Positions 1 to 52,813 of a DNA stretch of 52,813 bases are shown piece after piece. Under the pieces are notes generated by a model. It was given only the letters and a program-made list of their open reading frames with translations. It was not told the DNA's origin and did not search any database. The DNA is taken from contig JAKBBV010000016.1 of assembly GCA_021808285.1 (NCBI GenBank), positions 1 to 52,813 on the forward strand, written 5' to 3'. This DNA is from Pseudomonadota bacterium (lineage in GTDB: Bacteria > Pseudomonadota > Alphaproteobacteria > Caulobacterales > Caulobacteraceae). Numbering within the stretch: position 1 is the stretch's first letter; each line of letters starts with the position of its first letter. The position numbers and the translations under genes are program-made.

Positions 1-100
1 GAACGGACAGGAACTGTCGGTCCAGATAGTTGAGCGCGTAGACGAAGCTCAGAAAGGCGGCCACGCCCCATCGCGAGGCGCCGCCGGGTTCACGCGACAT
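1..100 (-). CDS. MFS transporter, N-terminal fragment (runs off window)
   Basis: Only the first 33 codons are in the window. Reading leftwards from the ATG at 100, a short polar N-terminus leads into a hydrophobic first helix containing VYALNYLDRQFLSV. That NYxDRxxLSV signature is typical of the first helix of major facilitator transporters of the anion:cation symporter/spinster type. A purine-rich ribosome-binding stretch (AAGGGGG on the minus strand) precedes the ATG. The gene is divergent from the dehydrogenase gene starting at 245, and the two share a 144-bp intergenic region. Substrate cannot be told from this fragment. Confidence 0.7.
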   Translation of the reverse strand, partial: MSREPGGASRWGVAAFLSFVYALNYLDRQFLSV

Positions 101-244
101 CAGGTCTGCCCCCTTCTCGCGCCCGATCCGACGCCTCTGGCGCGCGGCGTCCTTGATCCGCAGGCCGGCTCATTTACAAGCGAATCTGGGCCGGGATGCA
201 ATCGGATGGGGTGTGCGTCCGTGAATCCCCTCAAGGAGGCTTGT

Positions 245-1642
245 ATGGCCGATCGTATCGTCACATTCGCAGCGGTCCTTCTGGGTCTGGCCGGCTCCCT
301 GGATCTCGCCAGCCCGGTCCTGGCGGCCCCTGACGCCGCAAACGGGGTTCTGACCGGCGCCGCGGCCATGGGCGACTGGACGCAGGACGCGCCGGGCGTC
401 GTGCGGCGGTTCACCGTCGCCGATGTGCCGCCGCAATCCCAGGCCACCGCCCTGCCCGCCCGGCTCGCGCCACGGCCTGAGGGGGCGCAACTGCATACGC
501 TCAAGGGCTTCAGCGTGGCCCCCTTCGCCAAGCTGCCTGGCGCGCGCCAGATCCGCATCGCCCCTAACGGCGACATCTTCGTGGCCCAAAGCCAGAATGG
601 TCAGATCAGCGTCATCCGCGCCCAGGCCGGCTCGGCGGCGCCGGAAAGCGTGAGCACCTTCGCCAAGGGGCTCGCCCTGCCTTTCGGCATGGCCTTCTAT
701 CCCGCTGGGCCGAATCCCAAATGGCTCTATGTGGGCGAGGTGAACCGGGTCGTCCGCTTCCCCTACCGCAATGGCGACCTGGTCGCCTCGGCGGCGCCCC
801 AGACCATCATCCCCAAGATCGCCCCCAGCATCAGCGACCATGTGACCCGCGACCTGGAGATCTCCAGGGACGGCCAACGTCTCTACCTGGCGGTCGGCTC
901 GGGATCGAATGTCGGGATCGAGATGGCGGCCAAGACCGTGGCCGAGGCGCAGGCCTGGGACAAGAGCCGCCACGGCGTGGGCAAGGTCATGGGCGCGGCC
1001 TGGGGACCGGAGGAGAACCGCGCCAATATCCTGACCTTCAAGCCTGACGGCTCCGACATCAGGATCGTGGCCACGGGCGTGCGCAACTGCGTCACCTTAC
1101 GCCTGGAGCCGAAGACTGGCGCGCCCTGGTGCGTGGTCAATGAGCGCGACAGCCTGGGGGATAACCTGCCCTTCGACTACGCCACGGCGATCAGGACCGG
1201 CGCCTTCTATGGCTGGCCATGGTTCTACCTGGGCGACCACGTGGACAGCCGGCCCAAGAGCGCGCGGCCCGACCTCGCCGGCAAGGTGACCGTGCCCGAC
1301 GTGATGTTCCAGGCGCACTCAGCTCCCCTCGGCCTCGCCTTCTATCAGCCCAGCCACGGCCCCGCGGCCTTCCCCACCGCCTTCGACGACGACGCCTTCG
1401 TCGCCCTGCATGGCTCCTGGAATCGCGCGAACCGCACGGGCTACAAGATCGTGCGGATGACCTTTCATGACGGAAAGCCGACCGGGGCCTATGAGGATTT
1501 CCTGACCGGCTTCGTGATCGATGGCCGCCGGGTCTGGGGCCGCCCCGTGGGCGTTGCCGAGGCGCATGACGGCGCATTGCTCGTCTCCGACGATGGCGGC
1601 GGCATGATCTGGCGCATCGCTCCGGACGCGGCTCACCCGTGA
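245..1642 (+). CDS. Exported PQQ-type sugar/sorbosone dehydrogenase-like beta-propeller protein
   Basis: 465 residues. I chose the ATG at 245 over an in-frame upstream start because a strong Shine-Dalgarno (AAGGAGG, 233-239) precedes it and a clean signal peptide follows (residues 1 to about 27, ending SPVLAA). The mature part resembles the glucose/sorbosone dehydrogenase family, six-bladed propellers that oxidise sugars or alcohols with PQQ in the periplasm. The GSWNR motif near residues 390-394 and the closing DDGGGMIWRI blade are typical of the L-sorbosone dehydrogenase branch. The next gene, an exported cytochrome c, overlaps it by 4 bases (GTGA), which fits an electron acceptor partner. 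The substrate is unknown, and many family members are not biochemically proven dehydrogenases. Confidence 0.82.
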   Translation: MADRIVTFAAVLLGLAGSLDLASPVLAAPDAANGVLTGAAAMGDWTQDAPGVVRRFTVADVPPQSQATALPARLAPRPEGAQLHTLKGFSVAPFAKLPGARQIRIAPNGDIFVAQSQNGQISVIRAQAGSAAPESVSTFAKGLALPFGMAFYPAGPNPKWLYVGEVNRVVRFPYRNGDLVASAAPQTIIPKIAPSISDHVTRDLEISRDGQRLYLAVGSGSNVGIEMAAKTVAEAQAWDKSRHGVGKVMGAAWGPEENRANILTFKPDGSDIRIVATGVRNCVTLRLEPKTGAPWCVVNERDSLGDNLPFDYATAIRTGAFYGWPWFYLGDHVDSRPKSARPDLAGKVTVPDVMFQAHSAPLGLAFYQPSHGPAAFPTAFDDDAFVALHGSWNRANRTGYKIVRMTFHDGKPTGAYEDFLTGFVIDGRRVWGRPVGVAEAHDGALLVSDDGGGMIWRIAPDAAHP

Positions 1643-2037
1643 GGGCCGGGCCGGCGGCCGCCGCCGCAGTCCTCACCCTGGTCCTGATCGCAGCGGCCTC
1701 TCTATCACACGCCCAGACAGCCGGGGACCCGGTCGGATCAGGGGATGCTGAGGCCGGCGACCTGGACTTCCAGACCCAGTGCGTCATGTGCCATGCGCCC
1801 GAGGGCGGCGGGGTCGGTCCGAGCCTTACGGGCGTCGTGGGCCGGAAGGCCGGTTCAGCGCCGGGCTTCGCCTACAGCGCCGCGCTCAAGGCCTCAGGTG
1901 TGGTCTGGACCGACAAGACCCTGAACGCCTGGATCACGGACCCCCAGGCTTTCATTCCCGGCGCGGCCATGCCCTTCAAGCTCGACGATGCGAAGATGCG
2001 CGCTGACATCATCGCCTATCTCGGAACCCAGAAATGA
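1639..2037 (+). CDS. Exported class I c-type cytochrome
   Basis: 132 residues starting at a GTG that overlaps the upstream stop codon (GTGA), so translation is probably coupled. A signal peptide covers about residues 1-26 (ends LSHAQ). The haem attachment motif CVMCH is at residues 48-52, and the likely axial methionine is M111 in GAAMPFKL. The arrangement (GPSLTGVVGRKAGS, then FAYSAALKASG) is that of small mitochondrial-type cytochromes c. It probably takes electrons from the dehydrogenase encoded just upstream and passes them to the respiratory chain; that pairing is inferred from gene order. Confidence 0.9.
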   Translation: MRAGPAAAAAVLTLVLIAAASLSHAQTAGDPVGSGDAEAGDLDFQTQCVMCHAPEGGGVGPSLTGVVGRKAGSAPGFAYSAALKASGVVWTDKTLNAWITDPQAFIPGAAMPFKLDDAKMRADIIAYLGTQK

Positions 2038-3437
2038 CCGCACGGCCGGGGGCTATCGGCCTTGAACCCGTCGACGAGGCCGCGCCCACCCGCGCCCTCG
2101 CCAAGGACCTGAAGCAGCGCCACGTGACCATGATCTCGATCGGCGGGATCATAGGGGCGGGCCTTTTCGTGGGCTCCAGTTCGGGCATCGCCACGATCGG
2201 ACCGGCGGTGGTGGTGAGCTATCTCCTGGCCGGAGGCGTCGTGCTCATGGTCATGCGCATGCTGGGCGAAATGGCCGCCGCCTATCCTAATATGGGCGCC
2301 TTCACCGAGTTCGCGCGACTGGGTCTCGGCCACTGGGCGGGATTCACCGCCGGCTGGCTCTATTGGTACTTCTGGGTGGTGGTGGTGTGCGTCGAGACCT
2401 TGGCCGGCGCCGGCCTGCTGCACGCCTGGTTTCCCCTGCCGGTCTGGACCTGGGGCCTCGTCCTGCTGGCCCTGATGATGGGCACCAATTTGTGGTCGGC
2501 CAAATCCTATGGCGAGTTCGAGTTCTGGTTCGCCTCGATCAAGGTTGTGGCCATCGTCCTTTTCATCGGCGTTTCAACCCTGCTCTTCGGCCTTCAATCC
2601 GCGCCGGCGGCGGGCCGGTTCGCCAATCTTTATAAGCTGGGCGGCTTCGCGCCATTCGGACCGTTCTCGGTTCTCGGCGGGGTGACCAGCGTGATTTTCG
2701 CCCTGACAGGGGCTGAGATCGCCACCGTGGCGGCGGCGGAGTCGGCGGAGCCGGGCAAGGCCGTGGCGCGCATGACCAGCCAGGTGGTGACGCGCATTCT
2801 TCTTTTCTATGTGTTGTCGATCCTGCTTATCGTGACCATTACGCCCTGGACCTCAATCCGGCCCGGCGACTCTCCCTTCGCCGTGACCCTGGAGCGTCTG
2901 GGCATTCCGTTTGCGCCCCTGATCATGAACCTGATCATTCTCACCGCGGTGCTGTCCTGCCTCAATTCGGGTCTCTACGTGGCCTCTCGGGTGCTCTTCA
3001 CCCTGGCCGCGCACGGTGACGCGCCCCAGGCTCTGGTCAAGCTCAACTCCCGGCGCGCACCGGCCCGGGCGATCCTGGCCGCCGCCGGCTTCGGTGTGAT
3101 CGCCATGGCCATTTCGGTGCTGTCGCCGCAGAAGCTGTTCGCTTTCCTGGTGGATGCGTCCGGCGCGCTTATGCTGATCGTCTATCTGTTCGTCGCCCTG
3201 GCTCAGATCAGCTTGCGGAGGAGGATGGAGGCGCAGTCGCCCGAGAAGCTCAGCGTGCGCATGTGGGCCTATCCCTGGGCGAGCTGGGCGACGGTGGCCG
3301 CAATGGTCGCCATCCTCGCCGCCATGGCGCTTCTGCCTGGCTCGCGCAGCGAGTTTCTCGCCAGCTTTACGCTGCTGGCGGTAGCGCTTTGCGTCTATTG
3401 GGTGTTTCGTCGGGGTCGGGCGGCGCAGCCGAGCTGA
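2034..3437 (+). CDS. Amino-acid permease (APC superfamily, AAT-like)
   Basis: 467 residues, about 12 membrane helices. The N-terminus LKQRHVTMISIGGIIGAGLFVG is the hallmark of the amino acid transporter (AAT/GABA permease) family, with the unwound helix 1 motif GGIIGAGLFVG that contacts substrate. A conserved acidic stretch (ALTGAEIATVAAAESAEPGKA) follows in the middle helices. It overlaps the cytochrome c stop by 4 bases (ATGA), so it is part of the same operon. Such proteins import neutral or amino-butyrate-type amino acids by proton symport; the exact substrate is not readable. Its presence beside a dehydrogenase and a dioxygenase suggests a small catabolic unit. Confidence 0.88.
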   Translation: MTARPGAIGLEPVDEAAPTRALAKDLKQRHVTMISIGGIIGAGLFVGSSSGIATIGPAVVVSYLLAGGVVLMVMRMLGEMAAAYPNMGAFTEFARLGLGHWAGFTAGWLYWYFWVVVVCVETLAGAGLLHAWFPLPVWTWGLVLLALMMGTNLWSAKSYGEFEFWFASIKVVAIVLFIGVSTLLFGLQSAPAAGRFANLYKLGGFAPFGPFSVLGGVTSVIFALTGAEIATVAAAESAEPGKAVARMTSQVVTRILLFYVLSILLIVTITPWTSIRPGDSPFAVTLERLGIPFAPLIMNLIILTAVLSCLNSGLYVASRVLFTLAAHGDAPQALVKLNSRRAPARAILAAAGFGVIAMAISVLSPQKLFAFLVDASGALMLIVYLFVALAQISLRRRMEAQSPEKLSVRMWAYPWASWATVAAMVAILAAMALLPGSRSEFLASFTLLAVALCVYWVFRRGRAAQPS

Positions 3438-3462
3438 CGCGTCTGGCCCGCGGGAAGGACAG

Positions 3463-4347
3463 ATGGACCGCGCCGCGCAGACCATGATGATCAGAGCCAG
3501 ACCCGGCGGCCTGGGCGCGAAGATCACCGGGCTCGATCTCTCCGCGCCCCTGGCGCCGGCGACTTTGGCCGAGGTCAAGGCCGCCTTTCTCCGCCACGCC
3601 GTGCTCTGGTTTCCGGATCAGCCCCTGACCCATGAGGCCCTGCAGGCGTTCACTCTGCAATGGGGACAATTCGGCCGCGACCCCTATATCCGGCCCCTGG
3701 ACTCCCACCCACATATTGTTGAAGTCCGCCGCGACGCGGGCGAGACCGCCTCCGTCTTTGGCGGCGCCTGGCATTCGGACTGGAGCTTCGAGGCCGAGCC
3801 GCCGGCCCTGACGATCCTGCACGCCAAGATCATCCCGCCCCAGGGCGGAGATACGCTGTTCGCGGATGGCCGGGCGGCCTGGCGCGCGCTCAGCCCCGCC
3901 TTTCAGGAGATGCTCGCGCCTCTCCGCGCCCGGCACTCAGCGACCCGCCCCTATGGCGCCCGCGGCTTCTACGCCCAGGAAAAGGGACGCACGGGCATGA
4001 CCATCGCGCCGAGCGCCGAGGCGGACGAGGTCATGGTCCATCCCCTGGTGCGACGCCATCCCGAAACGGGCGATCCCGCCCTGTTCGTCAATCCGGTCTA
4101 CACGATCGGTGTGGAGGGTTTCTCCGCCGACGAGAGCGCGGCCCTCCTGGGATTCCTGTTCGCTCATATGACGGCTGAACGCTTCGTCTATCGGCATCGA
4201 TGGGCGCCGAACATGCTGACGCTCTGGGACAACCGGTGCTGCTTGCACAACGCCACCGGGGGATATGATGGATATGAGCGGGTGCTGCACCGCACCACTG
4301 TGGCGGGGACCGCGCCCGCGGCCCTGAAGGAGCGTGCGCTGAACTGA
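3463..4347 (+). CDS. TauD/TfdA-family 2-oxoglutarate-dependent dioxygenase
   Basis: 294 residues, preceded by a GGAAGGA ribosome-binding site. All active-site residues of the TauD family are visible with the expected spacing: iron ligands H104 and D106 (in WHSDWSF), H262 (CCLHNATGG), and 2-oxoglutarate-binding arginines R273 and R277 (YERVLHRTTV). Family members hydroxylate taurine, alkylsulfates, phenoxyacetates or related small acids using Fe(II), O2 and 2-oxoglutarate. It lies 25 bp after the permease gene and is probably co-transcribed. The substrate cannot be assigned; the permease next door hints at an amino acid or amino-sulfonate. Confidence 0.9.
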   Translation: MDRAAQTMMIRARPGGLGAKITGLDLSAPLAPATLAEVKAAFLRHAVLWFPDQPLTHEALQAFTLQWGQFGRDPYIRPLDSHPHIVEVRRDAGETASVFGGAWHSDWSFEAEPPALTILHAKIIPPQGGDTLFADGRAAWRALSPAFQEMLAPLRARHSATRPYGARGFYAQEKGRTGMTIAPSAEADEVMVHPLVRRHPETGDPALFVNPVYTIGVEGFSADESAALLGFLFAHMTAERFVYRHRWAPNMLTLWDNRCCLHNATGGYDGYERVLHRTTVAGTAPAALKERALN

Positions 4348-4375
4348 ACCGCGCACCAAAAGGGGGAGACGCGAG

Positions 4376-5062
4376 ATGCAGGGTCTTGAGACTCTCGTTC
4401 CGGCCGCGACGACGTTTGTCGGTCTGCATCTTCTGATGTCCTGGGCGCCTGTGCGCGGCGCCCTGGCGGGTCGCCTCAAGGAGGGAGGGTTCCTCGGGCT
4501 CTATTCCCTGATCTCATTGGCGAGCTTCGCCTGGATGGTCATAGCCTTTCGCAAGGCGCCGACCGGAGCGCCTCTCTGGACCGTGGGGAGCGCGCTCTGG
4601 GCTGCGGCCAGCGGGTTCACCCTGATCGCCGCGATCCTGCTTACAGGCTCTTTCATCGGCAATCCCGCCCTGCCCGACCCCACGGGCAGGCTGAAGGCGC
4701 CTCACGCGACGCGCGGCGCCTTTGTCATCACCCGCCATCCGATGAACTTCGCCGTGGCGCTCTGGGCGCTCGGGCACATGTTGGTGTCTCCCACGCCCAA
4801 GGGGCTCGTCTTCGCCGGCGCGTTTCTCGCCCTCGCGTTGATCGGCTCAGCCCATCAAGACCGCAAGAAGGCCCTGCTCAAACCGGAGATCTGGGCGGAC
4901 TGGGAGGCGAGGACGGGGTTCTGGCCCTTCGCCTCGACGCTGCGGGGGCGCACGCGCCTGCGCGACCTGGGCTGGCGGATTCCCGCCGGAGGGCTGATCG
5001 TGTGGCTGGGGGCCACTTGGCTTCACGGCGGCCTCGGCGCCGGTCTCTGGCGGTGGGTCTAA
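4376..5062 (+). CDS. nnrU: NnrU-family integral membrane protein
   Basis: 228 residues with about six hydrophobic helices. The ITRHPMNFAVALWALGH stretch (about residues 118-134) is the conserved core of the NnrU family, related to the isoprenylcysteine/phospholipid methyltransferase fold. NnrU was named for a gene needed for nitrite/nitric oxide reduction, but homologues are widespread in non-denitrifiers and their role is unclear. It has a strong ribosome-binding site (AAGGGGGAGA) and lies 28 bp downstream of the dioxygenase gene, so it is the last gene of the operon. The C-terminal part after residue 180 ends in one more hydrophobic stretch. Confidence 0.8.
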   Translation: MQGLETLVPAATTFVGLHLLMSWAPVRGALAGRLKEGGFLGLYSLISLASFAWMVIAFRKAPTGAPLWTVGSALWAAASGFTLIAAILLTGSFIGNPALPDPTGRLKAPHATRGAFVITRHPMNFAVALWALGHMLVSPTPKGLVFAGAFLALALIGSAHQDRKKALLKPEIWADWEARTGFWPFASTLRGRTRLRDLGWRIPAGGLIVWLGATWLHGGLGAGLWRWV

Positions 5063-5072
5063 GCCGGCCCGC

Positions 5073-5777
5073 TCAGAAGCGGAACCCGAGCACCGCGCCG
5101 TACTGCACACCTAATCCGTCGGCCCGGTCGCCGGTCAGGCGTCCCTGAAAGTCGAACACCCCGACCTCGGGCGTGAGGGACACCATCTTCGTCAGGCCGA
5201 CCTTGACGCCCAGGCCGGGGCCGAAGGCCTGGAAATGGTTGGCGCCAGAAGTCTGCTGGCCGCTTTCGATGAAGGTGTAGAGATACCGCAGGTCTGCGAA
5301 CACCGTGTATTTCGGCGCGACCTGACGACTGATGATCAGGTCGGCGCCGGGGCTCCAGGCGCTGCGTGAGCGGTTTTGCATGTCGAGATAAGCGTAGCCG
5401 ACGCCGCCCACCAGCGCGACCTGCCAGGGTGAGGTCTTCGGGGTGAGCCGGTGCTTGACGTCGATCTCGCTGCCAAGGGAGGGACCGACGGCGGTGAAGG
5501 GAAGGGCCACGGTCGCCAGGCGGTACCCGATATCCCAACCGTCGGCCAGGCCGACCCGGATACCGGCATGGGCAAGGAAGGGCGTGAAACTCGTGGTCCT
5601 CGGATCGCCCACCGAGGACAGCTGACCGCCGGTTCCCGAGATCGCCGAGAAAGCTCCGGGGGGCAGGGTGTCCGCGGGCGAGAAGCCCAGCAGCCACGAC
5701 CCGGCCCAGGCGGACGGGGCGCCGGCCAACGCCGCGAACATGGCGAACACCGCTGTCAGACCGCAGCCCGCCCTCAT
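5073..5777 (-). CDS. Outer-membrane beta-barrel-like exported protein, unknown function
   Basis: 234 residues from the ATG at 5777. The signal peptide is residues 1 to about 25 (ends SAWAG). The rest alternates polar and hydrophobic residues in short strands and ends in a C-terminal phenylalanine (GAVLGFRF), the outer-membrane insertion signal, so an outer-membrane barrel is likely. I do not recognise the family. Start choice is unusual. The ATG at 5777 is preceded 4 bases upstream by a run of 11 G (5782-5792 as C on the plus strand). A second in-frame ATG at 5849 overlaps the prfB stop (ATGA) and would put the G run inside the coding sequence as glycines. The 5777 start is preferred because it places the signal peptide at the N-terminus. 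Confidence 0.65.
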   Translation of the reverse strand: MRAGCGLTAVFAMFAALAGAPSAWAGSWLLGFSPADTLPPGAFSAISGTGGQLSSVGDPRTTSFTPFLAHAGIRVGLADGWDIGYRLATVALPFTAVGPSLGSEIDVKHRLTPKTSPWQVALVGGVGYAYLDMQNRSRSAWSPGADLIISRQVAPKYTVFADLRYLYTFIESGQQTSGANHFQAFGPGLGVKVGLTKMVSLTPEVGVFDFQGRLTGDRADGLGVQYGAVLGFRF

Positions 5778-5781
5778 GCGT

Positions 5782-5792
5782 CCCCCCCCCCC
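5782..5792 (-). repeat. G11 homopolymer at the 5' end of the outer-membrane protein gene
   Basis: Eleven consecutive C on the plus strand (G on the coding strand). It ends 4 bases before the preferred ATG, where a Shine-Dalgarno belongs, or lies within codons 20-24 if the upstream ATG at 5849 is used. Runs of this length change by slipped-strand mispairing in other bacteria. Confidence 0.9.
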
Positions 5793-5845
5793 ACTCTCGC
5801 GAACCAATCCCGAGGCGCCGTCCGGACCTCGCCCGTCACGGCCGC

Positions 5846-6968
5846 TCATGCGGGCTCTGGATCGCGCGTGGCGCCGACCCGCTGGGCGAGGGAGGCGCCC
5901 ATGAAGGCGTCGAGATCCCCGTCCAGGACGCCCTGGGTGTCCGACGTCTCCACCTGAGTGCGCAGGTCCTTCACCATCTGATAGGGCTGCAGCACATAGG
6001 AACGAATCTGGTGGCCCCAGCCAATGTCCGTCTTCTGATCCTCGACGGCCTGGGCGGCGGCCTCGCGCATCTGCAACTCACGCTCGTAGAGCCGCGCGCG
6101 AAGCATCTTCCAGGCCTGTTCGCGGTTCTGATGCTGTGACCGCTGAGTCTGACAGGCGACAACGATTCCGGTGGGATTATGGGTCAGTCGCACGGCCGAG
6201 TCGGTCTTATTCACGTGCTGGCCGCCCGCGCCTGAGGATCGATACGTATCGGTGCGCACATCGGCCGGGTTGATTTCGATCTCGATGCGGTCGTCGACCA
6301 CAGGATAGACCCAGATCGAGGCGAAGCTGGTGTGCCGCTTGGCGGCCGCGTCGAACGGCGAGATGCGCACCAGGCGGTGGACGCCGGCCTCGGTCTTGAG
6401 CCACCCATAGGCGTTCTGGCCGCTGACCCGGATGGTGGCGGACTTGACCCCGACCTGTTCGCCGGCCGTTTCCTCGATGAGCTCCACCTCCATGCCGTGG
6501 GCTGAGGCCCAGCGCGTGTACATACGCAAGAGCATATTCGCCCAGTCGGTGGACTCGGTGCCCCCGGCGCCGGCATTCACCTCGAGATAGGCGTCTGAAC
6601 CGTCCGCCTCTCCCGACAGCAGGGCCTCAAGCTCCGCCTTGGCGGCTAGCTCTTTCATCTCGGCGAGCTGGGCTGCGATGTCGTCCAGCGAGGAGGAATC
6701 GCCCTCCTCCTCCGCCATCTGAGCCAGTTCGCGATGGTCCGCCAGTTCGCGCTCAAGCTTGCGCACCCGCTCCACCTGGTCGGCCAGGCGGGTCCTCTCG
6801 CGCATCAGGGCCTGGGCGGCTTCTGCGTCATCCCACAGCTTTGGGTCCTCGACCCGGGCGTTCAGTTCATCCAGTCGCGACAGGGCTGGCGCCCAGTCAA
6901 AGACGCCTCCTGAGCAGGTCGACCGACCGCTCGATATCGGCCGATAAGGCCTCGATATCCGCTCTCAT
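5846..6968 (-). CDS. prfB: Peptide chain release factor 2 (RF2), with programmed +1 frameshift
   Basis: Terminates translation at UGA and UAA. The ATG at 6968 opens a 23-codon frame ending in an in-frame UGA (6899-6897). The context is AGGAGG CGT CTT TGA C, the classic autoregulatory site: Shine-Dalgarno-like AGGAGG, 3 bases, slippery CUU, then UGA C. A +1 shift (skipping T6899) joins it to the long frame running to 5846, giving 373 residues, the usual RF2 length. The joined N-terminus reads into [20 protein letters not shown] as expected. The peptidyl-hydrolysis GGQ motif is in [20 protein letters not shown], and the [12 protein letters not shown] stretch is also conserved. When RF2 is scarce the ribosome pauses at UGA and shifts, raising RF2 synthesis. 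It lies downstream of the PBP1A gene on the same strand. Confidence 0.96.
6896..6911 (-). promoter_or_regulatory. prfB: prfB programmed +1 frameshift site
   Basis: Reading the minus strand: AGGAGG (6911-6906), CGT, the slippery codon CTT (6902-6900), stop TGA (6899-6897) and C at 6896. Element order and spacing match the E. coli prfB site. It couples RF2 level to RF2 synthesis. Confidence 0.95.
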
Positions 6969-6988
6969 GGGGCATCCGTGTGCTTGGC

Positions 6989-7007
6989 GTCCGGCGCGAC
7001 GCCGGAC
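6989..7007 (-). terminator. Hairpin between PBP1A gene and prfB
   Basis: A perfect 8-bp inverted repeat with a 3-base loop (GTCCGGCG, CGA, CGCCGGAC). No T-run follows on either side, so it is a terminator-like or processing hairpin rather than a canonical intrinsic terminator. It sits about 20 bp upstream of the prfB ATG. Confidence 0.35.
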
Positions 7008-7091
7008 AGGAGGAGCGCGCCGATAGCGTTTCGAGCCCGCCGACGCAATCGCCGCCAGCACTCCGCCGGCCCCCCAGGCGGCGCCGCAGGG

Positions 7092-9536
7092 TCAATAAAG
7101 GCCGTTCAGATGCGGCGAAGGGGGTTTGTTCGGCTTGGCCCCGGGTCTGGAGGCGGGAGGCGTTGTCGCCTGAGGTGGGGCTGAAGTGATGGCGGCGGCG
7201 GGGCCAGCATCACCAAGCAAGGCATTGAGATCCACGGCGGCGCGCGGTTCGGTGCCTGGACGGAACGCCTCGCGATTGGGTCCGACATAGGCGAAGCGGG
7301 CGTTCGGCGGAGGTCTGAAATCCATGCGCGGCGTGCCCCTGAGCGCCTCCTGCATGAACTCAATGAAGATCGGCAGAGCGGCGACAGCGCCGGTCTCACC
7401 CTTACCCAAGGAGCGGTTGTCATCGAAGCCGACATAGGTCGCCACCACGATCTGCGGCGAGAAGCCGACAAACCAGGCGCTGCGGAAATCATTGGTGGTC
7501 CCGGTCTTACCGCCGACCGGGCGTCCCAGAACGAGGGCGGCCGTCGCGGTGCCGTGCTGAACCACGCCTTCGAGCATGGTGTCGATCTGGAAGGCGGTGA
7601 TCGGATCTATCAGCTGGACGCCGTCGGGCGCCATGTCGGGGCCATCTCCACCGGTGAAGTCCGCGGTGCAGCCCGGACAGTCGCGCGTATCGGCGCGATA
7701 GAGAAGTTGGCCATCGCGATCCTCGACCTCGGCGATCAGGTGCGGCGTGACCTTGTGGCCGCCATTGACGAAGGCGGAGTAGGCTCCAGCCATGCGCAAC
7801 GGGGTGGTTTCGCCGGCGCCGAGCGACATTGCGAGCACGGGGTCCATGTGATCGACCACCCCGAAGGCCTTTGCCGTGTCGATGATGCGCCTCATGCCCA
7901 CCTGCAGGGCGATGCGCACTGTCATGGTATTGAGCGATAATTCCAGCCCGCGGCGAAAGACTAGGGGGCCATAGAAGACGTTGCGTTCAAAGTTCTCCGG
8001 CGTCCAGGGCTTGCCGTCAGCGCCCGGCAAGGTGATCGGCGCATCTGTAATCACACTGGCGGGGGTGAACTGCCCGGTCTCCAGCGCCGTGGCGTAAACG
8101 AAGGGTTTGAAAGATGAACCGGGCTGACGATAGGCCTGAGTGGCGCGATTGAACTTGGACAGCGAGAAGCTGTAGCCGCCAACCAAGGCCACGACCCGGC
8201 CGCTGTAGGGTTCCATGGCCACCAGCGCCCCATTGACCAGTGGCGTTTGCTTCAAGCGAAAACCGCCTGAGGTCGGCGCGACAAAGACAAGGTCGCCCTG
8301 TGCGAGGCCCCTGCCGGCGCGCGCCCAGCTCACATCCTGCGACAGGATGTCTCCGGTCTCATTGGTCGCCGCCGTCTGCACCCGCACCACGCCGCCGTGG
8401 ACCTCGGTCACAAGGGCGGCCGCCCAGTCCCGACGCTCTGACGGTGGAGACACCGCCAGCGCCGCCTTCTGCCACCCCGGCGAATTGGCCACATGGCCCC
8501 AGGCGCCGCGCCAGCCGTGGCGATGGTCATAGGCTTCCAGGCCGTCCATAAGGGCGATGCGCGCCGCCGTCTGCAGACGCGGATCCAGCGTCGTGCGCAT
8601 ATAGTAGCCGCCGTCCGTCAGATCGCTGCCCACGCCCTTGACCGCAAGGGCGTCGCGTCGGGCCTCATCAACGAAGTAGTCGGCGTCGTGGTAGCGGGCC
8701 CGCTCGGGGGTCGCCTGGACCACCAGATCCTCCCCCATGGCGGCGCGCGCATCGGCCTGGGTCACCCAGCCCAGATTGGCCATCTCCTGGAGGATCATAT
8801 TGCGTCGGCGGATAGCGGCCGCCTTCTGCTTCACGGGTTGATAATTGTCCGGACCCTTGGGAAGGGCGGCAAGGTAGGCGTCCTGCGCGAGGCTCAGGTC
8901 GTTGATGGACTTGCCGAAATAGTTGTAGGCGGCGGCCCCAACACCATAAGAACGATAACCCAGCCAGATCTCGTTCAGATAGAGTTCGAGGATCTGCGTC
9001 TTAGTCAGCACCTGCTCCAGACGCGTGGCGAGCAACGCCTCCTTCAGCTTGCGTCCGATGGTGACGCGGTTATTGAGGAGGACGTTCTTGGCCACCTGCT
9101 GGGTGATCGTCGAGCCGCCCTCCGGACGCCGACCCTGCAGGATGTTGAAGATATCCTTGATCAGAGCCCGCCCAGTTCCGGAGACGCTGACGCCGCCGTG
9201 CTCGAAGAAGGTGTGGTCCTCCGCGGCAAGGAAAGCCTCGGTCAGATGCGGCGGCATCTGATCATACGGCACATAGATACGCCGGACTTTGGAGTATTCG
9301 CCGATCAGGGTGCCATCCCAGGCGAAGACCCGCGTCGCGGTGGGTGGGTGATAGTCGGCCAATTCGGCTGCGCTGGGCATGCTGGCAAAGAGGACGCCGG
9401 CATAGATCGCCGCGCAGAGCCCCGCGAGGACGGCGGCGACTGCAAGACCGTAACCGGCGAGAACGAGGCGACGCGGCAAGGTCTCCAAGGGTCGTTCAGG
9501 CCTCCGCCGGACAGTCGCCGGTTCCCTCCCTAGCAA
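7092..9536 (-). CDS. mrcA: Penicillin-binding protein 1A, bifunctional transglycosylase/transpeptidase
   Basis: 814 residues. One N-terminal membrane anchor (about 25-50) is followed by a glycosyltransferase-51 domain with catalytic E106 in EDHTFFEHGG and the GGSTITQQ and KTQILELYLNE motifs. An OB-like insert (about 380-430) precedes the transpeptidase domain with the active-site SSFK box (S474-K477), SLN (534-536) and KTGT (677-680). It polymerises and cross-links peptidoglycan in the periplasm. The annotated start is a TTG (9536) with little ribosome-binding signal; in-frame TTGs at 9488 or 9479 are alternatives. It follows the amidase gene by 27 bp, so cell-wall synthesis and hydrolysis genes are probably co-transcribed. 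Confidence 0.94.
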   Translation of the reverse strand: MLGREPATVRRRPERPLETLPRRLVLAGYGLAVAAVLAGLCAAIYAGVLFASMPSAAELADYHPPTATRVFAWDGTLIGEYSKVRRIYVPYDQMPPHLTEAFLAAEDHTFFEHGGVSVSGTGRALIKDIFNILQGRRPEGGSTITQQVAKNVLLNNRVTIGRKLKEALLATRLEQVLTKTQILELYLNEIWLGYRSYGVGAAAYNYFGKSINDLSLAQDAYLAALPKGPDNYQPVKQKAAAIRRRNMILQEMANLGWVTQADARAAMGEDLVVQATPERARYHDADYFVDEARRDALAVKGVGSDLTDGGYYMRTTLDPRLQTAARIALMDGLEAYDHRHGWRGAWGHVANSPGWQKAALAVSPPSERRDWAAALVTEVHGGVVRVQTAATNETGDILSQDVSWARAGRGLAQGDLVFVAPTSGGFRLKQTPLVNGALVAMEPYSGRVVALVGGYSFSLSKFNRATQAYRQPGSSFKPFVYATALETGQFTPASVITDAPITLPGADGKPWTPENFERNVFYGPLVFRRGLELSLNTMTVRIALQVGMRRIIDTAKAFGVVDHMDPVLAMSLGAGETTPLRMAGAYSAFVNGGHKVTPHLIAEVEDRDGQLLYRADTRDCPGCTADFTGGDGPDMAPDGVQLIDPITAFQIDTMLEGVVQHGTATAALVLGRPVGGKTGTTNDFRSAWFVGFSPQIVVATYVGFDDNRSLGKGETGAVAALPIFIEFMQEALRGTPRMDFRPPPNARFAYVGPNREAFRPGTEPRAAVDLNALLGDAGPAAAITSAPPQATTPPASRPGAKPNKPPSPHLNGLY

Positions 9537-9563
9537 CCTTCGCGGCCCAATCCAACGCCGCCT

Positions 9564-10994
9564 TCAGCGCGAGGCCACTTCCGCCCGAGGGGCGAAATAT
9601 TCGTCCACCGCGTCGCCCACCCGGTTCATCAGGCCCTGAAGTTCATCCGGATCGGTCAGGCGCATCTCGTCGCCAGGATTGGTGATGAAGCCCATCTCCA
9701 ACAGAACGGCCGGAACATCAGGGGCGAGGAGCACGAAGTAGTTCGCATCCCGGTGACCATGAGGCAGCAAATCCACGGCCCCGGAGAGATGATCGAGCAA
9801 CATGCCCGCGAAGACCGCCGAGCGGTTTCGGGTGCTCTGCTGGGTCAGGTCGAGCAGGATCTGGCTGACTGTCGGCGCGCGGCGCGGATCGCCCAGCCCC
9901 GCGTAGAGATCCTGGCCGTTCATCACCTGACGCACACGGGTCGTGCCCCGGTCGGACAGAGTGTAGATGCTCGCTCCATGAGGCGTCGGATCCGTGCCTG
10001 CCGAATCGCTGTGTAAAGAGATGAACAGGTCCGCCTTGGCGCGCCTTGCGATCTGCACCCGCTCCGTCAGGGGAATGAACACGTCGGTGGCCCGGGTGAG
10101 GACCACCCTATAGTGGCCGCTCCGCTCAAGTCGGCGTTTCAGGTCTAGCGCGGCGGCGAGGTTGATGTCCTTTTCGTTGCGCAGCAGGCTTTCGGCGCCG
10201 GTGTCATGGCCGCCGTGTCCGGCGTCGATGACGATAACCTTGGGCCGACCGAAGGACAGACCCGTCGTCCGCGCGGCGCCTAACGCAGCACCCCCCTCCA
10301 CCGATCGCGCCCTGGGCCGCGCCGCCAGGTCCGTGGAAGTTGGGATGGCCGGGGTTGCGACGAGAGCGACAGCGCTGGCGCTGGCCTGGGTCTTCTCCGC
10401 CGCGCCGGACAGGGCCGCGCGCGCAGCCGCGATCTGGCCGCTTTCGAGACTGGGACGATCAAGATCGATGACATAGCGCCAGGCGCCGACGTCGCCCGAC
10501 GGCGGCAGCAGAAAACGCCTCATGACCTCGACTCCAGGGGCCACAGCGAGGTCGACCAGAGCCGCGCTGGCCGAGGGCGTGATCCGCCATCGGCTCACCA
10601 GGCCCCGTCCTGCGCCTTGCGAGACGGCCCGGGGCGCTTCCCCTGGTGTCGAAATCAACAGGCGCCCGGCTGAAGAGGTGATCACCGGGCGGCCGGCTGG
10701 CGGACCGGCAAGATCGAGCACGACGCGCGTGCCGGTCTCGTCGCCGCCGAGCCTGAGATCGATTCGATCCGGCGCCGCCGCGCTATCGCGAGTTGAGCGA
10801 TTGATTTTCGCTCTGCCCGGGTTGATCGAGGACGGAGCGGACGGCTGTGCGGGTTTATAGGCCGCCACGTCGCGGGCGATCGCATCCAGCGGATCAGCGG
10901 CCGGCGTCGCGAGCGCCCGGCCGGTCCCGAAGACGAGCAGGACGGCGATCGCCGCCGTTCCTCTCGCCAGTATGATCGCCGCGCGAGCGCGCAT
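9564..10994 (-). CDS. amiC: N-acetylmuramoyl-L-alanine amidase (AmiC-like)
   Basis: 476 residues. A signal peptide (about 1-29) is followed by an AMIN domain (about 77-180) that targets septal envelope, a low-complexity linker, and an Amidase_3 zinc domain (about 250-465). Zinc ligands are visible as H260 (IDAGHGG), E274 (RNEKDINLA) and H328 (FISLHSD), and the catalytic glutamate lies in LLEMGFITN. It cuts the stem peptide from glycan strands to let daughter cells separate. It is divergent from rne across a 451-bp region and precedes the PBP1A gene; this order is the one I associate with Caulobacter. Confidence 0.93.
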   Translation of the reverse strand: MRARAAIILARGTAAIAVLLVFGTGRALATPAADPLDAIARDVAAYKPAQPSAPSSINPGRAKINRSTRDSAAAPDRIDLRLGGDETGTRVVLDLAGPPAGRPVITSSAGRLLISTPGEAPRAVSQGAGRGLVSRWRITPSASAALVDLAVAPGVEVMRRFLLPPSGDVGAWRYVIDLDRPSLESGQIAAARAALSGAAEKTQASASAVALVATPAIPTSTDLAARPRARSVEGGAALGAARTTGLSFGRPKVIVIDAGHGGHDTGAESLLRNEKDINLAAALDLKRRLERSGHYRVVLTRATDVFIPLTERVQIARRAKADLFISLHSDSAGTDPTPHGASIYTLSDRGTTRVRQVMNGQDLYAGLGDPRRAPTVSQILLDLTQQSTRNRSAVFAGMLLDHLSGAVDLLPHGHRDANYFVLLAPDVPAVLLEMGFITNPGDEMRLTDPDELQGLMNRVGDAVDEYFAPRAEVASR

Positions 10995-11445
10995 GACCGT
11001 CGATCCGATCGCCTAGAAGTCGGGGCCCAGAACCCGGCCATATGCCGGCTGGCGCGTAGCCAAAGAGTTAAGCCGAAATTGAGACCAGTGAATTCATGGC
11101 CGCAGGATCGCCGCCGAGAGGATCCGCGCGCCTTTTCATTCGTCCCGCTTTCCCTTAAGCGTGGTGATTGCGTGGCGTCGCCCGCGCAGATCGCGTCGAT
11201 CCGGCCCCGATCCTTGCAGACGGGCCCTTCGTCGCAGCCGCCGCGACGTGACCGCGTCCTCCGCCGCTCGCACTCCCGCCTGTTCGGTGAGCGCGACCTT
11301 GAAGAATGAACCATGGGCTGCGCCTCCGCACCATCGCCGATTAGCCGCCGCGTCGACTCTGTCGACGCGAGCGCCGGCGGTACACGCCGCGTGCGCGCCC
11401 TCAGCCGCCGCATGGCCTCGCCTGCGCGCTCCGGAGTCCGATTTG
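10995..11445. other. Divergent intergenic region amidase / rne with long rne leader
   Basis: 451 bp without a supported gene. It must hold promoters for both directions. The part nearer rne is likely a long 5' untranslated leader; it contains the hairpin at 11350-11368. An imperfect CtrA-like element (TTAA-N7-TTGA) is at 11068-11082, and AT-richer stretches at 11075-11095 and 11130-11160 are candidate promoter positions. No single promoter is convincing. Confidence 0.5.
11350..11368 (+). promoter_or_regulatory. Perfect hairpin in the rne leader
   Basis: Eight-bp inverted repeat GCGTCGAC / GTCGACGC around a TCT loop, 78 bases before the rne ATG. In enterobacteria rne leaders contain hairpins through which RNase E destabilises its own mRNA; whether this hairpin does the same is inference. 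Confidence 0.4.
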
Positions 11446-13983
11446 ATGTCGAAGAGAATGTTGATCGACGCCGCCCACCCCGAGGAGACCCGGGTCGCGG
11501 TGCTAAATGGCCGCGAAATCGAGGAATTTGATTTCGAGAGCCTCGGAAAGAAGCAGCTCCGGGGAAACATTTATCTGGCCAAGGTCACCCGGGTCGAGCC
11601 GAGCCTTCAGGCCGCCTTTGTCGAGTACGGCGGCAATCGCCACGGCTTCCTGGCTTTCAACGAGATTCACCCCGACTATTTCCAGATCCCCCACGCCGAT
11701 CGCGAAGCGCTGCTCCGCGAGGCGGAAGCCGATGACGACGAGGAGGATGATCGTCCAACCGCCGCATCGGACGGGGATGAGAGTGACTCGCTCGGCGGCG
11801 ACGACGAAGACGAAATCGACGAGGAGGTCGCGAGACGGCGTCGGCGCCTGATGCGGCGCTACAAGATCCAGGAGGTGATCAAACGTCGCCAGATCATGCT
11901 CATTCAGGTTGTCAAGGAAGAGCGCGGCAATAAGGGCGCCGCCCTGACCACCTACCTGTCCCTGGCCGGGCGCTATTGCGTGCTCATGCCCAATACCGAT
12001 CGCGGCGGTGGCATCAGTCGCAAGATCACCGCGGCCACAGACCGTAAGCGCCTGCGGACCGTGGTCTCCGACCTCGACGTGCCCCAGGGGATGGGCTTGA
12101 TTGTACGAACCGCCGGGGCCAAGCGCACCAAGGCGGAGATCAAGCGGGATTACGAGTACCTGTCGCGCATGTGGACCCAGATCCGCGACACCACCCTGCA
12201 CTCCATCGCCCCCGCACTGATCTATGAGGAGGAGGACCTCGTCAAACGCTCCATCCGCGACCTGTTCGATAAGGACGTGGACCAGATTGTCGTCGAGGGT
12301 GAGGCCGGCTATCGCGAGGCGCGCGAGTTCATGCGCATGCTGATGCCGTCCCAGGCCAAGAAGATCGAGTTGCACGACGGCTCAGCGCCTCTGTTCGTGG
12401 CTCACGGCATTGAGGACAAGCTCAGCCAGATCTACTCTCCCACCGTGCCGCTCAAATCGGGCGGCTATCTGGTCATCAACCAGACCGAAGCCCTGGTGGC
12501 CATCGACGTGAACTCCGGCCGAGCCACGCGGGAGCGGAACATCGAGGCCACGGCGCTCAAGACCAATCTCGAGGCCGCTGAGGAGGCCGCGCGCCAGCTT
12601 CGTCTGCGGGACCTGGCGGGTCTCGTCGTCATCGACTTCATCGACATGGACGAGGCGAAGAACAATCGCGCCGTGGAAAAGGTGCTGAAGGATTGCCTCG
12701 CCCGCGACCGCGCACGCATCCAAATGGGTCGGATCTCAGGCTTTGGCCTGATGGAGATCAGCCGCCAGCGGCGTCGTTCCGGCATTCTCGAAGGAACCAC
12801 CCACGTCTGTCCGCATTGTCAGGGCATGGGGCGCGTGCGCTCAGTGGAGTCGAGCGCCCTGGCCGCCCTGCGCGCCGTCGAGCTGGAGGCCGTGCGCGGC
12901 GGCGGCGAGATTACGCTCAAGGCGCCTCTGGAGGTGGCTCTCTATCTGCTGAACCAAAAGCGCGAAGCCCTGTCACAACTGTTCGCTCTGCGTGGCGTGC
13001 ATGTCGGCATCCTCGTCGAGACGGCGCTGGGCGAAGCGGCGTTCGAGATCGAACGGTTGTCGAGCGAGCCGGCCGCCATCACCGAAGCCCGCCGCGCCGC
13101 CGTGCGCCCGGCGGTCATCGCCGATGATCTCGGCGATGACCTAGAGGAGGATGAAGACGAAGACGTCGAGGACGAGGTCCTGCCCGCGACCGAGGATGAC
13201 GACGACGTGGAAGAGGACGAGACCCCGGAAGATCGGTCGGAGCGGGGATCACGCGGCGAGGGAGATGGCGGACGTCGTCGCAATCGCCGCCGGCGGCGCG
13301 GTCGCCGGGGCGATGATGTGGTCCGGGACCGCGACGATGACCCCCGCGAGACGATGCCCGCACCGCTCGACGCCGAGGGTGAAGGCGAGGGCGGCTCGCG
13401 CCGCCGCCGTCGCGGTCGTCGCGGAGGGCGACGTTCGCGTGAGGAGGGCGGCGCCGATGTCTATGCCTGGTCCTGGCCGGCGAGGTTGAGCGGCGATGAC
13501 CCTTACGAGTGGCGCGGCCCCTCACGGCGTCATCTTGAGGCGGTCGCCGCCCTGGAGACCGAACCGGCCGGGGCGCCGGCCCGACCGGCGATCGCCGAGC
13601 AGGAGGCTCCAACCCTGGCGACCCAGGATCCGCCGATGTCGACGCCGGCGACGGGGTCGTCCACCGATGAGATCTGGGTGGAGTTGCCCGCCTCGCCTGA
13701 GCCCGAGCCTGCACCGCGCAAGCCGCGACGTCCGCGCCGGGTCAAGGCTTCGGCCCCGGAGCCAGCAGCTGCGCAGGAGGATGCTGCGCCTGCGACTCCC
13801 AGCAAAACGGAGCCCCTGGCGCCGGAGCTTCCCCCGCGAGAATCCGCCGAGCCGTCGCCGGCCGCTGAGGCTCCCCCCCCGGAGGCTCCCCCCCCGGAGG
13901 CTCACATCGTCGCCCGCGAACCCGACCCCGCAGAGATTTCGGCCCCGGCGGCGAAGCCGCGACGCGGATGGTGGCGGCGCTGA
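11446..13983 (+). CDS. rne: Ribonuclease E
   Basis: 845 residues from the ATG at 11446, which has a GGAG site 9 bases upstream; an in-frame open stretch extends further upstream but carries no family sequence. The S1 domain (about 35-215) is interrupted by a long acidic insertion (about 92-130) followed by a run of arginines, a feature of alphaproteobacterial enzymes. The catalytic aspartates are D354 (DVNSG) and D397 (IDFIDMDE), 43 residues apart as in E. coli D303/D346. The zinc-link CPHC is at 455-458. The C-terminal half is disordered: acidic (about 560-600), two arginine-rich RNA-binding blocks (about 610-665), proline/alanine-rich, ending PRRGWWRR. In Caulobacter this terminal GWW motif anchors PNPase. 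The protein is the degradosome scaffold and main mRNA-decay nuclease. Confidence 0.96.
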   Translation: MSKRMLIDAAHPEETRVAVLNGREIEEFDFESLGKKQLRGNIYLAKVTRVEPSLQAAFVEYGGNRHGFLAFNEIHPDYFQIPHADREALLREAEADDDEEDDRPTAASDGDESDSLGGDDEDEIDEEVARRRRRLMRRYKIQEVIKRRQIMLIQVVKEERGNKGAALTTYLSLAGRYCVLMPNTDRGGGISRKITAATDRKRLRTVVSDLDVPQGMGLIVRTAGAKRTKAEIKRDYEYLSRMWTQIRDTTLHSIAPALIYEEEDLVKRSIRDLFDKDVDQIVVEGEAGYREAREFMRMLMPSQAKKIELHDGSAPLFVAHGIEDKLSQIYSPTVPLKSGGYLVINQTEALVAIDVNSGRATRERNIEATALKTNLEAAEEAARQLRLRDLAGLVVIDFIDMDEAKNNRAVEKVLKDCLARDRARIQMGRISGFGLMEISRQRRRSGILEGTTHVCPHCQGMGRVRSVESSALAALRAVELEAVRGGGEITLKAPLEVALYLLNQKREALSQLFALRGVHVGILVETALGEAAFEIERLSSEPAAITEARRAAVRPAVIADDLGDDLEEDEDEDVEDEVLPATEDDDDVEEDETPEDRSERGSRGEGDGGRRRNRRRRRGRRGDDVVRDRDDDPRETMPAPLDAEGEGEGGSRRRRRGRRGGRRSREEGGADVYAWSWPARLSGDDPYEWRGPSRRHLEAVAALETEPAGAPARPAIAEQEAPTLATQDPPMSTPATGSSTDEIWVELPASPEPEPAPRKPRRPRRVKASAPEPAAAQEDAAPATPSKTEPLAPELPPRESAEPSPAAEAPPPEAPPPEAHIVAREPDPAEISAPAAKPRRGWWRR
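13869..13898 (+). repeat. Two 15-bp in-frame tandem copies with C8 runs in rne
   Basis: Perfect duplication of GGCT-C8-GGA, encoding APPPE twice, just upstream of the codons for the C-terminal GWW anchor. Each copy holds a run of eight C. Confidence 0.9.
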
Positions 13984-14014
13984 TCGCGATGCCTTAGAAA
14001 GGCTCCAGGGTCCA

Positions 14015-14039
14015 GGGTGCGGGCGAAGGTTCCGCACCC
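14015..14039 (+). terminator. Stem-loop after rne
   Basis: Perfect 8-bp stem (GGGTGCGG / CCGCACCC) with a 9-base loop, 32 bp after the rne stop. No T-run follows, as is common for terminators or mRNA-end hairpins in high-GC genomes. The rest of the 217-bp gap to the protease gene shows nothing recognisable. Confidence 0.5.
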
Positions 14040-14200
14040 CGCCAGACGGCGTCCCCGAATGGCGTGCAGGGCGCCGCGGCATTTCGGTCTTGCGGTTCAT
14101 TCCCGGCCATGGAACTGGGGCTCTGGTTCTGGGGTTGAATTGATTGGGGGCCTCGTCAGGGAGCCACGCAGCCTTGCGCCTGTCCGGCCCATTTCGACCG

Positions 14201-15571
14201 ATGCGCGACGGCCTCGCCGGATTGGCGCTGGCGGGGCTTGTCCTGAGCCCGGTTTCCACCGCCCAGGCGCAAGACGACAACTCGATCTCGATCATCCGCG
14301 ACACGGAGATCGAGCATACCCTGCACGAGGAAATGGACCCCGTTTTCCTCGCGGCGGGACTGGACCCCAAGGCTGTGCGCCTCAACCTCGTTTCTAGCCC
14401 GGAGGTTCAGGCCTTCGCCGCCGGCGGCGAGCAGATCTTCATCTACAGCGGACTCATTCTTCAGACCAAGACGCCCAACCAACTGATCGGCGTCCTTGCC
14501 CACGAGACCGGGCACATCGCCGGTGGACATCTGGCCCGGGAGGGCGATCTGGAGCATCAAGCCATCGGGACCATGCTCCTTTCGGTGGGGTTGGGTATAT
14601 TGACGGCCCTGGCCGGAGCGCCGGGAGCCGGCGCCAGCCTGATATTCTCTTCCGGCTATTTCGGTGAGCTCAACGCCCTCGCCTACACGCGAGAACAGGA
14701 GTCGCGCGCCGACCAAGCGGCGGCGACCTATCTGGAACGAGCCGGCCTCTCCGGCCGAGGCCTGGTCAGCTTCATGGACTATTTCCGCTACCAGGAAGTG
14801 TTCGACGATTCCCGCAAATACCCCTATTTCCGCGACCACCCGCTGTGGGATGACCGAATCGAAGCCCTGGCCGTTCGCGTCAAGCAACTGCCTCACTACA
14901 ATCAGGTGGATTCGCCCCACGCCATCGCCGCCTTCGAGACCATGAAGGCCAAGCTGGAGGGGTTCGTCGATGGAGCTGGTCAGGTCTATCAGGACTATCC
15001 GCAGGCCAATCAGTCCTTCCCCGCGCGCTATGCCCGGGCGATTTCGCTTTATCGCCAGACCGAGCCCGAGGCGGCGCTCAAGGCCGTGGACGCCCTTATC
15101 GCCGATCAGCCGCGCGACCCGTATCTCTGGGAGCTCAAGGGCCAGATCCTGTTCGACTCCGGCCATACCAAAGAGGCCGCCGCGGCGCATGGCCGCTCGG
15201 TGGAGCTGGATCCGAACGCTCCTCTTCTTCTGGTGAACGACGCCCAGGCCCTGGTGGCCGTCGGAGATCCCACGTCCCTCGCTCAGGCAGAACTCGATCT
15301 GGGGCGCTCCCTCGCCGCTGAGCCGGATAACCTCCTCGCCTGGCGGTTGCTCTCCGAGGACTATGATGGTGAAAAGCGTCCAGGCATGGCGAGACTGGCC
15401 GCGGCGGAACAGAATTTCTATCTGGGTCAGCTTCTGGAGGCTCGGACCTTCGCCTTCAACGCCCGCAAACTGTTCGAGAAGGGAACGCCCGAGTGGCGAC
15501 GCGCGACAGATATCATCCTCGCCTCCAAACCCACGCCGCAACAGCTTCAGGCCCTTGGCGGCGGCGGATAG
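14201..15571 (+). CDS. Exported M48 zinc metalloprotease with TPR domain (BepA-like)
   Basis: 456 residues from the ATG at 14201; an in-frame TTG at 14144 is possible, but the ATG gives a proper signal peptide (MRDGLAGLALAGLVLSP..., cleaved after AQA near residue 23). The peptidase M48 motif HETGH is at 101-105, with the third zinc ligand in YTREQESRADQAA (E167). A hydrophobic hairpin lies between them. The C-terminal half (about 270-440) consists of tetratricopeptide repeats. BepA-type proteins act in the periplasm on outer-membrane protein assembly, degrading stalled LptD or BamA substrates; that role here is inferred from architecture. The next gene encodes a periplasmic thiol oxidoreductase, which fits a quality-control pair. 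Confidence 0.88.
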   Translation: MRDGLAGLALAGLVLSPVSTAQAQDDNSISIIRDTEIEHTLHEEMDPVFLAAGLDPKAVRLNLVSSPEVQAFAAGGEQIFIYSGLILQTKTPNQLIGVLAHETGHIAGGHLAREGDLEHQAIGTMLLSVGLGILTALAGAPGAGASLIFSSGYFGELNALAYTREQESRADQAAATYLERAGLSGRGLVSFMDYFRYQEVFDDSRKYPYFRDHPLWDDRIEALAVRVKQLPHYNQVDSPHAIAAFETMKAKLEGFVDGAGQVYQDYPQANQSFPARYARAISLYRQTEPEAALKAVDALIADQPRDPYLWELKGQILFDSGHTKEAAAAHGRSVELDPNAPLLLVNDAQALVAVGDPTSLAQAELDLGRSLAAEPDNLLAWRLLSEDYDGEKRPGMARLAAAEQNFYLGQLLEARTFAFNARKLFEKGTPEWRRATDIILASKPTPQQLQALGGGG

Positions 15572-16293
15572 CGGTCCCCGCCGTGGCCGCCGTCGTTCTG
15601 GCGCTCGCAAGCTGCCATAAAGCCGCGACGTCGGACGATGCCTTCGGAGCCAAGGTGCGGGCCTACCTCCTCGCCCACCCGGAGGTGCTGGTCGAGGTCA
15701 GTCAGAAGCTGCAGGCCAAGCAGGCCGCGGAGGACGACGCCGCGCAGAAAAAGGCGGCAGCCAGCCTGCCCGCCCTGCGCGCGGCCATCGAGCGCGACCC
15801 GCACGACTTCGTCGTCCATCCGGAAGGCGCGGTGACGGTGACCGAGTTCTACGACTATCGCTGCCCGCACTGCGAGAACGCCGCGCCCAAGGTGCTGGCC
15901 CTGATCCACGCGGATCCGCGCGTGCGGTTCGTGTTCAAGGAAATGCCCATTTTCGGCCCGACCTCGGACCACGCCGCCCAGGCCGCCCTGGCGGTGAAGG
16001 CGGCGGGGGGCGACGCGCTCGGCCTCTACCAGGCCTTCATGACCACCCGGCCCCTCACCGACGCGGCCATCGACCGCCTCGCCCTCGCCCACGGCGCCCC
16101 CGCCGCGGACCTCGCCCCCGACGGGCCCTTCGCCAAGTCCGTCCGGGCCCAACTCGCCCGCAACGCCGCCCTGTTCGACAAGCTGGATCTGGGCGGCACG
16201 CCCGCCTTCATCGTCGGCGACCGGATCATCCTCGGCGAAGACATGGACGCCGTCCGCGCCGCCGTGGCCCAGGCGGAGGCCGGACGGGCCTGA
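15493..16293 (+). CDS. DsbA/DsbG-family thioredoxin-fold protein, possible lipoprotein
   Basis: 266 residues as drawn. The CPHC redox motif is at 124-127 (FYDYRCPHCENA) and a cis-proline at GGTPAF near the C-terminus, typical of DsbA-family thiol oxidoreductases of the Com1/ScsC type. Before it is a hydrophobic segment ending LASC (C41), which looks like a lipobox. The start is uncertain. The GTG at 15493 overlaps the protease gene by 79 bases but supplies the arginines of a signal peptide; a GTG at 15583 avoids overlap but leaves a very short hydrophobic leader. It probably forms or isomerises disulfides in the periplasm. It follows the M48 protease gene directly and is likely co-expressed. 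Confidence 0.85.
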   Translation: MATRDRYHPRLQTHAATASGPWRRRIAVPAVAAVVLALASCHKAATSDDAFGAKVRAYLLAHPEVLVEVSQKLQAKQAAEDDAAQKKAAASLPALRAAIERDPHDFVVHPEGAVTVTEFYDYRCPHCENAAPKVLALIHADPRVRFVFKEMPIFGPTSDHAAQAALAVKAAGGDALGLYQAFMTTRPLTDAAIDRLALAHGAPAADLAPDGPFAKSVRAQLARNAALFDKLDLGGTPAFIVGDRIILGEDMDAVRAAVAQAEAGRA

Positions 16294-16328
16294 CGCGAGA
16301 GCCGCGCGGCGCTCGCGCGAGGCGGCGC

Positions 16329-17069
16329 CTAGAGCTCCGAGGTGCGGTCGGAAGTCCCGTAGAAGATCTTCAGCGCCTGGTCCCGCGGCGTGTTCAGAGG
16401 AACGCAGGCGGGGGTGGTCACTCCCGCGGCCACCATGGGATGGAAATGAGGGTCCGGCGCGATCTGCAGGGGCTGCGCGATCTTCAGGGCTTGTCGCGTC
16501 CCGGAGACCATTCGGCCGTGCATGCTTTTGGCCTCCTGAAGAGTGAGAAGAAGTTCGGCCTGAAGGGTGGGGTTGTAAGGCGGATCGACTTCGAGAACCC
16601 GTAGCCGCGCCCACAAGGTGCGCTCCAGGATCTCGTTCTCGCGGAGGCTGTGGAAGAACATTTGCAACGTGCCGTATCTCGCCTGCTCGTCCGGCGACAG
16701 AAGGGCGATCCGCCCCGTGCTGGCGGCGGAGTCATAGGCCTGCAGGTCCAGAATGGGGGTCAGCGGACGGCCGATCCAGAGGGGCGATGGCAGCTTCGCG
16801 CCGGGCCGCCAGCCTAGAAGCAGGTTTTGAACCTGCGTGATGCGCGTGGTGACGCACGCGTCCGTCGACAGGGCGTGGCTGACCCAGTTCAGATTGGTCT
16901 GGGTGACCGCGCGCAGGGTCTCCCGCTCCTCCTGGGCGGTATGGCGTCGGTGCAGCCAGTCGACGCCCTGCTCCAGCGAGAGCGCGATCAGGATGCCGCA
17001 TATGATGGTCCCGATTTCGACGAGGAATTCGCGCCAGTTTCGCGCGGCTCTCGGCTTGTGAATGTCCAT
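16329..17069 (-). CDS. Single-pass membrane protein of unknown function
   Basis: 246 residues from the ATG at 17069, with GGAGAGGGCG just upstream. A short cytoplasmic N-terminus (MDIHKPRAARNWREFLVE) is followed by one hydrophobic helix (about 20-37, IGTIICGILIALSLEQ) and then a soluble, mainly helical domain. I associate the 'NWREFL.EIGTII.GILIAL.LEQ' opening with a common family of uncharacterised proteins in Caulobacterales and Sphingomonadales. No catalytic motif is visible. It stands alone between the DsbA-like gene (convergent) and a long gene-poor gap. Confidence 0.75.
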   Translation of the reverse strand: MDIHKPRAARNWREFLVEIGTIICGILIALSLEQGVDWLHRRHTAQEERETLRAVTQTNLNWVSHALSTDACVTTRITQVQNLLLGWRPGAKLPSPLWIGRPLTPILDLQAYDSAASTGRIALLSPDEQARYGTLQMFFHSLRENEILERTLWARLRVLEVDPPYNPTLQAELLLTLQEAKSMHGRMVSGTRQALKIAQPLQIAPDPHFHPMVAAGVTTPACVPLNTPRDQALKIFYGTSDRTSEL

Positions 17070-17577
17070 CGCGCCCTCTCCCGTCCCCACCAGAAGCCTC
17101 GGTTCGAAATCAAGGTCAAGTCGCGGGTCGAGACACCCGCGCGGGTCCCAGGGAGGACAGCGGCGGGCCGGGGCGCCCGGCGGGCGCGGCCGGGACCTTC
17201 ATCTCGCGATTTGAAAATTCACAGCAGAGTCCGGGTATGAAAATTCATCAATAAATACAGGTGCATAATCCGTGTTTACGGCTTTACTTATGCCAATATA
17301 AGTTGCCAGAATGGCCGCGGAACTGGCCGCATATCTGGTCACAAATGACCGCGGCCCTGGTCTCAAATGGCCGCCGGTCTGGCCGCGCTTGGCCACATCC
17401 TGGCCGCGTGCCAGGCCGCATCTTGGCGGAACGTCGCAGAGGTGGGGGGATATCGGATCGAACATGTGCGTCGGGAGAGGGCCCTCCCCGGGACGGGGCG
17501 GGAGGCGCGAATTATCACCCGGAACATTGCAATTTGGCAAGGACTAGGAACTGGCTGTCGCGCAGCGATCCAAGGGA
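17070..17577. other. 508-bp gene-free gap holding an AT-rich block and an 11-bp-periodic repeat array
   Basis: From left to right: GC-rich upstream region of the single-TM gene (17070-17205); an AT-rich block (about 17210-17300) with a 10-bp direct repeat TGAAAATTCA at 17212 and 17238; the periodic array (17303-17434); then a GC-rich tail with a palindrome-rich stretch near 17475-17505. No convincing open reading frame or RNA gene. Confidence 0.7.
17303..17434 (+). repeat. 11-bp-periodic degenerate tandem repeat, array A (consensus TGGYCRC + 4)
   Basis: The core TGG(C/T)C(G/A)C recurs with its first base at 17312, 17324, 17336, 17346, 17358, 17368, 17380, 17390, 17401, 17413 and 17424, spacings 10-12 and mean 11.2 bp. 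Units are degenerate but the core is clear in at least nine of eleven. The period is not a multiple of three, so it is not simple coding repetition. The unit TGGCCACATCC at 17390 recurs almost exactly in array B at 31366. Confidence 0.8.
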
Positions 17578-18651
17578 TCATCGCGCCGCCCGCGGCGGCA
17601 GGGCGGCCGCCGCCGCGCGCCAGGAGGCGGCGATGGAGTCGAGGGTGAGGTCCGGCTGGTCGAGGAGGCGCAGCGCTTTCTGCCGCACAAAGTCCGTCTC
17701 GTCCGGGTCGGAGAGGTAGGGCGCGGGCGAGCGGCCGTCCACGCGGGCGAGGAGCAGGGCGGCGAGCAGGGGCGCGGCGCGCGCCTCCAGGTCGCTGAGA
17801 GGCTCCCAGTCCACCCCGGCGGCATAGGTCTGCCGGAAGGCGGCGAAGGCCTGCGCCATCTTGTCCTGATGCTCCCGCACCCAGAGCGCTTTGAGCAGAA
17901 GGTGGCTCAGGCAGAAGGCGAGGTCGAAGGCCGGATCGCCGAACACTGCGGTTTCGGAGTCGAGAAAGACCGGGCCACGCGCGCCGACGAGGATGTTCTT
18001 GGGGCTTACATCGCCGTGGACGAGCGCGATGGCGCGGCGCCCGAGGCCGGCCGCCAGGCCTTCCAGCGCCTCGCGCGCCTGGGGATGTTGCTGGGCTGGA
18101 AAGAGGAGAAAGGGCTCCACGCGCAGGTCATGAAAGTACGAGCGATCGACGAAACGCTCCGTGATGTCTGGCCGGCCGGCAGTAGCGGCGTGGAGCCTGG
18201 AAAGAGCCCGGCCGACGGCGGCGGCAAAGTTCACATCGACCCGACCGGCGGCCAGCTCTGACTTCCAGACCGGATGAGAGACCGGGTCCAGGTAGGCCAT
18301 GACAAAGACGTGCGCGTCGGGGACCTCGAACACCACCTCCGGCGCCAGATCCCGGTCGATGTCTCGCGCGGCGCGCAGCCAGGCGACCTCATTGGAGACT
18401 CTGTCCGGCGAGGCGGTCCACAGCGCCTTGACCCGCATGCGAGGGATGGAGCGCTTGACCGCGAAGATGCGGCCATCGGCGAGTTCCAGGCGGAACACGT
18501 CCGAAGAGACCCCGCCGGCCAGGGGGGTGAGAGACCTCGTCTGGCCAGGGGCGATGAACCTCGCTGCGGTGAGGGCCGCGACGACGACCGCACTATCTCC
18601 CGCGTCGCTTTCGGCGCCGCGAGGCTCTGGACCGGTCTCAGGGGCGTTCAA
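17578..18651 (-). CDS. Phosphotransferase of the APH/choline-kinase-like superfamily
   Basis: 357 residues, starting at a TTG 3 bp after the stop of the upstream propeller gene. Kinase motifs are complete: nucleotide-loop GGVSSDVFRL (46-55), K66 in FAVKRS, Brenner motif VHGDVSPKNIL (211-221) with catalytic D214 and N219, and metal-binding D231 in FLDSETAVFGDPAFDLA. The layout matches aminoglycoside phosphotransferase/5-methylthioribose kinase-like small-molecule kinases. The substrate is unknown; most chromosomal members in environmental bacteria are not resistance enzymes. Co-transcription with a secreted YncE-like beta-propeller protein is almost certain from spacing. Confidence 0.85.
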   Translation of the reverse strand: MNAPETGPEPRGAESDAGDSAVVVAALTAARFIAPGQTRSLTPLAGGVSSDVFRLELADGRIFAVKRSIPRMRVKALWTASPDRVSNEVAWLRAARDIDRDLAPEVVFEVPDAHVFVMAYLDPVSHPVWKSELAAGRVDVNFAAAVGRALSRLHAATAGRPDITERFVDRSYFHDLRVEPFLLFPAQQHPQAREALEGLAAGLGRRAIALVHGDVSPKNILVGARGPVFLDSETAVFGDPAFDLAFCLSHLLLKALWVREHQDKMAQAFAAFRQTYAAGVDWEPLSDLEARAAPLLAALLLARVDGRSPAPYLSDPDETDFVRQKALRLLDQPDLTLDSIAASWRAAAAALPPRAAR

Positions 18652-18654
18652 AGC

Positions 18655-19671
18655 TCACTCGCCGACCACCACGATACGGAAGGTTCCCGGCTTCGGCTGA
18701 GGACGGCGCCCAGGGGCGGTGGCGGGCAGATAATCGGCGGCCGGCAGATAGACGCGTCCCGTTTTGGGGTCCACCGCGCCCGTCCGCGCGCCAAGGTGAG
18801 TGGCCACGGTCTCCGTGACCTTGCCCCGGTCCGGGCCCGAGGTCGGGATCACGATCATGTCGCCGCTGATGGCCGAGGGCACATAGGCGAGGTGTCGTCG
18901 GGCGTCGAAGATCACCGAGTCGGGGAACCCGCCGACCTTGTAGTCACCAAGGACTTTTCCGCTGGCGCCGTCCAGGACGATGGCGCGACCGCTGGCGCAG
19001 GCGCTAATGACGAGGCCCTCCGCTGCGGCGAGACCCGTGGGGCCCCGGCAATCCGGGAGGGACCAGGTGGCCGTGAGCGCGCCGGTCGCCATGTCCAGTC
19101 GCGCTACGGCGGCCTTCTCGGATTCGTTGACGAAGATGTGGCCCTTACCGTCGGTCGACGCGAACTCCAAAGGGGTATCGAGCTTGATTTCCTTGACCGA
19201 TGCATGGGTCTTAGGATCGATCAGATCCACCACACCGCCATCACCGCAGACCACGACGAGGAGACCCGACCCCGGATCATAAACCGCGCCATCGGTATCA
19301 GGGGGTGTGGAGACCGAAGCCATGAGCTTGCCATCGTGCAGGCCGACGAACTTCACCGTCTGATCGCCGCTGTCGGTCAGGGCGACCTCCTCCGCACCGG
19401 GGATCCGCAGGGCCGCGTGCAGACGCTTGCCGGAGGCGAAGGGGGCCTCGACCTTGCCGCTATCGACGTCGACCACCATCACCGTCGTCTGGCGGGTGAT
19501 ATAGAGCCTGCGCTCCACGGGATCAAAACTGGCGTAGTCCCAGCCGCCATCCGGCCCGGGAATCTGGGCCACCACCTTGTGCGCGGCCGGAGCCGACTGG
19601 GCGGCTGCAGCCAGGGCCAGGAGAGAGACGGCGGCCGCAAGGGCGCCCGTGAAGCGATGACCCGGTTTCAT
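18655..19671 (-). CDS. Exported YncE-family seven-bladed beta-propeller protein
   Basis: 338 residues from the ATG at 19671, with GGAAGGA about 9 bases upstream. The signal peptide is residues 1 to about 26 (LLALAAAAQSAPAA). The rest repeats blade motifs such as RLYITRQTTVMVVDVDSGKV, LLVVVCGDGGVVDLIDP and HLAYVPSAISGDMIVIP, each 'YVxxxxxxxVxVID' as in YncE/NHL-type lactonase-like propellers. Proteins of this family are periplasmic; proven functions are few. It is first in a two-gene unit with the phosphotransferase and is divergent from the crotonase gene. Confidence 0.85.
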   Translation of the reverse strand: MKPGHRFTGALAAAVSLLALAAAAQSAPAAHKVVAQIPGPDGGWDYASFDPVERRLYITRQTTVMVVDVDSGKVEAPFASGKRLHAALRIPGAEEVALTDSGDQTVKFVGLHDGKLMASVSTPPDTDGAVYDPGSGLLVVVCGDGGVVDLIDPKTHASVKEIKLDTPLEFASTDGKGHIFVNESEKAAVARLDMATGALTATWSLPDCRGPTGLAAAEGLVISACASGRAIVLDGASGKVLGDYKVGGFPDSVIFDARRHLAYVPSAISGDMIVIPTSGPDRGKVTETVATHLGARTGAVDPKTGRVYLPAADYLPATAPGRRPQPKPGTFRIVVVGE

Positions 19672-19890
19672 TGTCGATTCCTTCCGTCTGACGGACAACC
19701 TCAGCACCCGGCGCAGTCTGGCGCAGCCCTGATTTGAAACGCTCGAACTAAGTCTACATAGGTCGGGTTGAAAGACAATCGGAAGCTTGCCATCGGATCG
19801 CGTTGGGCTTCCGATACAGCGAGGGCCTGCAGCGTTGCAGACACACCGGGCAGGCGACAACCGCGATAACGAGGAGGAGACTCTCAGATC

Positions 19891-20718
19891 ATGACAGACC
19901 GCATCCAGGTGACGCTCGAAGGCGGCGTCGCCGATGTCCGCCTCACCCGCGCCGACAAGATGAACGCCCTGGACGAGGCCATGTTCGCCGCCTTGGTCGA
20001 GACCGGCGAGCGGCTCAAGGCGATGAAGGGCCTCAGGGCGGTGGTTCTCTCCGGCGAAGGGCGGGCCTTCTGCGCCGGACTGGACATGGGCAATTTCGGC
20101 CGCATGGCCTCCGGCGAGAGGAGAGCGTCAGGGCCGGGCCAGGAAGGGTCCGGCGCCGGGGGGCTTGGCGCCCGCACGCATGGCGATGCCAACAGCGCAC
20201 AGCACGCCGTGCTCGTCTGGCGCCAGGTCCCCGTCCCGGTGATCGCGGCGGTTCACGGCGTTGCCTTTGGCGGCGGATTCCAACTCATGCTGGGGGCGGA
20301 TATGCGCTTTGTCGCCCCCGATACCCGCCTCGCTGTTCTGGAGATCAAATGGGGCCTTGTCCCGGATATGGCCGGAACGCGCCTGATGCTGCGCCTTGCA
20401 CGCGAGGACGTGATCAAGGACCTGACCTATACGGGGCGCATCTTCACCGGTGAGGAAGCCCTGTCTCTGGGCTTCGCCTCGCGGGTCTGCGCCGATCCTC
20501 GCGCCGAGGCCCTGACCGTCGCCCGGGAGATCGCCGGACGTAATCCGGACGCCATCCGCGCCGCCAAACGCTTGCTGAACGCCGCCGCCTCCGACAGCGA
20601 CGCCGAGGGACTGTTGCGGGAATCCGTGGAGCAGACCGCGCTTATCGGCAGCCCCAACCAGGTCGAAGCCGTTCGCGCCAATCTGGAGCGCCGCGCCCCC
20701 GTCTTCGTCGACCCCTGA
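19891..20718 (+). CDS. Crotonase-family enoyl-CoA hydratase/isomerase-like protein
   Basis: 275 residues, with GAGGAGGAGA upstream of the ATG. The crotonase fold is clear: N-terminal LTRADKMNALD, first oxyanion-hole segment AFCAGLDMGNF (60-69), second oxyanion segment GVAFGGGFQLMLGADMRF (123-140) and LEIKWGLVPDMAGTRL (150-165). Of the two catalytic glutamates of true enoyl-CoA hydratase, the second is kept (E151) but the first position is Q131. A glycine-rich loop (about 75-98) is longer than usual. It acts on an acyl-CoA thioester, but hydratase activity is not certain. It is monocistronic as far as can be seen. Confidence 0.88.
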   Translation: MTDRIQVTLEGGVADVRLTRADKMNALDEAMFAALVETGERLKAMKGLRAVVLSGEGRAFCAGLDMGNFGRMASGERRASGPGQEGSGAGGLGARTHGDANSAQHAVLVWRQVPVPVIAAVHGVAFGGGFQLMLGADMRFVAPDTRLAVLEIKWGLVPDMAGTRLMLRLAREDVIKDLTYTGRIFTGEEALSLGFASRVCADPRAEALTVAREIAGRNPDAIRAAKRLLNAAASDSDAEGLLRESVEQTALIGSPNQVEAVRANLERRAPVFVDP

Positions 20719-20753
20719 CAGATCGTCGCGCGCTGGACCGATGAGGCCGTGTC

Positions 20754-22166
20754 TCAGTCGCGGGGGAGATAGAGCGTCACCTCGGTCCCCTCCCCCGGCT
20801 GCGAGGCGATCCTCGCCTGACCGCCGCTGCGGCGCACGAAGCCATAGACGGCGGCGAGACCGAGACCCGTGCCCCGTCCGGCCGATTTCGTGGTGAAGAA
20901 GGGCTCGAAGGCGCGGGCGGTCATCTCGGAGGTCATGCCGCATCCGGTGTCGGCAACGCTGAGAGCCAGATAGCGGCCAGGCTGAAGGGCCAGGGCGGCG
21001 GCGGCGTCCCCCAGAAGCGTCATGGCGGCGAGGGCGATGGCCATGCGCCCGCCCTCGGGCATGGCGTCGCGGGCATTGATCGAGAGGTTGAGCACCGCGT
21101 TCTCCACCTCGCTGGGGTCGGCCCAAACGGTCGAGCCCGCGTCCCCCAAGTGCAGATCAAGGGCGATGGAGGGGCCGAGGGTCTGAGCCAGGACGCCTCT
21201 CATGCCGGCGATGAGCTCCGCCAGGTCGAGCTTCACCGGGCTTAGAGTCTCGCGCCGCGCGAAGGCGAGCAGGCGCCGCGTCAAGCCCGAGGCGCGATCG
21301 GCAAAGTCCGCCGCAAGATCGAGAGGCCCGGCCACATCTTCCGGGGGTTCGGCCCCCAGGCGCGATCGGGCGAGATCAAGACCCCCGACGATCCCGCTGA
21401 GGAGATTGTTGAAATCATGCGCAAGTCCCCCGGCGAGATTTCCCAAAGCCTCCATCTTCTGAGCCTGGCCAAGAGCCTCGCGGGCGGCATCCCGTTCCGC
21501 GGTTCGCGCAGCGACCTTGTCTTCAAGGGTCGCATTCAGCTCACGCAGCGCCTCTTCGCTCTGACGCAGGGCCAGGGCGCTAGCCGCGATGCGCGCATGC
21601 AGCGTGCGGTACCGGTCGAGCTGGCTCGCCTGCGCCAGGGCGCCCTCCCGAACCGCACTGTTGGCCGCACAGATGAGACCAAAGAGGATGAGGAACACCA
21701 TCAGGCTGGTGAATTGGGGGCCGGTGAGCGGCGCCTGAAGTCCCGGGTCGATGAAAATACCCACGCCCGCGACCGTTGACAGGGCGAGGGCGAAAAGGGC
21801 TTCGCCAAGCCCCAACAACAGGCCGGCGGCGAAAATACCAGGGACAAAGGGCGCGAAAGGCGTGCCGGCCATTCCAAGAAGCCAGCCCACAAGGGCGCTG
21901 ACGACGACCATGATCGGCACGAGGCCGTAGCTTAGCAGGGGCGGCGGCCGGCGCCGCGCCAGGGCGGCGATCAGGCGCGAGGGCAGAGGGGCGTGCGCCG
22001 CGCCCGGCGCAGGCGACGCCTCCGGCGCCTCGGCGCCGTGTTCATGAAGGGGTGATACCGAGACCAAGGCGGCGGAAGCGAGCCTCCCAAAAACGGGCGA
22101 ACCTAACCCCGGCCTCAGATCAGCGTGAGGCCTGGGGCCGCGACCAATTGACGCGCGCCGCGCCAT
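20754..22166 (-). CDS. Membrane-bound hybrid-less sensor histidine kinase (orphan)
   Basis: 470 residues from the ATG at 22166, one base after the stop of the upstream gene; longer in-frame starts would run into that gene. Membrane region about 80-167 with four or more helices; coiled coil about 200-240 (LRELNATLEDKVAARTAERDAA); phosphoacceptor H250 in GGLAHDFNNLLSG; N-box NLSINARDAMPEGG; G-boxes DTGCGM and GRGTGLGLAAVYGFVRRSGG. This 'AHDFNNLL' class commonly pairs with stand-alone or fused receiver domains; none is encoded nearby. The partner gene encodes an exported chorismate-lyase-like protein, which could be its extracytoplasmic ligand sensor. Signal and target are unknown. Confidence 0.88.
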   Translation of the reverse strand: MARRASIGRGPRPHADLRPGLGSPVFGRLASAALVSVSPLHEHGAEAPEASPAPGAAHAPLPSRLIAALARRRPPPLLSYGLVPIMVVVSALVGWLLGMAGTPFAPFVPGIFAAGLLLGLGEALFALALSTVAGVGIFIDPGLQAPLTGPQFTSLMVFLILFGLICAANSAVREGALAQASQLDRYRTLHARIAASALALRQSEEALRELNATLEDKVAARTAERDAAREALGQAQKMEALGNLAGGLAHDFNNLLSGIVGGLDLARSRLGAEPPEDVAGPLDLAADFADRASGLTRRLLAFARRETLSPVKLDLAELIAGMRGVLAQTLGPSIALDLHLGDAGSTVWADPSEVENAVLNLSINARDAMPEGGRMAIALAAMTLLGDAAAALALQPGRYLALSVADTGCGMTSEMTARAFEPFFTTKSAGRGTGLGLAAVYGFVRRSGGQARIASQPGEGTEVTLYLPRD

Positions 22167-22167
22167 C

Positions 22168-22746
22168 TCAGCGCGGCCGGATGAGGATCGCAGAATAGGC
22201 TTCGCGCACCAAAGCGAAAACATGGCCCGATCGATCTCGCAGCACCGCCTCAAGGGTCAGGATCGGTCCGGTCTCGCTGCGATCGCGACGAAGAGCGACC
22301 GGATTGGCTCTGACGCTGAGGGTCTCACGCCGAAATCCGACCGGCGCAACCACGAGGCCGAATGGCTCTCGCGTCGTCTCCAGCCTGCGGTTCATGTCGG
22401 GCGTCAGCCTGTCGGGCAGATACCAGTTGTCGGCGGTCGACAAGACATGGCCGCCGCAAGCGAGCCTGACCCGGCGATAGGCGACAGCCTCTCCCGGTCC
22501 CGCGCCCAGTAGGCGCCGAACCCTGCTGTCGGCGGGCGTCTCGACGGAATCGCGCAGGGCGACAACCCTGGGAGGGTCGGCCAACCGGTCGCGTGCGCAC
22601 CAGCTCTGCAGAACCAGGGTCGCGGAGCCGCCCGAGATCAGATCGCGACGCAGGTCCCGGAACGCCGCCATCTCGCCGGCGCGGGCCGGCGCCCAGCCGG
22701 CGAGCGCGGTCGCCGCCGCGATCAGGACGCCGCCGATCTTGCGCAA
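22168..22746 (-). CDS. Exported chorismate-lyase-fold-like protein, unknown function
   Basis: 192 residues if started at the TTG at 22746; the start is uncertain, but a signal peptide (IGGVLIAAATALAGWAPARA) immediately follows it. The body has the pattern of the chorismate pyruvate-lyase/UTRA fold: SVETPADSRVRRLLG, VAYRRVRLACGGHVLSTADNWYL, LTPDMNRRLETTREPFG. UbiC enzymes are cytoplasmic and UTRA domains sense ligands in GntR regulators; an exported relative is unusual. It overlaps the histidine kinase gene's start to within one base, so the two proteins are surely made together. I infer a ligand-binding role; enzymatic residues cannot be judged. It is divergent from the amidohydrolase gene, 54 bp away. 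Confidence 0.6.
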   Translation of the reverse strand: MRKIGGVLIAAATALAGWAPARAGEMAAFRDLRRDLISGGSATLVLQSWCARDRLADPPRVVALRDSVETPADSRVRRLLGAGPGEAVAYRRVRLACGGHVLSTADNWYLPDRLTPDMNRRLETTREPFGLVVAPVGFRRETLSVRANPVALRRDRSETGPILTLEAVLRDRSGHVFALVREAYSAILIRPR

Positions 22747-22800
22747 GGCGCGGTTCAGGCGTGAACTGTCGAGAAAAGATAGACGGCCCGGAGGATCGCC

Positions 22801-23997
22801 ATGAGTTTCGCCCCCTATGTCGGATCGCGGCGCGTGCATGACGCGGATTCCCATCTGATGGAGCTGGGCGATTGCCTGGACCCCTATTTTGAACGACGCC
22901 TTCTGCAGCGCTATCACGCTTTGCCCTCCTACCGACAAAAGCTCGGAGACGGGGCCTGGGCGCGACGGGCGCGGGAGAGGCAGGACGATCCGATCTTCAG
23001 GGCCGGCGACGCGGAGAACATCCTGCTGCGCAAGAACTACGAGGCCCTGGGCGCCTTCCGGCCCGGGGACCGACCGCGGACCCTCGACCTCCTGGGATTC
23101 GCCAGCCAGCTTGTCTTCACCACCTTCTGCCTCGGCAATTTCGGCCTCGACGAAAGCGGCGATGTCGAGCTCGCCTACGCCGCCGCCTCGGCCCACAACC
23201 GCATGATGACGGACTTCTGCGCCGTCGACCGTCGTCTTCTAGCCACCGCCTATGTGCCCCTGGCGGATTTCGATCGCGCCGCCGCCACGGCCAGAGAGGC
23301 GATCGGCCTGGGGGCCAAGGCCCTCTTGATCCCGTCCCGCTGCCCGCCAGGACACGCGCCCAGCCACACCGCGCTCGACCCGGTCTGGGCGATGGCGCAG
23401 GAGGCGGGCATCCCCATCCTCTTCCATGTGGGCGGCGAGGAGAAGCTGCCGACGGATTATTTCGAGAACGGGGCGCCGCGGGTGAAGGATTTCCATGGCG
23501 GGGAGGAGAACTTCACCTCGGTCAGCTTCATGGCCATCCCGCACTCGGTCATGCTGAGCCTTGCCGCCCTGATCCTCGACGGCGTCCTGGACCGCTTTCC
23601 GCGCCTGAAGTTCGGCGCCATCGAGCTCGGCGCCTCGTGGGTCCCGGGGTGGATGCGGTTCATGGACTCGGCCCACGCCGCCTTCTTCAAGAACGAGGAG
23701 CGCTTGCACCGGCTTTCGGCCAGGCCCAGCGAGATCGTCCGGCGCCAGGTCCGGGTGACGCCCTATCCGCATGAGGACGCCGCCTGGATCGCGCGCGAAG
23801 CCGGGGCGGAGGTGCCGTTGTTCTCGTCCGACTTCCCGCACGTCGAGGGCGGTCGGAACCCCCTGAAGCGCTTTGACGCCTCGCTCGAAGGCGCCCCCGC
23901 CCCGACCGTCACCCGCTTCTATAGCGAGAACTTCATCGACCTCATGGGCGAGGGCCTGGCTGAGGATCTGCGCCGGCCCGCCGCCTTGGCGGCCTGA
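22801..23997 (+). CDS. Amidohydrolase-2 family metal-dependent hydrolase
   Basis: 398 residues with a good ribosome-binding site (GGAGGATCGCC before the ATG). The N-terminal metal motif region HDADSHLME (about 13-21), the central barrel strand IPILFHVGG, and FSSDFPHVEGGRNPLKRF near the C-terminus (about 341-358) match the PF04909 family, which includes decarboxylases such as ACMSD and gamma-resorcylate decarboxylase and TIM-barrel hydrolases. The first motif is D-x-D-S-H rather than H-x-H. The substrate is unknown. It is convergent with the second amidohydrolase gene 15 bp away. Confidence 0.85.
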   Translation: MSFAPYVGSRRVHDADSHLMELGDCLDPYFERRLLQRYHALPSYRQKLGDGAWARRARERQDDPIFRAGDAENILLRKNYEALGAFRPGDRPRTLDLLGFASQLVFTTFCLGNFGLDESGDVELAYAAASAHNRMMTDFCAVDRRLLATAYVPLADFDRAAATAREAIGLGAKALLIPSRCPPGHAPSHTALDPVWAMAQEAGIPILFHVGGEEKLPTDYFENGAPRVKDFHGGEENFTSVSFMAIPHSVMLSLAALILDGVLDRFPRLKFGAIELGASWVPGWMRFMDSAHAAFFKNEERLHRLSARPSEIVRRQVRVTPYPHEDAAWIAREAGAEVPLFSSDFPHVEGGRNPLKRFDASLEGAPAPTVTRFYSENFIDLMGEGLAEDLRRPAALAA

Positions 23998-24012
23998 ACG
24001 GAGAGCTTCAAC

Positions 24013-25761
24013 CTACTCGGCGGCCATGGCCGGGCGATCGGCCCGGCGCCCGCGCACCAAGCGGCCCGGCATGGCGCCCGTCGCCTCGCCATGTTCGAAC
24101 GTCACCTGACCCGAAACGATCGTGGCGCGATAGCCCCTGGCCTTCTGGATCATGCGCCGTCCTTGCGCGGGCAGGTCGAACACCATTTCCGGTGCGCAGA
24201 TCGACAGCGCGTCATAGTCGATCAGGTTCACATCCGCCTTCATGCCGGGCCTCAGGAGGCCGCGATCCTTGAAGCCGTAGAGGCGCGCGGTGTCGCGCGT
24301 CTGCATGGAGACGACCTTTTCCAGCGGCAAGGTGGGTCCGCGGCGGCGATCGCGCGTCCAGTAGCTCAGCATATAGGTGGGGAAGCTGGCGTCGCAGATC
24401 ACGCCGCAATGGGCGCCGCCGTCGGACAGGCTGAGCACGGTGGCGTCGTGGCCCATCATCTCCAGGATGTGGTCGAAATTGAACTTCGCGTAGTTGAGGA
24501 GCGGCAGATAGATATAGCCGCGCCCGTCCTTCTCCATCAGCATGTCATAGACGATGGCGTCCGGGGACTTGCCCGTGCGACGCGCCTCCGCCGCCACGCT
24601 CGCCTCGGCCGGAGGCTCGTAGTCGAGCACGCCGTCCTTCTCCAGACGGAACATGCGATCGTAGCCGCTCATCAGGATCATCCCCAGTCCCGGCATGGGC
24701 GGCGGGGTCTCGGCCAGGATCGCGGCGCGGACCTGCGGGTCCTTCAGGCGCATCAGGCGCTCGGCGAAGGGAAGATCGGCGATGGCCATATAGCTTGGCC
24801 GGGTCATGAAGGGGTGCACCGTGCTTTGCCAGCCCAGGACCAGGCCCGTGGGGCGGCAGGCGATCTGGGCGACGATGGGCGCGCCCTGGGCCCTCGCCTC
24901 GCTGGTCAGGCGCAGCATCTCGCGCCAGCTCTCCTGGGCCAGGGGATCCTGGAGCGGCGACTGCAGCAGGGCGTAGGTCACGGGACGACCTGTGCGCAGG
25001 GCGAGCGCCTTCATCCAGGCGAACTCGTCGAGCGCCGGGGTCAGGTCCGAAGCCATCTCGAACACGCCATGGCCCGCCTCGGCCATCGCCTCGCCGATGC
25101 CCAGAAGCTCGTCCGCGCCGGCGAAGGTCCCCGGGACCGGCTCGCCGTCCTTGGCCCGGTGCAGCTGGGTGCGGGAGGTGGAGAAACCCACCGCCCCGGC
25201 GTCCAGAGCCTCGCGCACGATCGCGGCCATGGCGGAAATGTCCTCCGGCGTCGCCACCTCGTTTCGCGCGCCGCGCTCGCCCATGACATAGGCGCGGATC
25301 GAACCGTGCGGCGCCTGCGCCGCCACATCGAGCACACGCGGCATGCGGTCGATCACGTCGAGATATTCAGGGAAGCTCTCCCAGCCCCAGCGGATGCCCT
25401 CGGCCAGGGCGGAGCCGGGGATATCCTCGACCCCCTCCATCAGGCTGATCAGCCAGTCGTGCCGGTCGGGCCGCGCCGGGGCGAAGCCGACGCCGCAATT
25501 GCCCATGACCAGGGTGGTCACCCCGTGCCAGCAGGAGGGCGAGAGCTGGGGATCCCAGGTCACCTGGCCGTCATAATGGGTGTGGATGTCGACCCAGCCG
25601 GGGGTGACGATGTGTCCGGAAGCGTCGATCTCGCGCCTTCCCTGGCCGGAGACTTGGCCCACCTCGACAATGCGGTCGCCGGAGATAGCCAGATCCGCCT
25701 GGCGGGCCTCTCCCCCCGTTCCATCCACCACCTGACCGCCGCGAATGACAAGATCGTGCAT
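24013..25761 (-). CDS. Amidohydrolase-3 / N-acyl-D-amino-acid deacylase family protein
   Basis: 582 residues from the ATG at 25761 (AAGGGAGA upstream); an in-frame upstream extension to 25869 has no family sequence. The N-terminal composite beta domain ([14 protein letters not shown]) leads to the metal motif DIHTHYDGQ (H60, H62), then GNCGVGFAP with C89, a metal ligand in D-aminoacylases, and the SDGGAHCG and [22 protein letters not shown] motifs late in the chain. Family members release amino acids from N-acyl-D-amino acids; several clades have other substrates. It is divergent from prmA by 171 bp. Confidence 0.88.
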
Positions 25762-25932
25762 GGCGTCCGTCTCCCTTGAGAAGGCAGGCCGCGAATGATT
25801 CCGGGCCGCGCTTGCAGCCCAGTCTACGGCCTTTGGTCGCAGTGCAGACCCGGTTGACGCCCGCGTCAAGCGTCACGTGAGGTCAAGGACCCGGTTTTCT
25901 TCTCCCCTCCGGCGTGCTGTAGCGGGCGCCTG

Positions 25933-26811
25933 ATGACCGAAGACGCCCAACAGATCATCGCCCGGGGCCCGCGCGCCGAGGCCGAGGCCGCCGCCGCCGC
26001 GATCGAGCGAGACCCCGCTCTGGAGAGCCTGACCTTTTCGATCATCGAGGAGGACGAGGCCCGGGCCGTCTGGCGCATCGACGCCTATCCCACCTCGACG
26101 GAGGAGGCCGACGCCCTCATCGCCTTCCTCCGGGCGCGGCCCGGCTTGAGCGTAGGGATCGAAAGGCTCGCCGATGCGGACTGGCTGGCCCTGGCGCTGT
26201 CGGGCCTACCCCCCGTGCGCGCCGGACGGTTCTTCGTCTTCGGCGCCCATGACCGGGGCCGGGCGCCCTCGCACACGATCAATCTGAGGATCGAGGCCGG
26301 CGCCGCCTTCGGCACGGGCCATCATGGGACCACGGTGGGATGTCTGCTCGCCCTGGACGCCCTTCTCAAGGCGCGCCGCTTCCGCCGCGTGCTCGATGTC
26401 GGGACCGGCACGGGCGTGCTGGCCCTGGCGGCGGCGCGCACCGGGGCCCATCGCGCCGTCGGCACGGACATCGATCCGGTCTCGGTGCGCATCGCGAGGG
26501 AGAACGGCCTCATCAACCGCGTGCGCCGCCCGCATTGCGCCTTCGTGCGCGCCGACGGCTTGGGGGCCCCGGTGGTGCGCGAAGGGGGGCCTTACGACCT
26601 CGTCATGGCCAACATCCTCGCCCCGCCCCTGGTGCGCCTGGCCCCGGCCATCCGCCGCGCCACCCGGCCGGGCGGCGTTATCGTGCTCTCCGGCCTGCTG
26701 CGCGGTCAGGCCCGGCGGGTCCTCGCCGCCTATCGCTCGCAGGGCTGTGTGCTGGTTCGCCGCCTGAACCGCGACGCCTGGGCCACCCTGGTGCTCAAGC
26801 GGCCGGGGTGA
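25933..26811 (+). CDS. prmA: Ribosomal protein L11 methyltransferase
   Basis: 292 residues, usual length. An N-terminal substrate-recognition domain of about 100 residues is followed by a class I methyltransferase fold: [19 protein letters not shown]-binding [14 protein letters not shown] (about 155-168), [16 protein letters not shown] and [15 protein letters not shown] (the NxLAxPL signature of PrmA). It trimethylates ribosomal protein L11 using S-adenosylmethionine. The ATG has no strong ribosome-binding site. The hexuronate genes downstream start 69 bp later and may share its transcript. Confidence 0.93.
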
Positions 26812-26880
26812 AGCGGCGCGAGCCGCCGGCGCTGTCACTGTCTTACGGGACGCCGCGCCGGGGCCTATGCTCCACACGCC

Positions 26881-28293
26881 ATGGCCGCCCCGCTCCTCCA
26901 TCCCGACCGCCTGTTCCCGGCCGATCCGGGGGTTCGCGCCCTGGCCCGGGAGCTGTTCGCTCAGGTGGAGGCCCTGCCGATCCTCAGCCCGCACGGCCAT
27001 TGCGATCCGGCCTGGTTCGCCGCCGACGCGCCGTTTCCCGACCCGGCCAGCCTGATCGTCACCCCGGACCACTATGTGCTGCGCCTTCTTGTCAGCCAGG
27101 GGGTGAGCCTGGAGTCCCTGGGCGTCGCCCCGCGCGACGGCGGGCCCTTCGAGACCGATCCGCGCGCCATCTGGAGACGGTTCGCGGAGGGCTACCGCCT
27201 GTTCGCCGGCACGCCCTCGCGGCTGTGGCTGGACTTCGTCTTCGCCGAGGTCTTCGGCCTCCAGGAGCCGCTCGGCCCGGCCACCGCCGACGCCCATTAC
27301 GACGCCATCTCCGAGGCCCTGATGCGGCCGGAGTTCCGTCCCCGCGCGCTTTATGAGCGGTTCGGGGTCGAGGCCCTGGCGACCACGGAGGGCGCGCTCG
27401 ATCCGCTGGATCACCACCGGGCGGTCGCCGCCAGCGGCTGGGGCGGGCGCATCGTCCCCACCTTCCGCCCCGACGGCGCGCTCGACCCGGACCAGGAGGA
27501 TTTCCGGGATCAGCTGGCCGGGCTCTGCGAGGCGACCGGCGAGGACGCCCTTTCCTGGCCCGGCTATCTGGCGGCCCTGCGGGCGCGGCGCGCGCACTTC
27601 ATCGCCCACGGCGCCAGGGCGAGCGATCACGGTCCGCCCAGCGCGGCGAGCCTGGACCTCTCCGAGCCTCAGGCCGAGGCCCTGTTCGCCAGGGTGGCGC
27701 GGGGAGCGCCGGAGAGCGGGGACGCGGAGGCGTTCCGCGCCCACATGCTCGTGCGCATGGCGGAGATGAGCGTGGAGGATGGCCTGGTCATGCAGCTCCA
27801 CGCCGGGGCGCTGCGCAATCACGATCCGGCCACCCTGGCGAGGTTCGGCCGCGACAAGGGCGCCGACATGCCTCAGGCTGTGGATTTCGTGCGCGGCCTT
27901 GCGCCCCTCCTCCACCGCTTCGGCCACGCCGAGGGCTTCACCCTCATCGCCTTCACCCTGGATGAGACCACCTATAGCCGCGAGCTGGCGCCCCTGGCGG
28001 GGTTCTATCCGGCGCTGAAGCTCGGAGCGCCCTGGTGGTTCCACGACAGTCCGCAGGGCATGCGGCGGTTCCGCGAACAGGCCACGGAGACGGCCGGCTT
28101 TTTCAACACTGTCGGCTTCACCGACGACACCCGCGCCTTCCTCTCGATCCCCGCCCGCCACGATCTGGCGCGACGCATGGACTGCGCCTTTCTGGCCCGC
28201 CTCGCCGCCGAGCATCGGCTGAGGCGTGAGGAGGCGGCGGACATCGCCCGGGCGCTCGCCTATGACCTCGCCAAGGCGGCCTATCGCCTGTGA
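26881..28293 (+). CDS. uxaC: Uronate isomerase (glucuronate/galacturonate isomerase)
   Basis: 470 residues, the normal length. The N-terminus LHPDRLFPADPGVRALARELF and ILSPHGHCDPAWFA (metal-site H-x-H at about 38-40), LWLDFVFAEVFGL, and the C-terminal DDTRAFLSIPARHDLARRM identify the UxaC family. It converts glucuronate to fructuronate or galacturonate to tagaturonate in the cytoplasm, the first step of hexuronate breakdown. It overlaps the next gene by 4 bases (GTGA), so product can pass to the reductase encoded there. No kdgR/exuR-type regulator is adjacent. Confidence 0.95.
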   Translation: MAAPLLHPDRLFPADPGVRALARELFAQVEALPILSPHGHCDPAWFAADAPFPDPASLIVTPDHYVLRLLVSQGVSLESLGVAPRDGGPFETDPRAIWRRFAEGYRLFAGTPSRLWLDFVFAEVFGLQEPLGPATADAHYDAISEALMRPEFRPRALYERFGVEALATTEGALDPLDHHRAVAASGWGGRIVPTFRPDGALDPDQEDFRDQLAGLCEATGEDALSWPGYLAALRARRAHFIAHGARASDHGPPSAASLDLSEPQAEALFARVARGAPESGDAEAFRAHMLVRMAEMSVEDGLVMQLHAGALRNHDPATLARFGRDKGADMPQAVDFVRGLAPLLHRFGHAEGFTLIAFTLDETTYSRELAPLAGFYPALKLGAPWWFHDSPQGMRRFREQATETAGFFNTVGFTDDTRAFLSIPARHDLARRMDCAFLARLAAEHRLRREEAADIARALAYDLAKAAYRL

Positions 28294-29681
28294 GGCCCCT
28301 CCCCCTCAACGCCGCGCGCCTCTCAGACCTCCCGGCCGGAATCGCGCGGCCCGCCTATGACCGCGCGGCGCTGCGGACCGGCGTCGTGCACCTGGGTCCC
28401 GGAGCCTTCTTCCGCGCCCATCAGGCCCCGGTATTCGACGCCCTGGCGGCGGACGGGGAGAGGCGCTTTGGCGTCCTGGCGGCGGCGCTTGTCTCTCCGC
28501 ACCGGGCTGCGGCTCTTCAGGCCCAGGACGGGCTCTATGTGCTTGAGGTGCGCGAGGGCGAGGCGCGGAGGCGGCGGGCGGTCGGCGCCGTGCGGGGCGC
28601 CCTGGCGGCGGCGGCGGCGCAGGATCAGCTCCTGGCGGCCCTCGCCGCGCCCACGACCCATCTGGTGACCCTCACGATCACCGAGGCGGGCTATGGCGCC
28701 GGCCCCGGAACGGGCGGATCGGCCGCAGCCGCCCTGCTCGCCGAGGCCCTCGCCCTGCGGCGGGACCGGGGCCTCGCCCCTTTCACGGCCCTGTCCTGCG
28801 ACAATCTCGACGACAACGGCGCTCGCCTGCGGAGCCTGGTCCTCGCCGCCGCGCGCGATCGCCCCGACCTTGCCGACTGGATCGCGTGGCGCGGGGCCTT
28901 TCCCTCCAGCATGGTCGACCGGATCGCCCCCGCCGCCGACGCAGAGGACCGTGCGTGTCTGGCGGCCGAGACAGGCGTCAGCGACGCCGCATTGACGCTC
29001 ACCGAGCCGTTCTGGCGCTGGGTGATCGAGGATCGCTTCGCCGGCGCCCGCCCCGACCTGGAGCGCGCCGGGGTGACCCTCACCCGCGACGTGCGCCCCT
29101 TCGCCCGGGCCAAGCTGCGCCTCCTCAACGCCGCCCATTCGGCCCTCGCCTATCTGGGCCTGCTTCAAGGCGACACCTTCGTCCACGAGGCCATCGCCAG
29201 ACCTGGGCTCGCGGCCCTGGTGGAGCGGCTGTGGGACGAGGCCGCCGCGACCCTGGCCCCGCCGCCGGAGCTGGACCTGGCGCGATATCGCGCGGACCTC
29301 ATGCGGCGCTTCGCCAACGCCGCCCTGGCCCACCGGCTCGACCAGGTCGCCTCCGACGGGTCGCAGAAGCTGCCGCCGCGCCTGATCGCGCCCCTGGCCG
29401 AGCGCGAGGGCCGCCCCTCCCCCGCCCTCGCCCTGGCCGTGGCCGCCTGGCTCAAGGCGGCGGGCGCTGCGGACCGCCGGTTCACGGATGCGAAGGACGA
29501 GCATCTGAAAGCGTGGGCCCGGGACGGGGGCGAGGCCCCCGAGCGGCTGGCCCGGGCCGAGCGTGACGGCCTGCTCCCGGTTCTGCCGCCCCTGGGGCGG
29601 CGCCACGTGGCCGAGGCCCTCGCCCGCCTCGACAGCGCCGGGCCAGAGGCGGCGCTGGCCGCCGCGATCGCGGAGGGCTGA
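28290..29681 (+). CDS. uxuB: Mannitol-dehydrogenase-family fructuronate reductase
   Basis: 463 residues from a GTG overlapping the uxaC stop. The nucleotide-binding start VVHLGPGAFFRAHQAPVF (about 32-49) and the catalytic signature FARAKLRLLNAAHSALAYLG (about 271-290; K, N and H of the long-chain mannitol dehydrogenase active site) are intact. It reduces fructuronate to mannonate (UxuB) or tagaturonate to altronate (UxaB); the pairing with UxaC supports either. I favour UxuB. Later pathway genes (mannonate dehydratase, KDG kinase) are not in the window. Confidence 0.88.
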   Translation: MRPLPLNAARLSDLPAGIARPAYDRAALRTGVVHLGPGAFFRAHQAPVFDALAADGERRFGVLAAALVSPHRAAALQAQDGLYVLEVREGEARRRRAVGAVRGALAAAAAQDQLLAALAAPTTHLVTLTITEAGYGAGPGTGGSAAAALLAEALALRRDRGLAPFTALSCDNLDDNGARLRSLVLAAARDRPDLADWIAWRGAFPSSMVDRIAPAADAEDRACLAAETGVSDAALTLTEPFWRWVIEDRFAGARPDLERAGVTLTRDVRPFARAKLRLLNAAHSALAYLGLLQGDTFVHEAIARPGLAALVERLWDEAAATLAPPPELDLARYRADLMRRFANAALAHRLDQVASDGSQKLPPRLIAPLAEREGRPSPALALAVAAWLKAAGAADRRFTDAKDEHLKAWARDGGEAPERLARAERDGLLPVLPPLGRRHVAEALARLDSAGPEAALAAAIAEG

Positions 29682-29686
29682 AGCCC

Positions 29687-30295
29687 CTATTTCTCCAGCT
29701 TGGCGGTCAGAACGTCCAGGTGCTTGACGAGACCGTCGGCGCCGCCGGACTTCACCGGCCCGGCGAAGTCGGCGCGGCGGGTGGTCAGCTGGCTCACCCC
29801 GTTGAAATAGATGTCGATGATCCGCCAGCCCTCGTCCGTCTGGTGAACGCGGTAGAGCAGAGTCACCGGCGCGCTCTTGGGCGAGGTCAGGAGGCAGGGC
29901 ACGATCTTGTCGAGGCCCCGCGTCTGGACCGCGCTCAGGTGGAAGGTCTGGCCGGAATAACCGTCGAAATTGCTGGCGTAGTTGGCCACGGTGAAGCGGG
30001 TGAAGGCGGACGTCACCGCCGCGCGCTGAGCCTCGGTGAAGCTGGTCCAGGAGGGCCCCACGGCGAAGCGGGTCATGGTCGCGAGGTCGAAATCCTGCGC
30101 GATCGCCGGCGCCAGGATCTTGGCCCGACCTTGGGTCCCCGCTGCGGCGCCGGCCCTCATGGCGGCCAGGAGGGCGGTGTCGAACGCCTCGACCCGGGCC
30201 GCGGCGGGGTCGGACTGGGCGAGCGCCGGAGCGGCGGCGACTAGGACGCCGCAGGCGAGCAGGGCGGAGGCGAAAAGCGAGAGCGAACGGTTCAT
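29687..30295 (-). CDS. mlaC: MlaC/Ttg2D-family periplasmic phospholipid-binding protein
   Basis: 202 residues from the ATG at 30295 (AAGGTGAGACAG before it). The signal peptide is about 1-26 (ends APALAQ). The MlaC pattern is present: an ILAPAIAQDFDLATMTRFAVG stretch in which PAIAQDFDL marks the family, an FTEAQRAAVTSAFTRFTVANYAS helix, and GWRIIDIYFNGVSQLTTRRADF near the end. MlaC shuttles phospholipids between outer and inner membrane. No other mla genes are adjacent, so it may be a stand-alone paralogue. It is convergent with uxuB (5 bp) and divergent from the hydrolase at 30381. Confidence 0.85.
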   Translation of the reverse strand: MNRSLSLFASALLACGVLVAAAPALAQSDPAAARVEAFDTALLAAMRAGAAAGTQGRAKILAPAIAQDFDLATMTRFAVGPSWTSFTEAQRAAVTSAFTRFTVANYASNFDGYSGQTFHLSAVQTRGLDKIVPCLLTSPKSAPVTLLYRVHQTDEGWRIIDIYFNGVSQLTTRRADFAGPVKSGGADGLVKHLDVLTAKLEK

Positions 30296-30380
30296 CTGTC
30301 TCACCTTGGGGGCCCGGCGGCCGCGCGTCGAGAGGCGGCCCGGCGATTGTGCTGGACCCCTACTTAGCCGATCATGTGGC

Positions 30381-31115
30381 ATGATCGAACATCGCCCCCA
30401 GATTCCCACGCGCGACGGCGCCTGCGAGACCTTCATCTGCCATCCCGAGCGGGGCGGTCCCTTTCCCATCGTGATCTTCTATATGGACGCTCCGGCGATC
30501 CGCGAGGAGCTGCGCGACATGGCCCGGCGCATCGCCGCCAGCGGCTATTATGTCATGCTGCCCAACCTCTATTACCGTTCCGGGGTGCTGGAGCTGCCGT
30601 CCATGACCGGACCCGACGCCGAGGCGGTGCGGGCGCGCATGTTCGAGCTGATGGGATCGCTGAGCATTCCCCTGGTGATGAGCGACACCGAAGGCCTCCT
30701 CGCCCACGCCGCCGCCGATGGCGCCGCGGCGCCCGGATCGGTGGGGACGGTGGGCTATTGCATGAGCGGTCAATATGCGGCGAACGCCGCGACCCATTTC
30801 CCGGATCGCGTGACCGCCGCCGCCTCCTTCTACGGGGTGAGCCTGGTCACCGACCGACCCGACAGCCCGCACCTGGCCGGGGACAAGACCAAGGCCGAGC
30901 TGTATTTCGGTTGCGCCGAGACCGACCGCTGGGCGCCGCCGGAGATGGTCGCCGCCCTGCAGGCGTCGATGTCCGCCTCGCCCGCCCGCGCCGAGGTCGA
31001 AATCTATCCGGGCGCGGATCATGGCTTCGCCTTCCCCCAGCGCGCCGTCTACAATCCCCGCGCCGCCGACCGTCACTGGGAGCGGCTGCTGGCCCTGTTC
31101 GCGCGCAACCTCTGA
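30381..31115 (+). CDS. Dienelactone hydrolase family protein
   Basis: 244 residues from the ATG at 30381; an in-frame open stretch upstream is antisense to mlaC and is not used. The alpha/beta hydrolase core has the cysteine nucleophile elbow GYCMSGQ (C127), acid D182 (GCAETDRWAP) and H214 (PGADHGF), the triad of dienelactone hydrolases. Close relatives act on lactones or esters, but substrates are mostly unassigned. It is the last gene before the accessory scar. Three bases before the ATG there is no clear Shine-Dalgarno, so a leaderless or weak start is possible. Confidence 0.85.
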   Translation: MIEHRPQIPTRDGACETFICHPERGGPFPIVIFYMDAPAIREELRDMARRIAASGYYVMLPNLYYRSGVLELPSMTGPDAEAVRARMFELMGSLSIPLVMSDTEGLLAHAAADGAAAPGSVGTVGYCMSGQYAANAATHFPDRVTAAASFYGVSLVTDRPDSPHLAGDKTKAELYFGCAETDRWAPPEMVAALQASMSASPARAEVEIYPGADHGFAFPQRAVYNPRAADRHWERLLALFARNL

Positions 31116-31289
31116 GGGCGTGGGCGCCGTCCATCGGCGACACCGCATCTGGATTTGGCCCAACGCGTCATCGACCGGGTTAAGATGATGGGCCACTTCA
31201 AAATCCATCTTCAAAGTCCCATGCTACTGAAACTATGAAGTTTATTCCCTTTTTGACGCCTGGGGATGTGGCCAAGGCGGCAACATTCC

Positions 31290-31399
31290 CGGTCACATTT
31301 GGTAAGGTGGCGGGTCACAAAGGGTAACCTTCTGGTCACGTCCTGGGCGCGTATTGGCAACATCTTGGGCCACATCCTGGTCGCCTTCGGGATCGCCCT
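31290..31399 (+). repeat. 11-bp-periodic degenerate tandem repeat, array B
   Basis: The core TGG(T/G/C)C(A/G)C, with some slips, begins at 31290, 31300, about 31312, 31322, 31333, 31344, 31355, 31366, 31378 and 31389; between 31322 and 31366 the spacing is exactly 11 bp. Translation of the region shows the matching 11-residue period (GNLLVTSWARI then GNILGHILVAF), as expected of an 11-bp repeat read over 33 bases. An AT-rich block precedes it on the same side as in array A. Confidence 0.8.
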
Positions 31400-31412
31400 T
31401 GAGGTCGGCGAA

Positions 31413-31446
31413 CGGATCGAAACCGCAGACGGATCGAAGCCACAGT
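31413..31446 (+). repeat. 17-bp tandem duplication
   Basis: Two adjacent copies beginning CGGATCGAARCCRCAG, differing at two positions, just right of array B. Confidence 0.7.
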
Positions 31447-31693
31447 CCGTCTCGTCACGAACGCCGTCGAGCCCCGCGCGCGAGACCGGGCCCTTGGGGA
31501 CGTGCAGGCGGGGCCTGGGCGGCGCTAAAAAAGACTTTTGGGCAGAGGCTTAAGCCGATCGTATAGGCCGCCCTCTTGTCTCGCCAAAATCGCAAAGCCG
31601 ATTTCCTCCCGCCCTGTTTGCGTACAGGCGAAGAAACGTCCCAACTTTCCCTGTCTCATTCTCGGGAGGCCCTCCATCGCCGCCGCGCCGGGT

Positions 31694-31719
31694 CAATTGA
31701 GTATTGTGTCCGCGGAACT
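31694..31719 (+). repeat. 26-bp direct repeat, left copy
   Basis: Begins CAATTGAGTATTGTGTC and ends GCGGAACT; it matches the copy at 32277-32302 in 24 of 26 bases and in the GC-rich flank to its left. The two copies bracket about 560 bp that contains the RAYT-like pseudogene. Confidence 0.75.
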
Positions 31720-31738
31720 CCATGTCCGCGGAACTCCA
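31707..31738 (+). repeat. Perfect 16-bp tandem duplication
   Basis: TGTCCGCGGAACTCCA occurs twice back to back. It overlaps the right end of the 26-bp repeat and contains the palindrome TCCGCGGA. Confidence 0.9.
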
Positions 31739-31826
31739 TGGCGGGGCTCCCGGTCGCAAAGATGACGGAAGCCCAAAGTGTGGACGAGGTTTTGCATTTT
31801 GTCAATTCTTGGGGATGGCGGCAGGA

Positions 31827-31892
31827 GTCGCCCTGGTTCCAAGCCTCCTCGATGAACGCCCGGACGACGGCTTCGTCGGGGGTGACGTGGCA
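31827..31892 (-). pseudogene. Possible fragment of a SnoaL-like/ester-cyclase gene
   Basis: The minus strand encodes VTPDEAVVRAFIEEAWNQGD, which resembles the first helix of SnoaL-like proteins (VRRFIEE.WNQGD). The similarity stops on both sides and the frame closes soon after, so at most this is a remnant. Short length makes the assignment weak. Confidence 0.3.
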
Positions 31893-32013
31893 TTCCAAGG
31901 TCAAGTTCCGCCTTTCGATGACATCCGCCGCACAACCTCTGAGTTCCGGAGGCTGCAGGGGCCCAATGCCCAATTCCCGCCGTCCTATGCCTTACGGGAG
32001 CATCCCCCGAGGC

Positions 32014-32243
32014 TCACCCCTCGCGACAATCGATCCGCCGCGAAGAGCGCCGATGCGCCTCCGTTAGCATCGCCCTCAGGGCCCGGCCCCCGCCGGGAAC
32101 GCGGATCAGGTGAATAGGGTTGGGCATCAGGCAATAGGCCCAGACCTCCACTCCCGCCGAGGCGCACCCCTCTGACGCCGCTCGCCGCGCTGCGTCACAT
32201 GATGGGCAAGCCCCTCGACCACGATTCTCGCCAGCCGCGCCAT
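32014..32243 (-). pseudogene. Broken RAYT/IS200-like (Y1) transposase
   Basis: From the ATG at 32243 the minus strand reads MARLARIVVEGLAHHVTQRG followed by ERRQ, the typical opening of REP-associated tyrosine transposases. Then an internal deletion with a frameshift (around 32165-32195) joins to SAGVEVWAYCLMPNPIHLIR, the HUH-motif region. There the first metal-binding histidine (HxH) is replaced: NPIHL instead of NHVHL. AHRRSSRRIDCREG follows to a stop at 32014. Both the missing catalytic tyrosine region and the lost histidine make it inactive. Confidence 0.8.
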
Positions 32244-32276
32244 GAGGGCCAGACTGGGCTCGCCGCCGCGCCGCGC

Positions 32277-32302
32277 CAATTGAGTCTTGTGTCAGCGGAA
32301 CT
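32277..32302 (+). repeat. 26-bp direct repeat, right copy
   Basis: CAATTGAGTCTTGTGTC...GCGGAACT, 24/26 identical to 31694-31719. It lies immediately upstream (in transposase orientation) of the RAYT-like pseudogene and about 13 bp before the brnT promoter. It continues into GTCAG-CGGAA-CTGAC, a small inverted repeat. Confidence 0.75.
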
Positions 32303-32314
32303 GACGGCCGCGCC

Positions 32315-32343
32315 TTGTGTAATTACAATTCCATAATTATATA
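32315..32343 (+). promoter_or_regulatory. brnTA promoter with palindromic operator
   Basis: -35 TTGTGT (32315-32320), 17-bp spacer, -10 TATATA (32338-32343). The perfect palindrome TGTAATTACA (32318-32327) overlaps the -35 box and is the likely BrnA/BrnTA operator for autorepression. The brnT GTG begins 6 bases after the -10 box, so the transcript start and start codon nearly coincide. Confidence 0.75.
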
Positions 32344-32348
32344 AAGCC

Positions 32349-32660
32349 GTGACCAGCGTTCGATTTGAGTGGGACGAGGCCAAGAACCTCTCAAATCAGC
32401 GCAAGCATGAAGGTGTGAGCTTCGAGGAAGCCCGTCAGGTATTTCAGGATCCGCTGCACCTCTCGGTGCAGGACCGCATCGAGGGCGGCGAGCAACGGTG
32501 GCAAACCGTTGGGGCGGTCCAGGGCTTCGTGATCCTCGTGGTGGCGCACACCGTCACGGAGAAAGACGCCGACGGCCGGACGGTTGAGATCATCCGCATC
32601 ATTTCAGCGCGACGGGCCACGCCGCGAGAAAGGCGACGCTATGAAAACGAAGACGGTTAG
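32349..32660 (+). CDS. brnT: BrnT-family ribonuclease toxin
   Basis: 103 residues, GTG start. It shows the BrnT pattern: FEWDEAKNLSNQRKHEGVSFEEARQVFQD at the N-terminus, and EIIRIISARRATPRERRRYEN at the C-terminus. BrnT is a RelE-fold RNase that blocks translation; it is neutralised by BrnA binding. No truncation or missing segment is seen, so it is probably functional. The gene is preceded by a strong promoter and no Shine-Dalgarno, consistent with leaderless translation. It is the first gene of the pair, and the stop lies 20 bases inside brnA. Confidence 0.93.
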   Translation: MTSVRFEWDEAKNLSNQRKHEGVSFEEARQVFQDPLHLSVQDRIEGGEQRWQTVGAVQGFVILVVAHTVTEKDADGRTVEIIRIISARRATPRERRRYENEDG

Positions 32661-32958
32661 TCACACCCCGGAATCGCAGGCGCCTTTGACCGACGCGCAG
32701 CGCGAGCGCTTGGCCGAACTGGCGGCGATGCCTGACGAGACGATCGACACCAGCGACATCCCCGAACTGTCCGACGAGGCGTGGGCGGCCGGTACGCGGG
32801 GGCGCTTCTACCGGCCCGTGAAGCAGCAAATCACCGCGCGCGTGGACGCCGACGTGCTGGATTGGCTGAAGTCAGAGGGGAAGGGCTACCAGGGCCGCCT
32901 GAACGCCATTCTGCGGCGGGAAATGCTGGCTTCGCTGAAGCAGGCGCGGCGGGCGTAG
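32641..32958 (+). CDS. brnA: BrnA-family antitoxin and autorepressor
   Basis: 105 residues from the ATG at 32641, overlapping brnT by 20 bases, which couples their translation. The N-terminal part contains the BrnA signature TIDTSDIPELSDEAW (about 34-48), which wraps the toxin. The C-terminal KQQITARVDADVLDWLKSEG and YQGRLNAILRREM form a ribbon-helix-helix DNA-binding fold. It should bind BrnT and repress the promoter at 32315-32343 via the TGTAATTACA palindrome. Its stop codon touches the broken end of an antisense Rhs gene remnant. Confidence 0.92.
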   Translation: MKTKTVSHTPESQAPLTDAQRERLAELAAMPDETIDTSDIPELSDEAWAAGTRGRFYRPVKQQITARVDADVLDWLKSEGKGYQGRLNAILRREMLASLKQARRA

Positions 32959-32964
32959 GGGTCG

Positions 32965-33640
32965 CCCCGCCGGTGGAGAAATACTTCACCTCGATCCCGG
33001 CAGGATTTGTGAACGCGTTGAGAGACTGAATGCTCTCCAACTCCGGCGTGGTGACAGCCCGGAACAGAGTGGTGGTATCGGCTACCCCCTCTGCAGCAAG
33101 TCCGCCCCCCTCCGCCGCAGCGGAGGCCTCGGCGCTGGCGCCGGCTCCGAGCGCTTCGATCTCCGCGGCGACGGCGAGGTCGGCGAGAGGGTCCTCGGGT
33201 CCGCCGAGGGCGGCCTCGGTGACGGCCGGCAGAATGAACGGGGCTATGCTGGGGCCGCCCAGCCAGTTGAGCAGGTTGCCGAACACGGCGGGCCAGCAGA
33301 TCAGCCCCGTGGGATCGGCGAGGTCGATGGGATCCCCATCGGCATAGGGATAGAGGTTGCCCTGGGCGGCGCCGGTCTCGCCTAGGGGATCGCGAGTGAG
33401 AAAGCGGCCGGTGATCGGGTCATAGGGCCGGTGACGGGTGAGGTAGAGGCCGCTGTCGGGGTCCTGGAAGGTTCCGGAATAGGCGAAATCGGTGACCGGC
33501 GGGGCGGACTGCAGCGGCGCGCCATAGGGGTCATAGTCATAGGCCGGGGCCGAACTCGCAGAGAAGGCGCGGCGCACCGAGCCCGTGCGATCCAGGGCAT
33601 AGTACAGCGAGGCCGGCGCGGCGCCGGGGACTCGAGCCGC
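32965..33640 (-). pseudogene. Rhs-family polymorphic toxin, C-terminal remnant truncated at both ends
   Basis: The minus strand encodes YYALDRTGSVRRAF, a YDYDPYGAPL repeat, GTFQDPDSGLYLTRHRPYDP, ITGRFLTRDPLGE and NLYPYADGDPIDLADPTGL, the conserved end of the Rhs core barrel. A divergent toxin tip follows, including TTLFRAVTTPELESIQSLNA and FTNPAGIEVKYFST. The tip stops after about 100 residues, where it abuts brnA, so most of the toxin domain is missing. The upstream Rhs body is also missing and replaced by an IS fragment. No start codon of its own is visible. The tip sequence looks like an ADP-ribosyltransferase-type toxin start, but this is a guess. Confidence 0.85.
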
Positions 33641-33752
33641 CCCGCCGCCTTCAGCTTGAACTCCCGGCTGAAACGTCGTCGCTCCACCTTGGACATCCGT
33701 TCTCCTCGTCGAAGAACTGTTCCTGTTTTCCCTGTATCACCCGAGGGGTTCA
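33636..33752 (-). mobile_element. IS3-family-like insertion sequence, left-end fragment with start of orfA
   Basis: The minus strand begins at 33752 with TGAACCCCTCGGGTGATACA, resembling the terminal repeats of IS3-family (IS51/IS2-like) elements. It then has AGGAGA and an ATG at 33696 opening MSKVERRRFSREFKLKA with AGRLES after it, the N-terminus of an OrfA transposase. Family similarity stops at about 33636, where the sequence joins Rhs code in another frame. Everything else of the element is lost. Confidence 0.75.
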
Positions 33753-33817
33753 CTTCGGTCGTCGAAGTCGCCCCGCCCCACCTTGAGCCCCCCGCCCCCG
33801 GGGGGTAATCACTCACC

Positions 33818-35635
33818 ATGCGCCAGACCTTCGACGACACCGTGGAGCGCGACTTCGGGCCGCGCCACGCCCCGCTCATCCGCCAGGCCATGACGGCCCA
33901 GGGCCTCGACGGGTTCATCGTCCCGCACGAGGACGAGCACCAGAACGAGTACCTGCCCGAGGCCAATGACCGGCTCGCCTGGGCCACGGGCTTTTCCGGC
34001 TCGGCCGGGGCGGCGGTGATCCTGCGCGAGGAGGCGGCGATCTTCGTCGACGGTCGCTACGCCATTCAGGTGCGCGACCAGGTGGACCCGAATGTCTATG
34101 AGATCCGCGACCTGATCGAGGGCGGTCCCCCCGCCTATCTGCGCGAGAAGAGCCGGGCCGGCTGGACCATCGGTTATGACCCGCGCCTGCACAGCCCCGA
34201 GGCCCTGGCGCGCCTGGACGAGGCGGTGCGCGGCGCCGGCGCCAAGCTCGCCCCGGTGAGCCCCAATCCCCTGGACGAAGCCTGGGGCCGGGCCCGGCCG
34301 CCCCAGCCCAAGGCGCCGGTGGTTCCCCACCCGCTCGCCTATGCCGGCGAGGACTCCGCCGCCAAGCGCGCGCGCCTGGGCCGCGATCTGGCCTCGGCGG
34401 GGGCGGAGGTGGCGGTGCTCACCGCGCCGGCCTCCATCGCCTGGCTGTTCAATATCCGTGGCGGAGATGTGCGCCGCACGCCCCTGCCGCTGGGCCAGTC
34501 CCTGCTGCGCGCCGACGGAACCGCGACCCTGTTCCTCGATCCGGACAAGGTGACGGCGGACCTGCCGGCCTGGCTGGGCAACGAGGTGGCCCTGGCGAGC
34601 CCCGACGACCTCGCGCCGGCCCTGGCCGCGCTCAAGGGCGTCAAGGTGCTGGCCGACCCCGCCCTGACCTCGGCCTGGTATGTCGAGACCCTGGAGCGGG
34701 CCGGCGCGTCGGTCATCCGCGGCGCCGATCCCACCACCCTGCCCCGGGCCTGCAAGAACGCCGTGGAGATCGAGGGCTCGCGCCGCGCCCATGCCCGCGA
34801 CGGAGCGGCGCTGAGCCGGTTCCTGCACTGGCTGGCCACCGAGGGTCAGGTCAACCCGCCGGACGAGCTTGAGGCGGTGACCCGGCTGGAGGCGTTCCGC
34901 GACGCCACCGGCGCGCTCAAGGACCTCTCCTTCGACACCATCGCCGGGGCCATGGGCAATGGCGCCATCTGCCACTATCGGCCCACCCGCCGGCTGAACA
35001 CCCGCGCGCAGCCGGGGTCCCTGCTGCTGGTGGATTCGGGGGGGCAGTATCTGGACGGCACCACCGATGTGACCCGCACCGTGGCCATCGGCGAGCCGAG
35101 CCGCGAGATGTGCGAGCGCTTCACCCTGGTGCTCAAGGGGCATCTGGCGCTCAGCCGGGTGCGCTTTCCCGCCGGGACCACCGGATCGGCCCTGGACGCC
35201 CTGGCGCGCTTGCCCCTGTGGTCGGCGGGGCTGGACTATGACCACGGCACCGGCCACGGGGTCGGCTCCTATCTGGGCGTGCACGAGGGCCCGCACCGGA
35301 TCGCCAAGATCCCCAATCTGGTTCCGCTCCAGCCCGGCATGATCGTCTCCAACGAGCCGGGCTTCTACAAGGCGGGCGAATACGGCATCCGCATCGAGAA
35401 CCTGCAGTTCGTCACGGAGCCGGCCCCGATCCCGGGCGGCGAGCGGCCGATGATGGGCTTCGAGGCCCTGACCCTGGCGCCCATCGACCGGCGCCTGATC
35501 GTGGCGGACATGCTGAGCCCGGAGGAGCGCGAACAGCTCGACGCCTATCACGCCCGGGTCCTGGAGGTGGTCGGCCCTCAGGTGGAGCCCTCAGTTCAGG
35601 CCTGGCTGGAAGAGGTCTGCGCGCCGATCGCCTGA
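33818..35635 (+). CDS. pepP: Xaa-Pro aminopeptidase (aminopeptidase P, long three-domain form)
   Basis: 605 residues: two creatinase-like N-terminal domains (about 1-150 and 150-310) and a pita-bread metallopeptidase domain (about 310-545), plus a C-terminal extension. Metal ligands are visible in LLVDSGGQYLDGTTDVTRT (the two Asp of the site), HGTGHGVG, NEPGFYKAGEYG and a later IRIENL glutamate. It removes N-terminal residues preceding proline. The length matches the cytosolic animal-type APP1 form rather than the 440-residue E. coli PepP. The ATG lies 65 bp right of the IS terminus, so the element may have replaced part of its promoter. Confidence 0.93.
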   Translation: MRQTFDDTVERDFGPRHAPLIRQAMTAQGLDGFIVPHEDEHQNEYLPEANDRLAWATGFSGSAGAAVILREEAAIFVDGRYAIQVRDQVDPNVYEIRDLIEGGPPAYLREKSRAGWTIGYDPRLHSPEALARLDEAVRGAGAKLAPVSPNPLDEAWGRARPPQPKAPVVPHPLAYAGEDSAAKRARLGRDLASAGAEVAVLTAPASIAWLFNIRGGDVRRTPLPLGQSLLRADGTATLFLDPDKVTADLPAWLGNEVALASPDDLAPALAALKGVKVLADPALTSAWYVETLERAGASVIRGADPTTLPRACKNAVEIEGSRRAHARDGAALSRFLHWLATEGQVNPPDELEAVTRLEAFRDATGALKDLSFDTIAGAMGNGAICHYRPTRRLNTRAQPGSLLLVDSGGQYLDGTTDVTRTVAIGEPSREMCERFTLVLKGHLALSRVRFPAGTTGSALDALARLPLWSAGLDYDHGTGHGVGSYLGVHEGPHRIAKIPNLVPLQPGMIVSNEPGFYKAGEYGIRIENLQFVTEPAPIPGGERPMMGFEALTLAPIDRRLIVADMLSPEEREQLDAYHARVLEVVGPQVEPSVQAWLEEVCAPIA

Positions 35636-35644
35636 GGGGCGGGA

Positions 35645-36535
35645 TCAGAGTTTGTCCGGGGCCCAGACGAATCCCTGGCCCTTGGCCTCTATGTGGCCCA
35701 CGCCCGGAAACGGGAAGTGCGGAGCGAACACCCATTCGTGCGTGGCGGCCATGCGCAGCAGCACCGCGCGGCGAGAGGCGCGGCCGGCGGCGCGGTCCTG
35801 ATCATAGGAGATATCCCAGTCCGGACGGGCCAGGGAGACGATGGCGCTGTGGGCGGAATCGCCGATATCCATGAGCCGCGCCTTGCCCGAGGCGATCTCA
35901 TAGCCGGTATGGCCGGGCGTATGGCCATAGAGCGCCACCGCGCGCACACCCGGGACCACCTCGACGCCCGGCTCGAAGGGCCGCACCTGGGGCCCGATCA
36001 GGGCCACGAGCGCCTTGGCTCGGGCCTGGCCGCGCATGAAGGCCCATTCCCGGTTCGACATGTGGATCACGGCATGAGGGAAGGCGAGAGCGCCGTCTCC
36101 CGTGGCCAGGCCGCCCACATGGTCGAAATGGCTGTGGGTGATGAAGATGTCGGTGACCTGATCCGGCTTGACCCCCGCCAGGGCTAGGCTGGCGACGAGC
36201 TGGCCGTTCACGGTCGGGCCAAGACCCGTATCGAACAGCATGACGCGCCCGTCTCCCCGGACCAGGAGGGCGTCGACGCCCAGAGCGATCCTGTCCGTGG
36301 GCGCCCCCGCCGCCGCCAGCACCTGCGCCACCGCCGCCGGCCCGACGCCGACCCCGAACACCGCGCCGTCATTGGGCACGACATTCTGCAGATCGCGCAG
36401 GGCGGTGAGGCGCAGGCGGCCAAGCCGGAAGCTCTCCGCCGCCGGCGGGGTGGGGGCCGGCGCCGCCTGGGCCTGAACGAAGGCCGCTCCCAGCAGCATG
36501 AGGCCCGCGAGCAGTGGCGAAAGGGACCGGGTCAT
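35645..36535 (-). CDS. Exported metallo-beta-lactamase-fold hydrolase
   Basis: 296 residues from the ATG at 36535. The signal peptide is about 1-24 (ends VQAQA). The MBL motif THSHFDHVGG (H134, H136, D138, H139) and downstream YGHTPGHTGYEI and DIGDSAHSA complete the dinuclear zinc site. It is most like the broad 'MBL-fold hydrolase/quorum-quenching-like lactonase' group rather than true beta-lactamases; the substrate is unknown. Stop is 9 bp from the convergent pepP stop. Confidence 0.87.
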   Translation of the reverse strand: MTRSLSPLLAGLMLLGAAFVQAQAAPAPTPPAAESFRLGRLRLTALRDLQNVVPNDGAVFGVGVGPAAVAQVLAAAGAPTDRIALGVDALLVRGDGRVMLFDTGLGPTVNGQLVASLALAGVKPDQVTDIFITHSHFDHVGGLATGDGALAFPHAVIHMSNREWAFMRGQARAKALVALIGPQVRPFEPGVEVVPGVRAVALYGHTPGHTGYEIASGKARLMDIGDSAHSAIVSLARPDWDISYDQDRAAGRASRRAVLLRMAATHEWVFAPHFPFPGVGHIEAKGQGFVWAPDKL

Positions 36536-36700
36536 GGGCGCGTCCTCGAAAATGACGGGGGAGAAGGGGCCAAGGCGCAAGTTTTGCGCTCTCAGGCGCC
36601 CTCCGTCGAGACCTCAGACCTGGCCCCGTGGTGGAGATTGCCATTCCGCCCATTGGGCGCATAATCCGTTGCGAGGGACGTGCGAGAACGGAGAAGCCCC

Positions 36701-41209
<4,509 letters not shown>

Positions 41210-41238
41210 GGCTCAGTATGGCCGCGATCTTCGCCGTC

Positions 41239-42237
41239 TCAAAGGCCGAGCACGCCGTGCAGCAGGTCGTGTTTCTTGGCCTTGGCGGCGGCCTTCTTCG
41301 CGGCCGCGCCGGCGGGCGGAACAGCCGGCGAAACGGCTGAGGCGGCGCCCGCCTCCGCCAACTCCTCCACCGGCGGCGGCGCAATTTCCGCGCCGACCTT
41401 TCCGCGACTGAGCAAGGGGATACGCGGCAGGCTTGTGGTGCCCGGCGTCAGGGAGGGCCGCAGACCGCGCGAGGTCATGAGGTCATAGGCCTCCTTGTAC
41501 CAATAGGAGCCGGGATAGTTGTAACCCAGCACCGCGGCGTTGCGCTTGGCGTCGTCGAGAAGACCCAGGGTCAGATCGGCCTCGACGAGACGCTCCAGGG
41601 CTTCGGGGGCGTGGGTGGTGGTCTGGTACTTGTCGACCACGGTCTGAAAACGGCCCAGCGCGGATATCGGCTCGCCATTGCGCAGATAGAAGCGACCGAT
41701 GGTCATCTCCTTGCCGGCCAGCTGGTCCTCCACCATGTCCAGCTTCAGCTTGGCGTCCACGGCGTAGGCGCTCTGAGGGTAGAGACGCAGGATGTCGCGC
41801 AAAGCGACCTCCGCCTGCTGGGCGGTGGCCTGGTCGCGGTTCACGTCGACGATCTGCTCGAAGTAGCAGACCGCCCGCAGGTAGAAGGCGTAGGGCGTGG
41901 CCACATTTCCGGGATAGAGGGCGATGAACTGGTTGGCGTCCGAGATCGCCTCGGCATAGTCGTCCAGTTCATAGTGGGCATAGGCGGTCATCAGCATCGA
42001 GCGACGCGCCCACTCCGAATAGGGGTGCTGACGTTCGACCTCGTGGAAATAGTTCACCGCATCCTTCCACTGATGCATGTCGAGATTGTGCGCCCCGGTG
42101 GAATAGAGCAGCTCTACCGGACGCTCCTGGAAGGCGACCGTCGGCGATTTCTTCTTGAACAGGGCACAGCCCCCGAGGGCGAGAAGCGCCGTCAGGCCCA
42201 GCGCCAGAGGCATGGAGGGACGCAGGTGAGACCGCAA
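41239..42237 (-). CDS. bamD: Outer membrane assembly lipoprotein BamD
   Basis: 332 residues from the TTG at 42237, chosen because AAGGAA lies about 9 bases upstream and it supplies basic residues before the hydrophobic core; an ATG at 42213 is the alternative. Lipobox LGGC gives a lipid-anchored mature N-terminus followed by ALFKKK. Five TPR-like repeats (about 40-250), including ELLYSTGAHNLDMHQWKDAVNYF and QHPYSEWARRSMLMTAYAHYE, form the BamD fold that binds BamA. The last 80 residues are a lysine/alanine-rich tail. It works at the inner face of the outer membrane in barrel assembly. Confidence 0.93.
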   Translation of the reverse strand: MRSHLRPSMPLALGLTALLALGGCALFKKKSPTVAFQERPVELLYSTGAHNLDMHQWKDAVNYFHEVERQHPYSEWARRSMLMTAYAHYELDDYAEAISDANQFIALYPGNVATPYAFYLRAVCYFEQIVDVNRDQATAQQAEVALRDILRLYPQSAYAVDAKLKLDMVEDQLAGKEMTIGRFYLRNGEPISALGRFQTVVDKYQTTTHAPEALERLVEADLTLGLLDDAKRNAAVLGYNYPGSYWYKEAYDLMTSRGLRPSLTPGTTSLPRIPLLSRGKVGAEIAPPPVEELAEAGAASAVSPAVPPAGAAAKKAAAKAKKHDLLHGVLGL

Positions 42238-42356
42238 GCCGTGGAGTTCCTTTCGAAGTCCGCCGCCATCCCGCCCGGACAGGCAGGCTCTACACCAGCC
42301 AGGGCGGTCCGCCAATCGGCCAAAGGCGCAGGATCCGTCGGTCCAGCGGGCCGATT

Positions 42357-43247
42357 TCAGTGGGCGGCGCGCCGCTCCGAAAGCTCGACCTCACGCCAGG
42401 CCGCCGGTCTGGCCAACAGGGCTCGGACCAGGGCGTTGTTGAGAGCGTGGCCGCTATAGCGGCCCTCGTAGCGTCCCAGGATGGGATGTCCGAGCAGAGC
42501 CAGGTCGCCGAGCGCATCGAGCATCTTATGGCGCACGAAATCATCGGGCCGGGCCAGAGCCTCGGGGTTGAGCACCCGGTCCCCGTCGACGACGATGGTG
42601 TTGTCGAGGTCGCCGCCGCGGGCGAGACCCATCTTCCTCAGCATCTCCACCTCGTGCAGGAAGCCGAAGGTGCGGGCGGCGGCCAGTTCGACGCGGAAAC
42701 CGGCCTCGGTGATGGCCAGATCAAGGGATTGGCGGCCGATGGCGGCGCTGGGGAAGGCGATCTCGAACGCGATCTCGAGACCGTCGGCCGGGCCAAGGCT
42801 CGCGCGCTTGTCGCCCTCCTCCACCACGACCTCCTCCAGGACCTGAATGTAACGGCGTGGCGCGGACTGGGCGCGATGACCGGCGGCGTCCAGGGCCGCG
42901 ACCACGGGCGCGCAGGAGCCATCCATGATCGGAATCTCGGGCCCGTCGACGCGCACGATCACATTGTCGAGGCCGAGGCTCGCCAGAGCGGCCATGAGGT
43001 GCTCAACGGTGGAGACCGTGGTCCCCGCCGCGTTTCCGATCACGGTGCCGAGCCGGGTTTCGCACACCGCCTCGGCCGCAGCGGGAACCCGCGCGACGCC
43101 GCCCGCCAGATCGGTGCGGACGAAGACGACGCCATGATCGGGCGGAGCAGGTTCGACCACCACCTGCGCGGCGACGCCGCTATGGACGCCAACCCCCCGG
43201 AAGCGGGCCGGCGAAGCCAAGCTGTGCTGGACGGCGGGATCCTTCAC
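42357..43247 (-). CDS. lpxC: UDP-3-O-acyl-N-acetylglucosamine deacetylase
   Basis: 296 residues from a GTG with AAGAGGATCTC upstream. It catalyses the committed step of lipid A synthesis. Zinc-site motifs: VEHLMAAL (H83) and FVRHKMLDALGDLALLG (H and D ligands); also GVGVHSGVAAQV and the hydrophobic-tunnel motifs FGFLHEVEMLRKMG. The catalytic histidine lies in GRYEGRYSGHALNNALV. It lies downstream of ftsZ after a 198-bp gap, as in Caulobacter, so lipid A and division genes are linked. Confidence 0.96.
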   Translation of the reverse strand: MKDPAVQHSLASPARFRGVGVHSGVAAQVVVEPAPPDHGVVFVRTDLAGGVARVPAAAEAVCETRLGTVIGNAAGTTVSTVEHLMAALASLGLDNVIVRVDGPEIPIMDGSCAPVVAALDAAGHRAQSAPRRYIQVLEEVVVEEGDKRASLGPADGLEIAFEIAFPSAAIGRQSLDLAITEAGFRVELAAARTFGFLHEVEMLRKMGLARGGDLDNTIVVDGDRVLNPEALARPDDFVRHKMLDALGDLALLGHPILGRYEGRYSGHALNNALVRALLARPAAWREVELSERRAAH

Positions 43248-43409
43248 GAGATCCTCTTGAAAGAGCGCGCGTCGGAGACGATTCCACCGCCTGCGTCCCG
43301 AGACCTTTAAGGCGCGTCAGAAACCCTGACCAGACCCCTCTTTACCAGACGCGCCCAGGCCAGACGCGCCCTGAGGACGCACCCTGAGGACGCGCCTCGA
43401 CCGGACTCC

Positions 43410-43439
43410 CCGCGGCGGGCGCAAAGGGCCGCCCCGCGG
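43410..43439 (-). terminator. GC-rich hairpin after ftsZ
   Basis: CCGCGGCGG pairs with CCGCCCCGCGG (2-base bulge) around an 8-10 base loop, just past the ftsZ stop; no T-run. Next to it (43344-43395) are short tandem direct repeats: CAGACGCGCC twice and CTGAGGACGC twice. Confidence 0.35.
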
Positions 43440-43445
43440 CGAGGA

Positions 43446-44879
43446 TCAATTGGCGAGACGCCGCAGGAACGAGGGGATCTCCAGGTCCGAATATTGCGGA
43501 TCCTCCTGCTCTTCCACGGCCTCCGCCGGGAGGGCGCCCCCGGTCGGCCGCGCCGGCAGGGCGCGGGAGGGCTCGGTGCGGGGACGACCGCCGAACATGC
43601 GCAGGAACCCGCCCTTGGCCTTGCGCTCCTCCGCATAGGGATTGGCCGCGAAGATCGGGGCCTCAGCCTCCGCGGCGAGGTCCGGCGCGCCGGGGGCCGG
43701 GGCATTCGCGGCCGGGACGTCGAACAGCAGGGCGGGTTGCGGCGCCTCGTCGGCCGCCATGGCTGCGACCGGCTCCGGCTCGATCGCCGGCGCGGGTGTC
43801 ACGAGGTCCAGCGGCGGCTCGATCTCCTCGGCACGCGGGGGCGCAGGCGGCGCCGCCTCAGCACGGGCCTGGACTGCGCGGCCCTGTTCATAAGTCTCGA
43901 TCGCCGCGATCGAGGCGCCGTCCATTCCCGTCGCCACCACGGAGACTCTCACCAGGCCCTCAAGCGCCGGGTCGAAGGCGGCGCCGAAGATGATGTTGGC
44001 CTCGGAGTCCACCTGGCTGGAAATGGCGTTGGCGGCTTCGTCGACCTCAAGCAGGGTCATGTCGAGGCCGCCGGTGATGTTCACCAGAACCGCCTTGGCG
44101 CCCTTCAGCGTGACCTCGTCGAGCAGCGGGTTCTGAATGGCGTTCTCCGCCGCCATAAGGGCGCGCCCTTCGCCCGCGGCCTCGCCGGTGCCCATCATCG
44201 CCTTGCCCATCTCGGTCATCACGGTGCGGACATCGGCGAAGTCGAGATTGATCAGGCCCGGCAGCACCATGAGATCGGTGATCGAGCGAACACCCGAGTG
44301 AAGCACCTGGTCGGCCATGGCGAAGGCCTCGGTGAAGGTCGTGCGCTCATTGGCGACGCGGAACAGGTTCTGGTTGGGAATGACGATCAGCGTGTCGACA
44401 TAACGCTGCAGCTCCGAGATCCCCGCATCGGCCAGGCGCATGCGATGGCGGCCCTCGAAGTGGAAGGGCTTGGTGACCACGCCCACGGTGAGAATGCCCC
44501 GCTCCCGCGCGCACTTGGCGATGATCGGCCCGGCGCCGGTGCCGGTGCCCCCGCCCATGCCGGCGGTGATGAAGACCATGTGCGCGCCGTCGAGATGCTC
44601 GCCGATCTCGATCGCCGACTCCTCGGCCGCCGACATGCCGACCTCGGGATGGGCGCCGGCGCCGAGGCCCTGGGTGACATTGGCTCCGAGCTGGATGCGC
44701 CGGTCGGTCTTGGAGAAGGCCAGTTGTTGCGCGTCCGTATTGGCGACCACGAACTCCACGCCCTGGAGCCCGGACTCGATCATGTTGTTCACGGCATTGC
44801 CGCCGGCGCCGCCGACGCCGAACACCACGATGCGCGGCTTGAGTTCTTTCGTGACGGGAGCGAATGCCTTGAATGACAT
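43446..44879 (-). CDS. ftsZ: Cell division GTPase FtsZ
   Basis: 477 residues. The tubulin-like GTPase domain has [12 protein letters not shown] (22-33), the signature GGGTGTGAG (109-117) and the T7 synergy loop [11 protein letters not shown]. The core ends at about 320 and is followed by a long disordered linker (about 325-460, rich in A, P and E), as in Caulobacter FtsZ. The conserved C-terminal peptide [12 protein letters not shown] binds FtsA. It builds the cytokinetic ring at midcell. Upstream are a perfect CtrA box and five GANTC sites (44908-45108), so cell-cycle-controlled expression is likely. Confidence 0.98.
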
Positions 44880-44907
44880 GGACTTTACCGTGACCTCCGC
44901 GGGCTCC

Positions 44908-45108
44908 GATTCCTACGCGCGATCGCTTCGCCGGTTTGGCCCTTTTTCGCCGGGTGAAGCGATAGGAGGCTCAAGACGCTTAATCGACCGTTAACCGCAT
45001 AAAGCGAGTCGCGGCGGCGTCGAGCCCTTGGCGGACCGCGTTGTGTCGAAAATTCAAGGACTCAGGCCGCGCCAGGGCCCTGGCGAGGGCCGAATCGGGC
45101 GTGGACTC
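44908..45108 (-). promoter_or_regulatory. ftsZ control region: five CcrM sites
   Basis: GANTC sites at 44908 (GATTC), 45006 (GAGTC), 45059 (GACTC), 45092 (GAATC) and 45104 (GACTC) in the ftsA-ftsZ gap of 232 bp, where about 0.6 would be expected at roughly 70% GC. In Caulobacter, CcrM methylation of such sites activates ftsZ through GcrA. Confidence 0.7.
44980..44994 (-). promoter_or_regulatory. CtrA box (TTAA-N7-TTAA) upstream of ftsZ
   Basis: TTAA at 44980-44983, seven bases, TTAA at 44991-44994, a perfect match to the CtrA consensus. It lies about 100 bp upstream of the ftsZ start. In Caulobacter CtrA represses ftsZ transcription in swarmer cells. Confidence 0.85.
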
Positions 45109-45111
45109 TAT

Positions 45112-46461
45112 TCACAGGTTCTCGCGCAGCCAGGCCGTGGCCCGGGCGACGATCCCCGCGTCCGGATCGATCGCCGCGCCGGGACGGCCTTCCCCCATCT
45201 TGCGGGGATTGGCCTCGCGCGGGCCAAAGGCGGCCCGCTGCAGCACACCCGCCGCCGCGCAGAAGGCCGGGCCGGCGGCGTTGTCGGCGAGCCGCGGCAT
45301 GCGTCGCGGGCGCCCCAGGCGGACAGGTCGGTCAAAGACCCGCACGGCGACCTCACGCACGCCCGCCAGCTGGCTGGCGCCGCCGACCAGAACCAGGCCG
45401 GCGCCCGGATCGACCAGGGCGCCCGAGGCGCGCAGGCGGTCGCGCACCAACTCCAGGGTCTCCTCAACCCTGGGCGCGATGATGCCCTTGAGAATGGAGC
45501 GCTGAACCTGAACGGGACCGGCGCCCGGGTCGTCGCCGCGCGGCGGCGCCTCGATCTCCTCGCGGTCTTCGCTGGCCGAGGCGATGGCGGAGCCGTAGAG
45601 CGTCTTGATGCGCTCGGCCCCGGTGGTCGAGGTCGAGAGGCCGCGGGCCAGATCCTGGGTCACATGAGCGCCGCCCACCGGGATGGTATCGACATGAACC
45701 AGGGCGCCGCCTGTGAACACCGCCACGGAGGTCGAGCCGCCGCCCATATCGATACAGATCGAGCCCAGTTCACGCTCGTCCTCCTCAAGAGAGGCCAAGG
45801 CGGATACATAAGGCGAGGCGACCACGCCCTCGAACTGCAGGTGCGAACGCTCGACGCAGTGAGCCAGGGTCTCGCACGTGCCCTCGTTCATCGACACCAC
45901 AAGCATGTCGAGCCCCAGGGTGCGCGCCGACATGCCCGTCGGGTCCTGCACGTGTCGCGCGCCATCCAGCGTCCAGGCGATGGGGCGCAGATGGATCGGC
46001 TGGCGCCGCGACAGGCGCAGGCTCTGAAGGGCCTGAGCCACCGCTCGGGCCTGATCGGCCTCGCTCACCGCGCGTCCTCCCAGCGGTATGCGCGCACTCG
46101 CCCTGTGACTGGCGATCTGACCCAGCGAAGTCGAGACGATCACGCCGGAAACGTCGATGCCCGCGGCGGCCTCGGCCCGCTCCACCGCCTGACCGATCGC
46201 CTGGGCCGCTTCGTCCATGTCGACGATCCCGCCGCCGCGAACCCCGCGCGACTGGACATAGCCCACTCCGGCGGCGTTGAGGGTGCAGTCAGACTTTCGC
46301 ACGCCGTCCGCGCGCATGATGAAGCAGGCGACCTTGCTGGCTCCGAGATCCACAGCGGCCAGAACCGGGGCGCGGCCGAGCGGCAGCTTCAGACCCTCGC
46401 GCCCCTCGCGTCTGCGGGTCTGGGTCGCAGCGGTCCGCCAGTCCATCTCGATCTGCACCAT
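45112..46461 (-). CDS. ftsA: Cell division protein FtsA
   Basis: 449 residues, actin-like ATPase that anchors FtsZ to the membrane. VLAAVDLGASKVACFIMR is the phosphate-1 loop; ELGSICIDMGGGSTSVAVF the phosphate-2 loop; LVLVGGASQLAGVREVA the adenosine motif. The 1C subdomain lies between (about 110-200). The C-terminus IVARATAWLRENL is the membrane-targeting amphipathic helix. An acidic/proline insertion (about 290-320, EDREEIEAPPRGDDPGAG) is longer than in E. coli. It starts 2 bp after the ftsQ stop and is followed by the long ftsZ control region. Confidence 0.97.
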   Translation of the reverse strand: MVQIEMDWRTAATQTRRREGREGLKLPLGRAPVLAAVDLGASKVACFIMRADGVRKSDCTLNAAGVGYVQSRGVRGGGIVDMDEAAQAIGQAVERAEAAAGIDVSGVIVSTSLGQIASHRASARIPLGGRAVSEADQARAVAQALQSLRLSRRQPIHLRPIAWTLDGARHVQDPTGMSARTLGLDMLVVSMNEGTCETLAHCVERSHLQFEGVVASPYVSALASLEEDERELGSICIDMGGGSTSVAVFTGGALVHVDTIPVGGAHVTQDLARGLSTSTTGAERIKTLYGSAIASASEDREEIEAPPRGDDPGAGPVQVQRSILKGIIAPRVEETLELVRDRLRASGALVDPGAGLVLVGGASQLAGVREVAVRVFDRPVRLGRPRRMPRLADNAAGPAFCAAAGVLQRAAFGPREANPRKMGEGRPGAAIDPDAGIVARATAWLRENL

Positions 46462-46463
46462 GC

Positions 46464-47408
46464 TCAGACGCCCCCCTTGGTCTTGGTTTGCGCCGTCGGC
46501 GGCGCCGCTCGCGGCCGGACGAGAACCATCTCAGGATCGCGAAGATCGATCCGCGCCAATCCCAGTCCCAGAATGTTCGCCCGGGCTTGAAGTCGCGCGA
46601 GGCGATCGAGCCCCTCCGCCTCCGCATCATCGCCCGGCAGCAGCACCTCGCCGCCGTCCTTGAGGTCCAGCGTCCACCTCCGGTCGTCGACGCGCACCAG
46701 AGCCGCCACATGCGCGAGGATCGCCGGTCTCTGCCCCAGGGCCGCGATCAGAGCCGGCGCGGCCAGGTTCGCGCCACCGCCCACGATCAGGGGCAGGCCG
46801 CCGAACCGGGAGGGGTCCACCTCCGTCACCGGGGCCCCATTGGAAGCCACGACGACCTCCTTGCCGGCGAATTGCCAGACCGCCATCAACGGGCGCTGGA
46901 CGACATCGATCCGCACGGCGTCCGGCCACAAGCGCAGCACACGCGCGTGCTCGACCCAACCGACCTGCTCGACCCGCGTCCGCACGGCGGCGAGATCGAG
47001 GCCGGACAAGGATTGCCCCGCCTTGATTTCCGCCGCGGCGAGAATCTCCGGCCGGGCGGCGGCGGTCGCGCCCGAGAGCTTCACCTCGGCGACCTGCCCC
47101 CCGAAGTCTGGAAGTCGGCCTTGGAACAGCGCCGGCGCCTGACCGGCCACGGCGCGGACGGCGTCCAGGATGCGTGAGGTCGCGAGCAGCGTGGAGCGTC
47201 CTCGTCCTCCGGTGGCGAGGCCCGCCGCCAGAACGAGGCTGGCGCAGAGCAGGGCGACGATCACCATCGCCTTAGGGGGCAGGCGCAGTCCGCGAACCGC
47301 CTGGAGCTTGGTCAGCGGCGGAGGCCTTCGCCCCTTCTGAGGCGAACGAACGGACGTGGCGCGGGATCGCGATCCCGCACGCCCCGCCTCAAGCGTCGCC
47401 GTGGACAT
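46464..47408 (-). CDS. ftsQ: Cell division protein FtsQ
   Basis: 314 residues. A basic, disordered cytoplasmic N-terminus (about 1-45), one transmembrane helix (about 47-67, [20 protein letters not shown]), then the periplasmic POTRA domain (about 105-180, [28 protein letters not shown]) and the beta domain (to about 290). It is a scaffold of the divisome that recruits FtsL/FtsB. It overlaps ddl by 20 bp and precedes ftsA by 2 bp, so it belongs to one tight operon. Confidence 0.94.
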
Positions 47409-48321
47409 TCGCCGCCTCCGCGATCCAGAGCACCAGTCGATCGAAGTCCATGCCCAGATAGGCCGCCTGCTCGGGCGCGAGCGAGGTCGGCGTCATGCCG
47501 GGCTGGGTGTTCACCTCCAGAAGGACCAGAAGGTCGTTAACGGGGTCATAACGGAAGTCGCTCCGGGTCAGTCCCCGGCATCCCAGGGCCTGGTGCGCGC
47601 GCAGGGCCTGGGCCTTGGCGCGGGCCGCCGCGGGTTCGGAGATCCGCGCCGGCAAAATGTGCGAGGACCCGCCGTCGCTGTATTTGGCGTCGTAGTCGTA
47701 GAAGCCCGTGCGGGCCTCGATCTCGGTCACCGCCAGGGCGCGGTCGCCCAGCACCGCCACCGACAGCTCCAGCCCCGCCACATAGGGCTCGACCAGAACC
47801 TCCTCGCCATAGGCCCAGGCGTCGGACAGGAGCTCGGCCGGCGGGGCGTTCGCGCCCTCGAAGACGCGGAACACGCCCACGGACGACCCTTCGGAATTCG
47901 GCTTGACCACATAGGGAGGCGCCATGACATGGGCGCGACCGGCCTCGCGGCGGTCGAAGAGCCCGCCCCCCGGAACCCGTACGCCCGCCGCCGCCATCAC
48001 CGCCTTGGCCCGGGTCTTGTCCATGGCCAGCGCAGAGGCCAGCACACCGGAATGGGTATAGGCCAGTCCGAGCGTCTCAAGGAGACCTTGTACACAGCCA
48101 TCTTCACCCCAGCGCCCGTGCAGGACGTTGAAGCAGAGGTCGGGCCGCAACCGGTCGAGAACCTGGGCGAGGTCGCGGCCGGCGTCCACGGGCGTGACGC
48201 GGGCTCCGAGACGCTCAAGCGCCCCCACGCAGGCGGCGCCGGAGGTGAGGCTGACCTCCCGCTCAGCCGAGAGGCCCCCCATCAGGACGGCGATGTGACG
48301 GCCTTCGAGCCCAGACGGCAA
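47389..48321 (-). CDS. ddl: D-alanine--D-alanine ligase
   Basis: 310 residues from the TTG at 48321 (GGGGG about 6 bases upstream). The TTG at 48363 is an in-frame alternative, but it lies among the GANTC sites and lacks a ribosome-binding site. The ATP-grasp fold is intact: [14 protein letters not shown] (start of the N-domain), [28 protein letters not shown] (ATP loop) and [15 protein letters not shown] (metal-binding). It makes the D-Ala-D-Ala terminus of the peptidoglycan stem. It overlaps ftsQ by 20 bp. The murB-ddl gap of 107 bp carries three GANTC sites, so a cell-cycle promoter may start here. Confidence 0.95.
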
Positions 48322-48344
48322 GCTCGCCCCCTGCGGAGAACATT

Positions 48345-48370
48345 GAATCTCCGTGATTCTCAACTGAATC
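48345..48370 (-). promoter_or_regulatory. Triplet of CcrM (GANTC) sites upstream of ddl
   Basis: GAATC at 48345, GATTC at 48355 and GAATC at 48366: three sites in 26 bp, spaced 10 and 11 bp, on one face of the helix. They lie 24-49 bp upstream of the preferred ddl start. Confidence 0.75.
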
Positions 48371-48428
48371 GGGGGCGGCTGTTAAGGAAAAAGGCGTGAT
48401 CCGGCCGCGGATTTTTTCCATCAGCGCT

Positions 48429-49327
48429 TCAGGGCCGCCCGAGACGTCGAATCTCCCAGTCGAGGGCGACGCCCAGCTTCTCCGCCACGTCCGCGCGGAT
48501 CGCCTCGCCGAGGCCTTCAAGGTCCGCCGCGGCGGCCTCCTCCGCGTTGATGAGGAAATTGGCGTGCAGGGGCGACACCTGCGCCCCGCCCCAGGCGCGG
48601 CCACGCCACCCGGCCTCATCGACGCACTTCCAGGCCGACCCGCCGGGCGGGTTCTTGAAGGTCGAGCCTCCGGTCTTCTCGCGAATGGGCTGGGTCGCCT
48701 CGCGACGGCGGGTGATGGCGTCGATCCGGTCGGAGATCGCCTCGGGAGCGTCCGGAAAGCCCTGGAACACCGCCCCGGTCCAGATGAGGCCCTCCGGCAG
48801 GCGGGCATGCCGGTAAGAGAAGTCGAGCTCCGCCGGAGTGAAGACACGTTTGTCGCCGCCGCGATCCACACCCCAAGCGACCGACAGGACCTGAGACGTC
48901 TCGGCCTCGTAGCACCCGGCGTTCATGACCAGGGCCCCGCCCACCGTTCCCGGCACCCCGGCATAGAACTCGAGGCCGCCGATTCCGGCCCTGGCGGCGG
49001 CCCGGGCGAGCTGAGCGTCGAGGGCGCCGGCCCCGGCGATCACCTGGGAGGCATCCCGCTCCACGGCGATCTCGCCAAACCCCCGGCCCGCCAGCCGCAC
49101 AGTCAGGCCCTCAATGCCGCCGTCGCGCACGATCACATTGGAGGCCGCGCCAAGAACCGTCGCCGGAATGTCGCGAGGGAGCGCCCGCAAGAGGTCCGCC
49201 AGATCGTCTTCATCGGCCGGAAGGAAAAGCGCCTCGGCCGGACCGCCGACGCGGAACCAGGTCTGAGCCTTGAGCGGCGCATCGAAGACAAGACGCCCCC
49301 GGACCGCCGGCAGAGCCTCGCGCCAGC

Positions 49328-49331
<4 letters not shown>
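48429..49331 (-). CDS. murB: UDP-N-acetylenolpyruvoylglucosamine reductase
   Basis: 300 residues from a GTG overlapping the murC stop (GTGA). The FAD-binding PP-loop region includes [30 protein letters not shown] and [20 protein letters not shown]; the catalytic serine is in [10 protein letters not shown], and the closing glutamate region is in the [12 protein letters not shown] helix. It reduces enolpyruvyl-UDP-GlcNAc to UDP-MurNAc with NADPH. It is compact, like the type II MurB group. It is followed by the ddl control region. Confidence 0.95.
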
Positions 49332-50749
<1,418 letters not shown>

Positions 50750-50825
50750 CGACGCGGGAACCTACTCCGCTTCGCCGCGGATGCCAGTCCCTTGTCCCTG
50801 CTTGCGTCTCCGGGCCCGTGTCGCC

Positions 50826-51692
50826 TCAGCCGGCGTCCGGCTTGGGGTCCAGATCGGAGGCGTCGTGGCGTTCGGGGACCTGTTCAGAGGCGTCGCCAAA
50901 GACGCGATTGACCTTCCGCCCGCGCTGAACCGCCGGCCGCGCCGCGATCCGGTCGGCCCAGGCGTTGACGTTCGCGTAGTCGCTCACGGCCAGGAACTCC
51001 CCGGCGCCATAGAGCAGGCCCTTGGCGAGGCCGCCGTACCAGGGCCAGACGGCCATGTCCGCGATGGTATAGTCGTCGCCCGCGAGATAGGGGACCTCGG
51101 CCAGGCGCCGTTCGAGAACGTCGAGCTGGCGCTTCACTTCCATGGCGAAGCGGTCGATGGCGTATTCGATCTTGGTCGGCGCATAGGCGTAGAAGTGGCC
51201 GAAGCCGCCGCCGAGATAGGGCGCGCTGCCCATCTGCCAGAACAGCCAGCTCAGACATTCGGCCCGGGCCGCGGGGTCGGTGGGCAGGAAGGCGCCGAAC
51301 TTTTCCGCCAGGTGGACGAGGATGGCCCCCGACTCGAAGATGCGGACGGGCCTGGGTCCGCTGCGGTCGAGCAGGGCCGGTATCTTCGAGTTCGGATTGA
51401 TGGCGACGAAGCCGCTGCCGAACTGGTCGCCCTGTCCGATATTGATAAGCCAGGCGTCGTATTCAGCGCCGGTATGGCCAAGCGCCAGCAGCTCTTCAAA
51501 CATCACCGTGACCTTGACCCCGTTTGGCGTGGCCAGCGAGTAGAGCTGAAAGGGATGCTTTCCGACCGGCAGGTCCTTGTCGTGCGTCGGTCCGGCGATC
51601 GGCCTGTTGATATTGGCGAAGCGGCCGCCGTTCTCCTTGTTCCAGGTCCACACCTTGGGCGGGACATATTCGGCGGCGGGGGCTTCGCTCAT
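50826..51692 (-). CDS. yghU: YghU-type glutathione S-transferase / disulfide-bond oxidoreductase
   Basis: 288 residues. A long N-terminal extension (about 1-45, EYVPPKVWTWNKENGGRFANINRP) is characteristic of YghU/YfcG-like proteins. It is followed by the thioredoxin-like N-domain (GVKVTVMFEELLALG, INPNSKIPALLD, RIFESGAILVHLAEKFG) and an all-helical C-domain (YTIADMAVWPWYGGL). It reduces disulfides with glutathione. It lies between murC and carA and has no obvious functional tie to either; it may mark where the dcw cluster was broken. Confidence 0.92.
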   Translation of the reverse strand: MSEAPAAEYVPPKVWTWNKENGGRFANINRPIAGPTHDKDLPVGKHPFQLYSLATPNGVKVTVMFEELLALGHTGAEYDAWLINIGQGDQFGSGFVAINPNSKIPALLDRSGPRPVRIFESGAILVHLAEKFGAFLPTDPAARAECLSWLFWQMGSAPYLGGGFGHFYAYAPTKIEYAIDRFAMEVKRQLDVLERRLAEVPYLAGDDYTIADMAVWPWYGGLAKGLLYGAGEFLAVSDYANVNAWADRIAARPAVQRGRKVNRVFGDASEQVPERHDASDLDPKPDAG

Positions 51693-51881
51693 GGGCCGGC
51701 TCCTGAGGTTCGATGGGGCGCGCGGTCGGGGCGCGCGGTGGGGCTTTCGGTCGGCTTTCTCACTTGGGGTCTTGGATGTCGTTTGACCAGGGGGCCGGAA
51801 GGCGCCGCTTGCGCCTCTGGCCGCCGACCTCTAGTTACGCGACACATCCCACAGCCCCTTTTTTGACGCCCGAGGTCCGCC

Positions 51882-52813
51882 ATGCGCCATGACCTGCCGG
51901 CCGGAGCCACCGGCCTGCTCGCCCTCGCCGATGGAACGGTGTTCGCCGGCCGCGGGACCGGGCGCGTGGGCGAGGCGGTGGGCGAGGTGTGCTTCAACAC
52001 CGCCATGACTGGCTATCAGGAGATCCTGACCGACCCGTCCTATATGGACCAGATCGTCACTTTCACCTTTCCTCACATCGGCAATGTGGGCGCCAATGAG
52101 GAAGACCTGGAGCAACTCGACCTCGATCCGGCGACCAGGGCGCGGGGCGCGGTGTTCCGCGAGGCCCCCACCCCGCCAGCCAACTGGCGCGCCGATCAGA
52201 GCCTGGAGACCTGGCTCGACCGGATGGGCGTGATCGGGCTGTCGGGCATCGATACGCGCGCCCTGACCCGGCGCATCCGCGAGAGCGGCATGCCGCACGG
52301 CGTCATCGCCCACGATCCCCGGGGCCGGTTCGACGTCGACGCGCTGATCGCCCGGGCGACATCCTGGGCCGGGCTGGAGGGCGCCGACCTCGCCTCGGCC
52401 GCCACCTCCCTGCAGAGCCGCGAGTGGCGCGAGGGCGGCTGGAGCTGGGAGGGCGGCTACGAGACCGGCGCCAAGGACGGCCCCCTGATCGTGGCCCTCG
52501 ATTTTGGTGTGAAGCGCAACATTCTGCGCGCCCTGGTCTCGGCCGGAGCTCGCGTCGTCGTCGCGCCGGCGCGGACATCAGCGGCGGAGATTCTGTCGCG
52601 CCAGCCGGCGGGCGTGGCGCTCACGAACGGCCCCGGCGACCCGGCGGCCACTGCCCGGTGGGCGGCGCCGGAGATTCGCGCCCTGGTGGAGAGCGGTCTT
52701 CCGATCCTGGGCATCTGTCTGGGGCACCAGCTCCTGGCGCTCAGCCTCGGCGCCGAGACAGCCAAGATGGAGCAGGGCCACCATGGCGCCAACCACCCCG
52801 TGCGCGACTTGAC
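51882..52813 (+). CDS. carA: Carbamoyl-phosphate synthase small subunit, 5' part (runs off window)
   Basis: The first 310 codons of carA from the ATG at 51882. The N-terminal CPSase domain has [40 protein letters not shown] and [14 protein letters not shown]. The amidotransferase domain begins at about 200 with [14 protein letters not shown], and the nucleophile cysteine C279 is in [11 protein letters not shown]. The remaining 70-80 codons lie past the window edge. It supplies ammonia from glutamine for carbamoyl phosphate, the precursor of arginine and pyrimidines. carB is expected downstream but not visible. Confidence 0.96.

Follow-up and report, generated by a model that had tools for sequence, protein, structure and literature searches.

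Helically phased arrays of 11-bp units in a Caulobacteraceae genus as candidate docking sites for phage-type small terminases

An array of short repeated cores in the window (the whole 52,813-nucleotide stretch of Caulobacteraceae DNA analysed here) is real, helically phased and non-coding, and it looks like a docking site for a protein that contacts many sites at once. We lean, with somewhat better than an even chance, towards its being the docking site of a ring of phage-type small terminase (TerS), and, as its most probable job, the packaging start of a domesticated P22-like system whose genes are now scattered. The features concerned, in window coordinates, are the following, where G000 is the window's genome and G001 a related one:

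17312..17434, plus strand: phased array of ten TGGYCRC cores (at most one mismatch) and one weak unit, spacing 10-12 bp
17205..17311, no strand: AT-rich block left of the array, 37% G+C in 100 bp
17435..17526, minus strand: spacer from the promoter-like palindrome to the array, a place occupied by a terS-like gene in gene-linked units
17527..17539, minus strand: degenerate TTGCANNNTGCAA palindrome, 8/10 positions, on the side matching other solo arrays; alone p ~0.05
16329..17090, minus strand: ORF of 253 aa, without Pfam or PHROG match and without tblastn match in the G001 stretch examined
17578..18651, minus strand: phosphotransferase gene (PF01636 APH), a host landmark gene, 3' end toward the array
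16294..17577, no strand: interval comprising the 253-aa ORF, AT-rich block, array and palindrome, present in G000 and missing in G001

The core search returned ten TGGYCRC cores with at most one mismatch at 17312-17423, 10-12 bp apart (starts 17312, 17324, 17336, 17346, 17358, 17368, 17380, 17390, 17401 and 17413; spacings 12, 12, 10, 12, 10, 12, 10, 11 and 12), and these starts reproduce the mean spacing of 11.2 bp given in the preliminary description of this DNA. The eleven units counted there are reached if a weak last unit with two mismatches (start 17424, reaching 17434) is admitted, while only ten remain at one mismatch or fewer; its start at 17303 has to be moved, since 17303-17311 holds no core with at most one mismatch and the array proper runs from 17312. 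The chain length of 10 compares with a maximum of 3 in 2000 dinucleotide shuffles of 17091-17577, so that the suspicion that shuffled sequence would give the same periodicity was not borne out; the longest core chain was also at most 3 in 60 whole-window shuffles, and 3 on the minus strand of the window. The core spacing is not a multiple of three and, as had been claimed, no gene covers the array, which lies in the gap between two minus-strand genes; mechanical ORFs do cross it. Elsewhere on the plus strand of the window five core-like words are chained (31333-31388), possibly by chance within coding sequence.

The gap holding the array measures 487 bp, between minus-strand genes at 16329-17090 and 17578-18651. 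The two neighbours tested, an APH-family gene and an ORF without Pfam match, agree with the earlier remark that no partition gene is nearby. The AT-rich block reported on the left is likewise present, G+C being 37% over the 100 bp next to the array on that side and 69% in the whole window, and at all 11 arrays read in G000 an AT-rich side (36-52% G+C) was found, always the same one. In G001 the alignment to a dsbA-like gene starts at most 60 bp from the phosphotransferase stop and the interval 16294..17577 is missing; around the other eight orthologs of the right-hand (phosphotransferase) gene either the neighbours or their order differ. The concern that the region might be part of a conserved coding gene in relatives could be judged in G001 only, where the whole interval is absent.

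The initial picture of an unrecognised element without a partition neighbour stands but is incomplete, about eleven arrays being present in this genome and a family of them across the genus. Weak matches from a search of the window's own genome (2.9 Mb, 105 contigs) proved to be more arrays, and the pattern TGGYCRCN{3,5}TGGYCRC occurs there 28 times, against 5 for the reversed control. A chain script recovered nine arrays, on contigs C1, C14, C28, C42, C61, C73 (short), C86 (the window), C89 and C101, and two more were recognised by eye on C25 (gene-linked, degenerate) and C41 (four units), giving a total of about eleven in 2.9 Mb, or one per ~260 kb. With a three-core pattern, whose counts include overlapping matches within one array, the ratio of matches to control among 16 genus genomes was 26/0 in G000, 16/1 in G015, 10/0 in G012, 6/0 in G003 and 5/1 in G002, and the remaining 11 gave 0-3 matches versus 0-4 in the control. 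Several arrays sit at contig ends (G012:C15, G013:C64, G002:C15 and G000:C42), and array counts may therefore be lower bounds. On reading of the loci the arrays are intergenic. TGGTTGC tandem repeats were noticed next to long ORFs in G003 (C162 and C330; L147 and L148). Searched against 40 genomes (its own and 39 relatives), the intergenic DNA matched only the window itself and two short stretches elsewhere. In 149 family genomes the two-core pattern was too noisy, forward counts being close to control counts in most; in 30 loci from genera g2 and g7 (six genomes, forward matches outnumbering control matches in most) chains reached 5 cores at most, and those of the genus arrays L048, L053 and L055 reached 7-14.

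Four arrays of G015, with 13 units each, have an identical spacing series (10, 11, 11, 11, 11, 11, 10, 12, 10, 11, 11, 10) and zero indels across 140 bp. Identity among the four is 0.88 in the cores, 0.52 in the linkers and 0.39 and 0.26 in the flanks, the GG and the last C of the core are unchanged in 52/52 units, and middle units are less conserved than outer ones.

In five genomes (G000, G001, G003, G012 and G015) the end of a gene adjoins one array. The N-terminal region is common to all five encoded proteins, and each of them matched the PHROG terminase small subunit families phrog_11494 and phrog_51; a profile of 24 relatives retrieved the Pam5 small terminase structure 21di from the PDB (2.8e-22), and Pfam Terminase_2 was matched by two of the five, both below its cut-off. 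Sequence profiles place the array-linked protein in the phage TerS family, which takes the place of the ParR or ribbon-helix-helix protein first suggested by analogy. This TerS family was found in 12 of the 16 genus genomes (with 12 matches in G014) and, elsewhere in the Caulobacteraceae, in 4 of 283 genomes; at 13/13 loci the named records of the array-linked protein come from Caulobacteraceae MAGs, largely the same genomes as those studied here.

A de novo scan of the genus, in which an array had to beat the best of 20 shuffles by a score margin above 0.7, placed a phased array directly 3' of the stop codon in 18 of 27 stand-alone terS genes and in 0/7 of the terL-linked ones. The 27 cannot be taken as independent cases, since L212/L213 and L179/L169 are close duplicates, and they include the truncated L220 and L221; the window array is a solo copy, whereas gene-linked arrays adjoin terS at these 18 genes. 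The gene count leaves out L219, L230 and L231 (contig ends) and several short or weak matches, and takes L201, L166 and L176 once, as L218, L212 and L213. No terL was present in 1.9-4.0 kb around any of the 27 stand-alone genes; it was present at 7/7 of the linked ones. The nine stand-alone genes without a 3' array by the scan include G000's own terS (C25), whose array is degenerate, and L215, L216, L217 and L224, TerS-like proteins with long C-terminal tails and 7-10/10 palindrome positions. By the same scan, 3' arrays were found at 0/2 diverged terS genes lacking a nearby terL (L222 and L228). In a separate comparison, phage or other-genus relatives had an array on the 3' side in 0/14 cases; L203 and L204, which seem to be of one phage type, have a three-unit chain 5' of terS (3.0 vs 2.0 in 8 shuffles).

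Cores differ among paralogs (TGGC type, CCTGCC, ACCGCC, CGCGCC, CTTGCC and others), and solo arrays have a core in common with a terS of the same genome. In a protein tree of 43 rows (L220, L221, L222, L228, L204, L207 and L211 left out), core type and clade agree for the CGCGCC pair, the L175/L167 pair and four proteins of TGGC type; mismatches are L163, placed apart from the TGGC clade with a TGGC-type array, and CCTGCC, found in two places. Core type follows the TerS protein tree in part. Stand-alone and terL-linked groups are separate in this tree, with weak support for the stand-alone group (76/21).

The palindrome TTGCANNNTGCAA, usually with a TTGAC box, lies upstream of most stand-alone terS genes and of terL-linked terS, and 83 sites were found in the 16 genus genomes versus 8 for the reversed pattern. 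Twenty of the 83 sites were fetched: seven lead to a solo array (that of L262 being weak), two to a Cro/C1-type regulator and 11 to other genes. Of the 18 assessable TGGC-type solo arrays, 16 have at least 8/10 palindrome positions no more than 260 bp away on one fixed side (C73 and G015:C28 failed), against 0/19 on the other side, in a count that covered 19 solo and 5 gene-linked TGGC-type arrays, C42 not being assessable on the right, and that left out L136, L143 and L149 (contig ends) and L053, L147, L148 and L158 (other pattern). Since eight sites with at least 8/10 positions are spread across the whole window, the palindrome of the window is weak evidence when taken alone. The AT-rich block is on the array's far side in G000 and, by eye, between palindrome and array in the solo units of G005 and in most solo arrays of G002 and G003.

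At separate loci of G000 the palindrome lies upstream of the portal (9/10 positions), terL (9/10), the regulator (10/10) and, weakly, terS (7/10). The regulator matches Pfam HTH_3 and HTH_31, and its G001 counterpart is 85% identical. A palindrome between this divergent candidate regulator and a small protein was seen in G000:C19 (L260:732-1391) and G001:C25 (L266); the small protein, without Pfam match, looks like the C-terminus of GcrA. In G015 the palindrome also precedes nine small genes (C27, C35, C40, C42, C56, C61, C76, C82 and C84; loci L248-L251 and L254-L258), which by eye seem to form a single family, and a gene resembling them was seen upstream of terS-terL in G014:C24. Control by RogA was considered and rejected, the inverted repeat of C. 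crescentus RogA, GGAA-N4-TTCC (PMC9632790, in excerpt), being different from TTGCANNNTGCAA.

A TerL gene was detected in 14 of the 16 genus genomes, with a distant match only in G006 and partial ones in some, G009 among them. In G000 (contig C52) and G001 it has no terS or head genes nearby and is flanked by the same two neighbour genes (66% and 82% identical). Elsewhere in G001 a P22-type portal (PF16510, 4e-102) occurs with a Phage_capsid_3 head protein, and the G000 portal is 95% identical to it, with genes for capsid, virion, endolysin and tail-fibre proteins downstream on C15; a Doc-like toxin gene (phrog_577, 7e-21; L319:10396-10806, G000:C15) was noticed inside this portal-capsid cluster. 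G000 has one PF03237 terminase. Portal matches were obtained in 9 of the 16 genus genomes, each of the nine with terS-like genes, and the portal search gave no match in G002 and G012. Phage structural and packaging genes are hence kept in the chromosome across species, as expected of a gene transfer agent. Counting against packaging, G005, rated 100% complete, gave no match to TerL, portal or PF03237 and keeps arrays at two terS-like genes as well as five solo ones, one of them weak.

Binding of TerS to the arrays is likely. In the mechanism that we propose, a ring of TerS-like subunits, encoded on G000 contig C25, would dock on the window array with one core per helix-turn-helix domain of the predicted ring; spacing of about one turn would set the cores on one face, and ~120-140 bp could be wrapped round the ring. 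The array-bound TerS would then recruit the TerL motor, which would feed neighbouring chromosomal DNA into particles made from the P22-like portal, capsid and tail cluster, and the Cro/C1-type regulator would control the system; physical binding, wrapping, packaging of host DNA and this control are our predictions. Wrapping, if sequence-specific, needs cores spaced by one turn over 120-140 bp, which the array layout fits. In SF6-type small terminases the adjacent helix-turn-helix motifs of the ring are about one B-DNA turn apart, and wrapping of ~100 bp has been proposed, which may not apply to all pac phages (PMC4737164, in excerpt). Two published observations count against the proposal, namely the little sequence preference of the SF6 domain (PMC4737164, in excerpt) and the lack of an N-terminal DNA-binding domain in the TerS of the R. 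capsulatus gene transfer agent (PMC6854486, in excerpt). Packaging initiation would be the simplest job for the arrays, because the partner is a terminase subunit, because terL and the head cluster have been retained, both with this promoter-like element upstream, and because the pac site of SPP1 is located at its terS gene. The ~260 kb between arrays might be a distance that successive headfuls could span.

The arrays could also belong to selfish, satellite-like units (promoter, terS-like gene and array) that parasitise a helper phage or gene transfer agent, solo arrays being copies now without the gene, which packaging mobilises or maintains. We hold this to be unlikely, though deserving of attention: two G014 units have, by reading, the same gene and array in different flanks, the window unit is within the interval missing from G001, the terS family has 12 matches in G014, and islands that redirect helper-phage packaging are known (PMC6739421). 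On the other hand, reading of the ORF beginnings beside the units revealed neither an integrase nor a replication gene, and the 95% identity of the portals of G000 and G001, together with terL between the same neighbours in both, indicates vertical upkeep of the packaging genes. A TerS-like ring co-opted as regulator or chromosome organiser, silencing, bending or bridging DNA without packaging, seems less probable still. It would account for terS and arrays in G005 without detectable terL or portal, for the intergenic position of the arrays as read and for the AT-rich block near them in G000, but the orientation of arrays to neighbouring genes is inconsistent by reading, and terL and portal genes have the promoter-like element in common. 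The content of G005, combined with the mobile-element-like behaviour seen in the G014 flanks and the G001 gap, makes a satellite-like or a purely regulatory role possible.

The other explanations fare worse. The idea of an operator array was set aside as improbable, gene orientation beside the arrays being, by reading, mixed and without a consistent pattern; 11-bp operators of the PhoB/OmpR type would lie upstream of the regulated gene. That the promoter-like element transcribes the array and a protein ring binds the repeated motif in RNA is very improbable: by eye the TTGAC box and palindrome are directed at many solo arrays, yet the compensating 12/10 spacings preserve helix phase, which is relevant to duplex DNA, and the helix-turn-helix domain of TerS proteins binds DNA (PMC4737164, in excerpt). 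A centromere or operator of the ParR or other ribbon-helix-helix type has only the ~11-bp unit length in common with the arrays and can hardly be credited against a TerS-like array-linked gene in five genomes, two window neighbours without a partition gene and about eleven arrays per genome. Neutral decay of a minisatellite, which the degenerate units might recall, is given practically no weight in view of the identical spacing in four diverged copies, cores much more conserved than linkers and a palindrome on a fixed side.

The proposed TerS docking at packaging starts has several known counterparts. As at the pac sites of headful phages with helix-turn-helix small terminases (SPP1/SF6 and P22), the protein here is of the TerS family, and the SPP1 pac too contains direct repeats, overlapping the beginning of terS (PMC4737164, in excerpt). 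Unlike those sites, up to 13 strictly phased units lie 3' of stand-alone terS genes, paralogs have different cores, and solo copies occur chromosome-wide. The gene transfer agents RcGTA and CcGTA also have phage-derived structural and terminase genes in the chromosome; unlike in them, the portal is P22-type, the head is Phage_capsid_3 and the loci are separate. The head type of RcGTA differs from Phage_capsid_3, and TerS here has, by sequence, a predicted N-terminal DNA-binding region that sets it apart from RcGTA. SaPI and EcCICFT073 are phage-inducible chromosomal islands that redirect packaging. The likeness to such islands would be packaging redirected by a chromosomal element (PMC6739421), and the difference is the many solo arrays and that no island genes were noticed in the ORF beginnings read. 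Pseudo-pac sites of P22 in the Salmonella chromosome are chromosomal headful start points, as the arrays would be; they are pac look-alikes with a 12-bp consensus region (PMC11226127, in excerpt), in contrast to the long arrays of conserved layout found here. The closest annotated phage portal (44%) is that of Pseudanabaena phage Pam1 and the closest solved TerS (21di) that of Pseudanabaena phage Pam5, both of them independent phages. TerS, pac sites, gene transfer agents and packaging-redirecting islands are known parts, and their present combination was not found in the literature searched: stand-alone TerS paralogs, many with their own phased array, together with chromosome-wide solo arrays. 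No description of stand-alone terS genes with phased arrays appeared in the titles or abstract openings covered by that search.

How TerS chooses its DNA, and whether the DNA wraps round the ring, are unsettled in the excerpted literature (PMC4737164), and the many natural TerS-array pairs of this genus, with differing cores and fixed spacing, are suited to direct binding tests. More broadly, and more tentatively, a P22-like phage may have been turned into a scattered host system with programmed starts of chromosomal packing and duplicated TerS adaptors, many of them with their own phased 11-bp code, an idea to which we give a little less than an even chance. If true, the array layout would record the DNA wrapped around the small-terminase ring, and, with about eleven arrays in 2.9 Mb, headful series beginning at them could reach a large part of the chromosome. 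If packaging does begin at the arrays, these bacteria would transfer genes from programmed sites, in contrast to the R. capsulatus agent, whose packaging is described as random (PMC6854486, in excerpt).
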